Under the pieces are notes generated by a model, which was not told the origin of the DNA, did no database searches, and was given only the letters and a program-made list of their open reading frames with translations. Below, piece after piece: positions 1 through 64,000 of a DNA stretch of 64,000 nucleotides. The translations under genes were made by a program, and so were the position numbers. Within the stretch, counting starts at the first letter, position 1. The number at the start of each line of letters is the position of its first letter. The stretch spans positions 2,528,136 to 2,592,135 of the forward strand of contig JAWPMR010000001.1 in assembly GCA_033344815.1 (NCBI GenBank), given 5' to 3'. Source of the DNA: Paracoccaceae bacterium (lineage in GTDB: Bacteria; Pseudomonadota; Alphaproteobacteria; Rhodobacterales; Rhodobacteraceae).

Positions 1-885
1 CGCACCACGTTCTATCGCTGGTACGGCCGGTATCTTCAACGCGGTGAGGCTGGTCTGCAGGACCAATCGCCCAAGCCAAAGCATGTCTGGAACCGCGTGC
101 CTGACGACGTGAAGCGCAAGGTTGTCGACTTCGCCTTGAAAGAGACAGAGCTGTCACCGCGCGAACTGGCAGTGACGTTCACGGATCAAGAGCGCTACTT
201 TGTGTCAGAATCCACTGTCTATCGCGTGCTCAAAGCGCATGATCTGATCACCAGCCCAGCCTTCATCGTCATGAAAGCCGCCAGCGAGTTCAAAGACAAA
301 ACCACGGCCATCAATCAGCTTTGGCAGACCGACTTCACCTACATCAAGGTCCTTGGTTGGGGCTGGTTCTATCTCAGTACGGTTCTGGACGACTACAGTC
401 GCTACATCGTCTCCTGGAAACTCTGCACGAACATGCGGGCCGAAGACGTGACCGATACACTGGACCTCGCGTTGCAAGCGTCTGGCTGTGATCAGGTCCA
501 TGTCGTTCACAAGCCACGTCTGCTCAGCGATAACGGATCAAGCTACGTCTCCGGGGATCTGGCGGAATGGTTGAAAGACAAAGGCATGAAGCACTCGCGC
601 GGAGCCCCCTATCATCCGCAAACCCAAGGCAAGATCGAGCGGTGGCATCAAACCCTGAAGAACCGCATCTTGCTGGAAAACTACTTCCTGCCAGGTGACC
701 TCGAAGCGCAAATCGAAGCCTTCGTCGATCATTACAATCATCAGCGATATCACGAGAGCATCAACAACGTCACACCTGCTGACGTCTACTTCGGGAGTGA
801 CAAAGCCATTCTAAAACAACGCGAAAAGATCAAACGAAAGACACTCGAAGCGCGACGCTTGCATCACCGCCAGCACGCCGCATAA
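1..885 (+). CDS. IS3-like transposase (OrfB/integrase core), 5' end outside window
   Basis: The reading frame is open from base 1, so the true start lies upstream and only the C-terminal 294 residues are visible. The first 60 or so residues look like a helix-turn-helix DNA-binding part. The rest is an RNase H-fold integrase core with a DDE triad: Asp in QTDF (about 111), Asp in SDNGSS (about 177) and Glu in GKIERW (about 213), the last two separated by 35 residues as in IS3-type enzymes. It would cut and join insertion-sequence ends. The element's right terminus should lie soon after the stop, roughly 890-960, but I could not define the terminal repeat without the left end. It lies next to the 3' end of the flagellar fliL transcription unit. 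Confidence 0.85.
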   Translation, partial: RTTFYRWYGRYLQRGEAGLQDQSPKPKHVWNRVPDDVKRKVVDFALKETELSPRELAVTFTDQERYFVSESTVYRVLKAHDLITSPAFIVMKAASEFKDKTTAINQLWQTDFTYIKVLGWGWFYLSTVLDDYSRYIVSWKLCTNMRAEDVTDTLDLALQASGCDQVHVVHKPRLLSDNGSSYVSGDLAEWLKDKGMKHSRGAPYHPQTQGKIERWHQTLKNRILLENYFLPGDLEAQIEAFVDHYNHQRYHESINNVTPADVYFGSDKAILKQREKIKRKTLEARRLHHRQHAA

Positions 886-1023
886 TCAAACCAACCAGAT
901 GAGCCAAACTCTCTCTTAGCTTAGGCCGCCTTTGGTGCCAAAAACCCTGACGACGGACAGTAAATTCTGCGGTTGAAACTTTCCTCAAATCATGAAGACC
1001 ATGCTGATCTGGCGCAGGCCGCG

Positions 1024-1054
1024 AAAAGCCCTAAAGCGATGCTTGGAGGCTTTT
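1024..1054. terminator. hairpin between IS and fliL, probable bidirectional terminator
   Basis: AAAAGCC (1024-1030) pairs with GGCTTTT (1048-1054), and AAGC/GCTT can pair inside the loop. The stem is flanked by A and T runs on either side, so it can act on both strands. It stands 100 bases beyond the fliL stop on the minus strand and after the transposase on the plus strand. The 270 bases between these genes hold no other gene that I can support. Confidence 0.5.
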
Positions 1055-1154
1055 AAAAGTTTTCACAATCCGCGCCGCAAAATTCGAAACGTAAAGTGAA
1101 AGACCTCGTTGCTTTCGAATAGAAAGCGATTAACAAACCATGTAATTTGACGGA

Positions 1155-1679
1155 TCAATAGTCTTGCCGAGCAATTTCAAAAATGAGAACGTCGTTTGCC
1201 ACATCTGATCCCATTACCCTTTTCGCAGCTTCTCGCAAATCACTTCTAAGGACGTCAAGATTTTCGTTGTTGATGAATGATCCGGAAAATCCTCCAATAG
1301 TTGCATAGTCAAAGAGAACGCGCAGAAACTCGTCCCGCAACTTTGGTTCCTTATCAATTACTTCTGTTGAAGCTCCGGCAGCGACTTCCACACTAAGCGC
1401 CATTACGACCATGGCGGAAATCCGATCTTTTTCAACTAACGGCACGACAAATTGGTTCGGCAGTTTTACATATTCCATACCTTCTGCGGAACTCGCAGCG
1501 CCAGGTATATTTGCAGAAGCTTCAACCTCGTCGAGCTCTTGCTCAGATCCTATCGGATCTATCATCGCATTTTCTTGATCAACTGCCGTTGGGGGAGGTC
1601 GCATAAAAATCCCAGCCCCCACGCCAGCACCAGATCCGATCAAGAGCATGATAATAGGTAATAATTTCTTCATGTCCAC
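1155..1679 (-). CDS. fliL: flagellar basal body-associated protein FliL
   Basis: 174 residues, within the usual FliL range. One N-terminal membrane anchor (about residues 5-25) is followed by an acidic linker and a periplasmic domain. The C-terminus, about VLRSDLREAAKRVMGSDVAND onward, matches the end of the FliL domain. FliL surrounds the stator near the MS ring and supports torque. It is the last visible gene of the minus-strand flagellar operon, six bases after flgH. The next flagellar gene, if there was one, is replaced by an insertion sequence beyond position 1000. Confidence 0.85.
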   Translation of the reverse strand: MDMKKLLPIIMLLIGSGAGVGAGIFMRPPPTAVDQENAMIDPIGSEQELDEVEASANIPGAASSAEGMEYVKLPNQFVVPLVEKDRISAMVVMALSVEVAAGASTEVIDKEPKLRDEFLRVLFDYATIGGFSGSFINNENLDVLRSDLREAAKRVMGSDVANDVLIFEIARQDY

Positions 1680-1685
1680 ATTCTC

Positions 1686-2417
1686 CTAAAAGGGCAACAC
1701 TGCATCAAGAACTTGCTGACCAAGGCGAGGTTGCTGGACATCAGATATTTGCCCGCGGCCACCGTAAGAGACACGAGCTGTCGCAATTTTATCGTAAGTG
1801 ATTTCGTTTTGGCGGGATATATCCTCGGGTCGAACGTAACCGGTAACAAGCAGTTCTCGCATTTCAAAATTAACACGTAGCTCTTGACTGCCTGCGATCG
1901 AAAGCACGCCATTGGGCAATACATCCACAATAGTTGCCGCCACTCTGAGGGTAAGTTTTTCATTTCTCTTGACTGACCCATCTCCCGCAGAACTGCTGTT
2001 CGAGTTGATTCCGACCGCCTGTGCCGAGGACGCGCCTTCTGGCAATCGCTCATCAATCCGCTGCGGCAAACCAAAGAGTCCGGAGATACTTAGACTTTCC
2101 GAACCTGATCGGGATCGGTCGGTCGCATTTGAAATTTCAGCCTCTTCGTCAATTTCAATAACAACAGTAAGTATATCGCCTTGCTGCACAGCTCGCCTGT
2201 CGCCCAACAGCGATTGACGCGCACCAGACCAGAGAGACGCTTGCTCAGTTGGGCCTTGCGCGTCAGCGCGCAACGGCAGTCCTGGTGAGAGCATCGCGTT
2301 ATGCTCATTTGTTCCCCTAGGAGAGGTGAAAGATGGTGCTTTGCCAATATGATCAGAACGACCGCAAGCGGTTATCAAAACCAAACAAAGTACTGTAGAA
2401 TAGCTTCGAATTTTCAT
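1686..2417 (-). CDS. flgH: flagellar L-ring protein FlgH
   Basis: 243 residues, typical for FlgH. The N-terminus is a lipoprotein signal with lipobox LITAC (Cys about residue 18), so the mature protein should be lipidated and sit in the outer membrane. The body carries the FlgH signatures: SLWSGARQSLLGDRRA, then GDILTVVIEIDEEA, and near the end a segment on return to base-ring assembly (YVRPEDISRQNEI). FlgH forms the L-ring bushing around the rod. It lies eight bases downstream of flgA. Confidence 0.95.
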   Translation of the reverse strand: MKIRSYSTVLCLVLITACGRSDHIGKAPSFTSPRGTNEHNAMLSPGLPLRADAQGPTEQASLWSGARQSLLGDRRAVQQGDILTVVIEIDEEAEISNATDRSRSGSESLSISGLFGLPQRIDERLPEGASSAQAVGINSNSSSAGDGSVKRNEKLTLRVAATIVDVLPNGVLSIAGSQELRVNFEMRELLVTGYVRPEDISRQNEITYDKIATARVSYGGRGQISDVQQPRLGQQVLDAVLPF

Positions 2418-2425
2418 AAAAACCC

Positions 2426-2848
2426 CTAGTCTTTAACGTGTACAGAGCCGTCGGCTTGAATATGCCCAAACAGCGTCGCTCGGGAATCCATGTTCATAAT
2501 TCGAACGCGGTCACCGATCCCGCCTCTTTCCAAGGATCGTCCTTCCGTTGTGATCGAAAGGCCTGCGGTTTCGAAACGAAGCATGACAATTTGATTGCGC
2601 GTCACCAAGGCGGGCGGTCCAACGTCATCAAAAAGTATTGGACGGCCCGCATATAGGGTCGTTTTCGCCTCTTGACCAACTACGTCCAATGTCCGATCAA
2701 AACCATTTTTCGTCAGACCTGCCTTTGTTGTCACATCAAGCTCACTAATGATTGCATTTGCCCGGATTGTCCGTGTCGGGACAACCGACTCTGCCAAAAC
2801 GTCAGCGCCAATACACATCATCAAGAAAGGAAGTATGAAACGTATCAT
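2426..2848 (-). CDS. flgA: flagellar P-ring assembly chaperone FlgA (short form)
   Basis: 140 residues, shorter than enterobacterial FlgA (about 220) but normal for alphaproteobacteria, which keep only the C-terminal SAF-like half. An N-terminal Sec signal (about 1-19) sends it to the periplasm, where FlgA chaperones P-ring formation by FlgI. The SAF core appears as AGRPILFDDVGPPALVTRNQ. The ATG overlaps the flgG stop by four bases (ATGA), showing translational coupling. flgI itself is not in the window. Confidence 0.88.
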   Translation of the reverse strand: MIRFILPFLMMCIGADVLAESVVPTRTIRANAIISELDVTTKAGLTKNGFDRTLDVVGQEAKTTLYAGRPILFDDVGPPALVTRNQIVMLRFETAGLSITTEGRSLERGGIGDRVRIMNMDSRATLFGHIQADGSVHVKD

Positions 2849-3630
2849 CGGATTTGCGTCGTTGCGCCCAACATCTGATCAGCCGCAGAGATTACTTTTG
2901 CATTCATTTCGTATCCTCGTTGGGCTTCGATCAGTTCGGTTATCTCGCGTACTGCATCAACTGAACTATCTTCCAAATAACCCTGACGCACTGTGCCAAG
3001 GCCATCCTCTCCCGGGGTCGAAACAAGTGATGGTCCGGACGCTTCCGTTTCAACAAACAGGTTGCTTCCCAGAGCCTCTAGGCCTTTTGAGTTCGCAAAT
3101 CCTGCCATGTTGAATTGACCCAACAATTGGGCTTCAGGAGCGTCTGCGAAATAGGCGTAAACTTCGCCCGAAGCATTGATCGAAACACTTCGAGCATCAT
3201 CCGGAATGACAATTTGCGGCTCGACGGGAAACCCATCGGACGTGACGATCAAACCTTCGCCCGTTCTTTTTAACCCCCCATCACGCGTATATGCGGATAG
3301 CCCAGAGGGAAGTGTGACCTCCAAATAGCCCTGGCCTTCGATTGCCAGGTCCAAATCACCGCCAGTGGCGCTGAGAGAGCCTTGTTGCAACTGAACGGAT
3401 ATTGCGGCGGGTCTAACACCGAGCCCCAACTGGACACCCGTTGGCATCACCGTGCCATCGGTGGCGCTAATTGTCCCGGGGCGGGTAAGCTGCTGATAAT
3501 GCAAGTCTGCAAACTCAGCCCGCCGGGCATTATATCCAGTAGTGCTCATGTTCGACAGGTTGTTCGAAATCGTTTCGACCCGCATTTGCTGGGCACTCAT
3601 TCCGGTAGCAGCGATTTTCAGGGCGCGCAT
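2845..3630 (-). CDS. flgG: flagellar distal rod protein FlgG
   Basis: 261 residues, the family length. The N-terminus MRALKIAATGM followed by an NNLSNMSTTGY motif is the rod/hook signature. GYLEVTLP lies centrally, and the C-terminus with SSVDAVREITELIEAQRGYE is the conserved helix that packs in the rod core. FlgG forms the distal rod through the P and L rings. It lies downstream of flgF and overlaps flgA by four bases. Confidence 0.96.
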   Translation of the reverse strand: MRALKIAATGMSAQQMRVETISNNLSNMSTTGYNARRAEFADLHYQQLTRPGTISATDGTVMPTGVQLGLGVRPAAISVQLQQGSLSATGGDLDLAIEGQGYLEVTLPSGLSAYTRDGGLKRTGEGLIVTSDGFPVEPQIVIPDDARSVSINASGEVYAYFADAPEAQLLGQFNMAGFANSKGLEALGSNLFVETEASGPSLVSTPGEDGLGTVRQGYLEDSSVDAVREITELIEAQRGYEMNAKVISAADQMLGATTQIR

Positions 3631-3652
3631 TTGGCACCTCCTTCGTTGGTGT

Positions 3653-4366
3653 TTACTGTGACAGTGCTTTCAATGCTTGACGCACACGTTGGTCTTCTGC
3701 GTCCAGAAAGCTGGCGCCCAATTCGTAGGCCCGTTGCACTTCAATCATGCGCGTGATCTGCGTGATGGCATCGACATTGGAATTCTCAACAAACCGCTGC
3801 AACACGCGCGCGTTTTCAGCTGGTTCGTACCCGTCATCAGCGCGGAACATGACGCCATCCTCGCGGATCATCTCCCGTGCGTTCAGTGGTTGCACAACGC
3901 CGATTTGTCCAATTGGATTCCCTTCACTGGAAATCGTCCCGTCCGATGAAACGGCAACATCCGCCGCACCCGGCGGAACAAATACTGGAGCACCGCCAGC
4001 ATCCAGAACGCGATATCCGTCAAACGTTACCAAGTCGCCCTCGGCGTTAGGTGAAAAAGCACCTGACCTTGTCAGTCTTTCCCCTGATGGTGTTTCCACC
4101 AGAAAAAACCCTTCCCCCTCGATGGCGAAGTCAAACGTACCACCGGTTTGGGTCAATGCACCTTGCTGAAAAGAAGTGTGGCGCACGTTGCCCTGCCCCA
4201 TCGACAGGCTTGATCCACCATCAACGGCCTTCACAAATTCAGAAAAGACCAATCCTTCTTGCCGATACCCGGAAGTGGCTGTATTTGCGATGTTATTTGC
4301 CACTATCCGCATTTCCCGCATCAGGCCTGCTTGCCGCGTTAGTGTGGTGTATCCAGTGTTTTCCAT
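3653..4366 (-). CDS. flgF: flagellar proximal rod protein FlgF
   Basis: 237 residues. The N-terminus has the rod motif NNIANTATSGYR and the C-terminus has NSNVDAITQITRMIEVQRAYE. It resembles FlgG but is shorter and begins MENTGYTTLTRQ, as expected for FlgF. A strong ribosome-binding site (GGAGG) lies seven bases before the ATG. FlgF is part of the proximal rod inside the periplasm. It is one base downstream of fliQ. Confidence 0.93.
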   Translation of the reverse strand: MENTGYTTLTRQAGLMREMRIVANNIANTATSGYRQEGLVFSEFVKAVDGGSSLSMGQGNVRHTSFQQGALTQTGGTFDFAIEGEGFFLVETPSGERLTRSGAFSPNAEGDLVTFDGYRVLDAGGAPVFVPPGAADVAVSSDGTISSEGNPIGQIGVVQPLNAREMIREDGVMFRADDGYEPAENARVLQRFVENSNVDAITQITRMIEVQRAYELGASFLDAEDQRVRQALKALSQ

Positions 4367-4367
4367 C

Positions 4368-4637
4368 TTAACCTCCAGTAATCAGTGGAATGATGCGGTT
4401 GTGGAAGAATGACACGAGCGTCTGCGTCATGAAGCCCATCGAAATCCAGAAAACGATAACAATGGCGGCAAGTTTCGGAACAAACGTTAAGGTCATCTCC
4501 TGTATTGAAGTCAGAGCCTGAACCAACCCGATGGACACCCCGGTGATGAGTGCGGCCGTCAAGATCGGCAGCGAAATAATCACAGAAATCCATAGACCCT
4601 GCCGCAGTGTGTCAAAGAAGATAACCTCGTCCAGCAT
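4368..4637 (-). CDS. fliQ: flagellar export apparatus protein FliQ
   Basis: 89 residues from the ATG at 4637, the exact family length. A longer in-frame reading extends upstream but runs through fliE in another frame, so it is rejected. Two membrane helices are visible (about 15-37 and 50-72), with the FliQ pattern SLPILTAALITGVSIGLVQA and the TLTFVPK loop. FliQ, with FliP and FliR, forms the gate of the flagellar type III secretion channel. Those partners are not in this window. Confidence 0.95.
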   Translation of the reverse strand: MLDEVIFFDTLRQGLWISVIISLPILTAALITGVSIGLVQALTSIQEMTLTFVPKLAAIVIVFWISMGFMTQTLVSFFHNRIIPLITGG

Positions 4638-4638
4638 G

Positions 4639-4965
4639 TTAAACGGGCATCCGTAAAATTTCCTGATATGCTTCGACAACTTTGTTACGCACTGACACAG
4701 CCGCTTCGACAGCCAACTCGGTCTGAGCCAGGGCTTGAACCAGCGCATGCGGGTCCGCATCGCCAATCATCGATTGCTTTGCGGTCTCTTCGCTTTGCGC
4801 AAGTGTTTCCGCAAAATCGAGCGCAGCGGTGCTTGCAGACTGTATGATGCTGGGTTCTTCTGGTGTTGGCTCAGTGGCCGGTCGAGCCTGCACATAATTG
4901 CTTATGGCCGTTGTCGCTCTCGCGTCGGCAAACTTTTGAATTGCTGAAACAGCTTTCATATCCAT
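4639..4965 (-). CDS. fliE: flagellar hook-basal body protein FliE
   Basis: 108 residues, the usual length. A hydrophilic N-terminus is followed by the FliE helices, with IGDADPHALVQALAQTELAVE and the terminal VRNKVVEAYQEILRMPV, which is nearly invariant in the family. FliE joins the MS ring to the proximal rod. The stop lies one base before the fliQ ATG. The distance to flgC (49 bases) is the largest gap in this operon. Confidence 0.95.
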   Translation of the reverse strand: MDMKAVSAIQKFADARATTAISNYVQARPATEPTPEEPSIIQSASTAALDFAETLAQSEETAKQSMIGDADPHALVQALAQTELAVEAAVSVRNKVVEAYQEILRMPV

Positions 4966-5014
4966 TCTGGATCTCCTTATCGTCTTACGGTAATTTTAAC
5001 CGTGTCGGTTGTGG

Positions 5015-5407
5015 TTATTTGCGTAGTAAGTCCATTAAACTACTGGACATCTTTCTCGTCTGTTCGAACACCTTCAGGTTCGCTTCGTAACTGCGCTGAG
5101 CTTCTCTGGCATCGCCAAGTTCAATCATCAGATTGACGTTCGAACCATCAAAATAGCCGGAGTCATCTGCCATGGGATGTGATGGATCATAGACCCGTTC
5201 CAATGTTGACTTGTCTAGACGCACTCGGCTTGTCTCGACTTCGGAAACACCGCTGGTGCCGTTATATGACGTTTCAAACGCAACGAGCTTCCGGCGATAA
5301 CCGGGTGTATCAGCATTTGAAATATTCTCCGAAAGATGGCGCAGACGTGTGGCTTGCGCCTTGAGGCCACTCGATGTCACGGAAAGAGCTTTTGCAAAAT
5401 CGTTCAT
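5015..5407 (-). CDS. flgC: flagellar proximal rod protein FlgC
   Basis: 130 residues, the family length. The N-terminal rod motif is NISNADTPGYRR and the C-terminal helix contains NVNLMIELGDAREAQRSYEANL. FlgC is built into the proximal rod with FlgB, FlgF and FliE. It lies 14 bases downstream of flgB, in the conserved order flgB-flgC-fliE. Confidence 0.95.
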   Translation of the reverse strand: MNDFAKALSVTSSGLKAQATRLRHLSENISNADTPGYRRKLVAFETSYNGTSGVSEVETSRVRLDKSTLERVYDPSHPMADDSGYFDGSNVNLMIELGDAREAQRSYEANLKVFEQTRKMSSSLMDLLRK

Positions 5408-5421
5408 GATACGTTCCCCAA

Positions 5422-5820
5422 TTAAGATCGTTTGAGCGTCGCGCGCAGAATGGTCAGTGACGATTTATAAATGGCCATCGCACGATCGTGCTGACGCTTT
5501 GCGCCAAGCGATTTCAGCATTTCATCCTCTAAAGAAACCGTATTGCCGTTTGGCGATGCTACGGATGATTCGTCTACTATTGGTGCTGCAATTGAACCAG
5601 ATGGTGCGCCATGCAAATGTTTGACACGCGTGGAGCGCTGACCTGATACGTCGCGGTTCGCCATATTGTCTTCGTAGGATTGTGCAAAAGGGGTTACGTC
5701 GCGCGCCTTATATTCAGGCGTGTCAGCATTTGCGACATTCTGCGCAGCAACAGCTTGCTTTTGTCCGGCATGCACCGCCATCGCATGAGAAATCTTGAAG
5801 ACTTCTAAATTTTCAAACAT
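5422..5820 (-). CDS. flgB: flagellar proximal rod protein FlgB
   Basis: 132 residues from the ATG at 5820, chosen because AAGGGAG lies nine bases upstream. A longer reading from 5850 adds ten unsupported residues. The protein begins MFENLEVFKISHAMA and has the rod motif NVANADTPEYKARDV. FlgB is the most proximal rod subunit. It is the first gene of the minus-strand basal-body operon and diverges from fliI. The 80-base interval between them must hold both promoters. Confidence 0.93.
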   Translation of the reverse strand: MFENLEVFKISHAMAVHAGQKQAVAAQNVANADTPEYKARDVTPFAQSYEDNMANRDVSGQRSTRVKHLHGAPSGSIAAPIVDESSVASPNGNTVSLEDEMLKSLGAKRQHDRAMAIYKSSLTILRATLKRS

Positions 5821-5901
5821 CAGGGCTTCTCCCTTGTGTGGTTTCATCAAGGCTTAACCCTGATTCCTTTAGAAAGAGTTTGCGACCACCAAAGGATTAC
5901 A

Positions 5902-7269
5902 ATGAGCCAGTCTCTAAACTTCGAAGGCGTGACCTCACAGATCAAAGATTTGGAACCTGTCCACGATGTTGGGCGCGTGACCCGAGTAGATGGAGGCGTG
6001 ATTCACGTCACCGGCCTTGCGGGCAAGGCACGTATTGGCGATCTGATTGTTGTCTATCGTCAAGGTACACCTTTGTCCGGCGAGGTATTGCAACTTGATG
6101 GCAATATACTGGTTTTACTTCCCGATCAGGCGCCAGATGGCGTTGCTCTGAACGATCGAGCGGCTTTGTTGGAAGCCCGTGGCATAGCGCCTGCTGACTC
6201 TTGGATCGGGCGGGTTGTTGATCCATTTGGCAAACCGTTGGATGGTTTGCCATTGCTCAAAGGCCCACAAGACAGACCGTTGAAACGAGCACCACCTGAT
6301 CCGGCTATGAGGCGCGGAATGGGAGATCGCCTGAATACTGGTATGGCTGGCATGAACACAATGTTGCCAGTCGTGCAGGGGCAACGAATCGGTCTTTTTG
6401 CGGGATCGGGTGTTGGGAAATCCAGCTTATTGGGACATTTGGCGCAGAATATGACGGCCGACGTTGTCGTTATCGCCATGATAGGTGAACGGGGCCGGGA
6501 ACTGCGACATTTCATTGAAAATGTGTTGGGGCCAAAAGGCTTGGAACGAGCGGTTGTCGTTTGTGCTACGTCGGATCAGTCTCCCTTGATTCGGCGACGC
6601 TGCGCATGGGCCGCAATGTCTGTTGCCGAACATTTCCGCGATCAGGGCCACTCGGTTCTGCTGTTGGCAGACTCTGTAACGCGGTTTGCCGAGGCGCATC
6701 GCGAAGTGGCGGTTGCGGCTGGTGAAGCTCCAGTACTTCGTGGCTACCCACCGTCCACTGCACATTTAATCATGTCACTTTGTGAACGCGCAGGCCCCGG
6801 CCAAGGTGTGCAGGGTGACATTACAGCTGTGTTCACCGTTCTTGTGGCCGGATCTGATATGGATGAGCCAATTGCTGATATCTTGCGCGGTGTTCTGGAT
6901 GGACATGTCGTATTGGATCGTTCGATTGCCGAACGCGGCAGATATCCTGCGATCGACGTGCTACGGTCGATTTCTCGCAGCCTACCAGCGGCGGCCACTG
7001 AGGAAGAAAATGTACTCCTGGCAAAGGCTCGAAATTTGTTAGCAGTTTATGACCGCAACGCAATGATGATTAGAGCTGGCCTGTACTCTACCGGAAGCGA
7101 CGCAGAGATTGACGCGGCAGTTCAAATCTGGCCCGAGCTGGACGCTTTTCTCGCGCGAGTCGAGACGCAAAGTGTGAGAAACAGCTTCACTCAACTAGAG
7201 TTGATACTCAGGAGAGTTCGTGGCACAGGGCCATCCAACGGGCATATCCGCGCCAACTCGACTGCCTGA
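5902..7269 (+). CDS. fliI: flagellum-specific ATPase FliI
   Basis: 455 residues from the ATG at 5902, with AAAGGA five bases upstream. A longer reading from 5836 would run into the flgB leader and is not preferred. The Walker A motif GSGVGKSS is at about residue 170. Walker B is LLLADSVTRFAEAHREV at about 253, with the typical FliI segment GYPPSTAHLIMSLCERAG further on. FliI is the hexameric ATPase that delivers and unfolds substrates at the flagellar export gate. No fliH or fliJ follows it. The next 1.2 kb is degenerate DNA. Confidence 0.95.
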   Translation: MSQSLNFEGVTSQIKDLEPVHDVGRVTRVDGGVIHVTGLAGKARIGDLIVVYRQGTPLSGEVLQLDGNILVLLPDQAPDGVALNDRAALLEARGIAPADSWIGRVVDPFGKPLDGLPLLKGPQDRPLKRAPPDPAMRRGMGDRLNTGMAGMNTMLPVVQGQRIGLFAGSGVGKSSLLGHLAQNMTADVVVIAMIGERGRELRHFIENVLGPKGLERAVVVCATSDQSPLIRRRCAWAAMSVAEHFRDQGHSVLLLADSVTRFAEAHREVAVAAGEAPVLRGYPPSTAHLIMSLCERAGPGQGVQGDITAVFTVLVAGSDMDEPIADILRGVLDGHVVLDRSIAERGRYPAIDVLRSISRSLPAAATEEENVLLAKARNLLAVYDRNAMMIRAGLYSTGSDAEIDAAVQIWPELDAFLARVETQSVRNSFTQLELILRRVRGTGPSNGHIRANSTA

Positions 7270-7421
7270 AGAAGTTCTGCTTCATTAAACCCATCTAGCC
7301 TCTTCCCTTTCACAATGGGACGTTCTGGGATTGTACGTCCTATCCCGCGATTTCAGTTTACGCGCGCGTCTTGCGCGGCGCTTCACGTTGCCCCAGCGTT
7401 CTGAGCAGTTTTGCTGATGTT

Positions 7422-7985
7422 TTATCTGTCCTCAGATGGATACGGCCTGACTTGCTTGTAATCGGGTTGCCAGCGCGGCAGTTTTCGACAGGCGTCGTTC
7501 CGGCTGTCGAACAGGTTCTCGCTCAGCAATCCCGCCTTTTGCGACAATGTTTGAGCGTTCAAAGCTGGAATTGTGCTGACACCAGCGATCACGCAGGTGT
7601 TCTCGCGGCAGCTTTCGTCGTGGGCCGCAAGAACTCGATGTGATGTGATGCACCAAACGTTCTCCCATGAAATCAAATGACAAATCAGCGCCGGGCTAAA
7701 GCGCGATTGATTCAGATGAGCGTATACGCCCCCGGCGCACACCCAATTTTTCCCTTGCGCACAATCAAGACAGCGTCTTAGACCTGACGATCATACGTTT
7801 CCACTTCAGCATCGCACGGATCCACCGATAACCAAACCGTCAGCGCCGCGGGCGATAGCCATCATCTCTAAACTGGCTTATGACTATCTGGCGGGCAAGC
7901 GCACCGGATAGTGTTGGAAACACAGACAACGAGATGGCAGATCGGGCGCGGCAAGCCATCATGATCCCGCATCGCCTCAAACCTT
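7422..7985 (-). pseudogene. decayed IS3-family transposase (OrfB) remnant
   Basis: Read on the minus strand, fragments in different frames line up in the order of an IS3-type OrfB. They are a CHLVVCVSNTIRC segment (near 7950), MMAIARGADG then a frameshift to FGYRWIRAMLKW (the family's FGYRRIHVMLRR, near 7840-7880), a short DFMGERL piece, SSFERSN, and finally LFDSRNDACRKLPRWQPDY followed by VRPYPS (the family's DYN.VRPHS ending). Several stops and frameshifts separate them and most of the catalytic core is lost, so it cannot be active. It is a different subgroup from the element at 1-885. The assignment rests on motif recognition, not alignment. Confidence 0.65.
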
Positions 7986-8508
7986 GTCTTTTGCCACGAA
8001 GTCGGCGTTTTCAACTCTTTCCCAGCACCCTTGAAAGGACAAAACTGTCGAGCATTTTACCCCCCACAAGGGTTCGGCCGCAGCGCGCTTTCATAGGTGA
8101 CAGCAAACAACTTGGCCGCTCCTGTAACCTCTAGACCGCCTTACTTCGAATTCAACTTGTGGGGCTCTCTTGGGCCAACGCCATAGTTGCAAACACGTCC
8201 GACATGGAAAGCCTTGAATCCGAATTCCTGCGATGCACCGCCTGAAAAGAACCATTTGAAAGATTTTGAGACACACCGCGCAACTAGGAAAGAGTATTTC
8301 TAAAACAACGTGCCCGGCGTCTGCCACGAATTCGTCTTTGTCGTTGGTCTCTCCACGAACGAAGAAAGACTGTCGCCCCACCACACGGCGTCAATTTAAG
8401 AAAGGGCAACCGGCCCAGGATAGCTCACAAACAAGACCTCAACACTTTTTAAAATCATCTGATTTTAACCAGAGTCTCGAAGGGTCCTGATACTTGCAAA
8501 ACCGAATA
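7986..8508. other. non-coding stretch with AT-rich perfect inverted repeat
   Basis: I recognise no gene here. The short readings on both strands have no family features and are not supported by ribosome-binding sites. At 8449-8468, TTAAAATCA and TGATTTTAA form a nine-base inverted repeat with a two-base spacer, 40 bases beyond the exosortase stop. It may terminate minus-strand transcription, although no T run follows. The stretch separates the IS remnant from the exosortase gene and may be further insertion debris. Confidence 0.4.
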
Positions 8509-10131
8509 CTATATCATTGCAATATTACCGGTAGCGACCGCTGCTCCAAAGATCAGAGCGTTCGCTGCGCTGTGGGATACAATCGCATCTGTGATATTAC
8601 CACGTCGCCACGCAACCCATGAAAACAAAAGCCCCGCGACGAAAGCCTCAGCCCAGCGGCCGTGCAAGGCAGCGAACAAAACAGCCGAACCAATCGCGGC
8701 GATTATGATCCACAAAGGCCCCGCACGCAGACGTAAGCGCTTTTCAAGGTAACCGCGAAAAAACACTTCTTCGATTATTGGGATGAGGACGATTGTGCCA
8801 AAGCCACGGGCAATGAACCACCCGACCAAAGCTGCACCTGCCAGTTCACCATAAGGTGGCGGGTCGTCTGTAGCTGCGACTGGGATCAAAATCCAGTAGG
8901 CGGCAATGAATGCCCCAACGCCAACTGCAACGGGATCCACGCGCCATGACAGGCGACGGTAGTAAGGCCAGACCATCATTAACACGGCGATCATCACTGC
9001 CACGCGGATCGGATATACTGCCGATGGTGTTTGGCTAAGCGTAGATGCAACGAGTGCGCTGAACATGAACACAATAAATGGTAAAATTTGCGCCACCAAG
9101 GGGTCTTGCCAAAACGGTGGGACAGCATCAGGCGTTTGTTTCTGGGTGTGAGTGGAGGATTTGCGCAGCGCGGGGACGGTTTGTGCCAATGCGATCACGC
9201 CAAGCGCCACCAATGTGAACATCATCCAACCTGCATGGCTGTGAAAACCGCCGACGGCGAGTTCGGGATTCCCCTCAAGCCCGATGAACAACAGGATTGA
9301 AATGCGCAGTATATTGAAAGCTACGGATGTCGCGATCCCAATCGGATAAAGCAGGAATGCCAGAGGGAAGCGCAGGTCGTTGCGAAACAGCCATAAGTAA
9401 AGTGTCACGAACAAAACGACGAGCGCAATGCCTTCGATACCGGAGCATACATTGGCGACCGAGATGAAAAAATCTCCGGCACCGATTACTTTTTTCACGG
9501 GGTCAACATAGAGTTCATAACCCACGCCGCTCATTAGCCAAGCAACTGCATTGAACGTCTGACTGGCGATCCAATCGATTGACCAGATGGGTTGCAGGCG
9601 TACAGATAGCCATGGGGCCGCAAGAGCAGCAAGCGCTGCGGGCACCAATGCCGTCCATTCACTGGCGACGTAATCGCGCCAAAGTGGGAGCGGTGCGATG
9701 CAAAGAGCTACACCCGCGAGGATCAGGCTCATGCCGATGACCCAAAGAGACAGGGCAGGAAGGACGCTCGACCCGCCAGTGGCGCCATTGAGAAGGGCGA
9801 GTGGGATCAGTGCGATCACAAAACCTGCAGCATTCATAATGAGAGGCCGGAGGCGTTTACCTGCTGTTTGAGTTAAGGTCGCTATCGGGGTGGGACGCAA
9901 CATAAACAACAAGACGGCCACGCCTAGCAGGCAGTAGATCGCGACGGTCGCCAGACTGGAACCTCGGCAAGCCCAGCTGGGCCAGTTCGCGAGACATTCA
10001 AAATCTATGAGATGTTTGAACAATGTACCAATGACCGTCAACTCAACCAACAACAATGCCGCAATCAGAACAAGCGGCAGAGCAGAAGACTTAATGTTGG
10101 TTTGCGAAGTATGTTCAGTTGTCATAGCCAT
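8509..10131 (-). CDS. exosortase E fused to CPBP-type protease (VPEID-CTERM system)
   Basis: 540 residues, highly hydrophobic. The N-terminal two thirds is an exosortase: Cys229 in NVCSGIEG, Arg276 in FNILRIS and His297/299 in GFHSHAGW make the Cys-Arg-His transpeptidase set, on several membrane helices. The C-terminal third (about 345-540) is a CPBP intramembrane protease of the CAAX/Abi type, with EEVFFR (454-459), FAALH (His490) and HSAAN (520-524). This fusion is the known exosortase E/protease architecture paired with VPEID-CTERM substrates. A substrate gene lies just upstream at 10226. The enzyme is expected to cut the substrate in the inner membrane and pass it on; the protease may remove the released helix, which is inference. 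A second in-frame ATG at 10125 is an alternative start. Confidence 0.9.
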   Translation of the reverse strand: MAMTTEHTSQTNIKSSALPLVLIAALLLVELTVIGTLFKHLIDFECLANWPSWACRGSSLATVAIYCLLGVAVLLFMLRPTPIATLTQTAGKRLRPLIMNAAGFVIALIPLALLNGATGGSSVLPALSLWVIGMSLILAGVALCIAPLPLWRDYVASEWTALVPAALAALAAPWLSVRLQPIWSIDWIASQTFNAVAWLMSGVGYELYVDPVKKVIGAGDFFISVANVCSGIEGIALVVLFVTLYLWLFRNDLRFPLAFLLYPIGIATSVAFNILRISILLFIGLEGNPELAVGGFHSHAGWMMFTLVALGVIALAQTVPALRKSSTHTQKQTPDAVPPFWQDPLVAQILPFIVFMFSALVASTLSQTPSAVYPIRVAVMIAVLMMVWPYYRRLSWRVDPVAVGVGAFIAAYWILIPVAATDDPPPYGELAGAALVGWFIARGFGTIVLIPIIEEVFFRGYLEKRLRLRAGPLWIIIAAIGSAVLFAALHGRWAEAFVAGLLFSWVAWRRGNITDAIVSHSAANALIFGAAVATGNIAMI

Positions 10132-10175
10132 AGGTCTCGCACCTCTTATGGTTAACGAAGGGTCTAAAAGTGGAA

Positions 10176-10208
10176 CAGGCCCGCCTCCTTGAACCGGAAA
10201 CGGGCCTG
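10176..10208 (-). terminator. hairpin between VPEID-CTERM gene and exosortase gene
   Basis: CAGGCCCG (10176-10183) and CGGGCCTG (10201-10208) form a perfect eight-base stem with a 17-base loop. In the minus direction it is followed by TTCCACTTTT. It lies just after the small substrate gene and before the exosortase start, where partial termination would give more substrate than enzyme. The T run is weak, so it may instead stabilise the upstream transcript. Confidence 0.45.
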
Positions 10209-10225
10209 ATCTTGTTGTTTTTGGT

Positions 10226-10417
10226 TTACGCAGCGCGGCGGCTACGCTCCCAAACCAGCATCACAACAGCAGCAATGGCTGCAATTGCAGCGGTGCCTTC
10301 GAGGGCGCTGATTTCTGGCACTGCTGTACAGACTTGGCCGGGAGGGCAGCTCACAGCAGCCAATGCTGTGTCAGCCAAAACGACCAGTGCGGTCGCGGCA
10401 AAAGCGATTTTTTTCAT
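10226..10417 (-). CDS. VPEID-CTERM sorting-domain protein, minimal exosortase E substrate
   Basis: 63 residues from the ATG at 10417. The upstream extension in the same frame lacks sense as a signal peptide. An N-terminal Sec signal (about 1-20, ending DTALA) is followed by only about 12 residues (AVSCPPGQVCTA), then VPEIS, a hydrophobic helix (about 38-55) and the basic tail WERSRRAA. The VPEI motif, helix and Arg cluster are the VPEID-CTERM sorting signal, and the partner exosortase E is the next gene downstream. After both cleavages the mature product would be a peptide of roughly 12-16 residues with two cysteines. Confidence 0.85.
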   Translation of the reverse strand: MKKIAFAATALVVLADTALAAVSCPPGQVCTAVPEISALEGTAAIAAIAAVVMLVWERSRRAA

Positions 10418-10498
10418 CAATTTTCTCTCTGTTGTTTTAACGGTTACATCAGGGTCACAAAATTTTGCCTGATCGGCGGGGGGTCCGCCTAGGTCAGA

Positions 10499-10515
10499 TG
10501 CCCGAGCTTCGGGCA
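10499..10515 (-). terminator. short hairpin 3' of the large surface-protein gene
   Basis: TGCCCGA (10499-10505) and TCGGGCA (10509-10515) form a seven-base stem with a three-base loop, 20 bases after the stop of the 1168-residue gene. No T run follows on the minus strand, so it is a weak terminator or a 3'-end stabiliser. Confidence 0.35.
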
Positions 10516-10535
10516 CCAGCCATTTCTAAGACTGC

Positions 10536-13500
10536 CTAACAGATGCAGTCGTAATCTTCAAAGTTGATCCCAATGATAAACGGTTGCGCATTCGTGGATG
10601 TCGCAGGGTTAGGATCAAGGATCACGCCGAGGATATCACCAACACCAGCCTCAAACCCTTCGCCATTCGCTAGTGCTTGGCTAATGATGAAATCGACGTC
10701 ATCGATCTGGCCAATTTCCGGCGCAACGTCGAAAGTTACATCACTGCTGATACCATTGGTGAGTTCCCAAATTGCGAACTGAACTTCCCAACCCGTGAAA
10801 TTGCCGTCCACGGACCCCGTACCATCGTTTTCATAATCCTGGTTGAGGATATAGTTAATGAGGTCGAGGTTGTCGGCGGCGGTTTCACCATTGATGCCGA
10901 CTTTGTTGTTCTCAAACACCGAGGCTGCTTCGGCTTCGTTTGCGCCGAACAAATCTGCGGTGCTGATCGGGCTGTCATCCAAAAGACGCGCACCCGCGGC
11001 AGGATCGAACAGATCGAGGCAATAGGCCTGCTCAAAAACAACGCCTTCGAAACGGGCATCGCCACCTGCATCCGTGATGCGGATGTCATAGCCAAAATCA
11101 CCGAATGGTGCGCTTCCCGCAAAACCGTCCGCAATCTGGTAACTGACAACCGAGGAAGGCAGGCTTTCGCTCAGGCTGGCTACAGAATTCGCATCCCCCT
11201 TGAACGTCATTTCCACGTTTGCTGTGGCTGTACCGCCTTGGCCGTCATCCACCGTGTAGCTGATATTTTCGACCGCGCTTTCAGTGATATCCAGCGCTGC
11301 ATAAGCTGCTTCGCCATCAAACACCAACTGCCCACCGACAAGCGTGACAACCGTGCCGGCACCCGTCGTGACGGAATTGCCTTCACTGATCGCCTGACCG
11401 TCAACTTCGGTGATGCTCAGGATGTCGCCATCCGCATCAACAATGTTGCCAAGCCCGTCTGCGGTCCCGTCGTTGGCCAGAACGTCGACCGTTACTTCGT
11501 CGTCCGCGCAGGTGATGCCTGCGTCGTCCTGAGGCTCAGGCGTGTTGTTTTCAGCAACGATACCTGCATCCACGGTCAAGTTAACTTCACCGATGTCCAG
11601 CGTGATTGTATCCGTCCGGCCAGTCTGTTGGTTTGCGTCACTGTCCGTGACATCGGGTCCCGTGTCAGCCACGGTGAAGTCGAACGAGTCCACTTCCTCA
11701 AAGCCCACGGTGTAATCACCCGCCCTGAGACCATCGAACAGGTACATACCACCATTCGCTGTGCTTGTCGTACCCGCAACGTTTCCGTCCGCGTCAAACA
11801 GTGTGACTTCCACACCGTCAATGCCGACTTCACCGACATCCTGCTGACCATTTCCGTTGGCGTCGATGAAAACCTTGTCGCCAAGAGCTGCTGTGCCGGG
11901 ATCTTCGACACCCGCGTCATTGTCAGACGAGGTTTCTCCGATTTCCAAAGTTATGCCAAGGATAACGCCGTTATCATCAACATCGCTGTCATTGGTGTCG
12001 TCGCCATTCCCATCAGGATCGTTTTGCGCGACGAAGGTTTTGCCTTCTGCATCTGCAGCGAACAAAACGCCGTAGGTGCCAGCCAACAGCCCAGTAAACG
12101 CATAATTGCCGCTAGAGTCAGTTGTTGTGGTCACAGGATTGCCGTTCACGATGACCGGGTTTCCGGTGGCATCTAGCAACGTGACAGTTGCATTGGCGAT
12201 TCCGGGCTCATTGTTGTCCACGTCATCGAAATTTTCATCGCAGAAGTAACGACCTTCGAGCGCCGCAGTGCCGGGATCTTCAACACCCGCGTCATTGTCT
12301 GGTGTGTCCGCGCCCGCATTTACAACAATGCCTGTGATCTCCGACATTCCATTGTTCAGGTCGATCGCATCGCTGTCGATTGTGTCATCACCACCAACAT
12401 TTGCTTCAACCAGAGCCGCGCCAGATACGGTGTCGGTAAATTTGACCCCATAGGTTCCCGCTGGCAGATCAGCGAAAGAGTAGTTGCCATCTGCATCGGT
12501 TGTGGTCGTAACCGGCGTGCCACCGTCCAGAACCGGATCGCCGTTTTCATCCAACAATGCAACGTCCACACCAGCAATGGCATTGCTTGCGTCATTGTCC
12601 AGCCCGTCACGGTTCGTATCAAAAAAGTAGCGCCCCGAAAGAGAGCCCAAAGGTTCAACGCCCGGCACATAGCAAAGATCATCAATCGCGCCAGAGCCGT
12701 TCAGCTGAACATCCATGCTCACCACGTTGTCCACATCCATGACCACCTGGCCCACACCACCATTTACAAGGTTCGGAATGTCGAAGGTTTCGGTGGATCC
12801 ATCCGCCAAAGTAAGAGTGATTGTGCCGCCTTCTTCCGTGTCGATGACCTTGAGGTCAAAAACAGAGGACGGCGTGTCGAAGTCAAATGTAATCTTGCCG
12901 CCGATTGCATCGTCTGGGTCAGAGCTGTCACCGTCCTCAGAAACGATCAGCACATTGCCCAATTGCGCAACTTGTGTTTCCAAATCGCCGTCACCGCCTG
13001 TTGGGTTTTGGCTGTCGAAGATCATCGCGTCGCCGGATCCGCCCATGGCAGAGATCGTGACCCCGTCGATCTGTGTTCCAAGAATATCGCCTGCGCTGAA
13101 TTCGTCAAAGCCGAGTTTAATGGCATCCGGATCATCGCAAACTTCGAACTTAACCTGCTCGAACTTGATCGCATCGATGCGGACGAATTCGCCATCGTCA
13201 CGCCAGGCGCGGATTTCGACAGTGTCGCCTTCAGCAATTTCAAGCCCTTGAAGCGTGACTTCAGAGAACACGCCGTTGTCGGAGCCACCGCCATCGGTGT
13301 TTTGGTCAAGCCGGATTGTTTGCTGCAGTTCACCGTTCACATAAACCATCAGCTTTGAATTGCCGTCGCACTCATCCTGCGCACATATCGTCATGTTGTA
13401 GACGCCGTCAGTTCCACCAAAGTCTGTAGAAATCTTTCCGTCATGGCCAGACAGTTTTACAAGTTCGCCACCGGACGCCTGATCGCCGTGCACAACTTTA

Positions 13501-14042
13501 AAGCCGTTGAGGTCCCAGGATTCGGCCTCGACCGTGTAAGTGCAGGTGTCGTCGTTGAATTCCCAAGGATCATCTGCCGGTTTCTCGCCTGCATCCAAAC
13601 ATTTGAAATCAACCCAATTGCCGCTCACATTGCACTGGGAACCCACTGTCAACTCGGCACCCTCAGGTGGGACAGTATAGTGTCCGCCGGTGTAGAAGGT
13701 GACGTAATCGACGCTGGAGCCTTCCTGCTCAATCTCGATCATCACATAGCTGTTGCCGTGCTGGTCGGTTACCCAGTGATAGCTTTCGGCATAAATCTGA
13801 TGGCCATTGCCCAATTCCTGGCCGTCATCCCCAAGGATGGAGGCCGATTGGCCATAACCGTCGTTCGAATTCTCGTTGTGCCTGGTATCGCCGCTCAAAA
13901 AGCTGTCGTTGTCTGTGACCTCAACGCAGACTGTGGCGCCACCCGGCATGGTGAAAGACTCACCCTTATTCACGCGGCTGCCAACACCCAAATCGGTAAC
14001 CGCAAAAGCCGTAAACTCAAAGGTTTGCATATTATTTGTCAT
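10536..14042 (-). CDS. large multidomain surface/secreted protein with SdrD-B-like repeats and a candidate thioester domain
   Basis: 1168 residues, acidic and rich in Asp, Gly and Thr. In order I see: an N-terminal region of unknown type; a carbohydrate-binding-like beta domain (about 165-300, beginning VEAESWDLNG); a second beta domain (about 305-460); three SdrD-B-like repeats (about 465-590, 593-718, 719-835) with GRYFFDTNRDG, GRYFCDENFDD and GDKVFIDANGNG; a cadherin/Ig-like domain (about 845-945) with DVLANDG; and a C-terminal domain with YCLD (Cys1008) and VQFAIW (Gln1088). These two motifs match the pair that makes the internal Cys-Gln bond in thioester adhesins. No Sec signal, membrane helix or VPEID tail is visible, so the export route is unclear. 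GGAAG lies eight bases before the ATG. Adhesin function is inferred. Confidence 0.8.
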   Translation of the reverse strand: MTNNMQTFEFTAFAVTDLGVGSRVNKGESFTMPGGATVCVEVTDNDSFLSGDTRHNENSNDGYGQSASILGDDGQELGNGHQIYAESYHWVTDQHGNSYVMIEIEQEGSSVDYVTFYTGGHYTVPPEGAELTVGSQCNVSGNWVDFKCLDAGEKPADDPWEFNDDTCTYTVEAESWDLNGFKVVHGDQASGGELVKLSGHDGKISTDFGGTDGVYNMTICAQDECDGNSKLMVYVNGELQQTIRLDQNTDGGGSDNGVFSEVTLQGLEIAEGDTVEIRAWRDDGEFVRIDAIKFEQVKFEVCDDPDAIKLGFDEFSAGDILGTQIDGVTISAMGGSGDAMIFDSQNPTGGDGDLETQVAQLGNVLIVSEDGDSSDPDDAIGGKITFDFDTPSSVFDLKVIDTEEGGTITLTLADGSTETFDIPNLVNGGVGQVVMDVDNVVSMDVQLNGSGAIDDLCYVPGVEPLGSLSGRYFFDTNRDGLDNDASNAIAGVDVALLDENGDPVLDGGTPVTTTTDADGNYSFADLPAGTYGVKFTDTVSGAALVEANVGGDDTIDSDAIDLNNGMSEITGIVVNAGADTPDNDAGVEDPGTAALEGRYFCDENFDDVDNNEPGIANATVTLLDATGNPVIVNGNPVTTTTDSSGNYAFTGLLAGTYGVLFAADAEGKTFVAQNDPDGNGDDTNDSDVDDNGVILGITLEIGETSSDNDAGVEDPGTAALGDKVFIDANGNGQQDVGEVGIDGVEVTLFDADGNVAGTTSTANGGMYLFDGLRAGDYTVGFEEVDSFDFTVADTGPDVTDSDANQQTGRTDTITLDIGEVNLTVDAGIVAENNTPEPQDDAGITCADDEVTVDVLANDGTADGLGNIVDADGDILSITEVDGQAISEGNSVTTGAGTVVTLVGGQLVFDGEAAYAALDITESAVENISYTVDDGQGGTATANVEMTFKGDANSVASLSESLPSSVVSYQIADGFAGSAPFGDFGYDIRITDAGGDARFEGVVFEQAYCLDLFDPAAGARLLDDSPISTADLFGANEAEAASVFENNKVGINGETAADNLDLINYILNQDYENDGTGSVDGNFTGWEVQFAIWELTNGISSDVTFDVAPEIGQIDDVDFIISQALANGEGFEAGVGDILGVILDPNPATSTNAQPFIIGINFEDYDCIC

Positions 14043-15738
14043 CTTAAAACTTCCAATTCATTGTGAGCAACAAAGGGGAAACTTCGATGAAACCAGCCGT
14101 ACGTCTTGCACTATTGCGGTACCTTGTCGGTACAAAAAAATCAGATGACGATTCTCCGCAGGAAAAAGAGTGACAAAAACACTTTAATTCTCAAATCGAC
14201 GACTTAATTGCCGTCTTACCGAATACCACACCAAAAATTTTCGCGATAATGCTGAACTGACTAATTTATCCCCTGAATTACCTGTCTCTTCCTACAAAGG
14301 AAAATTACACTCAAAATTTACCGAATGTTAACGAAAACTTGAATTTTTCGTTAATTTTGCAACTCGCTCCGTGAAATTCCCCCCAAATAACCCCCTATGG
14401 TTGTTTATCTGATGTGAATTCAATTTTTGGGTGGCGCTCTGTTGCCGCCTCTCCCTTCAAGCGAGTAATTACGCGTTCATCAAGGTTTCTTACAGAATCA
14501 ATGCGTGAACAGTTTAAGCCTTCAGTTCAAATGCACTGCAAAACTTGTGCGGCGAGTACATTTATCCGTTTTTTACTTCGTATTTCAGGAATCCCTTGAA
14601 CAAGCTACCAATGCGACCTTCGCCAGCGACCACTCCTTGATTCGAGAAATTTTCCGAGACAAGTTCGACGAGTCCTCACATTGAGCAAGAAAGTATCTGT
14701 TGGGCTCATCACGCTTGAAGAGGATTACAGATCCGCCGCCTTACCCTCATCCGACGCTACCGGTCAATCACTCCCATGAGGCGATTTCGCTTAGAATACC
14801 CGGTGGGTGTCTGAAATCTGAAACTCTTCAGTTGTGAGAAATCTTTCAAGGCATTTCAAACCGTTTTTTTTCAAAAATAATGTATTTGAAAACTGGTTTT
14901 GACTGGAAGGTTACCTATTTCAAAAAACATCGCGCGTATTGCAGATTCACTTGCCTGACACGGTACGAAGAAGGACTGGACATGGTCGCTGTAGCCTCAA
15001 GAACCGCACGAGACGAAGACTTCGGAACGGTTTGACGCCCCTTCTCATAGCACGCTTGATGGGCGTTGACGGTTTGAGCAAAGCCTACAATTGAAAAGCG
15101 AGTAAGAAAGAGTTGTTAGATGCGTCTAATTATTGGCAGAGACTTATGCTCAGTCGTCTGGCCGAAGTGCAAAATTTGATATGATGCATGCGAATCGAGA
15201 CGAAACGTCCGTAACTTTTCTAGTAGTCTCGTGTGAACTGTTCGCTGTTAAAATGACTTAGTGCTTGGTACAAATTCCAAAAGTTAATATTGTTAGATCA
15301 GGGCAAGAGTTTCGTTTTACATGCCACTAGGATCCACTTTGTGTACGTTTTCTTTTGACGTTACAATTTTTAGTATTTGTCAACGATTCTTGACCGCAAG
15401 TATAACTTGGTTCTGTGTTGTCAGTGATCCAACATATGGCGGATAAACTTGGGTTTCCGGTTTTACACCGCTCATCGACATGAACGCCAGTTCGCCAGCG
15501 CAAGTACTATAGGTGGCATTAGTGTTTATGACAAACAGCCGCAATGCATGATGAAACAAGTGTTTAGGGGATCTATTGAGGATTTAATTCTTGAGAAGGT
15601 AATACCCTTCAGAAAGTACTAGACAGTAGCGTAACTGTTGTTAGAACCAGTCTGGCAATCGCGGCTTAGCGCAGTCTTGCACACCGGTAGAAATTTCCGA
15701 CACGTTTAATCAAGACAAATTACTGTGGTGGCAACTAA
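14043..15738. other. 1.7 kb AT-rich non-coding region
   Basis: I see no convincing gene. The base composition is clearly richer in A and T than the neighbours. TTAACGAAAA (14328-14337) and TTTTCGTTAA (14345-14354) form a perfect ten-base inverted repeat around a seven-base spacer, about 290 bases upstream of the large surface-protein gene. It is followed by TTTTG on the plus strand and could be an operator or an AT-rich hairpin. A 28-codon reading at 14087-14173 with AAGGGG upstream is possible but unsupported. The rest holds only short readings without family features and looks like inserted or eroded DNA. Confidence 0.5.
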
Positions 15739-16143
15739 CTAAGACTTCCCGGCAGAAAGCAGTCTGTCTTCTCGAGGCAACAGAGCGCGAAGGGCTTTCA
15801 AGGCACGATAGTGCTGTTTTTCAACTAACCCACGAGTCGCGTCTGAAAGGACGTTTCGGCTATCTGAATCTGTAAAGACTTGGCTTAATTCTTCTAGCTG
15901 GCGCAAAAGTGACAAATGAGCGTCGTCTGGATCTTTGTCTCCCGACAATACTAGTTGCATGGCAAAGCACGCTCTACGTACAGGTGTCTTAGCATCTTCC
16001 GGGTGAATTGCATCTCGGAGACGCAAAATGTTAGCGCCAGGCGTCATAATTGCGAGCCGACTTCTCCTGTCGCCATTTTCGATTACAACGCCGTTGATCA
16101 GCACGCGCTCTTTCGGGCTCAACTTTAGCACCAATCCGCTCAT
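15739..16143 (-). CDS. flbT: flagellin translation regulator FlbT
   Basis: 134 residues, the family length. It begins MSGLVLKLSPKERVLINGVVIENGD, characteristic of FlbT, and has RRACFAMQLVLSG in the middle. In Caulobacter, FlbT binds the 5' leader of flagellin mRNA and lowers its stability until the hook is complete. The ATG overlaps the flaF stop by four bases. A hairpin-containing flagellin leader lies at 17931-18140, consistent with the same control here. Confidence 0.93.
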   Translation of the reverse strand: MSGLVLKLSPKERVLINGVVIENGDRRSRLAIMTPGANILRLRDAIHPEDAKTPVRRACFAMQLVLSGDKDPDDAHLSLLRQLEELSQVFTDSDSRNVLSDATRGLVEKQHYRALKALRALLPREDRLLSAGKS

Positions 16144-16511
16144 TTTTTTGTACCTTCTTGTTTCAAACCCCTGAGAATCGACGCGTTAATCTCTAACAGT
16201 GGAATAGCCGTCTCTTTCTTTTGGAGTACCTTCGCCGTGTGCTGTCGTGTAAAGTCAGCGAGATATACAATCCGGGCTCTAAGGCTGTCTGGTAGCAAGT
16301 TGTTTTCGTCAATTGCGTCCATCGCCAAAGCAGTCCATACCTTGTTATTTTCATAAAGCGCAGCCGCCATTGCAGGGAAATCCTTGTTCTGAACTGCTTT
16401 TTTCAGTCTGTGCGAAATGCGTGCGATAACTTCATATTCAGCGCTGCGTGCGGTTCTGGTTGGGGAGCCTGCTGGCGCATATGAGCGCTGAGCCATTGAG
16501 TATGCGTTCAC
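16140..16511 (-). CDS. flaF: flagellin biosynthesis regulator FlaF
   Basis: 123 residues when started from GTG at 16511, preferred because AAAGG lies just upstream and FlaF proteins begin with (M)NAY-MAQ-.YA. An ATG eight codons earlier (16535) is the alternative. Conserved segments include NNKVWTALAMDAIDENNLLPD and the terminal LLEINASILRGL. FlaF acts opposite to FlbT, promoting flagellin synthesis and secretion. It is coupled to flbT and follows the flagellin gene and its terminator. Confidence 0.88.
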   Translation of the reverse strand: MNAYSMAQRSYAPAGSPTRTARSAEYEVIARISHRLKKAVQNKDFPAMAAALYENNKVWTALAMDAIDENNLLPDSLRARIVYLADFTRQHTAKVLQKKETAIPLLEINASILRGLKQEGTKK

Positions 16512-16555
16512 AGTTTTACCTTTATTACTATACAAAGCGCCGCTTAAAAGAGAAT

Positions 16556-16579
16556 AGGGGCGCGCTTCAGCGCGCCCCT
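16556..16579 (-). terminator. flagellin gene rho-independent terminator
   Basis: AGGGGCGCGC (16556-16565) and GCGCGCCCCT (16570-16579) form a perfect ten-base stem with the four-base loop TTCA. In the minus direction it is followed by ATTCTCTTTT. It lies 14 bases after the flagellin stop and 45 bases before flaF, so it ends most flagellin transcripts and reduces read-through into flaF-flbT. Confidence 0.85.
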
Positions 16580-16592
16580 AAAACTATTGCTA

Positions 16593-17930
16593 TTAACGGA
16601 ACAGAGACAGGATCGTCTGCGGTGCCTGGTTCGCAATGGACAGAGCCTGAACGCCCAACTGCTGCTGTGTCTGCAAAGCCTGAAGCTTGGCAGATGCCGC
16701 TTCCATGTTTGCATCGACCAAAGTACCGATACCGGAAGTAAGCAAGTCTGACAGTTTCCCAACGAACTCAGCCTGCGTATCGATCTGACCGCCGCTGGAA
16801 CCCAGGGCCGCTGCGGTGTCGATCGAGGATTGGATCAGGCCTTCGATGGCAAGCAAAGCATTGCCAGCACCAGCTTCTGTCGATACGTCGATCTTGGTCA
16901 GGTTGTTGAGCTTACCAGCCGCAGTATGCTGGGCTGCCGCTGTCGCGTTCGCAGGACCGTTCACCGACACGTTTGCCGTGATAGCATTGAGTGTGGCACC
17001 GTCATTGCCTGATACGGTGACATCAAGGTCATTCCCGTTTGCCTTGATCTGCAGCGCATCTTCTGCGCCAAGGTCGATATCATTGTCCATGGCATAGCCA
17101 ATCCATGCGGCTTCAAGCCCTTTGGCGATATCCGCAGCGGTGTCACCTTCAGACGCCACATAGGAAATCTCTGTCGTAGTAGCAGCGACAGTTTTATCAC
17201 CCGTTGCTCCGTAGTCACCCGCACCAGCAGACAACGCGAGCGCAAAGGCAACGCCGTCGACGGACCCACCGGCAGACACGAGCGTAGTGCCGTCACCCTC
17301 AAGAATTGTAAATCCTGTTGTGGCCGTTGCACCACCTGCACCTGCCGTAGTAACGGCGGAAGCTGCACCACCATTGGCACCGCCGGCAGTCTGAGCCGTA
17401 TCGGCCAAAACAACATCGTCTGAAGTCAAGTTGCTACGCGCAACAGAGATTTCGCCGGAAGTCACAGAACCTGTTGCGGAGCGGTCCAGCGACGACAGGA
17501 CATCGACGTCAGCAGTATCGGCACCGTTAAGCAAGTTAAGACCATTGAACTGCGCAGCACCAACGATGGAATTGACCTGGTTGGTCAGGGCTTCGATATC
17601 GGTTTGAATTTTACCGCGATCAACATTGGATTCTTGCGACGCAACAATCTTGCCTTTGATTTCAGTCAGCAAGTCTGTCACGCTTTCCGATGCGTTCAGC
17701 GCCACGCCAACTGTTGCTTGGCCAAGTGCCAAAGAATCGGAGATTGCGTTAAAACCGGCGACATCTGATTCCATGACTTTGGAGATCGCCCAAACAGCAG
17801 CGTTGTCCTTGGCGGTGTCAACAGTTTTACCTGTGGAAATCTCGCTTTGAACCTTGCTCAAGTTCATGTTGATGGATTGCAGCGTTTGCAGCGCAACCAT
17901 TGCGCTGTTGTTGGTAAGAATGCTTGACAT
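16593..17930 (-). CDS. flagellin
   Basis: 445 residues from the ATG at 17930, with AAAGGA upstream. The N-terminus MSSILTNNSAMVALQTLQSINMNL and the helix STGKTVDTAKDNAAVWAISKVMESD are the conserved D0/D1 flagellin regions. The C-terminus ends QLGVQALSIANQAPQTILSLFR, the other half of the D0 core. The middle (about 175-340) is a low-complexity Ala/Gly/Thr-rich variable region facing the surface. It is the main filament subunit, exported through the flagellar channel without a cleaved signal. Control probably involves FlbT and FlaF encoded just downstream. Confidence 0.97.
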   Translation of the reverse strand: MSSILTNNSAMVALQTLQSINMNLSKVQSEISTGKTVDTAKDNAAVWAISKVMESDVAGFNAISDSLALGQATVGVALNASESVTDLLTEIKGKIVASQESNVDRGKIQTDIEALTNQVNSIVGAAQFNGLNLLNGADTADVDVLSSLDRSATGSVTSGEISVARSNLTSDDVVLADTAQTAGGANGGAASAVTTAGAGGATATTGFTILEGDGTTLVSAGGSVDGVAFALALSAGAGDYGATGDKTVAATTTEISYVASEGDTAADIAKGLEAAWIGYAMDNDIDLGAEDALQIKANGNDLDVTVSGNDGATLNAITANVSVNGPANATAAAQHTAAGKLNNLTKIDVSTEAGAGNALLAIEGLIQSSIDTAAALGSSGGQIDTQAEFVGKLSDLLTSGIGTLVDANMEAASAKLQALQTQQQLGVQALSIANQAPQTILSLFR

Positions 17931-18140
17931 TAGCATGTTCCTTTGATCATTCACGCTTTGCGTGGATTATGCTCTCCCGTGTTCACGGAGGAGCGAAACT
18001 GGCTTTCTGACCAATGCGATCACCATTGAATTGATGACGCGCCACCCGACATCGGATGCAAAGCTAACATGCACTCCCAAAGGCTAATGAGTGCTTAAAC
18101 CAGAATAGTCCAGTCTGGCAGTTTTTAGTCAAATGCCATT
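17931..18140 (-). promoter_or_regulatory. flagellin upstream leader with two hairpins
   Basis: The interval upstream of flagellin has CACGC/GCGTG (17952-17956 with 17960-17964, three-base loop) and CTCCCGTG/CACGGAG (17974-17981 with 17984-17990, two-base loop, one bulge), both within 65 bases of the start codon. Flagellin leaders are the known target of FlbT in Caulobacter, so these hairpins are candidates for that control. A loose sigma-70-like pair (TTGACT, TATTCT) lies further up near 18110-18135 on the minus strand, but I would not call it a promoter with confidence. Confidence 0.45.
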
Positions 18141-18500
18141 TCATGCACGCTTTTCCACAACGCCATCTGGCGTAATGTCAATTGTATGGCGTGTGCCGTT
18201 CTCGTCGTATGTATCAAGTGAGCTGCGAACGCGACGCATTGCTGCCAATCTACGCGCAACAGTCCGAATTCCTGCCAACGCCTGGTCGAGCAAAGCCTGG
18301 TTACGAATGACTTTCGAATTCAATCCTTCCAGAGGCTCTGGAGAGGAAAATTCCAGCCGCGACAGATCGTCGATAAGTGTTTCCTTGCGTTCCAGTAAGC
18401 GCCCCACTTCATCCAGGTTTCCAATCAGTAGTGCGTCACGTTCCGCTTCCAACACGTCATCCAGCGCGTCAATAACGTCTTCGAATGCTTCATGCGTCAT
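18141..18500 (-). CDS. FlgN-like flagellar chaperone
   Basis: 119 residues, almost entirely helical and charged, with a heptad-like pattern through VIDALDDVLEAERDALLIGNLDEVGRLLERKE. Its length, all-helical character and position fit FlgN, the export chaperone for the hook-filament junction proteins FlgK and FlgL. Sequence conservation in FlgN is low, so the assignment rests mainly on context. The ATG overlaps the flgJ stop by 11 bases. It precedes the flagellin gene. Confidence 0.6.
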   Translation of the reverse strand: MTHEAFEDVIDALDDVLEAERDALLIGNLDEVGRLLERKETLIDDLSRLEFSSPEPLEGLNSKVIRNQALLDQALAGIRTVARRLAAMRRVRSSLDTYDENGTRHTIDITPDGVVEKRA

Positions 18501-18768
18501 TTTGTTTCTCCTTCAAGGCTTGAAATAGCGATTCGCTCAATCCGATCCCACCGGCCTTCACCATTTGCATGGCTTGCTCTTGTAAGAGAAAAGACCCAAA
18601 CTGTTCCTCTCCCGCACCGCCACCAAAATGGTCACTTGTTTTACCTAAACCTGCGGATTTCAACATTTCTGCTAGAAAACTTGCTTCAAGCTTTTGCGCC
18701 ACATCCCGCAAAGCCTGATCTCTTTTCATTGAGATGGCCTGGCCGCTGACGGATTGTATTTCTGACAT
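18490..18768 (-). CDS. flgJ: rod-binding protein FlgJ, N-terminal domain only
   Basis: 92 residues from the ATG at 18768, with GGAGA upstream. A longer reading from 18846 is not needed. The core LEASFLAEMLKSAGLGKTS, then a Gly-rich loop and FGSFLLQEQAMQMVKAGGIGLSESLF, matches the rod-binding domain of FlgJ. The C-terminal muramidase domain of enterobacterial FlgJ is absent, as is common in alphaproteobacteria, so another enzyme must open the cell wall for the rod. It diverges from fliK. Confidence 0.85.
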   Translation of the reverse strand: MSEIQSVSGQAISMKRDQALRDVAQKLEASFLAEMLKSAGLGKTSDHFGGGAGEEQFGSFLLQEQAMQMVKAGGIGLSESLFQALKEKQNDA

Positions 18769-18884
18769 TTCAAGTGTCTCCAATTGCAAATACTTTTCTC
18801 TAGCATGCGCGAAACCGGTAAAGATGCGGTAACCAACAGATGCCATAAAGATGGAATAACGCGGAAGAACTCCCGGAGAAGCCT

Positions 18885-20306
18885 GTGCCTGATATTCCTA
18901 TGTTGCAACCAGCATCAAAAACTGAGCGTAGTGGCGCAACACCCACAAAAGAAACGACGTCAGGAGCGGAAAAAGACGCCTCCACCGCTGATTTTGACGC
19001 TGCTTATTCGTCCGAAGCCGAAGGTAAGACAGATCAGTCAAGTGTTGCCAATTCTAGATCGCCTGAAGAAGTGGCTGAAAATGTTTCCACGCAACCCGCC
19101 GATCCAGAAAACGAAGCCAACTCCACTAAGGACGCAGATGACATCGCAATGAGTGGTAGCGCCCCGACCTTGGTCGACGAAGAGGCGCTTGCTCCGGATG
19201 TGGCCATGTTGACAGACCAAGACACTCTCGAACAACCTGGCATTGAGAAAGCCAAGACGGATACCAAAACGTGGGCTTTTTCCCAACTGCTGACCCGAAA
19301 TGTTTCCCCTGCCTCTCCCGAACAAAGTATCGGCATATCTGGAACTGAAACCAGATCTATTGAACGGAGCTTTGAGGCATCAAGCTTACCAGGAAGTATT
19401 GGCGGAATCACCGATTCAAATTCAAAAAAACTGTCTCAAAATTCTGAGATGACCCAAAAAATAAATTTGGCAACGCCACTTTTGGAGGACCGTGACACTT
19501 TGACGTCTCAATTGGGTCGAGCCGTTGAAACTATCTCGCAAACGGCCAAACAGGCAACAGCAGCATCTGCTCAATCGCAGCAACAACAGCTTTCAACATC
19601 GAAACTGGTTCTTCATCCAGATGCCGAGAAGTCATCCGAACGCACGGTGCGACACGACATCGATGAAGCCTCCAAGTATTCTGCCGAAACAACCACCCGT
19701 ATGAACCCAAAAGCTGCGATGGCGTTTCAAGCGCCACTGACTGCGCCATCCATCACGTCGCCTCAGAATGTAATGCCACTTAGTGTGCAAAAGGAAGCTT
19801 TGGGCCTCGACACCGCCTTAACTGCTGTAGGGGATGCTGAGGCGCCTGTCGCGTGGGACGCTCGAGCTTCCGCACCTCCTGCGACACTTGCACAGACAAT
19901 TGCCCGACCAGACACGCCTGCAATGATAGGACGGCAAATGGCAGAAATACTTCAAAGGATGCCCGACCGCCCCGTAGAATTGATGTTAAATCCCGAGGAG
20001 TTGGGCCGTGTTCGTATGAGTATATCTGCGGGTGACGCAGGTATCACAGTTAGTGTGCTTGCCGAGCGTCCTGAAACGTTAGACTTGATGCGACGCCACA
20101 TTGATCAACTGGCACGAGAATTCCAGGCGCTAGGCTATGCCAACATAAACTTTGCCTTCAACGAAGGGCAATCTGACCAAAGTGCACAAGGTAAAGAAAG
20201 CCCTCCGGACGGGAATGGATCCAAGCACTCGGTACCAGATACTGCTGTCGAAGCAGTAGATCCTATCAGACTTGTCGCTTCTAGCGGCGTAGATTTGCGA
20301 CTTTAA
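18885..20306 (+). CDS. fliK: flagellar hook-length control protein FliK
   Basis: 473 residues from GTG at 18885, with GGAGA five bases upstream. The first 340 residues are low-complexity, rich in Ser, Thr, Ala and Glu, as expected for the ruler region. The C-terminal domain (about 350-435) has the hook-length motif RPVELMLNPEELGRVRMSIS, followed by VSVLAERPETLDLMRRHIDQL. FliK measures the hook and switches export specificity from hook to filament substrates. It is followed after 10 bases by flgD. Confidence 0.9.
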   Translation: MPDIPMLQPASKTERSGATPTKETTSGAEKDASTADFDAAYSSEAEGKTDQSSVANSRSPEEVAENVSTQPADPENEANSTKDADDIAMSGSAPTLVDEEALAPDVAMLTDQDTLEQPGIEKAKTDTKTWAFSQLLTRNVSPASPEQSIGISGTETRSIERSFEASSLPGSIGGITDSNSKKLSQNSEMTQKINLATPLLEDRDTLTSQLGRAVETISQTAKQATAASAQSQQQQLSTSKLVLHPDAEKSSERTVRHDIDEASKYSAETTTRMNPKAAMAFQAPLTAPSITSPQNVMPLSVQKEALGLDTALTAVGDAEAPVAWDARASAPPATLAQTIARPDTPAMIGRQMAEILQRMPDRPVELMLNPEELGRVRMSISAGDAGITVSVLAERPETLDLMRRHIDQLAREFQALGYANINFAFNEGQSDQSAQGKESPPDGNGSKHSVPDTAVEAVDPIRLVASSGVDLRL

Positions 20307-20316
20307 GGAGACTCCA

Positions 20317-20982
20317 GTGGAAGTAACAAACACACAAGCAGCTCAGAATGCTGTCCGCGCGGCCGCTGCACCTGCGCAGTCCAATGCAGTTCTTTCGTCT
20401 GATTTTGAAACATTTTTGCAGATGCTGACCGCCCAGGCAAAATATCAGGATCCGCTGGAGCCAATTGATTCATCCGAATATGCGGCGCAACTTGCACAGT
20501 TTTCAATGGTCGAGCAACAAGTCCTATCCAACGACTTATTGCAGGCATTATCCGGGCAAATCGGCGCTGGTTCCATTGGGGAAATCGCGGGCTGGATCGG
20601 AATGGAAGCACGCACAACGGCGCCGGTGAAGTATGACGGTTCACCAATTACTGTTGTTCCAAAAATTGAGGCCGGGGCAGATCAGGCCATCCTTGTCGCA
20701 TACAATGCCCGCGGCGACGAGGTTCAACGGCAACCAATCTCGACGGGTACTGAGCCTATCGATTGGACTGGTTTAGCGGTTGACGGCACACCGTTTGCCA
20801 CAGGTCAGTATAGTTTCAAAGTCGAAAGCCGATCACTGAATCAAATCGTCGGTACTAGTCCAGCCGAAGCTTATTCGCGCATTACAGAAGCACGGCGGGA
20901 GGGTGAAGCAACGATGCTTGTTTTGGATGGTGGTGCGACCGTCAAAACCGAAGAGGTTAGCGCACTGCGAGAACCTGGGTAG
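20317..20982 (+). CDS. flgD: flagellar hook assembly scaffold FlgD
   Basis: 221 residues from GTG at 20317, with AAGGAGA close upstream. The N-terminal FlgD signature is clear: FETFLQMLTAQAKYQDPLEP, then SEYAAQLAQFSMVEQQ. The C-terminal part is the beta-rich FlgD Ig-like domain. FlgD caps the growing hook. It is co-transcribed with fliK and is the last flagellar gene before the polyamine region. Confidence 0.95.
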   Translation: MEVTNTQAAQNAVRAAAAPAQSNAVLSSDFETFLQMLTAQAKYQDPLEPIDSSEYAAQLAQFSMVEQQVLSNDLLQALSGQIGAGSIGEIAGWIGMEARTTAPVKYDGSPITVVPKIEAGADQAILVAYNARGDEVQRQPISTGTEPIDWTGLAVDGTPFATGQYSFKVESRSLNQIVGTSPAEAYSRITEARREGEATMLVLDGGATVKTEEVSALREPG

Positions 20983-20994
20983 AGAAACGCCGCT

Positions 20995-22258
20995 TTAGAA
21001 ATCCTCGAAACCAAGACCAGCAGAGACAAATGATACAATGGGCCTTGGCCACAGCGCCAAAAAAGGAAACTTCAATAAAGGACGACGCATCGCTTCAGGG
21101 CAAAGCCGAAATAGGCAAACTTGCAAGGGGTCCGCGGTGAGTTTGCGAACGATGCCGTTCCCATAGAAATATGTAGTAGTCCGCAATTTGGGATGCCCGA
21201 TATTGCAACGACCAAGGGCTCGCGGCATCGTGCAAGGCATACCATCCCGGACCATTCATGCATTTTCTCAACGTCGGCCCAAGCCGAGAACATCGTTTTG
21301 AAATCACGCAGCACGAAACGACGTGCTGGTTTATGTGAATAGGTCCCGCCCAACTGACCGCAACGCTCGCCAAACATGGAACGGCGATCTGGCAAAAAAG
21401 CAAAAATAGCGCAGCAGGTTGCGGGTATCAAAACCAATCTGTGTACTGTGCCAGCCTTGCAGACTGATTTCACGCTCCACAAAAAGGTCGCGTTACCAGG
21501 ACATTTGACCGACCCGGTGAGTATAGCCCCGCTAGAACTACAGGAAGATCATCAGATGCAAATCCGTTGGTCGCCAGATCAACATGAGCAGCAGGGATGT
21601 TACCGTTTTTACACACCAGTTTTGCAACATTGGGGGCGGTGGCAAGTCGCATCACTTGACTGTCGTGAAACACTTGCAAACGGGCCTTTTCGACCGCCAA
21701 GGCGATGCTATTCAACTACTTCACAGGATTGAAGCCAAACCCGGTTAGCGTGGTCAGACCTCTACAAAACCGGACCCATCATCCCAGCGCGAGGGAGCTC
21801 AGGTTTCTGGATAATCTGCGGCGTAACACCATGTTTGTCTCGGACCTCACGCGCCCTGGCGTGCAGAGCTATTACTATCTTTGGCTCAATTCGCGAGCCA
21901 GGTTTCACCATTGCAATGACGGTCAACTTCCCGTCCCAACGTATCAATCAAATTTTCAACCAATTCCTCATCGGCGCGCTCGATAGCCCTGAATAATACC
22001 CAAATCAACAATTCCGTATTGCGCATTCAAGGTTGCATTGTTCGCCATACCGCCACCCAAACAACAAAAACCGCCATTTCTGCCAGAGGCTCCCCATTCC
22101 ACGAGATCGGTTTCCGATAGGGTGATTTTTACACCGGCTTAAGCCAAGTACATCGCAGCGGAAATACCCGTAAATGCATCTCTGACGATCAGAGGTGATT
22201 TCGGGGTGGTCATCGGTCTCAAATGTTTTGGATCACCAGAAACCGTCTCGCTTGCCAT
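20995..22258 (-). pseudogene. decayed FAD-dependent amine oxidoreductase (DAO family, gamma-glutamylputrescine oxidase-like)
   Basis: Minus-strand fragments in several frames follow the order of a DAO-type oxidoreductase. They are FTGISAAMYLA then an in-frame TAA, WGASGRNGGFCCLGGGMANNAT, a shift to ERADEELVENLIDTLGREVDR and HCNGETWLAN, a shift to VRDKHGVTPQII, then DLATNGFASDDLPVVLAGLY and SNVLVTRP, MFSAWADVEKMHEWSGMVCLAR, and a C-terminal EAMRRPLLKFPF piece. The dinucleotide-binding GxGxxG is also spoiled (VRDAFTG). At least one stop and several frameshifts make it non-functional. It lies 30 bases after the last polyamine permease gene, where such oxidases usually stand in Roseobacter-type operons, so the host has probably lost this step of polyamine breakdown. 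Confidence 0.85.
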
Positions 22259-22288
22259 CACCATAGCACTAGTCCGAAACGATACGCA

Positions 22289-23107
22289 TCATGCAGCGCG
22301 GGCTGCTGCCTGTTCGTCTTTTTGTTGCTTGAGGCTGTTTCGTTTTGACACAAGAGACGCGCTGATCACCCCGAGAGCTACGATTGCAATCATGATCGTG
22401 GACAACGCGTTGATCTCTGGTGAAACACCCAAGCGTACGGCAGAGAAGATCTTGATGGGTAAAGTTGTGGCCGACGGGCCCGCGGTGAATGAGGCGATCA
22501 CCAGATCATCAAGGCTTAACGTGAAGGCCAAAAGCCAACCGGAAATCACGGCGGGCGCGATAATTGGCAATGTCACAAGCCGAAACGCATCGAAACCGGA
22601 GCAGCCCAAATCTTGAGCGGCTTCTTCCAAAGACCGGTCAAATGTCATCAGGCGGGAAGAAACCACGACTGACACGTAACACATTGAGAATGTGGTATGC
22701 GCCAATACGATCGTCAAAACGCCGCGGTCCAGACCGATTCCGATGAAGAGCAACAGCAGTGACAAACCGGTTATGACTTCCGGCATCACCAATGGCGCAT
22801 AGATCATGCCCGAGAATACAGTCCGCCCAAGAAACCGCCCGCCACGCACCAGGACATAGGCAGCCATTGTCCCCAGGACTGTGGCAAGCGTTGACGAAAA
22901 GACCGCAACCTTCACGGTGACCCATGCTGCATCAAGGAAGGCCTCGTTTTGGAGAAGCTCACCGTACCATTTCGTCGAAAATCCCGCCCAGACGGTCACC
23001 AGTTTGCTTTCGTTGAATGAATAAATGACCAGAATGACCATCGGCAAATAAAGAAAGGCAAACCCAAAGGTCAGCGACGTTACGTTGAACCAGCTCAGCC
23101 TGTTCAT
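22289..23107 (-). CDS. polyamine ABC transporter permease (PotI/PotC-like)
   Basis: 272 residues with six predicted membrane helices. The binding-protein-dependent transport signature near the C-terminal third reads EAAQDLGCSGFDAFRLVTLPIIAPA (the EAA loop that docks on the ATPase). It forms the channel with the permease encoded immediately upstream. The ATG overlaps that gene's stop by four bases. With the 25217 binding protein it makes a putrescine/spermidine importer of the PotFGHI type. The substrate is inferred from the binding protein. Confidence 0.9.
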   Translation of the reverse strand: MNRLSWFNVTSLTFGFAFLYLPMVILVIYSFNESKLVTVWAGFSTKWYGELLQNEAFLDAAWVTVKVAVFSSTLATVLGTMAAYVLVRGGRFLGRTVFSGMIYAPLVMPEVITGLSLLLLFIGIGLDRGVLTIVLAHTTFSMCYVSVVVSSRLMTFDRSLEEAAQDLGCSGFDAFRLVTLPIIAPAVISGWLLAFTLSLDDLVIASFTAGPSATTLPIKIFSAVRLGVSPEINALSTIMIAIVALGVISASLVSKRNSLKQQKDEQAAARAA

Positions 23108-23979
23108 GCCTCATCCTCCGCCTGTCTTCGCTGGTTACGCTGGAACAGAATGATCGGAATGATCAGAATTAAAAGGAGGATCACCGCGACCGCGCTGGCA
23201 ACGGGCCAGTCCCGATTGTTGAAGAATTCCTCCCACAACACCTTGCCGATCATTAACGTACCGGAGCCGCCAAGCAGCGACGGGATCACAAACTCGCCAA
23301 GCGCAGGAATAAAGACCAGGAAGCTACCCGCGATGATACCATTTTTCGAGAGCGGGATCGTCACCAGCCAGAAAGCCTGAAACCGCGAGCAGCCGAGGTC
23401 TTCCGCTGCTTCGATCAAAGAGCCATCGAGACGGTCAAGCGCAGCGTAAATCGGCAGGATCATGAAGGGCACATAGGTGTAGACAATGCCGATGTAGACC
23501 GCAGACGTCGTGTTCAAAATTGTAAGGGGTTCGGATGTTAATCCGGTCCAGAGCAAAAACTGATTGAGAAAACCCTCCTGGCTCAAAATGCCCATCCAAG
23601 CATAAACACGGATCAGAAAAGACGTCCAAAATGGCAAAATCACCAACATCATGAGCGTGGCGCGCCATTCTTCAGGCGCGCGCGCCATTGCGTAGGCAAT
23701 CGGGTAGCCGATCAACAACGCAAACAGTGTCGAAACAAGCGCGATCCGCAAAGAGCTGACATAGGCTTTCCAGTAGAGATCATCAGACGCCAGAAAGACG
23801 AAATTCTCAAAATCAAGAGCCGCGAAAAACGTGCCAAAACCGTCATCCAAAGTCGGCGTATAGGGCGGGATCGCCAGCGCAATATCCGACAGCGATATTT
23901 TAAATACGATAACAAAGGGGATTAGGAACAGGGCCAAAAGCCATGCATAAGGCATCGCGATCAGCGCAAATCTTTGCAT
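23104..23979 (-). CDS. polyamine ABC transporter permease (PotH/PotB-like)
   Basis: 291 residues with six membrane helices. The EAA loop reads EAAEDLGCSRFQAFWLVTIPLSKNG, and LPFWTSFLIRVYAWMGIL is a segment highly conserved in PotB/PotH. It pairs with the downstream permease. The 28-base gap to the ATPase gene and the overlap with the next gene show a single operon. Confidence 0.92.
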   Translation of the reverse strand: MQRFALIAMPYAWLLALFLIPFVIVFKISLSDIALAIPPYTPTLDDGFGTFFAALDFENFVFLASDDLYWKAYVSSLRIALVSTLFALLIGYPIAYAMARAPEEWRATLMMLVILPFWTSFLIRVYAWMGILSQEGFLNQFLLWTGLTSEPLTILNTTSAVYIGIVYTYVPFMILPIYAALDRLDGSLIEAAEDLGCSRFQAFWLVTIPLSKNGIIAGSFLVFIPALGEFVIPSLLGGSGTLMIGKVLWEEFFNNRDWPVASAVAVILLLILIIPIILFQRNQRRQAEDEA

Positions 23980-24007
23980 CAGATTGCTTCCTTATGGTGT
24001 GACAGGC

Positions 24008-25135
24008 TCATCGCTCCAACAGGACTCCCGCAGTGGCTGCCCACGAGATCCACACGGTATCTTCCCATGTAAAACTGCGACGCGAGATGCGACGCGTATT
24101 TGCTGTTTGTGCTTTGATGATTTGCCCCCCCGGCAATTCCACATGGTATGTCGACAGGTTACCCAGATAGGCAATGTCCAGAACTTTGCCTTGTACAGTG
24201 TTGTCCGCGTCGCCCGGTCGTTCAGCAGTGATCGCGATCTTTTCGGGCCGCACTGCCAAATGACAGGTTTGACCATCAGACAGCGTCACCTCTGATGCCG
24301 CGGTGAAAGGGGCTTGGCCTTCCGCCCAATGAACCTCAAATACATCGCCTCCGATCTGTTTGGACGACCCTTGAAGAATATTCACATCTCCGATGAAATC
24401 CGCAACATAGACACTATTGGGAGCTTCATAGATGCGCTCGGGCGTTGCTACTTGCATGATACGTCCTTCGTCCATAACCGCGACCCGGCTGGCAACGGTC
24501 ATTGCTTCTTCCTGATCATGGGTCACGATTACAAAAGTAGTCCCGGTCTTTTCCTGAATATCCATCAGCTCAAACTGAGTGGCCTGTCGCAGTTTCGCAT
24601 CAAGCGCACCGAGGGGTTCATCCAGCAACAACAGTTTGGGTGCTTTGGCTAAGCTTCGCGCAAGGGCCACACGTTGCCGTTGACCACCCGAAATCTGATG
24701 CGGCTTGCGGCGAGCGAATTTCTCCAACCGCGTCAGCTTGAGCATTTCCCCAACGCGATCATCAATATCGTGCTTGGGCATATTTCCGCGCCGCAGTCCG
24801 AATGCAATATTCTCATAGACGGACAAATGCGGGAACAGCGCATAGGACTGAAACATCATGTTGACCGCGCGCTTGTTGGGCGGGACTGGTGCCATGTCTT
24901 GTCCGGCAAGCTCTATCTTGCCTTCAGTCGGGGACTCAAACCCGGCCAACATTCGCATCATGGTGGTCTTGCCACATCCGGACGGGCCCAGAAGGGCAAA
25001 GAACTCTTTCTCAAAAATGTTCAGGGTCAGATCATCAATTGCCGTAAAATCACCAAACCGTTTGGTGACGTTCTCAAAACGGATCAAAGGCTTCTGAGCC
25101 GGATCATCCCATGGGGCAAAGACGGTTTGATTCAC
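24008..25135 (-). CDS. polyamine ABC transporter ATP-binding protein (PotG/PotA-like)
   Basis: 375 residues from GTG at 25135, chosen because AAAGGA lies six bases upstream and the overlapping ATG at that site runs into an immediate stop. Walker A is GPSGCGKTT (about 60), the signature is ISGGQRQRVALARSL (about 150) and Walker B is LLLLDEPLGALD. A C-terminal TOBE-type regulatory domain follows (about 280-375). It powers the importer with the two permeases. A hairpin separates it from the binding-protein gene. Confidence 0.93.
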   Translation of the reverse strand: MNQTVFAPWDDPAQKPLIRFENVTKRFGDFTAIDDLTLNIFEKEFFALLGPSGCGKTTMMRMLAGFESPTEGKIELAGQDMAPVPPNKRAVNMMFQSYALFPHLSVYENIAFGLRRGNMPKHDIDDRVGEMLKLTRLEKFARRKPHQISGGQRQRVALARSLAKAPKLLLLDEPLGALDAKLRQATQFELMDIQEKTGTTFVIVTHDQEEAMTVASRVAVMDEGRIMQVATPERIYEAPNSVYVADFIGDVNILQGSSKQIGGDVFEVHWAEGQAPFTAASEVTLSDGQTCHLAVRPEKIAITAERPGDADNTVQGKVLDIAYLGNLSTYHVELPGGQIIKAQTANTRRISRRSFTWEDTVWISWAATAGVLLER

Positions 25136-25174
25136 GTCATGTCCTTTATTTACCCGCCGATCGGGCCAAAACAA

Positions 25175-25202
25175 ACGGGCGGAACCTCTTGGCCCCGCCC
25201 GT
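25175..25202 (-). terminator. intercistronic hairpin after the binding-protein gene
   Basis: ACGGGCGG (25175-25182) and CCGCCCGT (25195-25202) form a perfect eight-base stem, followed on the minus strand by TTTGTTTTGG. It lies 15 bases after the binding-protein stop and before the ATPase gene. Partial termination here would keep the binding protein in excess over the membrane components, a common arrangement in ABC operons. Confidence 0.65.
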
Positions 25203-25216
25203 CTTGCAAATCCGCA

Positions 25217-26299
25217 TCAGGTTCCGGATTTGATCTTGGTCCAAAGCCGCGTGACGGTTCGCTGCACCCGTGCCGGATACGGTGTGGTCGTGTAAAGGTT
25301 TTCAAGTGTTGCTGCATCAGGATAGATCGCCGGATCGCCGATGACGTCTTCTTCCAGAAGAGGTTGGGATGCCACATTGCCGTTAGCATAGTAGACGTAG
25401 TTGGACGCATCGGCCATGTTCTGCGCATCCATGATAAAGTTCAGGAAAACATGCGCAGCCTCGGGGTTCGGCGCGTCAACCGGGATTGCCATCTGGTCAA
25501 ACCACATCAATGCGCCTTCGGATGGCGCATTATAGACAATTTCGACACCGTTACCTGCCTCGGCTGCACGGTCGCGCGCTTGCAGAATATCACCGGACCA
25601 TCCAAACGCCACGCAGATATCACCGTTGGCCAGCGCATTGATGTATTCCGAACTATGGAATTTCTGAATATACGGACGCACACCGGCGAGGACTGCTTCG
25701 GCCTTGCCGATGACCTCTGGATCATGACTGTCGGGATCCTCGCCGATGAATTTCAGTGCGGCGGGGATCATTTCTGACGGCGCATCGAGGAAATGAACGC
25801 CACATTGAGACAGTTTTTCCATGCTTGCCGGGTCAAAAATCAAATTCAACGATCCTATTGGAGCATCAGCTCCCAATAGTTCCTGAACCTTTCCGACGTT
25901 CGCCCCGATGCCGGTCGTGCCCCACATGTAATTGATCGAATAAGCATTCTCGGGATCATACTGAACAGTACGGGTTTTGACCGTATCCCACATATTTGCC
26001 AGATTTGGCAGCTTGCTTGCATCCAGTTTCTGGAAGGCTCCCGCTGTGATCTGTCGCTGCAAAAATGTTCCAGAAGGGACGACGACATCATACCCGGAGC
26101 CGCCTGCCAGCATCTTGGTCTCCAGAACCTCATTGCTGTCGAACACGTCATAGATCAGATCAATGCCGGTTTCGTCTTCAAATTTCTGCAACAAGGCTTC
26201 GTCGATGTAGTCGGACCAATTATAAACACGGACCTCATCGGAGAAGGCTGCTGTGGCGCATAGCGCAACAATTGCGCTGCTCAGCAAAAGCTTATTCAT
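25217..26299 (-). CDS. potF: periplasmic polyamine-binding protein (PotF-like)
   Basis: 360 residues from the ATG at 26299, giving a clean Sec signal (about 1-19, ending TAAFS). The mature N-terminus EVRVYNWSDYIDEALLQKFE is typical of PotF/PotD. Aromatic and acidic residues of the polyamine site appear in WGTTGIGAN, FGWSGDILQARDRA and MWFDQMAIPVDAPN. It delivers putrescine or a related polyamine to the permease pair. It is the first gene of the operon and diverges from the GntR regulator. A small GC hairpin (26321-26337) lies in its leader. Confidence 0.9.
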   Translation of the reverse strand: MNKLLLSSAIVALCATAAFSDEVRVYNWSDYIDEALLQKFEDETGIDLIYDVFDSNEVLETKMLAGGSGYDVVVPSGTFLQRQITAGAFQKLDASKLPNLANMWDTVKTRTVQYDPENAYSINYMWGTTGIGANVGKVQELLGADAPIGSLNLIFDPASMEKLSQCGVHFLDAPSEMIPAALKFIGEDPDSHDPEVIGKAEAVLAGVRPYIQKFHSSEYINALANGDICVAFGWSGDILQARDRAAEAGNGVEIVYNAPSEGALMWFDQMAIPVDAPNPEAAHVFLNFIMDAQNMADASNYVYYANGNVASQPLLEEDVIGDPAIYPDAATLENLYTTTPYPARVQRTVTRLWTKIKSGT

Positions 26300-26344
26300 T
26301 TCATACTCCCGTTGATATTGGCCGGGTTTGCCCCGGCTCAACCG

Positions 26345-26387
26345 AATTTGATCAATTTTTGCCTCACTCGGCAAGATGCTTTATGCT
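26345..26387 (+). promoter_or_regulatory. gntR promoter with candidate GntR operator
   Basis: A sigma-70-like promoter reads TTGCCT (26359-26364), 17 bases, TATGCT (26382-26387), pointing to the regulator at 26452. The near-palindrome AATTTGATCAATTTTT (26345-26360), centred on TTGATCAA, abuts and overlaps the -35 box. The ten-base core AATTTGATCA recurs inside the aminotransferase promoter at 27165, suggesting one regulator for both. It also lies in the potF leader on the other strand. Confidence 0.6.
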
Positions 26388-26451
26388 TTCACGCGATAGC
26401 AACCTGCGCAAGGCATCGGGTCGCTTTCCACGTGAACACCGAGGACGGACC

Positions 26452-27141
26452 ATGCAATTGCTCACAAATCCAGCACCCGCTGATCCATACATAGAAAGAA
26501 AACTGCCCGCCCATCAACACGTATACGAGCAGCTCAGAACACGCATTCTTTTTGGTGATTTAGCACCAGGTCAAGCCGTCACCATTCAAGGCCTTGTCGA
26601 TGATCTAAGTGCCGGTATGACGCCAGTACGTGAAGCGATCCGGCGCCTGACCTCTGACGGCGCATTACGCATGATGGGCAATCGGCGCGTAATCGTTCCG
26701 GTTTTGACGGCTCACTGCATCGAACAGCTTGATTTTATGAGACAATCCTTGGAGCCACAACTTGCCCGATTGGCTACGGCACATGTGAAGGGAAGTGTGT
26801 TAAGCGCATTGCGAGCGGAGGATGACGCACTAAATCAGGCAATTTCCCGTGGAGACATTTCAGGCTATTTGACGCGAAACTATCGCTTTCATAAAACGCT
26901 CTATGAGGCCGCAGAAGCCCCTATTCTCAGCGCCACTGTTGACAGGCTGTGGCTGCGATTTGCCCCCTCCCTGCGTGTTGTGTGCGGCCGATACGGAACG
27001 CTTAATCTACCCGACAAACATGCAGATGTATTGAGTGCTCTTTCCGAGGGAAACGCAGATATGGCGGCCCGCGCCATGGCCGAGGACGTTCACCAAGGCA
27101 TGCGGCAAATTCGGGATGCGCTGGACTCTGACACCCGTTGA
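26452..27141 (+). CDS. GntR-family (FCD) regulator of polyamine genes
   Basis: 229 residues from the ATG at 26452, with GAGGAC upstream. The N-terminal winged helix-turn-helix (about 20-85) contains VYEQLRTRILFGDLAPGQAV and MTPVREAIRRLTSDGAL, classic GntR. The C-terminal all-helical FCD ligand domain (about 95-220) has the conserved Asp/His pattern in NYRFHKTLYEAAEAP and HADVLSALSEGNADMAARAM. It stands between the divergent polyamine transporter and the aminotransferase gene, so a polyamine or its breakdown product is the likely ligand. Autoregulation is suggested by the operator in its own promoter. Confidence 0.9.
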   Translation: MQLLTNPAPADPYIERKLPAHQHVYEQLRTRILFGDLAPGQAVTIQGLVDDLSAGMTPVREAIRRLTSDGALRMMGNRRVIVPVLTAHCIEQLDFMRQSLEPQLARLATAHVKGSVLSALRAEDDALNQAISRGDISGYLTRNYRFHKTLYEAAEAPILSATVDRLWLRFAPSLRVVCGRYGTLNLPDKHADVLSALSEGNADMAARAMAEDVHQGMRQIRDALDSDTR

Positions 27142-27152
27142 TCCCGATTCGA

Positions 27153-27180
27153 TTGACTCTGAATAATTTGATCATATTCT
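27153..27180 (+). promoter_or_regulatory. aminotransferase promoter with embedded operator
   Basis: TTGACT (27153-27158), a 16-base spacer and TATTCT (27175-27180) make a good sigma-70-like promoter 48 bases before the aminotransferase start. The spacer and -10 region hold AATTTGATCATATT (27165-27178), which shares the ten-base core AATTTGATCA with the site at 26345. A repressor bound here would block RNA polymerase directly. Confidence 0.6.
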
Positions 27181-27227
27181 CATCGCCAAGGCGTTAGACC
27201 GCCATATTCTTGCCCCCAGGTGCTGTC

Positions 27228-28625
27228 ATGTCTGCAATCACAAACCATATGCCCACTGCCGAATTGCAAGCATTGGACTCTGCTCATCATATGCATCCCT
27301 TCACGACCAATGAAGAATTGGCCGAGAAAGGCGCACGTATTATCACCCGGGCCAAAGGGGTGTTTCTAACGGACAGTGAAGGCAATCAGATCCTTGATGC
27401 GATGGCTGGCTTGTGGTGTGTAAACATCGGGTATGGGCGCCCCGAAATGGCAGAGGTTGCCGCCCGGCAAATGATGGAACTGCCCTACTACAATACCTTT
27501 TTCATGACCACGCATGTCCCTGCGATCGCTCTGGCTCAAGAAATAGCCAAACTAGCGCCCGAGGGTTTGAACCACGTGTTCTTTGCCGGGTCCGGATCTG
27601 AAGCAAATGACACCAATATCCGGATGGTGCGTACGTATTGGGCGGAAAAAGGCAAGCCATCCAAGTCGCATATTATAAGTCGCAAGAACGCGTATCACGG
27701 CTCTTCGGTTGGATCAGGCTCGCTTGGCGGTATGACGTATATGCACGCACAGGGTGGTCTGCCTATTCCGGGTATCCATCACATCAACCAACCTGACTGG
27801 TGGGCCGAAGGCGGGGATATGACGCCTGAGGATTTTGGCCTTGCCCGTGCGCAGGAGTTGGAGGCCAAAATCCTCGAACTGGGAGAAGACAAGGTTGCTG
27901 CCTTTATCGCGGAACCTATTCAGGGTGCGGGTGGCGTTGTTGTGCCACCGATGACCTATTGGCCGGAAATACAGCGTATTTGTGATAAATACGAGATCCT
28001 GTTGATTGCGGACGAAGTCATTTGTGGGTTCGGTCGCACAGGGAATTGGTTTGGTAGTCAGACCTTTGGTATCCGCCCAGATATTATGACCATCGCAAAG
28101 GGCCTTAGCTCTGGGTACCAACCGATTGGTGGTTCCATCGTTTGTGATGAGATTGCGGAAGTCATTGGCGCGACTGAATTTAATCACGGATATACCTATT
28201 CCGGCCATCCGGTTGCCGCTGCCGTCGCACTGGAAAACCTGCGAATTTTGCAGGAGGAAAATATCGTGGAAAGGGTCCGCACTCTGGGCGGCCCAGCGTT
28301 GCAAACAGGACTGGAGACGCTCAAGGATCATCCGCTCGTTGGTGGCATCTCGATCAAGGGTATGATGGCATCCATACCACTCACTCCCGATAAGGAAAGT
28401 CGCGCGAAATTTGCGACAGATGCAGGCACCGTTGGATACATGTGTCGCGAGAGGTGCTTCGCAAACAATCTGGTCATGCGACATGTGGGCGACAGGATGA
28501 TCATTTCGCCACCTCTGGTGATTGAACCAGAAGAAATCGACCTTTTGGTTGCCCGTGCAACGAAAGCTCTGGATGAAACTTATTCTGAGTTAAGAGAGCA
28601 AAACCTGCTCAATGCGGCGTCTTGA
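27228..28625 (+). CDS. class III aminotransferase, putrescine/polyamine-pyruvate type (SpuC-like)
   Basis: 465 residues from the ATG at 27228. An upstream TTG is less likely. The PLP-dependent fold is shown by FAGSGSEANDTNIRM, the Asp of LIADEVICGFGRTG and the cofactor lysine in TIAKGLSSGYQPIGG. The N-terminal HHMHPFTTNEEL is typical of the putrescine/spermidine-pyruvate aminotransferase group, which moves the amine of putrescine to pyruvate in the cytoplasm. Its place beside polyamine transporters supports that substrate. It may substitute for the ruined oxidase at 20995. Other omega-amines remain possible substrates. Confidence 0.88.
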   Translation: MSAITNHMPTAELQALDSAHHMHPFTTNEELAEKGARIITRAKGVFLTDSEGNQILDAMAGLWCVNIGYGRPEMAEVAARQMMELPYYNTFFMTTHVPAIALAQEIAKLAPEGLNHVFFAGSGSEANDTNIRMVRTYWAEKGKPSKSHIISRKNAYHGSSVGSGSLGGMTYMHAQGGLPIPGIHHINQPDWWAEGGDMTPEDFGLARAQELEAKILELGEDKVAAFIAEPIQGAGGVVVPPMTYWPEIQRICDKYEILLIADEVICGFGRTGNWFGSQTFGIRPDIMTIAKGLSSGYQPIGGSIVCDEIAEVIGATEFNHGYTYSGHPVAAAVALENLRILQEENIVERVRTLGGPALQTGLETLKDHPLVGGISIKGMMASIPLTPDKESRAKFATDAGTVGYMCRERCFANNLVMRHVGDRMIISPPLVIEPEEIDLLVARATKALDETYSELREQNLLNAAS

Positions 28626-28865
28626 GGGTGCAAATCCAAGACTTTATGAACCTCACGCAGCACTAAACCCACGGGAGATTCGCTTATCTTGAACCGGTTC
28701 TTCAGAGATTCCGCGCATATTTCCGGCGCTATGCGGCAAAATCGCCTTGAATCGCACCTGTTACCAATTGTTCTTTGTTAAGCGTTTGCACCCTGCCGGG
28801 ACAATCGTGTTACCTTTGTTCCAATCAGTGCGGAAAACCGCCGGTCCAAAAACGGGGAGCCACTC

Positions 28866-29966
28866 TTGGCCGATACAACAAATGCTGACGCGTTCGTCGA
28901 GTTCGACCGCGTTCAAAAGAGCTATGATGGCGAGAATCTGGTTGTCAAAGATCTGAACCTGTCAATGCCGAAAGGTGAATTCCTGACAATGCTCGGACCG
29001 TCTGGGTCTGGCAAGACAACCTGCCTCATGATGCTGGCGGGATTTGAAACCGCAACCCATGGCGACATCCGCCTTGATGGCGTTTCAATCAACAATATCC
29101 CACCGCACAAACGTGGCATCGGCATGGTCTTTCAAAACTATGCGCTTTTCCCGCACATGACCGTGGCAGAAAACCTCTCTTTTCCGCTGGAAGTGCGTAA
29201 GATGGGTAAGTCTGAACGCGAGAAAAAGATCAAGCGGGCATTGGACATGGTTCAGATGGGCGATTTTGCCGGGCGACGCCCCTCGCAGCTTTCAGGTGGT
29301 CAGCAACAGCGGATCGCCCTGTCTCGCGCCCTGGTATTCGAACCGGAACTCGTTCTGATGGACGAGCCGCTCGGCGCACTGGACAAACAGTTGCGTGAAA
29401 CGCTCCAGTTCGAGATTACGAAACTGGCCCATGATCTTGGCATTACAGTGGTCTACGTAACCCACGATCAGACAGAAGCACTGACGATGTCGGACCGGGT
29501 GGCGGTGTTCGATGACGGGCGCATTCAACAATTGGCGCCGCCGGACAAACTCTATGAAGAGCCCGAAAACAGTTTCGTGGCGCAATTCATCGGGGAAAAC
29601 AATACGCTCGAAGGTATCGTTAAAGAGATTAAGGGCGGCTCGGCGCTGGTGGAACTGGACGGTGGTGAAATGATTGACGCCAAGCCCGTCAATGTGGCCG
29701 CCGCCGGGGACCGAACCCGCGTTTCGATCCGGCCTGAACGGGTGGAATACAACAAGGATCGCCTGAGCGCGGATGCGCACACATTGAAAGCCGAAGTTCT
29801 GGAATTCGTCTATATGGGCGATATATTTCGGACTCGCTTGCGCGTGGCCGGAACGGACGAATTCATCATCAAGACCCGGAATGCACCTGATGTGGAACGC
29901 CTGAGCCCGGGACAACAGATTGAGATCGGTTGGCTACCGCAAGATTGCCGTGCATTGGACGCCTGA
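28866..29966 (+). CDS. ABC transporter ATP-binding protein, polyamine-type (second system)
   Basis: 366 residues from TTG at 28866, the only start that keeps the family N-terminus; GGGGAG lies a few bases upstream. Walker A is GPSGSGKTT, the signature is LSGGQQQRIALSRAL and Walker B is LVLMDEPLGALD, with a C-terminal TOBE domain (about 275-365). It is the first gene of a five-gene operon with its own binding protein and permeases. The 240 bases upstream (28626-28865) hold no gene and should contain the operon promoter, which I could not define. Confidence 0.9.
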   Translation: MADTTNADAFVEFDRVQKSYDGENLVVKDLNLSMPKGEFLTMLGPSGSGKTTCLMMLAGFETATHGDIRLDGVSINNIPPHKRGIGMVFQNYALFPHMTVAENLSFPLEVRKMGKSEREKKIKRALDMVQMGDFAGRRPSQLSGGQQQRIALSRALVFEPELVLMDEPLGALDKQLRETLQFEITKLAHDLGITVVYVTHDQTEALTMSDRVAVFDDGRIQQLAPPDKLYEEPENSFVAQFIGENNTLEGIVKEIKGGSALVELDGGEMIDAKPVNVAAAGDRTRVSIRPERVEYNKDRLSADAHTLKAEVLEFVYMGDIFRTRLRVAGTDEFIIKTRNAPDVERLSPGQQIEIGWLPQDCRALDA

Positions 29967-30078
29967 TGCGCGCGAGTTGACGTGTCCCTGCGCGGGCACG
30001 ATCAAAAGAGAGGCGGCGATCAAGCCTGTTGTCGCCAGCCTCTGGACACGAAACGGGCACATAAATGGGAGACTATCA

Positions 30079-31185
30079 ATGAAACTGAGCAAAACGCTTT
30101 TGACATCCACCGCACTGACCGTTGCGGCTGGTATGTCTTTCGCTGACGGCCATATGGCCAACGAGATGACCATCGTAAGCTGGGGCGGCGCCTATTCGAA
30201 CTCGCAGCAGCAAGCCTACCACAACCCATACGCCGAGAAGACTGGCGTCAAGATCATCAATGACGAGTCCTCTGCCGAGGCTGTGGCCAAATTGCGGGCG
30301 ATGAACGAAGCTGGCAACGTCACATGGGACGTGGTCGACGTGGTGGCCTCCGACGCGATTCGCCTGTGTGATGAAGGCCTGGCGATGGAAATCGACTTTG
30401 ACGAACAGCTCGCTGCGGCACCTGATGGCACGTCAGCTTCCGATGATTTCGGCGACCTGTTGGTATCTGATTGCTTCATACCACAGATCGTTTACTCGAC
30501 GACCTTCGGCTACCGCACCGATATGGTGGGCGATACGCCGCCAACGTCAGTTTGCGCAGTCTTTGACACGGACGCATATCCAGGCAAGCGCGCCCTTGAA
30601 AAGCGCCCTATCAACAACATGGAATGGGCGTTGCTCTGTGACGGTGTTGCCAAGGACGAAGTTTATGACGTTCTGGAAACCGACGAAGGCCAACAACAGG
30701 CTCTCGACAAGCTCGCGACCATCAAGGACGACGTAATCTGGTGGTCAGCCGGTGCAGACACGCCGCAGCTGTTGGCGGATGGCGAAATCGTTATGGGCTC
30801 AACATACAACGGTCGTTTGTTCTCGGTGATCGAAGAGCAAGACCAGCCCGTTGCAATGCTTTGGGACGCGCAGGTGTTTGATCTGGACGGTTGGATCATC
30901 CCTGCCGGTCTGAGCGACGAGCGTAAAGCCCGTGCACTGGATTACATCTACTTTGCGACAGACACACAGCGTCTCGCGGATCAGGCCAAATATATCAGCT
31001 ATGGTCCTGCGCGTGCATCTTCTGCGCCGCTAGTTGGCCAGCACGCTGATCTGGGCATCGACATGGCGCCACACATGCCAACCGATCCCAACAACGCCAA
31101 GAACACGTTCCTCTACAACTACGAGTTCTGGGCTGATTATCGCGACGACATCGACGCGAAATTCCAAGCCTGGTTGGCACAATAA
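30079..31185 (+). CDS. periplasmic binding protein, polyamine-type (PotD-like, second system)
   Basis: 368 residues from the ATG at 30079, with GGGAG upstream. A Sec signal (about 1-20, ending GMSFA) precedes a mature N-terminus beginning near MTIVSWGGAYSNSQQQAY, the pattern of extracellular solute-binding family 1 proteins for spermidine/putrescine-type cargo. WWSAGADTPQLLADGEI lies mid-protein. The cargo could be a polyamine or another small cationic or carboxylic compound. The sequence differs clearly from the PotF-like protein at 25217, so the two systems probably have different cargo. Confidence 0.88.
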   Translation: MKLSKTLLTSTALTVAAGMSFADGHMANEMTIVSWGGAYSNSQQQAYHNPYAEKTGVKIINDESSAEAVAKLRAMNEAGNVTWDVVDVVASDAIRLCDEGLAMEIDFDEQLAAAPDGTSASDDFGDLLVSDCFIPQIVYSTTFGYRTDMVGDTPPTSVCAVFDTDAYPGKRALEKRPINNMEWALLCDGVAKDEVYDVLETDEGQQQALDKLATIKDDVIWWSAGADTPQLLADGEIVMGSTYNGRLFSVIEEQDQPVAMLWDAQVFDLDGWIIPAGLSDERKARALDYIYFATDTQRLADQAKYISYGPARASSAPLVGQHADLGIDMAPHMPTDPNNAKNTFLYNYEFWADYRDDIDAKFQAWLAQ

Positions 31186-31208
31186 TCCCAATTAGAGACT
31201 GATAAAAC

Positions 31209-31237
31209 TGGCAGGGGCCTTGCGCTGGCCCCTGCCA
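31209..31237 (+). terminator. intercistronic hairpin after second binding-protein gene
   Basis: TGGCAGGGGCC (31209-31219) and GGCCCCTGCCA (31227-31237) form a perfect 11-base stem with a seven-base loop. No T run follows (AACAAACAAAGG, which holds the next ribosome-binding site), so it more likely protects the upstream mRNA from 3' decay than stops transcription. It would keep the binding protein in excess, as does the hairpin in the first system. Confidence 0.6.
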
Positions 31238-31256
31238 AACAAACAAAGGACACATC

Positions 31257-31544
31257 ATGCCCAAAGGCTACATCGTCGCCCATGTCACCGTGACGGACCC
31301 GGAAGCGTATAAGGAATACGTGATCAAGGACACGCCCATACTGGAAGGTCTTGGAGGGCGTTTTGTTATCCGCGGTGGACAATCCGAAGTGGTCGAAGGC
31401 GAAAGTTTCGAGCGGCATGTTGTCATTGAATTCCCATCATATGAAGCGGCTCAGGCCGCCTATAATGATCCCGCATATCAAGAGGTCGCTGAAATTCGGC
31501 GGCGCACGGCCAAAAGCACGATCATCGTAGTGGAAGGTGCCTGA
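31257..31544 (+). CDS. DUF1330 family protein
   Basis: 95 residues, the family length. It begins MPKGYIVAHVTVTDPEAYKEY and has RFVIRGGQSEVVEG and VVIEFPSYEAAQAAYNDPAYQ, the signature of this ferredoxin-like (dimeric alpha-beta barrel) family. The biochemical role is unknown. It lies inside the ABC operon between binding protein and permease, its TGA directly followed by the ATG of the permease gene. Co-expression suggests a role with the transported compound, which is inference. Confidence 0.85.
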   Translation: MPKGYIVAHVTVTDPEAYKEYVIKDTPILEGLGGRFVIRGGQSEVVEGESFERHVVIEFPSYEAAQAAYNDPAYQEVAEIRRRTAKSTIIVVEGA

Positions 31545-33185
31545 ATGACGGACGCGACACAAAACGCAGGCCCTATGATGGCCGCGGACGGCACCACGCT
31601 GAAATCAAGCCTGAATCGCGCCCTGAGGCGCCAGAAATTGCGTGCGCTGATGTTGATCGCACCCTTGCTGATCTTTGTTCTATTGACGTTTATCGCGCCG
31701 ATCGCCGACATGCTGTTTCGTTCTGTCGAAAACCAGATCGTTGCGGAAACCCTGCCCGAGACAACGGATGCATTAAAGGATTGGGATGCCGATCTTGGCG
31801 ACATCCCATCTGCCGACACGTTTGAAGCACTGTACAAAGACATTTTCGTCGCACAGGAGCGCAAGCTGCATACCCGTTTGGGGTCGCGACTGAATTATGA
31901 ATTGACAGGTGTATCCTCGCTGTTTCGCAAGTCGGGCCGACGCGTTGAAGATATGGGAGAGGTCTATCAGGATCAGTTCGAAGATTTGGATCCATTTTGG
32001 AAAGACAGTGAAAACTGGAATGCCCTGATGGGAACAGATAGTTGGGTGACGGCCCAGAACGCATGGGATCCCAAGTCAGCAGCGGCACAACCGCTCTTCG
32101 AAGCAAGTACGGAAATCGCAGCCCTGCTCCCAGAAACAACCGCCAGTTTTGAAGCCTTTGCGGATTTCGTACAAAACGAAGACGAGAAAAACCTGGCAAC
32201 GCAAGACCCCTGGGCCCTTGTATACTCGGCACTTTATAACGACTTGAAAACCGGGCCTGATTTATCCTCCTTCGGGGGCCCGGGTGCGGCAGAATTGCTG
32301 GCAGCCCTCGGCGCGGTAGAGGCTTTCGAGACAGTCGACTACACGGCGGCGTTCGAGGACATCGATGAGGACTGGCATGATATCGAGGTCTGGCAGACCA
32401 TCCAGACATACAGCCCTGCGTTCACCTCCGGGTATTTCCTGAATGCGGTCGATATGAAGAAATCGCCTGACGGTCCAGAAATGCGCCCGGAAAACGAACA
32501 GCTCTACATAAAGCTGTTCATTCGTACGCTGATCATGTCCCTGGTGATCACCGGCAGTTGCATATTACTGGGCTATCCCGTGGGTTGGATTCTTGCAAAC
32601 CTGCCGGCCCGAACCGCCAACTTGCTGATGATCCTCGTGCTGCTGCCATTCTGGACATCGCTGCTGGTGCGCACCTCCGCGTGGAAGGTGATGTTGCAGC
32701 AACAAGGCGTGGTGAACGATACACTGGTCTGGCTGGGCGTGGTCGCGGATGACAGCCGGCTTGCGCTCATCAACAACCAAACGGGCACGATCATCGCGAT
32801 GACGCATATCCTGCTGCCCTTCATGATTCTGCCGCTCTATTCAGTCATGAAAACGATCCCACCGACCTATCTGCGCGCTGCCAAATCTCTGGGCGCAACG
32901 AATTGGACCGCGTTCTGGCGGGTCTATTTCCCGCAATCCGTTCCCGGTATCGGCGCTGGTTCCATTCTCGTGTTCATCCTGTCGATTGGATATTACATCA
33001 CGCCCGAACTGGTAGGCGGCACCACCGGGACGTTTATTTCTAACCGGATTGCCTATCATATATCCAGCTCCCTGAACTGGGGTCTGGCGGCGGCGTTAGG
33101 GGCGATCCTCCTCGCCGTGGTCCTTGGGCTCTATTGGGCTTATGACCGCATCGTCGGCATTGACAACGTCAAGTTGGGAGGCTGA
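31545..33185 (+). CDS. ABC transporter permease with large periplasmic insertion (PotB-like, second system)
   Basis: 546 residues, almost twice the usual permease length. Helix 1 is at about 34-56. Roughly 265 hydrophilic residues then follow, outside the membrane by topology, before helix 2 at about 325-345. The C-terminal 220 residues are a normal PotB-like permease core with LLMILVLLPFWTSLLVRTSAW and the EAA-type loop RAAKSLGATNWTAFWRVYFP. It pairs with the permease at 33188. The insertion may contact the binding protein or substrate; that is not shown by sequence. Confidence 0.88.
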   Translation: MTDATQNAGPMMAADGTTLKSSLNRALRRQKLRALMLIAPLLIFVLLTFIAPIADMLFRSVENQIVAETLPETTDALKDWDADLGDIPSADTFEALYKDIFVAQERKLHTRLGSRLNYELTGVSSLFRKSGRRVEDMGEVYQDQFEDLDPFWKDSENWNALMGTDSWVTAQNAWDPKSAAAQPLFEASTEIAALLPETTASFEAFADFVQNEDEKNLATQDPWALVYSALYNDLKTGPDLSSFGGPGAAELLAALGAVEAFETVDYTAAFEDIDEDWHDIEVWQTIQTYSPAFTSGYFLNAVDMKKSPDGPEMRPENEQLYIKLFIRTLIMSLVITGSCILLGYPVGWILANLPARTANLLMILVLLPFWTSLLVRTSAWKVMLQQQGVVNDTLVWLGVVADDSRLALINNQTGTIIAMTHILLPFMILPLYSVMKTIPPTYLRAAKSLGATNWTAFWRVYFPQSVPGIGAGSILVFILSIGYYITPELVGGTTGTFISNRIAYHISSSLNWGLAAALGAILLAVVLGLYWAYDRIVGIDNVKLGG

Positions 33186-33187
33186 AC

Positions 33188-34366
33188 ATGGCTGCTTTGA
33201 CCCCTATTTCCCGCACACCGGTTTCCTTTTACGTGCCCGTGGTCGCAGCAGCCGGTGCCTTTGCCGGGCTCTTGGTTGGCACCGCGCAGGGCAATTCTTT
33301 GCTTGGCATCATGATCGGTGCCGTCCTGATGGGCGCTCTTGCCTATGGGGTCACCCAGATCGTCAAATTGGAAAAACCTTCCCGCTGGGCTTTGGTTGTG
33401 CTGCTCGCCGTCATAGGTTTCGCCTTGAGCGGGCTTGCGGCAGGCATCATCGGGGCAGCGTTTGGATGGTTTTTCGGGTGGTTCACGTTCTGGCTTTATG
33501 AGGGTCGATACCGGGCATATGTCGCGCCATACCTTACCCCCGGTCAGGTATTGTGGCACTACACCTTCCGCGTAATTTGTGGCGCGATTCTGGTGTTTCT
33601 CATCACACCGATCCTTGTGGTTATGCCGCTGAGCTTTAACGCACAGGATTTCTTTACCTTTACACCGGAAATGCTGCGCTTTGATCCTGCGGGCTATTCG
33701 CTTAAACACTATGAAGACTTCTTTACAAACGATGACTGGCAAAACGCGCTGGCCAACTCGGTAAAAATTGCGCCCATGGCGACGATCCTGTCAGTCAGCT
33801 TCGGCACCTTGGCCGCCATCGGCCTCAGCCAGCAGCACGTACCATTCAGACGCGCTATCATGGCCATTCTGATCTCACCGATGATCGTACCTTTGATCAT
33901 CTCAGCGGCCGGTATGTATTTCTTCTACAGCCGGATCGGTCTTCAAGGCACCTACATCGGTGTCGTTCTGGCGCATGCAGCTTTGGGCATTCCCTTCGTG
34001 ATTATTACAGTCACTGCAACACTTGTCGGGTTTGACAATTCTCTAACCCGCGCGGCTGCGAATATGGGCGCCGGACCCGTCACAACCTTTTTCCGTGTGC
34101 AAATGCCACTGATCCTGCCGGGCGTAATTTCGGGTGGCCTCTTTGCTTTCATTACAAGCTTTGATGAGGTAGTGGTCGTTCTCTTTGTCGGATCTGCGGG
34201 GCAAAAAACCCTGCCCTGGCAAATGTTCACAGGTTTGCGTGAACAGATCAGCCCGACGATCCTCGCCGTGGCCACGATCCTTGTAATCGTGTCAATTGCT
34301 TTGCTGACCGTGGTCGAATTGCTCAGACGCCGTTCCGAACGGCTGCGGGGCATGTCCCCCGCCTGA
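33188..34366 (+). CDS. ABC transporter permease with extra N-terminal helices (PotC-like, second system)
   Basis: 392 residues. The last 270 match a PotC-like permease with the EAA loop RAAANMGAGPVTTFFRVQMPLI. The first 125 add three or four hydrophobic helices not found in ordinary PotC, including AGIIGAAFGWFFGWFTFWLYE. It forms the channel with the preceding permease, two bases away. It is the last gene of the operon and is followed by a clear terminator. Confidence 0.9.
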   Translation: MAALTPISRTPVSFYVPVVAAAGAFAGLLVGTAQGNSLLGIMIGAVLMGALAYGVTQIVKLEKPSRWALVVLLAVIGFALSGLAAGIIGAAFGWFFGWFTFWLYEGRYRAYVAPYLTPGQVLWHYTFRVICGAILVFLITPILVVMPLSFNAQDFFTFTPEMLRFDPAGYSLKHYEDFFTNDDWQNALANSVKIAPMATILSVSFGTLAAIGLSQQHVPFRRAIMAILISPMIVPLIISAAGMYFFYSRIGLQGTYIGVVLAHAALGIPFVIITVTATLVGFDNSLTRAAANMGAGPVTTFFRVQMPLILPGVISGGLFAFITSFDEVVVVLFVGSAGQKTLPWQMFTGLREQISPTILAVATILVIVSIALLTVVELLRRRSERLRGMSPA

Positions 34367-34393
34367 CCGCGTTTTGGCTTTGAAATTGCATAG

Positions 34394-34427
34394 AGCCCCG
34401 ATCCTACAAGATGGATCAGGGCTTTTT
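34394..34427 (+). terminator. rho-independent terminator after second ABC operon
   Basis: AGCCCCGATCC (34394-34404) pairs with GGATCAGGGCT (34413-34423) with one mismatch, and TTTT follows. It lies 28 bases after the permease stop and five bases before the stop of the convergent transglycosylase gene, so it probably serves both. Confidence 0.85.
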
Positions 34428-34432
34428 AGCGG

Positions 34433-35773
34433 TTAACGCAGACGCTTCAGCAAATTCAGCGAGGCATATCCATCCGGTGTCAAACCCTGGCTGCGTTGAA
34501 ATCCGCGCACTGCATCGATGGTCTTGGGCCCTATTTTGCCATCCACACCCTTTGTGCTGAAACCTGCCCGCGTCAGGCGTCGCTGCATCTCCTGACGCTC
34601 CGCAAAGGTTAACGCGCGATCATCGCGTGGCCAGCGCGCCTTGATTGCCGGACCACCCTTGATGCGATCGCTCAGATGACCGACACCGATCACATAGGCA
34701 TCCGCTGTATTGTAACGTTCAATGACGCTGAAATTTTTGAAGATCATAAAGGCTGCGCCCTGACTGCCAGCCGGCAAAAGGATCGCCGCTTTGCCATGGT
34801 TGGGCACTGACCGACCCGCCATATCAACCACGCCGAGACGCGCCCATTGTCGCGGTGATTTCGTGGTCTTGCGGTTGGCGAGGGTAAAATCAAACCCTTG
34901 CGGCAGTTGTACTTCAACGCCCCACGGTTGGCCCGTGACCCACCCAAACCGCGACAGGTATGCGGCCGTTGACGCCAATGCATCCGATGGATCATCCGAC
35001 CAGATATCGCGCCGGCCGTCGCCTGTAAAATCCACCGCATAGTCAAGGTAAGACGTCGGAATAAACTGTGTATGCCCCATCGCACCCGCCCAACTGCCGG
35101 TCATATTACGCGGGCTGGTATCGCCGTTTTGCAGGATCTCAAGCGCCGCGATCAGCTGTTCCTCGAAGAACGCGCCGCGCCGACCATCATAGGCCAGGGT
35201 CGCGAGAGATTGAACGATATCGTTTTTGCCACGAAACGTACCATAAGCACTTTCCAGCCCCCAAACCGCGACCACGACTTCCTTCTCAACGCCAAAGCGC
35301 TTTTCAATCGCATCCAGCTTACGGGCGTGTGCCTGAAGCGCAGACTTGCCATTCGCGATCCGCGTGTTTGATGCAGCGCTATCGAGATAGTCCCATATTG
35401 TCTTGGTAAATTCCGATTGATTGCGGTCCCGCTTGATGACGTCCGGATCATATTGAACACCGTCGAAAGCCGCGCGCAGCGTGTCTTTGCGAATACCTGC
35501 GGCGCTGGCCCGGGGTTGAAAGCCTTTGACCCAGAGGGCAAAACCATGGTTCGCCACCGCGTTTGACACCGCTGGTATTGGTGCGGTTGGCAAATTGGAC
35601 GGCCTGAGTTTCGGTCGCACGGCATACACGGTGATGATCCCATTGTTAACTTGAAGGGTCTCCGTTCCCGGTCTAATTTCAGGTCGCAAAGCTTGCAGCG
35701 CGCTCGTCGCGCTTACATCATTGCCGATCACTCCGGTTGCCAAAGCAACCACGCCCAACGCTTTCCACCGCAT
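34433..35773 (-). CDS. lytic murein transglycosylase (MltB family) with peptidoglycan-binding domain
   Basis: 446 residues with an N-terminal Sec signal (about 1-22). The catalytic domain (about 75-375) has the glutamate in VVAVWGLESAYGTFRG, and GSWAGAMGHTQFIPTSYLDYAVD with FTGDGRRDIW, all MltB hallmarks. The C-terminal PG-binding domain 1 (about 385-445) reads QRRLTRAGFSTKGVDGKIGP. It cleaves the MurNAc-GlcNAc bond in the periplasm, forming 1,6-anhydro ends. It lacks a lipobox, so it is likely soluble. It converges on the ABC operon. Confidence 0.92.
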   Translation of the reverse strand: MRWKALGVVALATGVIGNDVSATSALQALRPEIRPGTETLQVNNGIITVYAVRPKLRPSNLPTAPIPAVSNAVANHGFALWVKGFQPRASAAGIRKDTLRAAFDGVQYDPDVIKRDRNQSEFTKTIWDYLDSAASNTRIANGKSALQAHARKLDAIEKRFGVEKEVVVAVWGLESAYGTFRGKNDIVQSLATLAYDGRRGAFFEEQLIAALEILQNGDTSPRNMTGSWAGAMGHTQFIPTSYLDYAVDFTGDGRRDIWSDDPSDALASTAAYLSRFGWVTGQPWGVEVQLPQGFDFTLANRKTTKSPRQWARLGVVDMAGRSVPNHGKAAILLPAGSQGAAFMIFKNFSVIERYNTADAYVIGVGHLSDRIKGGPAIKARWPRDDRALTFAERQEMQRRLTRAGFSTKGVDGKIGPKTIDAVRGFQRSQGLTPDGYASLNLLKRLR

Positions 35774-35843
35774 GATTTGCCCTATTACTGCTCTATTTTT
35801 GTTTGCAGCGAGTGTAGCGCTTTTTGCCCGTTTTCGAAAGAAT

Positions 35844-36563
35844 TCAATCTTCGGTTATGCGATCATTTGCCGATTCTTCCATTTGGCAGCGGATAATCTC
35901 GAGATGTTCGCGCAGCATCGGCACACGGCGCGGCCGGAAACTGGTCTCTGTGCGGCACAGATTTCGCATCCGGTCCAACCTGAACGTTCTGAAATCCTTG
36001 CGAAGATGACACCAGGCCATCAACACGTTTGATTTGTCGAAATAGACCAGTCCCAAGGGATCAACCCGCCGTTCCGTGTCGGTACCATAGCGGTCACGAT
36101 ACTGAAATTGAATGGTGAACTCGTCCCATGTTGCGACGCGCAAAGCTGCCACGTCGATACTGATCTCAGGTAGTTTGACAAACCGATGTGCGTCCAGCAC
36201 CGCGTGTTGCAATCTGTGCGCCTGACGGGGTGGCACGCGTGCTTTGATCTTGGCCAAAGCGGAACGCGCCGCCTTGGCAAGAGAAGGGTCACCAATCACC
36301 GCAACATCACGCAGCCCCAGAACCAAAGCTTCCAATTCATCATCCTCAAATCCAAGGGGCGGCAAGGCTGCATCCTCGATCAGGGTGTAACCAAACCCTG
36401 CTTCCCCATCGATCACCGCGCCCATACTGCGTAGCGCGTCAATGTCGCGGTAGATTGTGCGTTCGGACATGTGCATTTCGTGCGCCAATTGACGGGCCGT
36501 CACAGGTGGCGACAACCGACGCAGCATTTGCATCATTTGAAACAGGCGATGTGTTCGACTCAT
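35844..36563 (-). CDS. YafY-type HTH/WYL-domain transcriptional regulator
   Basis: 239 residues. The N-terminal HTH_11 domain (about 1-60) has TARQLAHEMHMSERTIYRDIDALRSMG. The C-terminal WYL domain (about 130-235) shows LGLVYFDKSNVLMAWCHLRKDFRTFRLDRM, the pocket that senses a ligand. Its gene diverges from the GST-like gene at 36642. The 78-base interval contains a direct repeat-like TGACAGAAATTGACAGG, so it probably controls that gene. The ligand is unknown. Confidence 0.9.
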   Translation of the reverse strand: MSRTHRLFQMMQMLRRLSPPVTARQLAHEMHMSERTIYRDIDALRSMGAVIDGEAGFGYTLIEDAALPPLGFEDDELEALVLGLRDVAVIGDPSLAKAARSALAKIKARVPPRQAHRLQHAVLDAHRFVKLPEISIDVAALRVATWDEFTIQFQYRDRYGTDTERRVDPLGLVYFDKSNVLMAWCHLRKDFRTFRLDRMRNLCRTETSFRPRRVPMLREHLEIIRCQMEESANDRITED

Positions 36564-36641
36564 GAGGTCACCTTATCGCAGGTAGTGACAGAAATTGACA
36601 GGAGGGGTCTCTATTGATGCCTTCAAATCAAAGGAGCCCCA

Positions 36642-37334
36642 ATGATCGCACTGCTGACCTACCCGCCTGCTTTCGGCCAGTTTTCTGGCAGCCCGTTTTG
36701 TACGAAAGCTGCGCTGTTTTTAAACACCTCAGGACTGCAATGGCAGCGAGAGGACACGCTGGATCCTCGTCAGATGCCGCACCAAAAGCTACCCGTCATT
36801 CGCGCTGACGACCAGTTGATCGCAGACAGTGATATGATCCGCGCCTACCTGGAATCCAAGGGCGCTGAGTTTGACAAAGGGTTGTCGCAGATCGACAAAT
36901 CGACTTCTCGGGCGTTTATCCGCATGGCCGAAGAACACATTTACTTTCATGTCCTGTTGGATCGGTGGGGTAACGACGCCGTATGGCCCGACATTCGGGA
37001 TACATATTTCATCGCCATGCCCAAGATCCTAAGAGGGCTAATATCCGGCAAAATTCGCAAAAATGTCCTGCTCGGGATGCAGTCTCAAGGCCTGGGTCGC
37101 TTGAATGAAACCGAACGTTTGACCCGCTTAGAGCCTGATTTGGCAGCGATCACGACCCGGTTGTGGCAAAACCATTTTCTTTTTGGGGATCACCCCACGG
37201 CGGCCGATGCCTCTGTTGGGCCCATGCTGAGCGCTGCTGTCGCGACGCCCTGCGATACCCTGTTGTCGCGCCGAATACGGGATGATGACGTCCTGATGGC
37301 CTATATCAAAAGGGTCGATGACCTTTTGACCTAA
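36642..37334 (+). CDS. glutathione S-transferase-like protein
   Basis: 230 residues from the ATG at 36642, with AGGAG upstream. The N-terminal thioredoxin-like domain (about 1-80) has SPFCTKAALFLNTSG and KLPVIRADDQLIADSDMI, the GSH-binding cis-Pro and Asp-Ser pair. A helical C-terminal domain follows. It resembles the GST N-terminal/metaxin-like group, but the substrate is unknown. It is controlled perhaps by the divergent WYL regulator. Its stop overlaps the convergent rnr stop by four bases. Confidence 0.8.
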   Translation: MIALLTYPPAFGQFSGSPFCTKAALFLNTSGLQWQREDTLDPRQMPHQKLPVIRADDQLIADSDMIRAYLESKGAEFDKGLSQIDKSTSRAFIRMAEEHIYFHVLLDRWGNDAVWPDIRDTYFIAMPKILRGLISGKIRKNVLLGMQSQGLGRLNETERLTRLEPDLAAITTRLWQNHFLFGDHPTAADASVGPMLSAAVATPCDTLLSRRIRDDDVLMAYIKRVDDLLT

Positions 37335-39586
37335 CGCCTCGTGCGTTTGACCTTGCGCTTGGTCTTATCCGCTTTGCGTTTCGCCTTCGCGCCCCGGCGT
37401 TTGGGCGAGCGCCCGGCGGGAGACCTGCGCCCTTGCGGAATGGCATCCCCCTCAAGCGCCAGCAATTCCAACGCAATCCCACCTGTCACGGGGGCGGCCT
37501 CAGCCAGACGCACAGTGACACGTTGACCAAGGCTGATCATCATGCCGGTGTCCGACCCCATCAGGGTGCCGGCCTCTGCGTCATAGTGGAAGTATTCCCG
37601 CCCAATCGAGCGCATCGGAATGAGCCCGTCCGCCCCCGTCTCATCAAGTTTCACAAACACACCAAACCGTGCGATTCCACTGATCCGGCCCGAGAATTCA
37701 TTGCCAACCCGCTCACTCAGGAAGGACGCCATATAGCGGTCTGTCGTATCACGTTCAGCGATCATCGAACGCCGCTCAGTATCGGAGATATGTTCTCCAA
37801 TCTGATCAAGGTCGTCATAATCCTCAGGGCGTAATCCATCCTTGCCCCACCCATGCGCCGCAATCAGCGCACGGTGCACAATCAGGTCTGCATAGCGGCG
37901 GATGGGCGAGGTGAAATGCGCATAGCGTCCCAAGGCAAGTCCGAAATGTCCCAGATTTTGCGGTCCATAGTAGGCCTGTGTCATCGACCGCAGTGCCGAC
38001 ATATTGATCAATTCAGCCTCATCAGAGCCTGCAGCCTCGTTCAACAGACGATTCAGGTGCGCAGTCTTCAAGACTTGTCCTTTGGCCAGATTGAACCCGC
38101 TTGCCTTTGCCGTCTCACGCAGTGCATCGAGTTTTTCCGGGCTGGGCTCTTCGTGCACGCGAAACAGTAGTGGAACTTTCTTGGCGATCAGTGTTTCGGC
38201 TGCGGCAACATTTGCCAGAACCATGAACTCTTCGATCAGGCGGTGCGCATCCAAACGTTCCTTGAAGTTTACTGCGGTGACCTTCCCATCGGCGTCCAGT
38301 TCGATACGACGTTCGGGGAGATCCAACTCCAGCGGCTGACGCCTTTCGCGTGCCGTCACCAAGGCCGCGTAGGCCGCATATAGTGGCTCTAATACGGGCT
38401 CTAACAAAGACCCACAGCGATCATTCGGTGCGCCATCCATCGCCTGTTGCACTTCTTCGTAGTGCAATGAAGCCGGCGAGCGCATTAATCCACGGTGAAA
38501 GCTGTGCGCAAGTTTGTTGCCTTCTGCATCCAATTGCATTCGCACCGCGATACAGGCGCGGGGCACGCCTTCATGCAAGGAACACAAATCGCCCGACAAT
38601 CGGTCCGGCAACATCGGCACAACCCGATCAGGGAAATAAGTGGAGTTACCGCGCTTGCGGGCCTCTCGATCCAGCGCAGAACCGGGGGTGACATAAGCCG
38701 CAACATCGGCAATCGCGACCCAGACGACATGCCCGCCTGCATTCTTCGGATCCTTATCCGCATGCGCACAACAGGCGTCATCATGATCGCGCGCATCAGA
38801 CGGATCAATGGTGATCAGCGGAAGGTCCCGTAAATCCTCTCGTCCTTTAAGCTCAACGGGTTTAGCACGATCCGCGTCCATGATGACCTCATCGGGAAAT
38901 GCATCCGGGATACCGTGCTGGTGAATTGCAATCAGCGAGACAGCTTTGGCCGCCGATGGGTCCCCAAGCCGCTCGACGATGCGCGCGCGCGGCAAGCCCA
39001 TCCGACCCTTGGGCCCGGCTTGTTCGGCCTCAACCAATTCACCGTCTTTGGCTCCATGCGTGGCGTCCCCCGCGACGTGCCATTCCTTGTCCGAACCCTT
39101 GTCGATGGGTAAGATGCGTCCGCCCTCCGCAGTCTTGCGGAAAACACCCAGCACACGGCGCGGATTGGTGCCAATTCTGCGGATCAGGCGCGCTTCATAG
39201 TGATGATCCTCGCCCTTGACCAACGTCAAACGCGCTAGAATACGGTCACCAGGTCCCAGTGCCGGATCAGACGCGCGCGGAATAATCAGAACGATTGGTT
39301 CGAACCCTTCGCCCTGCCATTCCATTGGCTTGGCGAATAAGTCACCGTCCTTGTCCGGGCCTGTGACCTGCAACACGCTGACGGGCGGCAAACGGTCCGG
39401 GTCCTGATAACTGCGCTTGCGCTTTTCCAGATGCCCCTCTGCTTCAAGCTCTTTGAGCACGCGTTTAAGATCAATGCGCGCGGCACCTTTGATGCCAAAA
39501 GCCTTTGCAATGTCCCGCTTGGCTGTCAGCGCAGGGTTTTCGCCGATCCAATCGAGGATTTCAGTTTTTGTGGGGATGCGGGTCAT
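37331..39586 (-). CDS. rnr: ribonuclease R
   Basis: 751 residues from the ATG at 39586. A helix-turn-helix N-terminus (about 1-65) is followed by cold-shock-type OB domains. The RNB catalytic domain (about 240-560) carries the metal Asp cluster in ITIDPSDARDHDDACCA and the conserved GHFGLALGRYAHFTSPIRRYADL. An S1 domain (about 615-700) and a Lys/Arg-rich tail complete it. RNase R degrades structured RNA from the 3' end and takes part in rRNA quality control. It is the last gene of a run from dapE. Confidence 0.96.
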   Translation of the reverse strand: MTRIPTKTEILDWIGENPALTAKRDIAKAFGIKGAARIDLKRVLKELEAEGHLEKRKRSYQDPDRLPPVSVLQVTGPDKDGDLFAKPMEWQGEGFEPIVLIIPRASDPALGPGDRILARLTLVKGEDHHYEARLIRRIGTNPRRVLGVFRKTAEGGRILPIDKGSDKEWHVAGDATHGAKDGELVEAEQAGPKGRMGLPRARIVERLGDPSAAKAVSLIAIHQHGIPDAFPDEVIMDADRAKPVELKGREDLRDLPLITIDPSDARDHDDACCAHADKDPKNAGGHVVWVAIADVAAYVTPGSALDREARKRGNSTYFPDRVVPMLPDRLSGDLCSLHEGVPRACIAVRMQLDAEGNKLAHSFHRGLMRSPASLHYEEVQQAMDGAPNDRCGSLLEPVLEPLYAAYAALVTARERRQPLELDLPERRIELDADGKVTAVNFKERLDAHRLIEEFMVLANVAAAETLIAKKVPLLFRVHEEPSPEKLDALRETAKASGFNLAKGQVLKTAHLNRLLNEAAGSDEAELINMSALRSMTQAYYGPQNLGHFGLALGRYAHFTSPIRRYADLIVHRALIAAHGWGKDGLRPEDYDDLDQIGEHISDTERRSMIAERDTTDRYMASFLSERVGNEFSGRISGIARFGVFVKLDETGADGLIPMRSIGREYFHYDAEAGTLMGSDTGMMISLGQRVTVRLAEAAPVTGGIALELLALEGDAIPQGRRSPAGRSPKRRGAKAKRKADKTKRKVKRTRR

Positions 39587-39591
39587 GGACC

Positions 39592-40191
39592 TCAGGTAAC
39601 ACGCACGCTCGGTGTCGTCATGCGCAAATCGCATGCGCGGTCCACATCCTGCAAGGTATCGACAAAGGCGACGCGCGCCTCTGGCAGCGTCGCGATGGTG
39701 TCCGCCAAAGCATGTTCTGACGACCAGCGTACACCTTTGAAAAGCCGCGGTGAAACAGCCCGTACCCGCTTCATTCCGACCAACCAGTAACCGCCATCGG
39801 GTGCCGCGCCGAAAACGGCATCTGATGCGCCCAAAACCCGGAAAGCACGTGCGATATGAGCTCGAGAAATCTGGGGAATATCCGCCCCAATGATACAGAT
39901 CGGACCCGGCCTCGGCAGCGACAAAAGCCGCGCCATGCGATCCCCCAGATCACCATGCCCCTGTGGGACCCGTGCAAGATGTCCTTGCCACACTCTGCTT
40001 TCGAGGCCCTCAACGTCCGGGCTTACAGCCAAAACAACCTGCCAGCGGGGATCTTCAATGCGCGCGATCAGCCGCCGCGCTTGATGTCGGAACCACCATG
40101 CGGCAGGCACCATGCCAATGTCCCGCCCCAGACGCGTTTTGACACGGCCCGGGCGCGGCTCTTTGAGCATTACGACCAGCGTCCGTTTCAA
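39592..40191 (-). CDS. TIGR04282/DUF2064 family GT-A-type protein
   Basis: 199 residues. It begins [22 protein letters not shown], the family's nucleotide-binding start. CIIGADIPQISRAHI (the DxP-like metal site) and DAVFGAAPDGGYWLVGMKR are the other two conserved blocks. The fold is that of nucleotide-sugar transferases and cofactor guanylyltransferases, and the exact reaction is unknown. Its ATG overlaps the stop of the acetyltransferase gene by four bases. Confidence 0.85.
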   Translation of the reverse strand: MKRTLVVMLKEPRPGRVKTRLGRDIGMVPAAWWFRHQARRLIARIEDPRWQVVLAVSPDVEGLESRVWQGHLARVPQGHGDLGDRMARLLSLPRPGPICIIGADIPQISRAHIARAFRVLGASDAVFGAAPDGGYWLVGMKRVRAVSPRLFKGVRWSSEHALADTIATLPEARVAFVDTLQDVDRACDLRMTTPSVRVT

Positions 40192-40610
40192 AGGTCTTGC
40201 TCCATGTCGCGATGATCAATGCCAGCGTCATCATAGACCGGGCCAAACGGGATGAACCCCAGTTTCTGGTAAAAAGCCAAAGCGTGCAGTTGTGCGCCCA
40301 GTTTTACTCGCCGCACGTTGGGTTGGTTTCTTGCGATCTCAACACAGGCCCGGATCAAAGCGACTCCAAGACCGGTCCCGCGCCAGTCTGACAACACGCA
40401 AACCCGACCAATCTTGACGGTATTGCCCTCCATCACGAGCCGTGCTGTGCCAACCGGGTAATTCTCTACGCGGGCCAACAAATGCAAGGCATCCGCGTCC
40501 TGATCATCCACCTCGTCGGTCTCCGAGACACCTTGTTCCTCGATGAATACGGCGCGGCGCAATGACAGGCATGTCGTGATGTCTTGGCTGAGCGCGATGT
40601 CAACGTTCAT
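40188..40610 (-). CDS. GNAT family N-acetyltransferase
   Basis: 140 residues. The acetyl-CoA site is visible in [26 protein letters not shown] (the R/Q-x-x-G-x-G/A loop, about 75-90). The C-terminal helix-strand [21 protein letters not shown] is typical of the ElaA/YjdJ-like group. It transfers acetyl to an amine, but the substrate is not indicated. Overlaps of four bases with dapE and with the next gene show coupled translation. Confidence 0.88.
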
Positions 40611-41752
40611 GCAAAATAGTCTTTCAGGATCCGGGAATAGATCGCTTTGAGTTGATGGATGTGCTCGACCCGCACGTGTTCATCAACTTGGTGCATGGAC
40701 TGTCCCACAAGGCCAAACTCCACCACTGGACAGTGGCTCTTAACGAACCGCGCATCCGACGTGCCGCCGGTCGTGGACAGCACCGGGATGATCCCTGTTT
40801 CCGCCTCAACGGCCTTGGCCACCAAATCAGAAAGCGGGCCGGGTGGCGTGATGAAGCTCTCTCCGGAAATCTTTATCTTGACCGCGATTTGCACACCAAA
40901 TTCAGTTTCGATCCGCGTCACTTCTTTCTTGATCCACTCAGACAGGGAAGCACCGCTATGTCTGTCATTGAACCGAATATTCACCGCGGCACTGCATTCT
41001 GCTGGGATGACATTTGTCGCCGGGTTCCCGGTATCAACCGTCACAATTGCCAGCGTGGAGGGGTCAAAATGATCGGTTCCCTGATCCAGTTCGTGGCTTG
41101 CCAGTCGATCCATCAAGCGCATCATTGCAGGCATCGGGTTCAACGCCCGGTGCGGATAAGCAGAATGTCCCTGCTTTCCGGTCACCGTGACCCAAGCGGT
41201 CATTGAACCCCGTCGCCCGATTTTCATCATTTCGCCCATGGTATCGGGGCAGGTCGGTTCGCCCACGAGGCACACATCCATGCGTTCGCCCGCGTTTTCC
41301 ATATGCGCCAAAAGGGCGGTGGTACCATCAAGTGCGTCGCCTTCTTCGTCACCCGTAATGGCGAGGATGATGGCTCCGTCTGGCGCTGTCTCTTCGACGA
41401 AATCGACGGCGGCACAGGCGAATGCAGCAACGCCGGATTTCATATCCGTCGTGCCGCGACCAAAAAGAATGCCGTCTTCGATGAGTGCGCCAAATGGCGG
41501 TTTACGCCACGCCGCCGCATCCCCGATCGGGACAACATCCGTATGCCCGTTAAAACCAAAGGTTTTGGCATGACCTTTTGCGCCCCAACGCGCAAAGAGA
41601 TTTCGGATGCCGCCGCGATCTGCCCAAGCACATGCAAATCCTGCATCCGACAACACATCGTGCAAGATCTCGAGTGCGCCGTCATTTGCGGGCGTCACAG
41701 ATGCACATCGCACAAGATCAGCGGTCAGCGATACAGGGTCGAGGCCGGTCAT
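40607..41752 (-). CDS. dapE: succinyl-diaminopimelate desuccinylase
   Basis: 381 residues from the ATG at 41752, with AAGGA upstream. A reading 17 codons longer is rejected. Metal ligands appear in [13 protein letters not shown] (His), [10 protein letters not shown] (Asp), [12 protein letters not shown] (Glu pair) and the C-terminal [16 protein letters not shown] is the family block. It hydrolyses N-succinyl-LL-diaminopimelate to LL-DAP and succinate for lysine and peptidoglycan. dapD, two steps earlier in the pathway, lies 700 bases upstream on the same strand. Confidence 0.95.
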
Positions 41753-41903
41753 CAGGCGTTCCTTTTCAAGTCGCGTTTGGGTCGCCTCAAAGTTTGTGGC
41801 CAAAGCGTAGGAATGCCAAGGGGCTGGTGGTCAAAAGGCGGATAAACTACGCTAAACGTGCCTCGGTTTATGAGACTGCAACATCTGGACCAATCATTGC
41901 AGG

Positions 41904-42257
41904 TTAATCTGCTTCCGCTTCCGGATGCGTCCCAAAGAATGGTTCCATTTGTGCAATGATCACGGCATTTTCGTCCAGGGCCCGTTGCATCAGCCCTCGC
42001 TCTTCATCGTCGATATCATGACCCTCTGCCAAACGCTCTTCCAGGGTACCGTAGCCAGTCACATCCAATGGCGCGGTTTCGGCCTGTTTTAGAACGGCGA
42101 CGGTTTCTCTGACTGCCTCAGCCTCATCAATACCACTGGCAAATACCACCAGACCGGCCCCGGTAGCCTTTTCCGGCAAACCGTCACCGGTTTTACGCCC
42201 GATCTGAACGACGAGCGTGTAAACTTGCTGACGAGAGGGTTTCTTTTTCTGGCTCAT
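41904..42257 (-). CDS. conserved hypothetical protein
   Basis: 117 residues, hydrophilic and acidic at the C-terminus, without signal or membrane segment. A basic start (MSQKKKPSRQQ) leads into a compact part resembling an alpha/beta domain. I do not recognise the family. It lies between dapD and dapE on the same strand with 150 bases of non-coding DNA before dapE. The position suggests a conserved companion of the dap genes in this group, but no function can be given. Confidence 0.7.
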   Translation of the reverse strand: MSQKKKPSRQQVYTLVVQIGRKTGDGLPEKATGAGLVVFASGIDEAEAVRETVAVLKQAETAPLDVTGYGTLEERLAEGHDIDDEERGLMQRALDENAVIIAQMEPFFGTHPEAEAD

Positions 42258-42367
42258 GTCCTGTTTGTTAGTTCTTGGTGCTTTGCTTCACAACGGCTTT
42301 TTCTGGTGAAAAGGCCGCCCGCGCCATCTGCACCCGGTTGGGAGCAGATATGGCGATTTGGGACTTG

Positions 42368-42400
42368 AAAGCCCCCGCAATCGAAAATCGAAGGGGCTTT
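42368..42400 (-). terminator. dapD terminator hairpin
   Basis: AAAGCCCC (42368-42375) and GGGGCTTT (42393-42400) form an eight-base stem around a 17-base loop, 35 bases past the dapD stop. The stem ends are A- and T-rich on both strands. Confidence 0.65.
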
Positions 42401-42434
42401 GCGCGGCAAAACGGTCAGACTAATCCTGCAAGAG

Positions 42435-43262
42435 TCAATCGCGCAGCAATTCATTAATCGACGTCTTGGAGCGCGTTTGCGCATCGACCTTTTTGACAAT
42501 CACGGCGCAATAGAGGTTCACACCGTTTTTGGACGGCATCGAACCAGCGACCACAACAGATCCGGCGGGCACTTCGCCATAGGTGAATTCACCGGTTTCA
42601 CGATCTACGATTTTGGTCGATTTGCCAATGAACACGCCCATGCCCAGGACCGATCCTTCGCGCACAATACAGCCCTCAACCACTTCGGAGCGAGCACCGA
42701 TGAAGCAATTGTCCTCAATGATAGTAGGTCCAGCCTGCATTGGCTCCAAAACACCGCCAATGCCCACACCACCCGACAGATGCACGTTTTTACCGATCTG
42801 CGCGCAGGAACCAACAGTCGCCCATGTATCGACCATGGTGCCCTCATCAACATAGGCCCCGAGGTTCACGAACGATGGCATCAATACTACGCCCGGTGCG
42901 ATAAACGCGGATTTGCGCACCACACAATTTGGCACCGCGCGGAACCCCGCCGCCTTCCACTGGTTATCGCCCCAACCTGCAAATTTGCTGTCGACCTTAT
43001 CCCACCAACCACCGTCTTGCGGTCCGCCGCCCTGACGTTCCATATCCTTGATGCGGAACCCCAACAGCACGGCCTTTTTGGCCCACTGGTTCACATGCCA
43101 GTCACCGCTCGCCTGTTTCTCCGCGACCCGCAACTTGCCACCATCCAACGCTGCCAACGTATCTTCGATTGCCTCGCGGGTCTCTCCTGTTGTGGCAGGC
43201 GTGATGTTGTCGCGCGCCTCCCAGGCGGATTCGATGGCGGTTTCAAGCTGTGCGTTGGACAT
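42435..43262 (-). CDS. dapD: 2,3,4,5-tetrahydropyridine-2,6-dicarboxylate N-succinyltransferase
   Basis: 275 residues, the family length. The left-handed beta-helix of hexapeptide repeats runs from about 100 to 220, with [43 protein letters not shown] and [14 protein letters not shown]. It transfers succinyl from succinyl-CoA to tetrahydrodipicolinate in the lysine/DAP pathway. It is divergent from the LOG-family gene. Its own terminator follows, so dapE may have a separate promoter. Confidence 0.96.
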
Positions 43263-43419
43263 AAGGCCCCCAAAAGGAAAAGAATGTTAATGCACGGCCT
43301 ATACAAGCGCTGGACAGGGCGCGCAATCATTCACAATTCAGATGTGTGCGCCAAAGCCATTGCATCTTGGGGCACAACATGGCCCCCTGACCAAAATCGA
43401 GTTTCCGGAGTTATCCCAG

Positions 43420-44262
43420 ATGAATAAACCCCGCCACCCTTTGCGCGATGCCCATACAGACCGCGACGCGATCAAAGAAGTACCGGACACGCCCCAGACC
43501 CGCGCGCCGGCGTATCGGCTTGCATTTGCGGACGAGGATTTCATGTGTCGCGAAGAATTGCGGCCGGTGCGTTTGCAGTTGGAATTGTTGAAACCGGAAA
43601 TGATGCTGGATGCGCATAGCATTACCAGCACCATCGTATTGTTTGGCGGTGCGCGCATTCCAAGCCCCACGAACAAGCACAAGGCGCGTACCAAAACTCT
43701 GGCGGATCTGTCCCATTTTTATGATGAGGCAAGAGAATTTGCGCGGCTCATGACCCTGAAAAGCCTGCAAAGCGAAGGACGCGAAAACGTCGTGGTTACG
43801 GGCGGCGGACCGGGCGTGATGGAGGCCGGCAATCGCGGCGCGATGGAGGCGGGAGGGCATTCAATTGGCCTGAACATCGTGCTTCCGCATGAACAGGCGC
43901 CGAACGAATACGTCACGCCGGAGCTGTGTTTCAACTTTCATTACTTCGCAATCCGCAAGATGCATTTCCTGATGCGTGCGCGTGCGATCTGCGTCTTTCC
44001 CGGTGGATTTGGCACAATGGATGAACTCTTTGAGGCCCTGACGCTCATTCAAACCGGACGCATGCAACCTGTACCCGTTTTACTCTTTGGACGCGCGTTC
44101 TGGGAACGCATTCTGGATTGGGAAGCCTTGGCAGATGCGGGCACCATATCTGACGAAGACCTTTCGCTTTTCCGCTTTGTGGATTCCGCCTCAGAGGCAA
44201 TGCATCTTATCGAAAACTGGGAGGACCTGCCAGCACGCGACAAATTACCCGGACGCAATTAA
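43420..44262 (+). CDS. LOG family protein (TIGR00730-type, lysine decarboxylase-like fold)
   Basis: 280 residues from the ATG at 43420, with CGGAG upstream. The Rossmann-like core has TGGGPGVMEAGNRGAMEAGG (about 130) and FPGGFGTMDELFEALTLIQTG (about 195). The second is the PGGxGTxxE motif of phosphoribohydrolases that release free bases from nucleotide monophosphates, as in cytokinin-activating LOG enzymes. An N-terminal extension of about 80 residues marks the longer bacterial subgroup. The physiological substrate is unknown. Confidence 0.88.
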   Translation: MNKPRHPLRDAHTDRDAIKEVPDTPQTRAPAYRLAFADEDFMCREELRPVRLQLELLKPEMMLDAHSITSTIVLFGGARIPSPTNKHKARTKTLADLSHFYDEAREFARLMTLKSLQSEGRENVVVTGGGPGVMEAGNRGAMEAGGHSIGLNIVLPHEQAPNEYVTPELCFNFHYFAIRKMHFLMRARAICVFPGGFGTMDELFEALTLIQTGRMQPVPVLLFGRAFWERILDWEALADAGTISDEDLSLFRFVDSASEAMHLIENWEDLPARDKLPGRN

Positions 44263-44351
44263 GGGAACAATTTCGAACCCAACGGTGTTGACCCTCCGAA
44301 ATGCCCATCACGTACCAGTTCTGGTCGCGAGGGCTAACTATGGAGAATAAA

Positions 44352-44708
44352 ATGGCACAAGCACGTACCAATGGAAAAGCCGACACCGCCGACGTGACAG
44401 CACAAATCGACACCATCAAGGATGACATTGCGGCCCTGACGGCCCTGATGTCGGAGATGGCCAAAGACAAGCGCGACGAGGCAAAAACGCAACTCAGGAA
44501 AACAGCATCTTCTGTCAAAGAGTCCGCGTCCGATACCATGGACGTTGCCCAACTCAAAGCGATTGAAAGCGGTGAAAAGCTCTATTCCGAGGCGGAGGCA
44601 GCGTATCACAAAGCCGAAGACTCAGTGCGGCAGCAGCCCGCAATGGCTGTTGGCATCGCGGCTGGCCTCGGCTTTCTCGTCGGTATGATGACCGCCCGCA
44701 GGTCGTAA
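44352..44708 (+). CDS. DUF883/ElaB-YqjD-like membrane-anchored protein
   Basis: 118 residues from the ATG at 44352, chosen because GGAGA lies six bases upstream. The earlier ATG at 44340 lies before that site. A long charged helix (about 15-90) precedes a C-terminal membrane segment AVGIAAGLGFLVGMMTARRS, the hallmark of ElaB/YqjD. In E. coli such proteins tether ribosomes to the inner membrane in stationary phase. It is followed after one base by a YqjE-like gene, the same order as yqjD-yqjE. Confidence 0.82.
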   Translation: MAQARTNGKADTADVTAQIDTIKDDIAALTALMSEMAKDKRDEAKTQLRKTASSVKESASDTMDVAQLKAIESGEKLYSEAEAAYHKAEDSVRQQPAMAVGIAAGLGFLVGMMTARRS

Positions 44709-44709
44709 T

Positions 44710-45039
44710 ATGCTCGAACGATTGCAGAATAAAACGCGCAAAACTGCTCAGCGTATCGCGCTGAACAGTTTTGGAGCGCTCATGGTCCTTGCTGGTATTG
44801 GCTTTCTAAGCGCTTCAGCACTGTTGCTACTGTTGACGCTGACGGATGCAATAACTGCATTCGCCATCATGGGCGGTGCTTTCCTCGGGGTCGGCTTGCT
44901 GGTTGTTTATTCAGCCAAACCAACGAATCCCAATTTGGAAACGGATCGCCTTGAGGCAACACAGGAACCGATGCCGCCCATCGCAGCCGCATTTATGCAG
45001 GGCATGACACAGGGCATGGCGGCCCGACGGTACAATTGA
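44710..45039 (+). CDS. YqjE-like / phage-holin-family membrane protein
   Basis: 109 residues with two membrane helices (about 18-42 and 48-68), a short basic N-terminus and a polar C-terminus ending AAFMQGMTQGMAARRYN. Size, topology and the place directly after a DUF883 gene match YqjE, often annotated as holin family although it is not a phage lysis protein here. The function is unknown and probably connected with the DUF883 partner at the membrane. Confidence 0.7.
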   Translation: MLERLQNKTRKTAQRIALNSFGALMVLAGIGFLSASALLLLLTLTDAITAFAIMGGAFLGVGLLVVYSAKPTNPNLETDRLEATQEPMPPIAAAFMQGMTQGMAARRYN

Positions 45040-45065
45040 AAGTCCCGAGGGGACGACCTGCCACA

Positions 45066-45806
45066 CTAAACGGAACAGTGGTGCACCTGATTCTTGCTTT
45101 CCAGCGCAATTAATCGCGACAAGAATCTTTCAGGCAAAGCACCGACAACAAGTGTGCGCCCGACCATAAGAGCGGGCGTGCCCGGAACGCCTAAGGCACG
45201 GCCCAAGGCGAGAGCGTCTTCAATCTGGTGACCCATTTGCTCGGCTTTCGCAGTTTCCATCATCTGCGCGGCATCCAGATTATGGCGTTCGGCGACGTCG
45301 CGGATACCTGCAAAACCGGGGCGCAAAACCCGTTGCATCATGTCCAGATGTATCGCCGTATGATCGCCCTGCTGCGCGGCGGCAAGAGCAACACGCGCCG
45401 CCCAGCGAGAGCGCTCACCCAGAAGCGGTAATTCGTGGAACCTCACATCAATCAAAGCGCCCTCTGTTTCCAGATCGGCCAACCTCTGGTCGAGAATTGC
45501 GCAAAAAGGGCAATAATAGTCACTGAAAACGGCAATCGGGACCCGCCCCGGCGTGGGGGGAGTCGGGAAAACCAAGGGACATAGACTTTGGGGCAACCGG
45601 GCGGATGCTGCGGTCTCCTCGGGCGTTTGAAGGCCTGCAAAGCTATCAAATGCCGGGGTGATATCGCCGCGTTCTAACCTGCGAAACCCCGGCATTCCCG
45701 GCAATTCAGAGAATACCATGTCATCTGATCGGTGGCGCAAAATCGGCGGGATCGCTATTGCGATGGCAAAAATGCCCCCGATGACCAAAGCGTCTCTGCG
45801 GCGCAT
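45066..45806 (-). CDS. DsbA-family thiol-disulfide oxidoreductase
   Basis: 246 residues. An N-terminal membrane/signal segment (about 5-22) puts the enzyme in the periplasm. The thioredoxin-like domain has the active site YYCPFC (Cys99, Cys102) and the cis-Pro loop VPGTPALMV near 200. It oxidises, reduces or isomerises disulfides in exported proteins; the direction cannot be told from sequence. Its ATG overlaps the rlmN stop by one base (TAATG), so the two are translated together. Confidence 0.88.
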   Translation of the reverse strand: MRRRDALVIGGIFAIAIAIPPILRHRSDDMVFSELPGMPGFRRLERGDITPAFDSFAGLQTPEETAASARLPQSLCPLVFPTPPTPGRVPIAVFSDYYCPFCAILDQRLADLETEGALIDVRFHELPLLGERSRWAARVALAAAQQGDHTAIHLDMMQRVLRPGFAGIRDVAERHNLDAAQMMETAKAEQMGHQIEDALALGRALGVPGTPALMVGRTLVVGALPERFLSRLIALESKNQVHHCSV

Positions 45807-46990
45807 TATTTCCCCGTAAGACCAGTTTCTGCCTCGATCTGGCGACGTGACTTTCGCGCCCGTTCTGTCGCTGATTTCAGTTGACCACAGGCTGCCATAA
45901 TGTCTTCACCCCGCGGTGTGCGTACGGGTGACGCGTAGCCAGCATTGTAAATGATATCGGCAAACGCACGAATGCGATTATTGGACGAGCGTTTGTACGG
46001 TGCACCAGGCCATTCATTGAACGGGATCAGGTTAATTTTGGCCGGAATACCCTCGATGAGCTTGATAAGACGATGCGCATCCGCGTCGCTGTCGTTTACC
46101 CCGTTCAGCATCACGTATTCAAAGGTGATCCGCTCTGAATTTGACACTTTTGGATAACTGCGCAGCGCGTCCAACAAAACCTCAAGGTTCCACTTTTTGT
46201 TGATTGGAACGAGTTTGTCGCGCACCTCATCGGTCGTCGCATGGAAGCTGATCGCAAGCTGGCACCCGATCTCCTGCGCCGTGCGCGCAATTTCCGGCAC
46301 GACGCCCGATGTGCTCAAAGTGATACGGCGGCGGCTAAGTTGAATGCCCTCTGGGTCCATTGCAATTTTCATCGCATCGCGCACGTTTTCGAAATTATAA
46401 AGCGGCTCACCCATGCCCATTAGAACAATATTGCTGAGCAAACGGGCTTCGTAAGTGCGTGTTCCCGTCTCTGGCCATTCACCCAGATCGTCGCGCGCCA
46501 TCATGATTTGCCCGACGATTTCGGCTGCGGTCAGATTGCGTACCAGCTTTTGCGTGCCCGTGTGACAGAAAGAACAGGTCAGCGTGCACCCCACTTGCGA
46601 AGATACGCAGAGCGTTCCGCGTCCCTCTTCCGGGATATAGACGACTTCTACCTCATGACCGCCGGCGATACGTACAAGGTATTTGCGCGTGCCATCTTCG
46701 CTCACCTGCTTTGACACAACCTCCGGCACCTCAATGACAAAGCGTTCCTTTAGATCCGCGCGCAACGCCTTGGACAGGTTGGTCATGCTATCAAAGTCAC
46801 GCACGCCCCATTGATAGATCCACTGCCAAATCTGCCCAACACGCATCTTGGCTTGCTTTTCCGGGGTTCCAGCCGCGATCAAAGCATCCCGCATGGCTTC
46901 GCGTGTGAGCCCGACAAGGTTTGCGGGTCCCTCCGGCAATTTGCGCGGCATGGTGTGAACATCTTGCGTGATCGGCGCGGAGGCAGACAT
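45806..46990 (-). CDS. rlmN: 23S rRNA A2503-C2 / tRNA A37-C2 methyltransferase RlmN
   Basis: 394 residues. The radical-SAM cluster motif CTLTCSFC supplies Cys135, Cys139 and Cys142, preceded by [24 protein letters not shown] and the late AACGQL (second catalytic Cys, about 366) are the other RlmN marks. It methylates A2503 of 23S rRNA and A37 of some tRNAs. A perfect 14-base palindrome overlaps its likely promoter. Confidence 0.97.
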
Positions 46991-47017
46991 AACGATTCCT
47001 AACGTGGCGAAGATTGG

Positions 47018-47031
47018 CCTCTATATAGAGG
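47018..47031 (-). promoter_or_regulatory. perfect palindrome in the rlmN promoter region
   Basis: CCTCTATATAGAGG is a perfect 14-base palindrome, 28 bases upstream of the rlmN ATG. On the minus strand it overlaps a possible -10 (TATAGA) with TTGATC about 16 bases before it. It is a candidate operator; the bound factor is unknown. Confidence 0.45.
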
Positions 47032-47074
47032 ATTGCACCAAGATCAAAAGGAAAAGCCCAACGCCTTGCCTAGA

Positions 47075-47605
47075 TCAACTGGCGCAACGCTTTTCTGCTT
47101 CTTCAAGAGCCGCGGTGAATCCCCGCAAGGAGAACGTGTCCTTGGTTCGTGTGCCGCGCGTGGAGACGCCCGTGACGACAGCATCAGCGCCCCGTTTCAT
47201 TGCGGCCACAATCTTGGCGTCCTCCGCTTCGTTTTCTGGCCAGGCCCATTCACCGTCAGTAAAGAGACCAAATTCGCTCCCACCGATGCTGATATTCACC
47301 TTGGACCCACTGGCGAACGGGTACCCTCCATTGAAAGTTACCTGCGCATTCGCGTTCGCGGCCGGGCGATAGAGCACCATCAACAGGATGTCACCGCGCG
47401 TCACAGCAACGACCCGACCATCACGCGTGTTCACAGTCTCGTCAGGGACTGCAACACCCCAGCATTCCTTGGGATCTGTGTCCTCAAAAACGCTCCAGTC
47501 TGTTTTTTCGGCAACGAGGTTGCTGCTTTGCTCCTGGGCTTGTGCCGTCAGTCCTGCAAGCGCCAGCGCCGAAATCAATCCCACAAAAAATCCGTAAATA
47601 CGCAT
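47075..47605 (-). CDS. invasion-associated locus B (IalB)-like periplasmic protein
   Basis: 176 residues from the ATG at 47605, which has GGAGG upstream and gives a clean Sec signal (about 1-24, ending LTAQAQ). The mature part follows the IalB pattern: TDWSVFEDTDPKECWGVAVP, VTFNGGYPFASGSKVNISIG and a pair of cysteines (ECWG and the final RCAS). Such proteins are common in Rhodobacteraceae and are not evidence of virulence. The molecular role is unknown. Confidence 0.82.
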   Translation of the reverse strand: MRIYGFFVGLISALALAGLTAQAQEQSSNLVAEKTDWSVFEDTDPKECWGVAVPDETVNTRDGRVVAVTRGDILLMVLYRPAANANAQVTFNGGYPFASGSKVNISIGGSEFGLFTDGEWAWPENEAEDAKIVAAMKRGADAVVTGVSTRGTRTKDTFSLRGFTAALEEAEKRCAS

Positions 47606-47783
47606 ATCTAACAGCCTCCAGCCGTCCTTAGCCTCAATAATCCTGTGATCCGCCTGGCGCGCCTTTTTCGGTGCGCTCTCTTGCATGACCAGTTAATCTT
47701 CTCGACAACTGGCATAGTAACGCAAAATCCGCGACCCACGAAAGAGCGATTAGCAGGTTTTTGCCAGAATATTGAGGGATAAA

Positions 47784-48764
47784 ATGACGCAAGCCGCTTC
47801 AATGGTCGAAATATGGCGCGGGGACTTTCTGGAAAGTGCGCATTCCGGCCATGCCGTGATCTGTGATGCATCTGGTGACATCGTTCAGGCATGGGGTGAT
47901 CCGGAGCAGATCGTATTACCACGCAGTTCGTCCAAGATGATTCAGGCGATACCGCTGATCGCATCGGGTGCCGCGGATCAAGCACGCCTGACAACACAAC
48001 ATCTTGCTCTGGCTTGCGCGTCGCACAATGGGGCCGCAATCCATACAGAGCGCGTTGACGCGTGGTTGAAGGCGATTGATTTGAAGGATGATGCACTAAG
48101 GTGTGGACCGCAGATACCCGATGACCGGGCTGCGCGCGAAAAACTGATCTGCGATCACGAGAGTCCCTGTCAACGCCACAACAATTGTTCAGGCAAACAT
48201 ACTGGATTTTTGACTCTGGCCAAACACCTTGGTGCCGGCCCTGAATACATTGATCCTGACCATCCAGTGCAACGGGCTTGTCTGGAGGTATTTGAGGCCT
48301 GTACGCAAGAGACATCACCCGGCTATGGCATTGACGGCTGCTCAGCGCCAAACTATGCCGCAACCCTTCATGGTACCGCGCGAGCCATGGCGCATTTTGC
48401 ATCGGCGCCCGCTGACAGCCCTGAGGCGCGACTGCATGAAGCTATGCGTCTGCATCCTGATCTCGTTGCGGGAGAAGGACGCGCATGTACCGAATTAATG
48501 CGCGCGATGAACGGAAAGGTAGCCATCAAGACTGGCGCAGAGGGGGTTTTCATCGCCATCCTACCGGAACAGAAATTGGGTCTGGCTCTTAAGATCCTCG
48601 ATGGGACCACGCGTGCATCAGAATGTGCCGTTGCGGCCATTCTGGTCAAACTGGGTGTTTTAGAACCTGATCACCCAGCGACGCGCAAGCGGCTCAACGC
48701 TCCGATCACAAACCGGCGCGACATCCAAACGGGCTGGGTCAGACCTGCGGCAGATCTGGCATGA
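47784..48764 (+). CDS. asparaginase (Asparaginase_II / ReAII-like family)
   Basis: 326 residues from the ATG at 47784, with GAGGG upstream. The conserved blocks are LPRSSSKMIQAIPLI, ALACASHNGAAIHTERV, CQRHNNCSGKHTGFL and GYGIDGCSAPNYAATL, matching the PF06089 type of thermolabile or Rhizobium etli-like asparaginase. It would hydrolyse L-asparagine to aspartate and ammonia in the cytoplasm. It diverges from the IalB-like gene. Confidence 0.9.
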   Translation: MTQAASMVEIWRGDFLESAHSGHAVICDASGDIVQAWGDPEQIVLPRSSSKMIQAIPLIASGAADQARLTTQHLALACASHNGAAIHTERVDAWLKAIDLKDDALRCGPQIPDDRAAREKLICDHESPCQRHNNCSGKHTGFLTLAKHLGAGPEYIDPDHPVQRACLEVFEACTQETSPGYGIDGCSAPNYAATLHGTARAMAHFASAPADSPEARLHEAMRLHPDLVAGEGRACTELMRAMNGKVAIKTGAEGVFIAILPEQKLGLALKILDGTTRASECAVAAILVKLGVLEPDHPATRKRLNAPITNRRDIQTGWVRPAADLA

Positions 48765-48792
48765 GGCGGGATCGATTCTAGCGATGTTGCCG

Positions 48793-49671
48793 TCACGCGG
48801 CCACGAAATCGCTTTTCGGATAACCTTGCAGATACAACAGAGCCGTCAGATCCCCGTGATTGATGCGCAGGTCGCACTGCGCAGCAACAGTAGATTTGGC
48901 ATGCAGCGCCACACCCATACCTGCCTGTTTCAACATACCAAGATCGTTGGCACCATCCCCTACTGCAAGTACTTCCTTGTCTGAAAAACCAAGGCGCATT
49001 GTGATCTCCTGCAAAGCATCGACCTTGGCCTGTTTGCCCAGTATCGGCATGCCGACTGTACCGCTCAGAATGCTGCCTTCAGACAGAAGCGTGTTGGCGC
49101 GATCCTCGTCAAATCCCAGCTTTGCGGCTACTGCCTTCGTGAAATCCGTAAACCCCCCCGATACCAACGCCGCATAGGCACCGTTTGCTTTCATAGTGGC
49201 CAAAAGCACGTCGCCGCCGGGCATGTAAGTGATGCGTTCGTTCAAAACTTTCTCAATCGTTGTGACCGGTAAGCCCGCCAGAAGGCCAACACGTGCCTTC
49301 AATGCCTCTTCGAAATCCAATTCACCGTTCATCGCGCGCGCAGTGATGTCTTTGACTTTGCTTCCAATACCGGCCTCATCGGCCAACTCATCGATGCACT
49401 CTTGTTCAATCATGGTACTGTCCATGTCCGCCAAAAGCATCCTTTTGCGACGGTTTTGAGCGGGAATCACCGCAAGATCGACACCTTGTTCTTGAAGGTC
49501 TTGCCATACATTCCAACGATTTTCGGGAATATGACCAAGTGCGAATTCTGCGGCTTCTCCTGGGGCAAGCCAAACCGCCTCAGTGCCACCCCAAGCACTG
49601 CGCAAAGCCTCAACCAGAACAGGATCAAGATTTCGAAGGGAAGGTGCCGTCAACAAAGTGGCAATATACAT
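48793..49671 (-). CDS. serB: phosphoserine phosphatase
   Basis: 292 residues. The HAD nucleophile motif is LLADMDSTMIEQECIDELAD (Asp82, Asp84). Motif II appears in YAALVSGGFTDFT and motif III/IV in EVLAVGDGANDLGMLKQAGMG. An N-terminal ACT-like domain of about 75 residues is typical of SerB. It completes serine synthesis by hydrolysing phosphoserine. It diverges from serC, so all three pathway genes lie together. Confidence 0.96.
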   Translation of the reverse strand: MYIATLLTAPSLRNLDPVLVEALRSAWGGTEAVWLAPGEAAEFALGHIPENRWNVWQDLQEQGVDLAVIPAQNRRKRMLLADMDSTMIEQECIDELADEAGIGSKVKDITARAMNGELDFEEALKARVGLLAGLPVTTIEKVLNERITYMPGGDVLLATMKANGAYAALVSGGFTDFTKAVAAKLGFDEDRANTLLSEGSILSGTVGMPILGKQAKVDALQEITMRLGFSDKEVLAVGDGANDLGMLKQAGMGVALHAKSTVAAQCDLRINHGDLTALLYLQGYPKSDFVAA

Positions 49672-49760
49672 TTGCGTAGTTTCCGATCGGCTCTTGTGTG
49701 TCGCAAAAAGATGTATTTGCGGCGTTCTAGCCGCGTTTTAGCCATTGCACCAGACCATGA

Positions 49761-49825
49761 CCCACCATAAACCCGACGATGGGACACCCTTCCCCAACGA
49801 AGGGCGCTTATCTGGAAGGATAGCA
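49761..49825 (+). ncRNA. candidate serC leader RNA motif
   Basis: Directly upstream of serC, CCAT (49765-49768) can pair with ATGG (49779-49782), and CCCTTC (49787-49792) pairs perfectly with GAAGGG (49799-49804) around a six-base loop. GGAAGGATAG then supplies the ribosome-binding site. An alphaproteobacterial serC RNA motif is known in serC 5' leaders and its position and hairpin layout fit. I could not run a covariance search, so the identity is likely rather than shown. Confidence 0.6.
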
Positions 49826-49828
49826 TCA

Positions 49829-50995
49829 ATGGCTATACAACAATCGACGTCGCACGCTGGCGTGCGCAAACCAATTACGCGACCTCAAAACCCGCGTTTT
49901 TCATCCGGCCCCTGCGCCAAACCCCCCTCTCATGATCTGTCAAAGCTGGCATCCGCGCCACTGGGGCGTTCTCACCGCGCAGCTCCAGGCAAAGCCAAAT
50001 TGCTGCAGGCAATTGAAACAACGAGAGAAATCCTTGGTGTTCCAGCGGAGTATCGCATTGGCATTGTGCCAGCTTCCGATACGGGCGCCTTTGAGATGGC
50101 CATGTGGTCGCTTTTGGGGGAACGCCCAGCGCAGATGGTGGCTTGGGAAAGCTTCGGCGCGGGTTGGGTTACCGATGTAGCCAAACAGCTGAAAATTGAA
50201 CACACCGTTCATACGGCAGAATACGGCGAAATCGTCGAAATGACGGCGTTGAATTACGACAATGATGTCTGCTTTACTTGGAACGGCACGACCTCCGGAG
50301 TGCGTCTGCCATCGGGCGACGTCATACCAACGGACCGCAAAGGGCTGACGCTTTGTGATGCAACCTCCGCAGCATTTGCTGTGGATCTGCCGTGGGACAA
50401 ATTAGATGTCACGACCTTCAGCTGGCAAAAAGTACTCGGGGGAGAGGCCGCGCATGGCATGCTTATCTTGTCTCCGCGCGCAGTCGAGCGCCTGGAAAGC
50501 TATACGCCCACATGGCCGCTGCCCAAAATCTTTCGCCTGACCAAAGGTGGCAAGCTTATTGAGGGCATTTTCAAGGGTGAAACCATTAATACGCCGTCGA
50601 TGCTCTGCGTTGAAGATTACTTGCAAGCACTCGATTGGGCCAAATCTGTTGGTGGTCTGCGAGGTTTGATAGCCCGTGCTGATGCCAATACGGCCGCAAT
50701 TGGGTCTTTTGTCGAAGATCATGATTGGATCGATTTTCTTGCCATCGATCCCGCGACGCATTCGAACACATCGGTTTGCCTCAAATTCACCAATGCGCAG
50801 ATCGAGGACGGGGCCGCATTTGCCAAAGCTGTGGCAAAACGGCTCGCGGATGAAGGTGTTGCGCTCGACATCGGCGCTTACCGCGATGCACCTGCAGGCC
50901 TGCGCATCTGGTGTGGAGGAACGGTCGAAACCCAAGACATCGAAGCAATGTTGCCTTGGCTCGCCTGGGCTTTCGAATCCGAAATCGCATCCTGA
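49829..50995 (+). CDS. serC: phosphoserine aminotransferase
   Basis: 388 residues from the ATG at 49829, with GGAAGGA nine bases upstream. A reading from 49745 would include the leader and is rejected. The N-terminal [16 protein letters not shown]-like [12 protein letters not shown], and the cofactor lysine in [16 protein letters not shown] mark the proteobacterial SerC subtype of about 390 residues. It converts 3-phosphohydroxypyruvate and glutamate to phosphoserine. serA follows after 90 bases. Confidence 0.95.
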
Positions 50996-51007
50996 AATTA
51001 CAAGGGA

Positions 51008-51051
51008 CCTGAAGCCCGTCTTATCCGCCTTCCCGTAGGGTGGGCTTCAGG
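51008..51051 (+). repeat. long inverted repeat between serC and serA
   Basis: CCTGAAGCCC (51008-51017) and GGGCTTCAGG (51042-51051) form a perfect ten-base stem around a 24-base loop. No T run follows. It could be a partial terminator, an mRNA stability element or a member of a dispersed palindromic repeat. Confidence 0.6.
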
Positions 51052-51085
51052 CCACCGCTCCCAACACATATCAAAGGACCAGAAC

Positions 51086-52681
51086 ATGGCCCCCATAGTA
51101 CTCATCTCCGACAAACTCTCCGAAGCGGCCGTACAGATCTTCCGTGACCGCGGTATTGATGTCGATTTCCAACCCGAAATCGGCAAGGATAAGGAAAAAC
51201 TGGCCGCCATTATCGGGGACTATGACGGCCTGGCGATCCGGTCGGCCACCAAAGTCACCCAAAAAATCATTGATGCGGCAACCAACCTTAAGGTCATCGG
51301 CCGTGCAGGCATTGGCACCGACAATATCGACAAGGACGCTGCATCGAAAAAGGGCGTGATCGTCATGAACACGCCTTTCGGCAACATGATCACAACGGCG
51401 GAACACGCGATTGCGATGATGTTTGCCGTCGCGCGCCAGATCCCGGAGGCCTCCGCGTCCACCCACGCCGGTAAGTGGGAAAAATCCAAATTCATGGGTG
51501 TTGAACTCACCGGTAAAACACTGGGCGTCATTGGTGCCGGCAACATTGGCGGTATCGTTTGTGACCGCGCCCGTGCACTGAAAATGAAAGTTCTGGCTTA
51601 TGATCCGTTTTTAGGTGACGAAAAAGCTAAGAAAATGGGCGTTGAAAAGGTTGAGCTCGATGGCCTTTTGAGCCGTGCTGATTTCATCACGTTACATGTG
51701 CCAATTACGGAGCAAACCGCGAATATCCTGAGTGCTGAGGCCATTGCCAAAACCAAACCCGGCGTGCGCATCATCAATTGCGCGCGGGGTGGATTGGTTG
51801 ACGAAGACGCGCTCGCAGAAGCCCTGAAATCGGGCCATGTGGCCGGTGCCGCCTTTGATGTTTTTGCCAAGGAGCCTGCCAACGAAAACCCTCTGTTTCA
51901 CTTGCCAAATGTTGTGTGTACGCCGCATTTGGGGGCCGCAACGACAGAAGCGCAGGAAAACGTGGCCCTTCAGGTGGCGGATCAGATGTCGGATTACCTG
52001 TTGACTGGCGCCGTGACCAACGCGCTGAACATGCCATCCGTCACCGCCGAAGAGGCCAAGGTCATGGGACCTTGGGTGAAACTGTCCGGGCATCTGGGCA
52101 GTTTCATTGGCCAAATGACCGATGAACCAATAAAAGCCATCAATATCCTGTATGACGGCGCCGTGGCCGAAATGAACCTGGAGGCGCTCAATTGCAGCGT
52201 AATCGCCGGTATCATGAAAATGGTAAATCCGGATGTGAACATGGTATCAGCGCCGTTTATCGCAAAAGAACGTGGCATCCAAATCTCCACAACCAATCAG
52301 GACAAATCCGGCGCTTTCGATGGCTATGTCAAGGTGACGGTGGTAACGGCCAAGCGCGAGCGATCAGTGGCTGGGACGGTTTTTTCTGATGACAAACCCC
52401 GTTTCATTCAGATCAAAGGCATCAATATAGACGCCGAAATCGGTGAGCATATGTTGTATACCACCAACGAGGATGTGCCGGGTATCATTGGCACACTCGG
52501 TCAGACGATGGGCGATAATGGCGTCAATATTGCCAACTTTACCCTTGGTCGCAATGTGGCGGGCGGCGAGGCGATTGCATTACTTTATGTGGATGACGCC
52601 GTTCCCGCGGAAGCGCGCGCGAAACTCGCCGAAACCGGTATGTTTACACAGATCAAACCGCTGCAATTTGACGTGGCGTGA
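51086..52681 (+). CDS. serA: D-3-phosphoglycerate dehydrogenase
   Basis: 531 residues, the long form. The NAD-binding site is LGVIGAGNIGGIVCDRA (about 150), with catalytic Arg in NCARGGLVDE, Glu in the DVFAKEP block and His in CTPHLGAATTEAQ. An intervening domain (about 315-450) and a C-terminal ACT domain (about 455-530, YTTNEDVPGIIGTLGQTMGDN) follow, the latter a possible serine-feedback site. It oxidises 3-phosphoglycerate to start serine synthesis. AAAGGA precedes the ATG. Confidence 0.97.
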   Translation: MAPIVLISDKLSEAAVQIFRDRGIDVDFQPEIGKDKEKLAAIIGDYDGLAIRSATKVTQKIIDAATNLKVIGRAGIGTDNIDKDAASKKGVIVMNTPFGNMITTAEHAIAMMFAVARQIPEASASTHAGKWEKSKFMGVELTGKTLGVIGAGNIGGIVCDRARALKMKVLAYDPFLGDEKAKKMGVEKVELDGLLSRADFITLHVPITEQTANILSAEAIAKTKPGVRIINCARGGLVDEDALAEALKSGHVAGAAFDVFAKEPANENPLFHLPNVVCTPHLGAATTEAQENVALQVADQMSDYLLTGAVTNALNMPSVTAEEAKVMGPWVKLSGHLGSFIGQMTDEPIKAINILYDGAVAEMNLEALNCSVIAGIMKMVNPDVNMVSAPFIAKERGIQISTTNQDKSGAFDGYVKVTVVTAKRERSVAGTVFSDDKPRFIQIKGINIDAEIGEHMLYTTNEDVPGIIGTLGQTMGDNGVNIANFTLGRNVAGGEAIALLYVDDAVPAEARAKLAETGMFTQIKPLQFDVA

Positions 52682-52747
52682 GTCTCTGTTATCTGCTTCG
52701 GAGTGCTGCCCGATCATGGGCGGCACTTGGATTTTGGAAGGTCCGAT

Positions 52748-53476
52748 ATGCGCACACCGATCTACGCCATCGGCGATATTCATGGTCAGATTGACGAACT
52801 TCACCGAGTCCTGGGGCTGATCGAAGCGGACGGTGGCCCGGATGCTAAAGTTGTTTTTGTTGGCGATTATGTGGATCGTGGGGAAAACAGCCGCGCGGTG
52901 TTGCAGTTTTTGATCGATGCGCAGAAAGCCAGATGTAACTGGGTCATGATCAAGGGAAATCATGACCGTTACCTTGAGCGTTTTCTGGATGACATGACGA
53001 TCCTCGACCCAGCCACCCGGCCGGATCTTTTTTGGTTTAACCCCCGTTTAGGGGGCGACAAGACGATGGCCTCCTATGGGGTAGTAGCGAAAGAAGGAAT
53101 GCCTGTTGATCTCATCCATGCCGCTGCCATCAAAGCGGTTCCGCAAGACCATCGAGACTTTCTGGCGGCGTTGCCATTAATGCACAAGACGGATGATCTG
53201 TTGTTTGTTCATGCTGGTATTCGACCGAAGGTGCCGTTGGACAAACAGGTTGAAGAAGACCTGATCTGGATCAGGCAACCATTTCTGGATTATCACCGAT
53301 CACACGGACCGCTGGTTGTACATGGCCATACCGCTTTGGATTACCCAGAACACTATGGAAACCGCGTAAATCTTGATGCGGGGGCCGGGTATTTTAGACC
53401 CTTGCATGCCGCGGTTTTTGAGGGCCGCGATTGTTGGCTGTTGTCAGATGCGGGGCGTAAACCTTTGAGGCCTTAG
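52748..53476 (+). CDS. metallophosphoesterase, PPP/ApaH-like serine-threonine phosphatase family
   Basis: 242 residues from the ATG at 52748, with GGAAGG upstream. The metal motifs are in order: GDIHGQ (about 9), GDYVDRGE (about 38), KGNHDRY (about 69), and later FVHAGIRP and VHGHTALD. This set is common to bacterial PrpA/PrpB-type protein phosphatases and diadenosine tetraphosphatases. The target is not known. It follows serA on the same strand after 66 bases. Its 3' end overlaps a convergent small gene by 33 bases. Confidence 0.88.
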   Translation: MRTPIYAIGDIHGQIDELHRVLGLIEADGGPDAKVVFVGDYVDRGENSRAVLQFLIDAQKARCNWVMIKGNHDRYLERFLDDMTILDPATRPDLFWFNPRLGGDKTMASYGVVAKEGMPVDLIHAAAIKAVPQDHRDFLAALPLMHKTDDLLFVHAGIRPKVPLDKQVEEDLIWIRQPFLDYHRSHGPLVVHGHTALDYPEHYGNRVNLDAGAGYFRPLHAAVFEGRDCWLLSDAGRKPLRP

Positions 53477-53797
53477 AGCGGCCAGCAGCGAGAACCATCC
53501 CAAGATGCCCTGCCCATGATGGCTGAGGTTCTTTTGGTCTGCGAACACCAGCAACTTGATGATTTTTTGAGGGCTAGGAGGTGACTGAAGCACCCACTGC
53601 AGCGGCAATTCATCCAGTAACAGCCAATAATAACCGTAATACACCTGCGGCGATAACCAGACAAAAAACCAAAATAGGACGAGTGCTATTAAAATGCGCG
53701 CGGCCCCGTTGTGACCGCGCGTTAGGCATCTGACCAAGACAGTCATGGCGACGCAAAGCAGCACAGACAGGACTCCCAGTCCAATCTGTCCCGGCAA
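53444..53797 (-). CDS. hypothetical small membrane protein
   Basis: 117 residues from TTG at 53797. No ATG or GTG lies in frame between here and the tdh stop, though the reading stays open upstream (NIYAEDSFF...), so the true start is uncertain. Two hydrophobic helices (about 4-25 and 33-52) and a third weaker one (about 95-110) suggest an inner-membrane protein. I do not recognise a family. It follows tdh on the same strand and may be translated with it. Confidence 0.5.
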   Translation of the reverse strand: MPGQIGLGVLSVLLCVAMTVLVRCLTRGHNGAARILIALVLFWFFVWLSPQVYYGYYWLLLDELPLQWVLQSPPSPQKIIKLLVFADQKNLSHHGQGILGWFSLLAALRPQRFTPRI

Positions 53798-53835
53798 TGA
53801 AAGCGTGAAAAAGCTGTCCTCTGCGTAGATATTGA

Positions 53836-54876
53836 CTACTCCGTCCAGTCCAGCACGACCTTACCGGAACCGCCCGACTTCATTGCCGCGAATCCTGCCT
53901 CGAAATTATCCACGTCAAAACGATGGGTTATGACACGGCTGACGTCCAAGCCGTTCTGCAACATGGCAATCATCTTGTACCACGTCTCGAAGATTTCGCG
54001 CCCATACACACCCTTGATGGTGATCGCCTTAAAAACGATGCGGCTCCAGTCCACCGGGCTTTTGCCGGGTGGTATACCCAACATTGCGATCCGCCCGCCC
54101 ATGGTCATGGCCTCGACCATCTGATCCAGCGCGTGCTGATTGCCAGACATCTCCAGACCCACATCGAAACCCTGCTTCATCTTCAAACCGGCGACGATTT
54201 CCGCCAATTCGGCCTCTGCAACATTCACCGGAATCACATCAGCCACGCGCGCCGCCAGATCAAGTCGTTCCGGGTTCACGTCTGTGATCACCACATGTCG
54301 CGCGCCGACATGGCGTGCCACGGACGCGGCCATGATCCCAATGGGTCCGGCCCCTGTGATGAGCACATCCTCTCCCACCAAATCAAAACTGAGCGCGGTG
54401 TGAACAGCATTGCCAAGCGGGTCGAGGATCGCACCGATATCATCCGAAATCTCATCCGGCAAAGGCACGACATTGAAAGCCGGCAGTTTCAGGTATTGCG
54501 CAAAAGCGCCTTGTTCGTTCACGCCGATCCCACGTGTTGCGGGATCAAGGTGAAATTTTCCGGCACGGCTTTGGCGGGAAGTTTTACCAATTAAATGCCC
54601 CTCACCCGAACAACGCTGACCTATTTCCAGATCGGTGACATTGCGGCCCACTTCAACGATTTCACCAGCGAATTCATGGCCGGTGATCATTGGCACAGGC
54701 ACTGTCTTTGCCGCCCAATCATCCCAGTTCCAAATATGAATATCTGTGCCACAAATGCCCGTTTTGTTGATCTTGATCAGCACGTCATCAGGTCCGATTT
54801 CTGGCACCGGCGCATGGGTTAGCCACAACCCTTCACGGGCGTGAAGCTTGGAGAGGGCTTTCATTTCATTGCTCAT
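53836..54876 (-). CDS. tdh: L-threonine 3-dehydrogenase
   Basis: 346 residues. The zinc-dependent MDR fold shows [18 protein letters not shown] (catalytic zinc Cys), [13 protein letters not shown] (His-Glu) and the NAD site [36 protein letters not shown] is a Tdh-specific block. It oxidises threonine to 2-amino-3-ketobutyrate, which Kbl splits. The start overlaps the kbl stop (TGATG). Confidence 0.96.
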
Positions 54877-56060
54877 CAGATCACTCCGCAGGCTTTGCCC
54901 GCCACTTCAAATGCCTTTAGCGCGCGGTCCAGTTCATTGCGCGTCAAGGCCGCGTTCATTTGGGTTCGGATCCGTGCTTGTCCCCGCGGCACCACCGGGA
55001 AAAAGAACCCGGATACAAACACGCCCTCTTCAAACAATCGCGCGGCCATGTCCTGGGCCAATTGCGCCTCGCCCAGCATCACCGGGATGATCGGGTGCTC
55101 GCCCGGCAAAAGATCGAAGCCCAACGTTTCAAGGCCTGCACGCCAGTACGCCGCGTTTTCAAATAATCGTGTGCGGAGGTCCTCGCCATTTTCGACAAGA
55201 TCCAGCGCCTTGATCCCCGCTGCCACAATAGATGGCGGCAAGGAGTTGGAAAACAGATAAGGTCGCGCGCGTTGGCGCAACAGGTCAATAACAGGCTGTG
55301 GCCCCGCGATGTATCCCCCGATTGCACCGCCCAAAGCCTTGCCCAAGGTTCCGGTGAGAATATCGACGTCGACACCCGCATGGGCCGGGGTGCCAGCACC
55401 CTTGGGACCCATGAATCCGGTGGCGTGGCAATCATCGACCATGACCATAGCGTCGTATTTCTCCGCCAAATTGTGAATATCAGACAGGTTCGCAAGAGTG
55501 CCATCCATGCTGAACACGCCATCGGTTGCGATGAGGATAAACCTTGCACCTTCGGCGCGCGCGAGTTGCAATTGACCCTCCAGATCCGTCATATCGGAGT
55601 TGGCATATCGATACCTTTTCGCTTTGCAGAGCCTGATACCGTCAATGATCGACGCATGATTTAAAGCATCTGATACGACGACGTCCTCAGGCCCCAGCAA
55701 GGGTTCGAACAGTCCACCGTTTGCATCAAAGCAAGCCGCAAACAGGATCGAATCGTCTTTGCCCAGAAACGCGGCCAGCTTTTGTTCCAGTTCACGGTGA
55801 ATGTCTTGCGTGCCGCAAATGAAGCGAACCGATGCCATGCCAAAACCACGCGGGTCCATCGCACTCTTGGCGGCGGCGATCAAATCCGGATGGTCTGCCA
55901 AACCCAGATAGTTGTTGGCACAAAGATTAATTACCTCGCGTTGACCAACAGAAATCTGTCCACCCTGTGGAGAGGTAATCATGCGTTCGCGTTTCATCAT
56001 CCCATCCGCTTCGATTTGAGCGAGGGTTTCAGTGATGTGATCCAGATATTCGTGCGTCAT
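54876..56060 (-). CDS. kbl: glycine C-acetyltransferase (2-amino-3-ketobutyrate CoA ligase)
   Basis: 394 residues from the ATG at 56060, with AAAGGAG upstream. The alpha-oxoamine synthase fold is clear from [48 protein letters not shown] and the PLP lysine in [15 protein letters not shown]. With Tdh it converts threonine to glycine and acetyl-CoA. It is the first gene of the kbl-tdh operon. Two palindromic operator-like sites lie in its upstream region. Confidence 0.96.
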
Positions 56061-56102
56061 GATGCGACTCCTTTGTCGCACATATCTAACATGACGGACA
56101 AT

Positions 56103-56155
56103 AATCCGAAATAGGGGATTTTCATAATAGTGGAATTTTTCCGATATATCGGATT
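56103..56155. promoter_or_regulatory. paired palindromic operator sites upstream of kbl-tdh
   Basis: Two related palindromes lie 35 bases apart centre to centre: AATCCGAAATAGGGGATT (56103-56120) and TTTCCGATATATCGGATT (56138-56155, whose inner 14 bases TCCGATATATCGGA are perfect). The shared half-sites are ATCCGA/ CGGAT-like. They stand between kbl and the stop of the XRE-cupin regulator, the obvious candidate to bind them and control threonine breakdown. Confidence 0.6.
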
Positions 56156-56722
56156 TTAAGCGTCCTGAACGACTAAAAACGCCCGCACTTCACCCCCTGC
56201 GGCCGTGATGCGATGCGGGACGTCAGCGGAATATCGCGCCGTGTCACCTGCGTTCAGGGAACTGGTCGCGTCGCCACTGGTGACGGTCAGACTGCCAGAA
56301 ATCACCGTTAAATGCTCCCGCGCGCCCCGTGTGTGCGGCTGGCTGTCCAATAGCCCACCCTGCGCGATGGTCAGCTCATATACTTCATGCTTACCGGCAT
56401 CTTCGGGTGGGGACAGAATGCGAATTCGGCATCCGGAACCAAGGTTATCAATGGTCGGCACTTCTTCAGCACGCAATGTTTCAATTTGCGCGATTTTGGG
56501 CGAACCGTCCAACAACCCCGCAAAATCGACCTGCAAAGCGCGGGTCAGGTTCCACAGGGTCGCAATTGTCGGGCTGCTTTCGCCCCGCTCAATCTGACTG
56601 ACCATGGAACGAGACACGCCAGACAGTTTTGCAACCGCGTCGAGCGACAAACCCTGTGTCCGCCGCGCGTCTTTGAGCCGTGCAGGCAGTTGGGTCAATA
56701 TAGTGTTGTCAACATCCGTCAT
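56156..56722 (-). CDS. XRE-type regulator with C-terminal cupin domain
   Basis: 188 residues from the ATG at 56722. The N-terminal helix-turn-helix (about 10-70) contains [25 protein letters not shown] and [19 protein letters not shown]. The cupin (about 115-185) shows [22 protein letters not shown] and [11 protein letters not shown], a small-molecule pocket. The family includes many amino-acid and polyamine catabolism regulators. It is upstream of kbl-tdh in the same direction with operator-like palindromes between, so regulation of that operon is likely. Confidence 0.9.
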
Positions 56723-56845
56723 GGCGGAGGCTTCGCCGATATGCAGGATTCTGTCAATTGGAATCGGCGTCCTGACGGTACGTCGTTGCTGACATCCGCG
56801 CAATCAGCCAACATAAACGGTACAAACACATCAGGGGAGATCGTC

Positions 56846-58024
56846 ATGACCAAGGAAATCGTCATTCTGGACGGTGCGCGCACCGCAATCGGGACATTTG
56901 GCGGATCGCTCGCGGCGACGCCCCCTATTGAACTGGGCACCGTCGCCGCCAAAGCGGCTCTGGAACGGTCTGGGGTGGAGGGCGCGCAGATCGGTCATGT
57001 GGCCTTTGGGCATGTGATTAACACCGAACCTCGCGATATGTACCTAAGCCGGGTCGCAGCCATGCAGGCCGGCGTGCCCAACACTGTGCCCGCCATGAAT
57101 GTGAACCGGTTGTGCGGTTCTGGCGTGCAGGCAATTGTTTCGGTGATGCAGTCCCTGATGCTCGGAGACGCCAATTTTGGGCTGGCCGGTGGCGCAGAAA
57201 ACATGTCGCGTTCTCCGTTCGTAATACCCGACCAACGCTGGGGCGCCAAAATGGGGGATATCCGAACGCTGGATATGATGCTCGGCGCGCTGAACTGTCC
57301 CTTTGGCACCGGGCACATGGGGGTTACGGCCGAAAACGTCGCCAGTGAACATGGAATTACCCGCACAGATCAGGATAGCTTTGCCATCCAAAGTCAGACG
57401 CGCGCTGCAGCCGCCATAGATGCAGGTCACTTTGCGAGCCAGATCACCCCTGTTGAGGTGCGTGTGCGTCGTGACACGGTTGCATTTGATGTCGATGAGC
57501 ACCCCAAAGGCACAACGCCCGACGCGCTCGCTGGATTGCGCCCGGTTTTTCAGAAAGACGGTTCCGTTACGGCGGGAAATGCCAGTGGCATCAATGACGG
57601 CGCGGGTGCGCTTGTTTTGGCTACAGCGGAGGCGGCTGAAAAAGCAGGGCTCAAACCCAAAGCACGGATTTTAGGCTATGCCCACGCAGGCGTCCGGCCA
57701 GAGGTCATGGGTATTGGTCCAATTCCAGCGGTTGAAAATCTGTTGAAACGCACTGGCCTCAGCGCAGGCGATTTTGATGTGATTGAAAGCAATGAGGCCT
57801 TTGCCGCGCAGGCACTGGCGGTCAGCAAGGCCCTTGGGCTGGATGGTTCAAAGGTCAATCCTAATGGCGGCGCAATTGCCTTGGGCCACCCGGTCGGAGC
57901 GACCGGTGCAATCATTACCATCAAAGCGCTCTATGAACTGGAACGGATACAGGGTTCAAAAGCGTTGATCACCATGTGCATCGGTGGCGGGCAGGGTATC
58001 GCGCTGGCGATTGAACGACTGTGA
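56846..58024 (+). CDS. acetyl-CoA C-acyltransferase (thiolase)
   Basis: 392 residues from the ATG at 56846, with AGGGGAGA upstream. A much longer in-frame reading from 56387 runs across the regulator and is rejected. Cys90 in VNRLCGSGVQAI is the acyl-carrying residue. The GHPVGATGA histidine block and CIGGGQGIA (second Cys, about 380) complete the active site. It either condenses acetyl-CoA (as PhaA) or splits 3-ketoacyl-CoA. Without phaB nearby the direction cannot be told. It diverges from the XRE regulator. Confidence 0.92.
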   Translation: MTKEIVILDGARTAIGTFGGSLAATPPIELGTVAAKAALERSGVEGAQIGHVAFGHVINTEPRDMYLSRVAAMQAGVPNTVPAMNVNRLCGSGVQAIVSVMQSLMLGDANFGLAGGAENMSRSPFVIPDQRWGAKMGDIRTLDMMLGALNCPFGTGHMGVTAENVASEHGITRTDQDSFAIQSQTRAAAAIDAGHFASQITPVEVRVRRDTVAFDVDEHPKGTTPDALAGLRPVFQKDGSVTAGNASGINDGAGALVLATAEAAEKAGLKPKARILGYAHAGVRPEVMGIGPIPAVENLLKRTGLSAGDFDVIESNEAFAAQALAVSKALGLDGSKVNPNGGAIALGHPVGATGAIITIKALYELERIQGSKALITMCIGGGQGIALAIERL

Positions 58025-59569
58025 TCAAAAAAACAAGTCCGCGATAATCAGACAAGCGGCCCCGCCAACCCCAATGAAGGTCCCCAATACCACGGCCAGA
58101 AAAACGCGTTCAGCCAATTGGTATTTCGCTGATGGCAGCGCGGGGTTGTTTTGTTTGATCAGCGCAGCCTCCACCATCCCTGGCAAACGTGGTCCAAAGC
58201 GTGCAATGACCCGCGCCGTATTGGCAAGATCTGTCAGAACGGCTTTGGGACCAATGGATTTGGAGATGTAATCCGTGACGATCGGGCTGGCGACCTGCCA
58301 GATATTGATCTGCGGATTCAGCGAGCGCGCCACACCTTCGACCACCACCATCGTGCGTTGCAACAGGATCAGTTCCGTCCGGGTTTCCATGCCAAAGCGT
58401 TCCGTCACTTCGAACAAATAGTTCAGCAAACGCGCCATGGAGATGTGATTTGCATCCATTCCAAATATAGGTTCACCCACGGCGCGCAACGCTCGCGCAA
58501 ACTCGTCCACATCCTTGTCGGCGGGTACGTATCCGGCCTCAAAATGCACCTCTGCCACGCGCTTGTAGTCCTTGCGGATGAACCCAAACAGAATTTCCGC
58601 ATAAACGCGACGGGTGTATTCGTCGATGTGGCCCATGATTCCAAAATCATAGGCAATGATGTTCCCATTTGGCGCAACCTTGAGGTTGCCCTGATGCATA
58701 TCCGCGTGAAAGTAGCCATCGCGCAGCGCGTGTTTCAGGAAGAGTTGTAACACCCGTTCGCTCAGGGCGATGCGGTTGTGACCTGCCGCATCAATCGCGG
58801 CATTGTCTCCCATCGGCGCGCCGTCTGCCCATTCCAAGGTCATGACCCGACGCGCGGAGTATTCCCACTTGATCAATGGCAGCTGAAAACCGTCGTCGTT
58901 TTTGGTATTGGCAGCAAATTCAGAGGCCGCAGAAGATTCCAACCGCAGGTCCAGCTCGCCGCGCACAACACCATCAAAGTGTTCGATGACTTCCATGGGG
59001 CGCAGGCGACGCGATCCGGGCGAAAAGATTTCTACCATGCGGGCAGCGAGATAGAATGCATCAACGTCTTTGCGAAATGCTTTTTCAATGCCGGGCCTCA
59101 GAACCTTTACCGCGACCTGTTCATTGGTCGACGCCAACGTGGCCTTGTGGACCTGTGCTATCGAGGCCGCCGCGACAGGTTCGCTGAATTCAGAGAAAAT
59201 CTGATCCACAGGCAGTCCAAGTTCGCTTTGCACGGCGGATTTTGCTTCTTCAACCGGGAAAGGCGGCAACTTGTCTTGCAAGACCCGCAATTGGATCGCG
59301 AGCTCATCGCCCACCACATCCGGGCGCGTGGACAGGATTTGCCCGAACTTGATGTAGGCCGGTCCCAGCGCGGTCAGCGCCCGCGTCGCAGGAGGCATGG
59401 CCGGATCCCCGGCATAGCCGAGCCATTTGAACGGCAGACCCAGCGCGCGCGCCACGAATCGCAATGCAGGCGGCGCTTCAAACGCGTCCAGAACAACACG
59501 CATCGCCCCGGTACGTTCCAGCGTCGCACCCGTTCTGATCAGGCGCCAAATATTGTGCGGGCCGCGCAT
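58025..59569 (-). CDS. ubiB: ubiquinone biosynthesis kinase-like protein UbiB
   Basis: 514 residues from the ATG at 59569. The protein-kinase-like ABC1/ADCK3 core is visible in KFGQILSTRPDVVGDELAIQL (KxGQ motif), AAASIAQVHKA, QVAVKVLRPGIE, and the late HADMHQGNLKV and AYDFGIMG metal motif. Two C-terminal membrane helices end it. UbiB supports ubiquinone assembly at the membrane, probably through its ATPase. It follows ubiE by one base. Confidence 0.96.
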   Translation of the reverse strand: MRGPHNIWRLIRTGATLERTGAMRVVLDAFEAPPALRFVARALGLPFKWLGYAGDPAMPPATRALTALGPAYIKFGQILSTRPDVVGDELAIQLRVLQDKLPPFPVEEAKSAVQSELGLPVDQIFSEFSEPVAAASIAQVHKATLASTNEQVAVKVLRPGIEKAFRKDVDAFYLAARMVEIFSPGSRRLRPMEVIEHFDGVVRGELDLRLESSAASEFAANTKNDDGFQLPLIKWEYSARRVMTLEWADGAPMGDNAAIDAAGHNRIALSERVLQLFLKHALRDGYFHADMHQGNLKVAPNGNIIAYDFGIMGHIDEYTRRVYAEILFGFIRKDYKRVAEVHFEAGYVPADKDVDEFARALRAVGEPIFGMDANHISMARLLNYLFEVTERFGMETRTELILLQRTMVVVEGVARSLNPQINIWQVASPIVTDYISKSIGPKAVLTDLANTARVIARFGPRLPGMVEAALIKQNNPALPSAKYQLAERVFLAVVLGTFIGVGGAACLIIADLFF

Positions 59570-59570
59570 A

Positions 59571-60323
59571 TTAGAGCTTCCAACCGGAATGCAGCGCCGC
59601 AACGCCCATTGTCAGGTTACGATATTTGGCATTTCCAAAACCCGCATCGCGCACCATCTGCAAGAACGTCTCTTGATCCGGAAAATTGCGGATCGATTCC
59701 ACGAGGTATTGATAACTGTCGCGATCATTTGCGATCATCTGCCCCATGCGTGGGATCACATTGAAACTGTAAAGGTCATAGGCCTTTTGCATCATCGCAT
59801 TGGGCAATTGACTAAACTCCAGCACCATCAACCGCCCACCCGGACGCAAGACACGGAACGCCTCAGTCAAGGCTTCCTGTGGGCGGGTCACGTTTCGAAT
59901 GCCAAAGCTGATGGTGTAAACGTCAAAAGTATTGTCCTCAAACGGCAGTGCCATGGCATCCCCGACAATCCAGTCCAGGCTGTCCTGCATCTGTTCGGCT
60001 TCAGCACGCTTGCGCCCCTCGATCAGCATGGGCTCCGTCAGATCCAACACCGTCGCATGCCCGGATCCCGCGCGTTTCAGGAACCGAAACGATATGTCAC
60101 CGGTGCCACCGGCTACATCCAGCAGTTTCTGACCGGCACGCGGCGCGAGCCAATCCATCATCGCGTCTTTCCACAGACGGTGAACGCCGCCCGACATCAC
60201 ATCATTCATGATGTCATATTTACTGGCAACGGAACTGAACACACCCTGCACGCGCCCGGCCTTTTCGCCCTCAGGCAAGGTTTCAAACCCAAAGTGGGTG
60301 GTTTTGTCACTGTCGTCGCTCAT
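59571..60323 (-). CDS. ubiE: ubiquinone/menaquinone methyltransferase UbiE
   Basis: 250 residues from the ATG at 60323, giving the usual start MSDD...[13 protein letters not shown]. The SAM site is [17 protein letters not shown], with [18 protein letters not shown] before it and [20 protein letters not shown] and [11 protein letters not shown] later, all UbiE marks. It C-methylates the demethoxy quinone ring. The gene order ubiE-ubiB is conserved. Confidence 0.97.
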
Positions 60324-60374
60324 GGGGTCTTGCGGTCCTTGCTGTTTCCCCATTGTTATAGGCTTCACGGGCGG

Positions 60375-60857
60375 ATGCACAATGCGGCCCGATTGTCGCG
60401 GGGGGTTGATATCTTGGACGGGGTCGAAGAGGTTTCGAATGTCGCCAAACGACTGATGTCTTTTAGTATTTCCAGCAGTGATTTTGATTTCGTCGTCACA
60501 ACGGGCATAAACGCCATCTTTGTCATCACGGTTCTCGAAAACGACCTGTCCTACTCTTTGCCAGCTTTCGCTATTCTTTTGACAATACTGTTATGGCATC
60601 AGTCACTCAGCCGGGTCGAGCGCTGGTCGGAATTCGGGATCAAGTCGCGCAACTTCGTAAGACAGCTTGTGAGCCACAAATGGAAAGACCTGCATACGGT
60701 GACAGGCCGTAGGAAATCTGGAAAGGCATTGATTTTCAAATACTTTGGTCGCATAGAGGTTATCCCGTTGAGTTATCAGAACTTCAGCCGTCTGGTGCCT
60801 ACCGATTACGCGACAATCACGCGCCTTGCCGAACAAAAACTGGAAGCAAATGCCTGA
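60375..60857 (+). CDS. hypothetical membrane-anchored protein upstream of mutM
   Basis: 160 residues from the ATG at 60375. TTG at 60414 or ATG at 60456 are alternatives, and none has a clear ribosome-binding site. Two hydrophobic segments (about 45-60 and 65-85) precede a basic C-terminal half, [22 protein letters not shown] and onward. Its base composition is more A/T-rich than the flanks. The end overlaps the mutM start by eight bases, which supports real translation. I do not recognise a family. Confidence 0.5.
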
Positions 60858-61701
60858 GCTTCCTGAAGTCGAGACTGTCCGGCGTGGATTGAGCCCTGCT
60901 ATGGAAGGCGCAGTGATTGCGCAGGCCGACGTGAACCGGCCCGACCTGCGCTGGCCATTTCCCGACGATATGGCGGCGCGGCTCACCGGCAAGCGGGTCG
61001 AACGCCTGCGGCGGCGGTCAAAATATATTCTGGCCGATTTGTCTTCTGGTGAAACGCTGCTTGTGCATCTGGGAATGTCAGGGCGCATGATGGTATCAGG
61101 CGATCCCCTCGGGCAGTTCGTGCACAAACACCCCGCACCCGAAAAACACGACCATGTTGTTTTTCATATGGAGAACGGCGCGCGCATCACGTTTAACGAT
61201 CCCCGCCGGTTTGGCGCGATGGACCTCATGGAGACCGCGACCGCAGAAGCACATAAGCTTTTGGCGGTTTTGGGACCTGAGCCATTGGGCAATGATTTCC
61301 ACGAAGCGCATCTGATATCAGCGTTCAGAAACAAGATGACTCCGGTCAAATCCGCGCTTTTGGATCAGCGACTCGTCGCGGGGTTGGGCAACATTTATGT
61401 CTGCGAAGCCCTGTTTCGCGCAAAAATCCGCCCCACTCAAAAAGCTGGCAAACTCTCTAAACCTAAGGTTGCGCGTCTCGTTCCGATCATCCGGGAGGTC
61501 CTTTCTGATGCCATTCAGGCAGGGGGGTCATCCCTGCGTAATTTCCGGCAAGCCGATGGAGAGCTTGGATATTTTCAGCACAGCTTTGATGTCTATGGCC
61601 GCGAAGGAGAGCCATGCAAAACATCGGATTGTACAAGCAAAATTACCCGAATCGTACAGTCGGGACGTTCGTCTTTCTATTGTGCGCAATGCCAAAGATA
61701 G
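60850..61701 (+). CDS. mutM: formamidopyrimidine-DNA glycosylase
   Basis: 283 residues from the ATG at 60850. The N-terminus [14 protein letters not shown] provides the catalytic Pro2 and Glu3. [17 protein letters not shown] is the helix-two-turn-helix. The C-terminal zinc finger (CKTSDC and CAQC, about 258-282) binds DNA. It removes 8-oxoguanine and ring-opened purines and nicks the strand. The next gene is an enoyl-CoA hydratase. Confidence 0.97.
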
Positions 61702-61765
61702 CTTGAACCCCGCCAAACAGGTGTTATTGACTCGAAATTCCAGACAACAACCGAGAGCTTCTTTA

Positions 61766-62542
61766 ATGGCCTATGAAACGATCATCGTTGATGTAGAGAA
61801 CCATGTCGCCCAGATCACGCTGAACCGACCAGACGCCCTGAACGCCCTGAATGACGAATTGATGAAAGAACTGGCCGATGCGCTTACTGCGGCACAGGCC
61901 AACGAAAAGGTGCGCTGCATCATCATCACCGGTTCGGAAAAAGCCTTCGCTGCGGGCGCCGACATCGCCATGATGAAGGACAAGAGTTTTGTCGAGGCAT
62001 TCTCCGGAGATCTGTTCACGCCTGAAACAGAGCAGATCATGCGTGTGCGCAAGCCGATTATTGCGGCTGTGTCCGGATACGCTTTGGGGGGAGGCTGCGA
62101 ACTGGCGATGATGTGTGATTTCATCATCTGTTCGGAGACCGCAAAGTTTGGCCAGCCGGAAATAAACCTTGGCGTCGTGGCGGGCATTGGCGGCACACAG
62201 CGCCTGACTCGCATTGTCGGCAAATCCAAAGCGATGGATATGAACCTGACCGGGCGTTTCATGGACGCCGAAGAGGCAGAACGTTCCGGTCTCGTCTCCC
62301 GCGTGGTGCCGTGTAAAAAGCTGCTCGAAGAAGCGCAGAACGCTGCACAGAAAATCGCCGAGAAATCCACGGTTTCCGTTATGGTCGTCAAAGAGGCCGT
62401 GAACCGTGCCTACGAGGTTCCGCTGCGTGAAGGACTTCTGTTTGAGCGCCGTATGTTTCACGCGCTCTTTGCAACAGAAGATCAATCCGAAGGTATGTCT
62501 GCGTTCCTTGAAAAGCGTGAAGCTCAGTTTCGCGACAAATAG
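61766..62542 (+). CDS. enoyl-CoA hydratase
   Basis: 258 residues from the ATG at 61766. A reading from 61397 overlaps mutM and is rejected. The crotonase oxyanion-hole blocks are [10 protein letters not shown] and [15 protein letters not shown] (Glu catalytic, about 112), with [20 protein letters not shown] containing the second Glu (about 132). It hydrates 2-enoyl-CoA in beta-oxidation. The neighbourhood mutM-enoyl-CoA hydratase is typical of alphaproteobacteria. Confidence 0.94.
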
Positions 62543-62587
62543 GACACATAACGTGTGTCGCAAACCCGGGTTGGCATCGCCCGCGGT

Positions 62588-63811
62588 CTAAAGATTTGAA
62601 GTCTTCTCTCCGGGTTTGAGGCGCTTGACCAATGATCCGCAGGTTTCGATGATACCTTTCAGCCGTTCTTCGAGGCGGGTCATTTCAAGCGTGGATGATT
62701 TCAGCGTTTCGCTTTGATCCCCTAGATCGGCCAGCTTGTTATAGATGGACTCACTAGTTTGTGTCTGGGCTTCGGCGTTCGAAACCACCTGCCGGAGGGT
62801 ATCCAGCAAGTCCGTGGCCGCGGCGGTGTCGTCGATCTTTTCCAGGCTGTTGTCCAGATCCACGATCGAACTGCGTACTGCATCAAACCATTCGTTTGAC
62901 AGGCGCGGTTCTTTTTTGGCGCTCAGCATTGCGTTGCGCTCCAATTGCCTGACACCGGACACCACGTTATCCACCGTCTGGCGCAAGTTGCCCTGCACAG
63001 CAATGATGTCATCATTCGCCACCACCACTTTGCTAAGAACTGTATCCAATTCAGAAACAATGCCGGTGATCCGGTCCAGAAAGAGGTTGAGGTCACGTGC
63101 AAGAACACCAAATTCATCCGATGTCCGAATTTCTGCGCGATGATCCAGCCGCCCATATGCCCGCGCCAGATTGCTGACAACTGATCTCAGTTCCAGCAAC
63201 GGCTCCATCCGTGCGCGCAGGATGAGAAACAACAAAAGCGAATGAAGCAGGATTTTCCCGGTAGCAAGAATGCCGGTGAGTTGCACCTCTTTGAACCAGA
63301 TAGCAAAGTCGCGGTACAGGTAATTGCGCACGGTCACGGTCCCCAGTACATCCCCCACCGTCGCCTGATAATGGCATGCGAGACAAAATTCCTCCGCGAC
63401 GATGTCGATCTGATGGGCACGGAACCGACCCTCCGGCCAGTTGTCAGCAGGAATACCCTGCGGCGTAAAATCAAAGCCCTCTTCAATGGAGCGCACCGTT
63501 ACGGGTGCAGGTTCGATGGCAATCGCGTATCCCAGTGCGGACCAGTTTTCCTCCAGGATGGGATACATCGTGCGGGCTGCGACCGGGCCACCTTCATTGC
63601 GCATGATGGATCTGACGTTATCCGCCAGGTCTTCAGCGACGGCTTCCGCTTCTTCAGCGCCGTCAAAATGATAGTTGTAATAGACCAGCCCCGCTTTCAA
63701 GGAGAACTCGACCACTGTGACAATCACCAGAACGACAAAAAAGTCACGGATCATGTGTACGAGGAAAGACTTGTCAAATCTGCCAATCGACGGGCTGTTC
63801 TGATCAATCAT
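62588..63811 (-). CDS. HAMP-domain membrane sensor-like protein with periplasmic CxxCH haem motif
   Basis: 407 residues. Membrane helix 1 (about 20-42), a periplasmic domain of about 135 residues, helix 2 (about 178-200), a HAMP segment (about 200-250) and a long coiled coil (about 255-400). The periplasmic part contains FCLACH (Cys143, Cys146, His147), a c-type haem attachment motif, followed by GDVLGTVTVR, resembling Tll0287/DUF3365-like redox sensors. There is no histidine kinase, GGDEF or canonical chemotaxis tip, so the output is unclear. It may act by coiled-coil contact with another protein. It converges with the enoyl-CoA hydratase gene. Confidence 0.8.
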   Translation of the reverse strand: MIDQNSPSIGRFDKSFLVHMIRDFFVVLVIVTVVEFSLKAGLVYYNYHFDGAEEAEAVAEDLADNVRSIMRNEGGPVAARTMYPILEENWSALGYAIAIEPAPVTVRSIEEGFDFTPQGIPADNWPEGRFRAHQIDIVAEEFCLACHYQATVGDVLGTVTVRNYLYRDFAIWFKEVQLTGILATGKILLHSLLLFLILRARMEPLLELRSVVSNLARAYGRLDHRAEIRTSDEFGVLARDLNLFLDRITGIVSELDTVLSKVVVANDDIIAVQGNLRQTVDNVVSGVRQLERNAMLSAKKEPRLSNEWFDAVRSSIVDLDNSLEKIDDTAAATDLLDTLRQVVSNAEAQTQTSESIYNKLADLGDQSETLKSSTLEMTRLEERLKGIIETCGSLVKRLKPGEKTSNL

Positions 63812-64000
63812 GCGGGCACCTGTTTTAAGACAAGTGACGACCTAGCGTTGTATCCTTCCATTTAAAGTAGCGCGTGATGCCACCACGCCTCCCAGAGCAA
63901 TCCGCCCTAAACGCCCGGGTGGTCGGGCGGTCCCTTCAAAGTCCATCGCAATTTACTTTATCTCACAGCAAAAACACGTGACCCGACTTGATCGAAAAAC
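63812..64000. other. non-coding right edge with GC hairpin
   Basis: No gene is visible. CGCCCG (63912-63917) and CGGGCG (63924-63929) form a six-base stem with a six-base loop. It may terminate a gene beyond the right edge or belong to the sensor's upstream region. Confidence 0.35.

Follow-up and report, generated by a model that had tools for sequence, protein, structure and literature searches.

A putative thioester domain at the C-terminus of an adhesin-like protein encoded beside exosortase E in a marine Rhodobacteraceae bacterium

Do Gram-negative bacteria possess adhesins that carry an internal thioester bond? A 2015 survey placed thioester domains (TEDs) exclusively in Gram-positive bacteria (PMC4450167, eLife 2015, cited throughout for the available part of its text). 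The question is raised by a stretch of 64,000 nucleotides from a Paracoccaceae bacterium (contig JAWPMR010000001.1), here called the window. It encodes a 1168-residue protein whose C-terminal region was proposed in a preliminary description to be a thioester domain. The host looks to be a marine Roseobacter-type bacterium and the product a large, secreted-looking adhesin. The gene and its parts are as follows, in window coordinates.

10536..14042, minus strand: adhesin-like ORF of 1168 amino acids, acidic and fibrillar, with a putative C-terminal TED (ORF listing and Pfam).
11553..12650, minus strand: three SdrD_B-like repeats forming a stalk, limits approximate (Pfam SdrD_B).
11205..11549, minus strand: Big_9 bacterial Ig domain, residues 832-946 (Pfam, 31 bits against a cut-off of 23.6, E 4.9e-7).
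10539..11198, minus strand: thioester-like domain, residues about 949-1168 (TED match, found in 17/17 members of alignment A3, and a 24-row alignment).
11019..11021, minus strand: Cys1008 in AYCLD, the proposed thioester Cys, kept in 22/24 members.
10779..10781, minus strand: Gln1088 in the helix motif VQFAIW, the Gln of the preliminary description, a probable structural residue beside the bond (24/24 members; role from PMC4450167).
10584..10586, minus strand: Gln1153 in AQPFII, the proposed thioester-forming Gln (24/24 members).
10539..10547, minus strand: Cys1166-Ile-Cys1168 (CxC) at the C-terminus (24-row alignment).

The middle of the protein is readily classified. Pfam reports SdrD_B in three stretches (E 8.2e-61, the best at residues 719-828), and a PDB profile search matched solved SdrD structures (E 6.1e-17) and UafA, the matches spanning residues 465-830. 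Repeats of the SdrD_B and Ig types commonly build stalks. No Pfam family reached its cut-off in residues 1-460; a carbohydrate-binding identity guessed by eye for residues 160-300 drew no support from searches. The protein is strongly acidic, with a pI of 4.05 and 222 Asp plus Glu against 31 Lys plus Arg. The maximal mean hydropathy over 15 residues is 0.97 in the first 60 residues and 1.17 in the last 40, and judged by hydropathy and the sequence ends, no signal peptide, LPXTG motif or CTERM tail was seen. The C-terminus reads FEDYDCIC and has no hydrophobic tail. Among 24 members of the family the first Cys of this CxC is present in all and the second in 23; some members carry a short extra tail after it.

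The C-terminal domain probably belongs to or lies near the Pfam TED family (PF08341, gathering cut-off 22 bits). In a search with this profile, which the preliminary description had proposed as a check, the window protein scored 16.2-19.9 bits over several searches, always under the cut-off. The full-length protein matched at residues 1035-1099 with 16.2 bits (E 0.015), and the isolated domain scored about 19.3-19.4 bits (E 0.0015), TED being the only Pfam family at E ≤10. A search of the organism's own genome returned the adhesin as its single TED match, at 19.9 bits. The relatives are more informative. All 17 rows of a 17-row alignment, the window protein included, match TED at E ≤1 (best 3.9e-7), and it is the sole Pfam family common to them all at that threshold; their mean column identity is 41%. 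The TED profile matched at E ≤0.01 in 12 of 295 genomes sampled from the bacterium's own family, the matches being nine adhesin-family proteins and three others; the four genomes with matches above the cut-off (31.4, 29.9, 27.2 and 24.2 bits) all owe them to adhesin relatives. Because these relatives match TED, the domain is placed in this family though the window protein is itself sub-threshold.

The alignment of the window protein with the profile is partial. It opens at profile position 19, residue 1035, and thus past Cys1008. In 11 other translated TED proteins the match starts at the [YW]C pair, or at most two residues before it, and extends beyond Q..[IL]W. The Pfam TED matches stop short of Gln1153. 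PDB profile searches with 3, 5 and 17 sequences retrieved no solved TED. Of 385 genomes sampled across the class, only the one containing the window and another from its family had the adhesin domain, and one scan of viral contigs turned up no relative.

Which residues would form the bond can be approached through the motifs of class I TEDs. In these the bond-forming Cys lies in a [YFL]C-Phi-hydrophilic motif and the Gln in a weak PhiQ-hydrophilic-PhiPhi motif; a TQxxPhiW helix motif is separate from the bond Gln, its Gln and Trp are both non-essential, and in the TEDs studied its Gln hydrogen-bonds the Cys backbone (PMC4450167). The available part of a later paper (PMC6194298, Protein Science 2018) repeats these motifs, states that the structures solved earlier were all of class I and gives Cys71-Gln266 as the pair of a class II TED. 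The residues named in the preliminary description are present as it gave them: A-Y-C1008-L-D, and then E-V-Q1088-F-A-I-W1092-E-L-T-N-G, with Gln1088 80 residues after Cys1008. AYCLD fits the Cys motif, and VQFAIW fits the helix motif with Val or Ile at the Thr position in the adhesin family. A second invariant Gln, Gln1153, is absent from that description. Its surroundings, AQPFI, fit the Gln motif approximately, residue 1154 being Pro where the published motif is hydrophilic.

Conservation was assessed in 24 members, the window protein and 23 relatives. Two loci are left out of this alignment, L010 (the same record as L014, though included in alignments A1 and A2) and L051 (same contig as L011), and three more (L056, L057 and L059) were kept out as they do not match the adhesin outside the TED; loci re-finding known members were not counted twice. 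Gln1153, Gln1088 and Trp1092 are invariant (24/24), and Cys1008 is kept in 22, being replaced by Tyr in L013 and by Gly in L074. The preliminary description had named homologs lacking either of its two residues as evidence against it; the Cys is missing from two of the 24, and neither Gln from any. Cys1008 and Gln1153 are 145 residues apart, and the 22 members that have the Cys show corresponding spacings of 123-146, L013 and L074 being omitted; a second, shorter value in L058 and L068, due to another [YF]C in the domain, was set aside. The solved pairs Cys109-Gln261, Cys94-Gln247 and Cys138-Gln267 have spacings of 152, 153 and 129 (PMC4450167). In shuffled versions of the adhesin, [YFL]C-hydrophobic-polar followed 60-120 residues on by Q..[IVL]W arose in 18 of 20,000 cases, and in 2 of 20,000 when a PhiQxPhiPhi motif was added (first gap 55-120). 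Conservation among the family members is stronger evidence than these shuffles.

The candidate bond is therefore assigned to Cys1008-Gln1153, because the helix Gln is non-essential in known TEDs and Gln1153 agrees in motif, spacing and conservation. The assignment is drawn from these features of the sequence and not from a structure model. Two AlphaFold runs with five-sequence alignments gave pLDDT values of 43.4 and 37.0, too low for reading a Cys-Gln distance, and a fold search with the first model returned noise (best E 4.4). In that model (pLDDT 43.4) strands are predicted to be followed by helices and again by strands, with Gln1153 right before the last strand; this order may resemble the description of TEDs in PMC4450167, and carries almost no weight. 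Of the preliminary description, the thioester-domain reading is probably right, with relatives that match PF08341 and a Cys in the [YFL]C motif; the window protein is under the profile's cut-off, and the Gln chosen was very probably the wrong one.

These features suggest, with a fair degree of probability, that the protein is an exported adhesin with an N-terminal region, an SdrD_B/Ig stalk and a class I-like C-terminal TED in which a Cys1008-Gln1153 thioester reacts with a target. What the data show directly is the sequence, its conservation, the match to the TED family and the cassette of genes. By analogy with known TEDs, from which fold, bond and reaction are taken, Cys1008 would attack the side chain of Gln1153 in the folded domain, releasing ammonia and leaving the thioester, and Gln1088 and Trp1092 would pack close to Cys1008. 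On docking, an amine (or hydroxyl) of the target would attack the thioester, and the target would become covalently joined to Gln1153. Since no signal peptide was seen, our guess for the export route is type I secretion; the genome has one PrtD-type type I exporter above the cut-off (3928547-3930178), far from the adhesin locus. With the TED at the C-terminus, the protein can be read in two ways: if that end points outward, the TED would be a sticky tip, and if it points towards the cell, a self-anchor.

The two members that replace the Cys bear on the alternatives. L013 and L074 retain both Gln residues and the Trp. L074 has lost the equivalent of Cys1008 and the last Cys of the CxC, while L013 keeps both CxC cysteines. 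Their lack of the Cys, together with the sub-threshold score of the window protein, would agree with a descendant of TEDs whose ligand binding is non-covalent and whose Cys is structural or being lost. We consider this unlikely, as the Cys stands in the correct motif in 22 of 24 members and a Gln follows it at a distance like that of class I TEDs. A disulfide between Cys1008 and Cys1166 or Cys1168, in place of a thioester, would account for the CxC being at least as conserved as Cys1008 and for the joint loss in L074. L013 speaks against it, having no Cys1008 and both CxC cysteines, and a disulfide gives no reason for the TED helix motif or for the invariance of Gln1153; it is accordingly rated as quite improbable.

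Two genes lie downstream of the adhesin gene on the same strand.

10226..10417, minus strand: small VPEID-CTERM-like protein, 63 amino acids from ATG (TIGR04161, 25.2 bits, E 1.2e-5, cut-off 33).
8509..10131, minus strand: exosortase E fused to a CPBP (Rce1-like) protease (TIGR04162, 384.6 bits, cut-off 150).

The 63-residue protein has a signal peptide-like start, the motif CPPGQVC and a VPEIS tail. Pfam finds Exosortase_EpsH and an Rce1-like domain in the product of 8509..10131. A terminator scan placed no minus-strand site between the adhesin and exosortase genes (over the whole stretch it gave 6 sites against a shuffle mean of 8.5, and so no excess), and no Rfam family reached its gathering threshold near the adhesin gene. 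Upstream of it, positions 14067-15738 contain no ORF of at least 120 amino acids and no Rfam match. Elsewhere in the window there is a serC leader RNA (RF00517, 49777-49828, 70.6 bits). In the window the cassette is set among flagellar genes, and its neighbours differ elsewhere; several neighbour genes at other loci look exopolysaccharide-like by eye.

This arrangement is conserved. Of 17 adhesin loci examined, 14 have a small neighbouring protein whose tail bears VPEI[SD], the pattern finding none in L013, L020 and L053. Among 99 relative genomes the adhesin domain occurs in 8, exosortase E in 13 and both in 7. In the 295 family genomes, exosortase E is found in 35 (34 above the cut-off) and the TED adhesin, sought with the 17-row profile, in 17, of which 13 also have exosortase E (Fisher p 1.7e-10). 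The two matches are on the same strand, 437-520 bases apart, in 11 of these 13; in G286 they are on opposite strands, 402 bases apart, and in G204 on two contigs. The adhesin-bearing genomes G019, G121, G192 and G351 gave no exosortase E match. Conversely, 22 of the 35 exosortase E genomes are without the adhesin, and six exosortase-E-only loci examined contained no adhesin relative. Exosortase E at L045-L050 has no adjoining adhesin relative; at L045 and L048 it is near an ORF that by eye resembles RNA polymerase beta-prime. The adhesin has no VPEID-CTERM tail, and is a cassette partner of exosortase E/VPEID-CTERM, not a recognisable substrate.

The conserved cassette, and the lack of any visible anchor in the adhesin, would agree with self-anchoring, in which the TED reacts with the VPEID peptide processed by exosortase E, or with another amine of the cell's own surface, and so takes the role that LPXTG has in Gram-positive bacteria. 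The genomes of both Cys-less members (G352 and G121) gave no exosortase E match. Among the five members without exosortase E two have lost the Cys, against none of the 19 whose genomes have it (one-sided p 0.036, a weak value given related rows and small numbers). No other observation links the Cys to the exosortase, and this one is a lead only. Three of the five retain the Cys, exosortase E is found also without the adhesin, and no Lys or Cys ahead of the VPEI motif is conserved among the small proteins. Self-anchoring is rated as very unlikely. A two-part covalent display, in which exosortase E would place the tiny VPEID peptide at the surface and the adhesin TED couple to it with the N-terminal domains outward, is likewise a doubtful proposal with little probability. 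The pairing of Cys1008 with Gln1088 put forward in the preliminary description can be set aside as scarcely credible: Gln1088 is invariant (24/24), but the helix-motif Gln is non-essential and hydrogen-bonds the Cys backbone, the bond Gln is in a separate motif, and a spacing of 80 misfits the three solved pairs (129, 152 and 153; PMC4450167).

If the thioester assigned to Cys1008-Gln1153 is real, marine Gram-negative bacteria would join those capable of covalent adhesion, through a proteobacterial family whose TED is C-terminal and whose exosortase partner is conserved, and the exosortase E/VPEID-CTERM system would gain a partner protein. If self-anchoring were true, a thioester domain would serve as a cell-surface anchor. 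In the available portions of later papers, the TED family is extended, with Enterococcus faecalis proteins among the examples (PMC9210967), and isopeptide domains, not TEDs, are reported in Gram-negative adhesins (PMC12617251); no mention of a Gram-negative TED was found in those portions or in that of PMC6194298. Titles and the beginnings of abstracts, a partial coverage, yielded no literature dealing with TED adhesins of Gram-negative bacteria or with the VPEID system, and the term VPEID-CTERM was not found in the literature so covered.

With the exosortase E/VPEID-CTERM system (TIGR04162, TIGR04161) the locus shares the exosortase-protease fusion and an adjoining small VPEID-like protein; the adhesin differs in having no VPEID tail. 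Pfam recognises other proteobacterial TEDs, and PF08341 matched at E ≤0.001 in 2 of 398 Pseudomonadota genomes. Three other Rhodobacteraceae genomes encode proteins with a signal-like start, a TED and a VPLPA tail (L056, L057 and L059, in G295, G336 and G238). These resemble the adhesin as proteobacterial TEDs with YC or WC and Q..(I/L)W, and read WC/YC, FQ.A[IL]W and a later SQ[DS]LV. They differ in being short, with a signal-like start, a hydrophobic tail of their own and no match to the adhesin outside the TED; hhalign of the adhesin domain with them was weak (probability 10.4%). They make up a second kind of proteobacterial TED and appear to be anchored by an exosortase. Another Pseudomonadota family provides L082 (G731, 3272-9427, minus strand), a 2052-residue open frame. 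A signal-like segment near its N-terminus is followed closely by a strong TED match (56.6 bits, E 1e-14), and its C-terminal tail is both hydrophobic and basic. It too has a proteobacterial TED with YC/WC and Q..(I/L)W motifs, but differs from the adhesin in the N-terminal position of that domain, the signal-like start and its own hydrophobic tail, and to judge from its sequence may represent a Gram-negative protein with the polarity of TIE proteins.

Like the adhesin, TIE proteins (thioester, isopeptide, ester) have a stalk of repeats with a TED at one of its ends. Their TED is N-terminal, after a Sec signal, and they end in LPXTG, whereas in the adhesin the polarity is reversed and neither signal is seen; its stalk is of SdrD_B and Big_9, set against the isopeptide- and ester-bond stalks of TIE proteins. 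Class I TEDs (PF08341; Gram-positive adhesins such as SfbI) are N-terminal and Gram-positive, and the adhesin's is C-terminal and proteobacterial. It differs from them further in its sub-cut-off score, Val or Ile for Thr, the Pro in the Gln motif and the terminal CxC. The two are alike in the [YFL]C and Q..(I/V)W motifs, the later Gln motif and the Pfam TED match, with a Cys-Gln spacing of 129-153 in the three solved class I domains and of 123-146 in the adhesin family.
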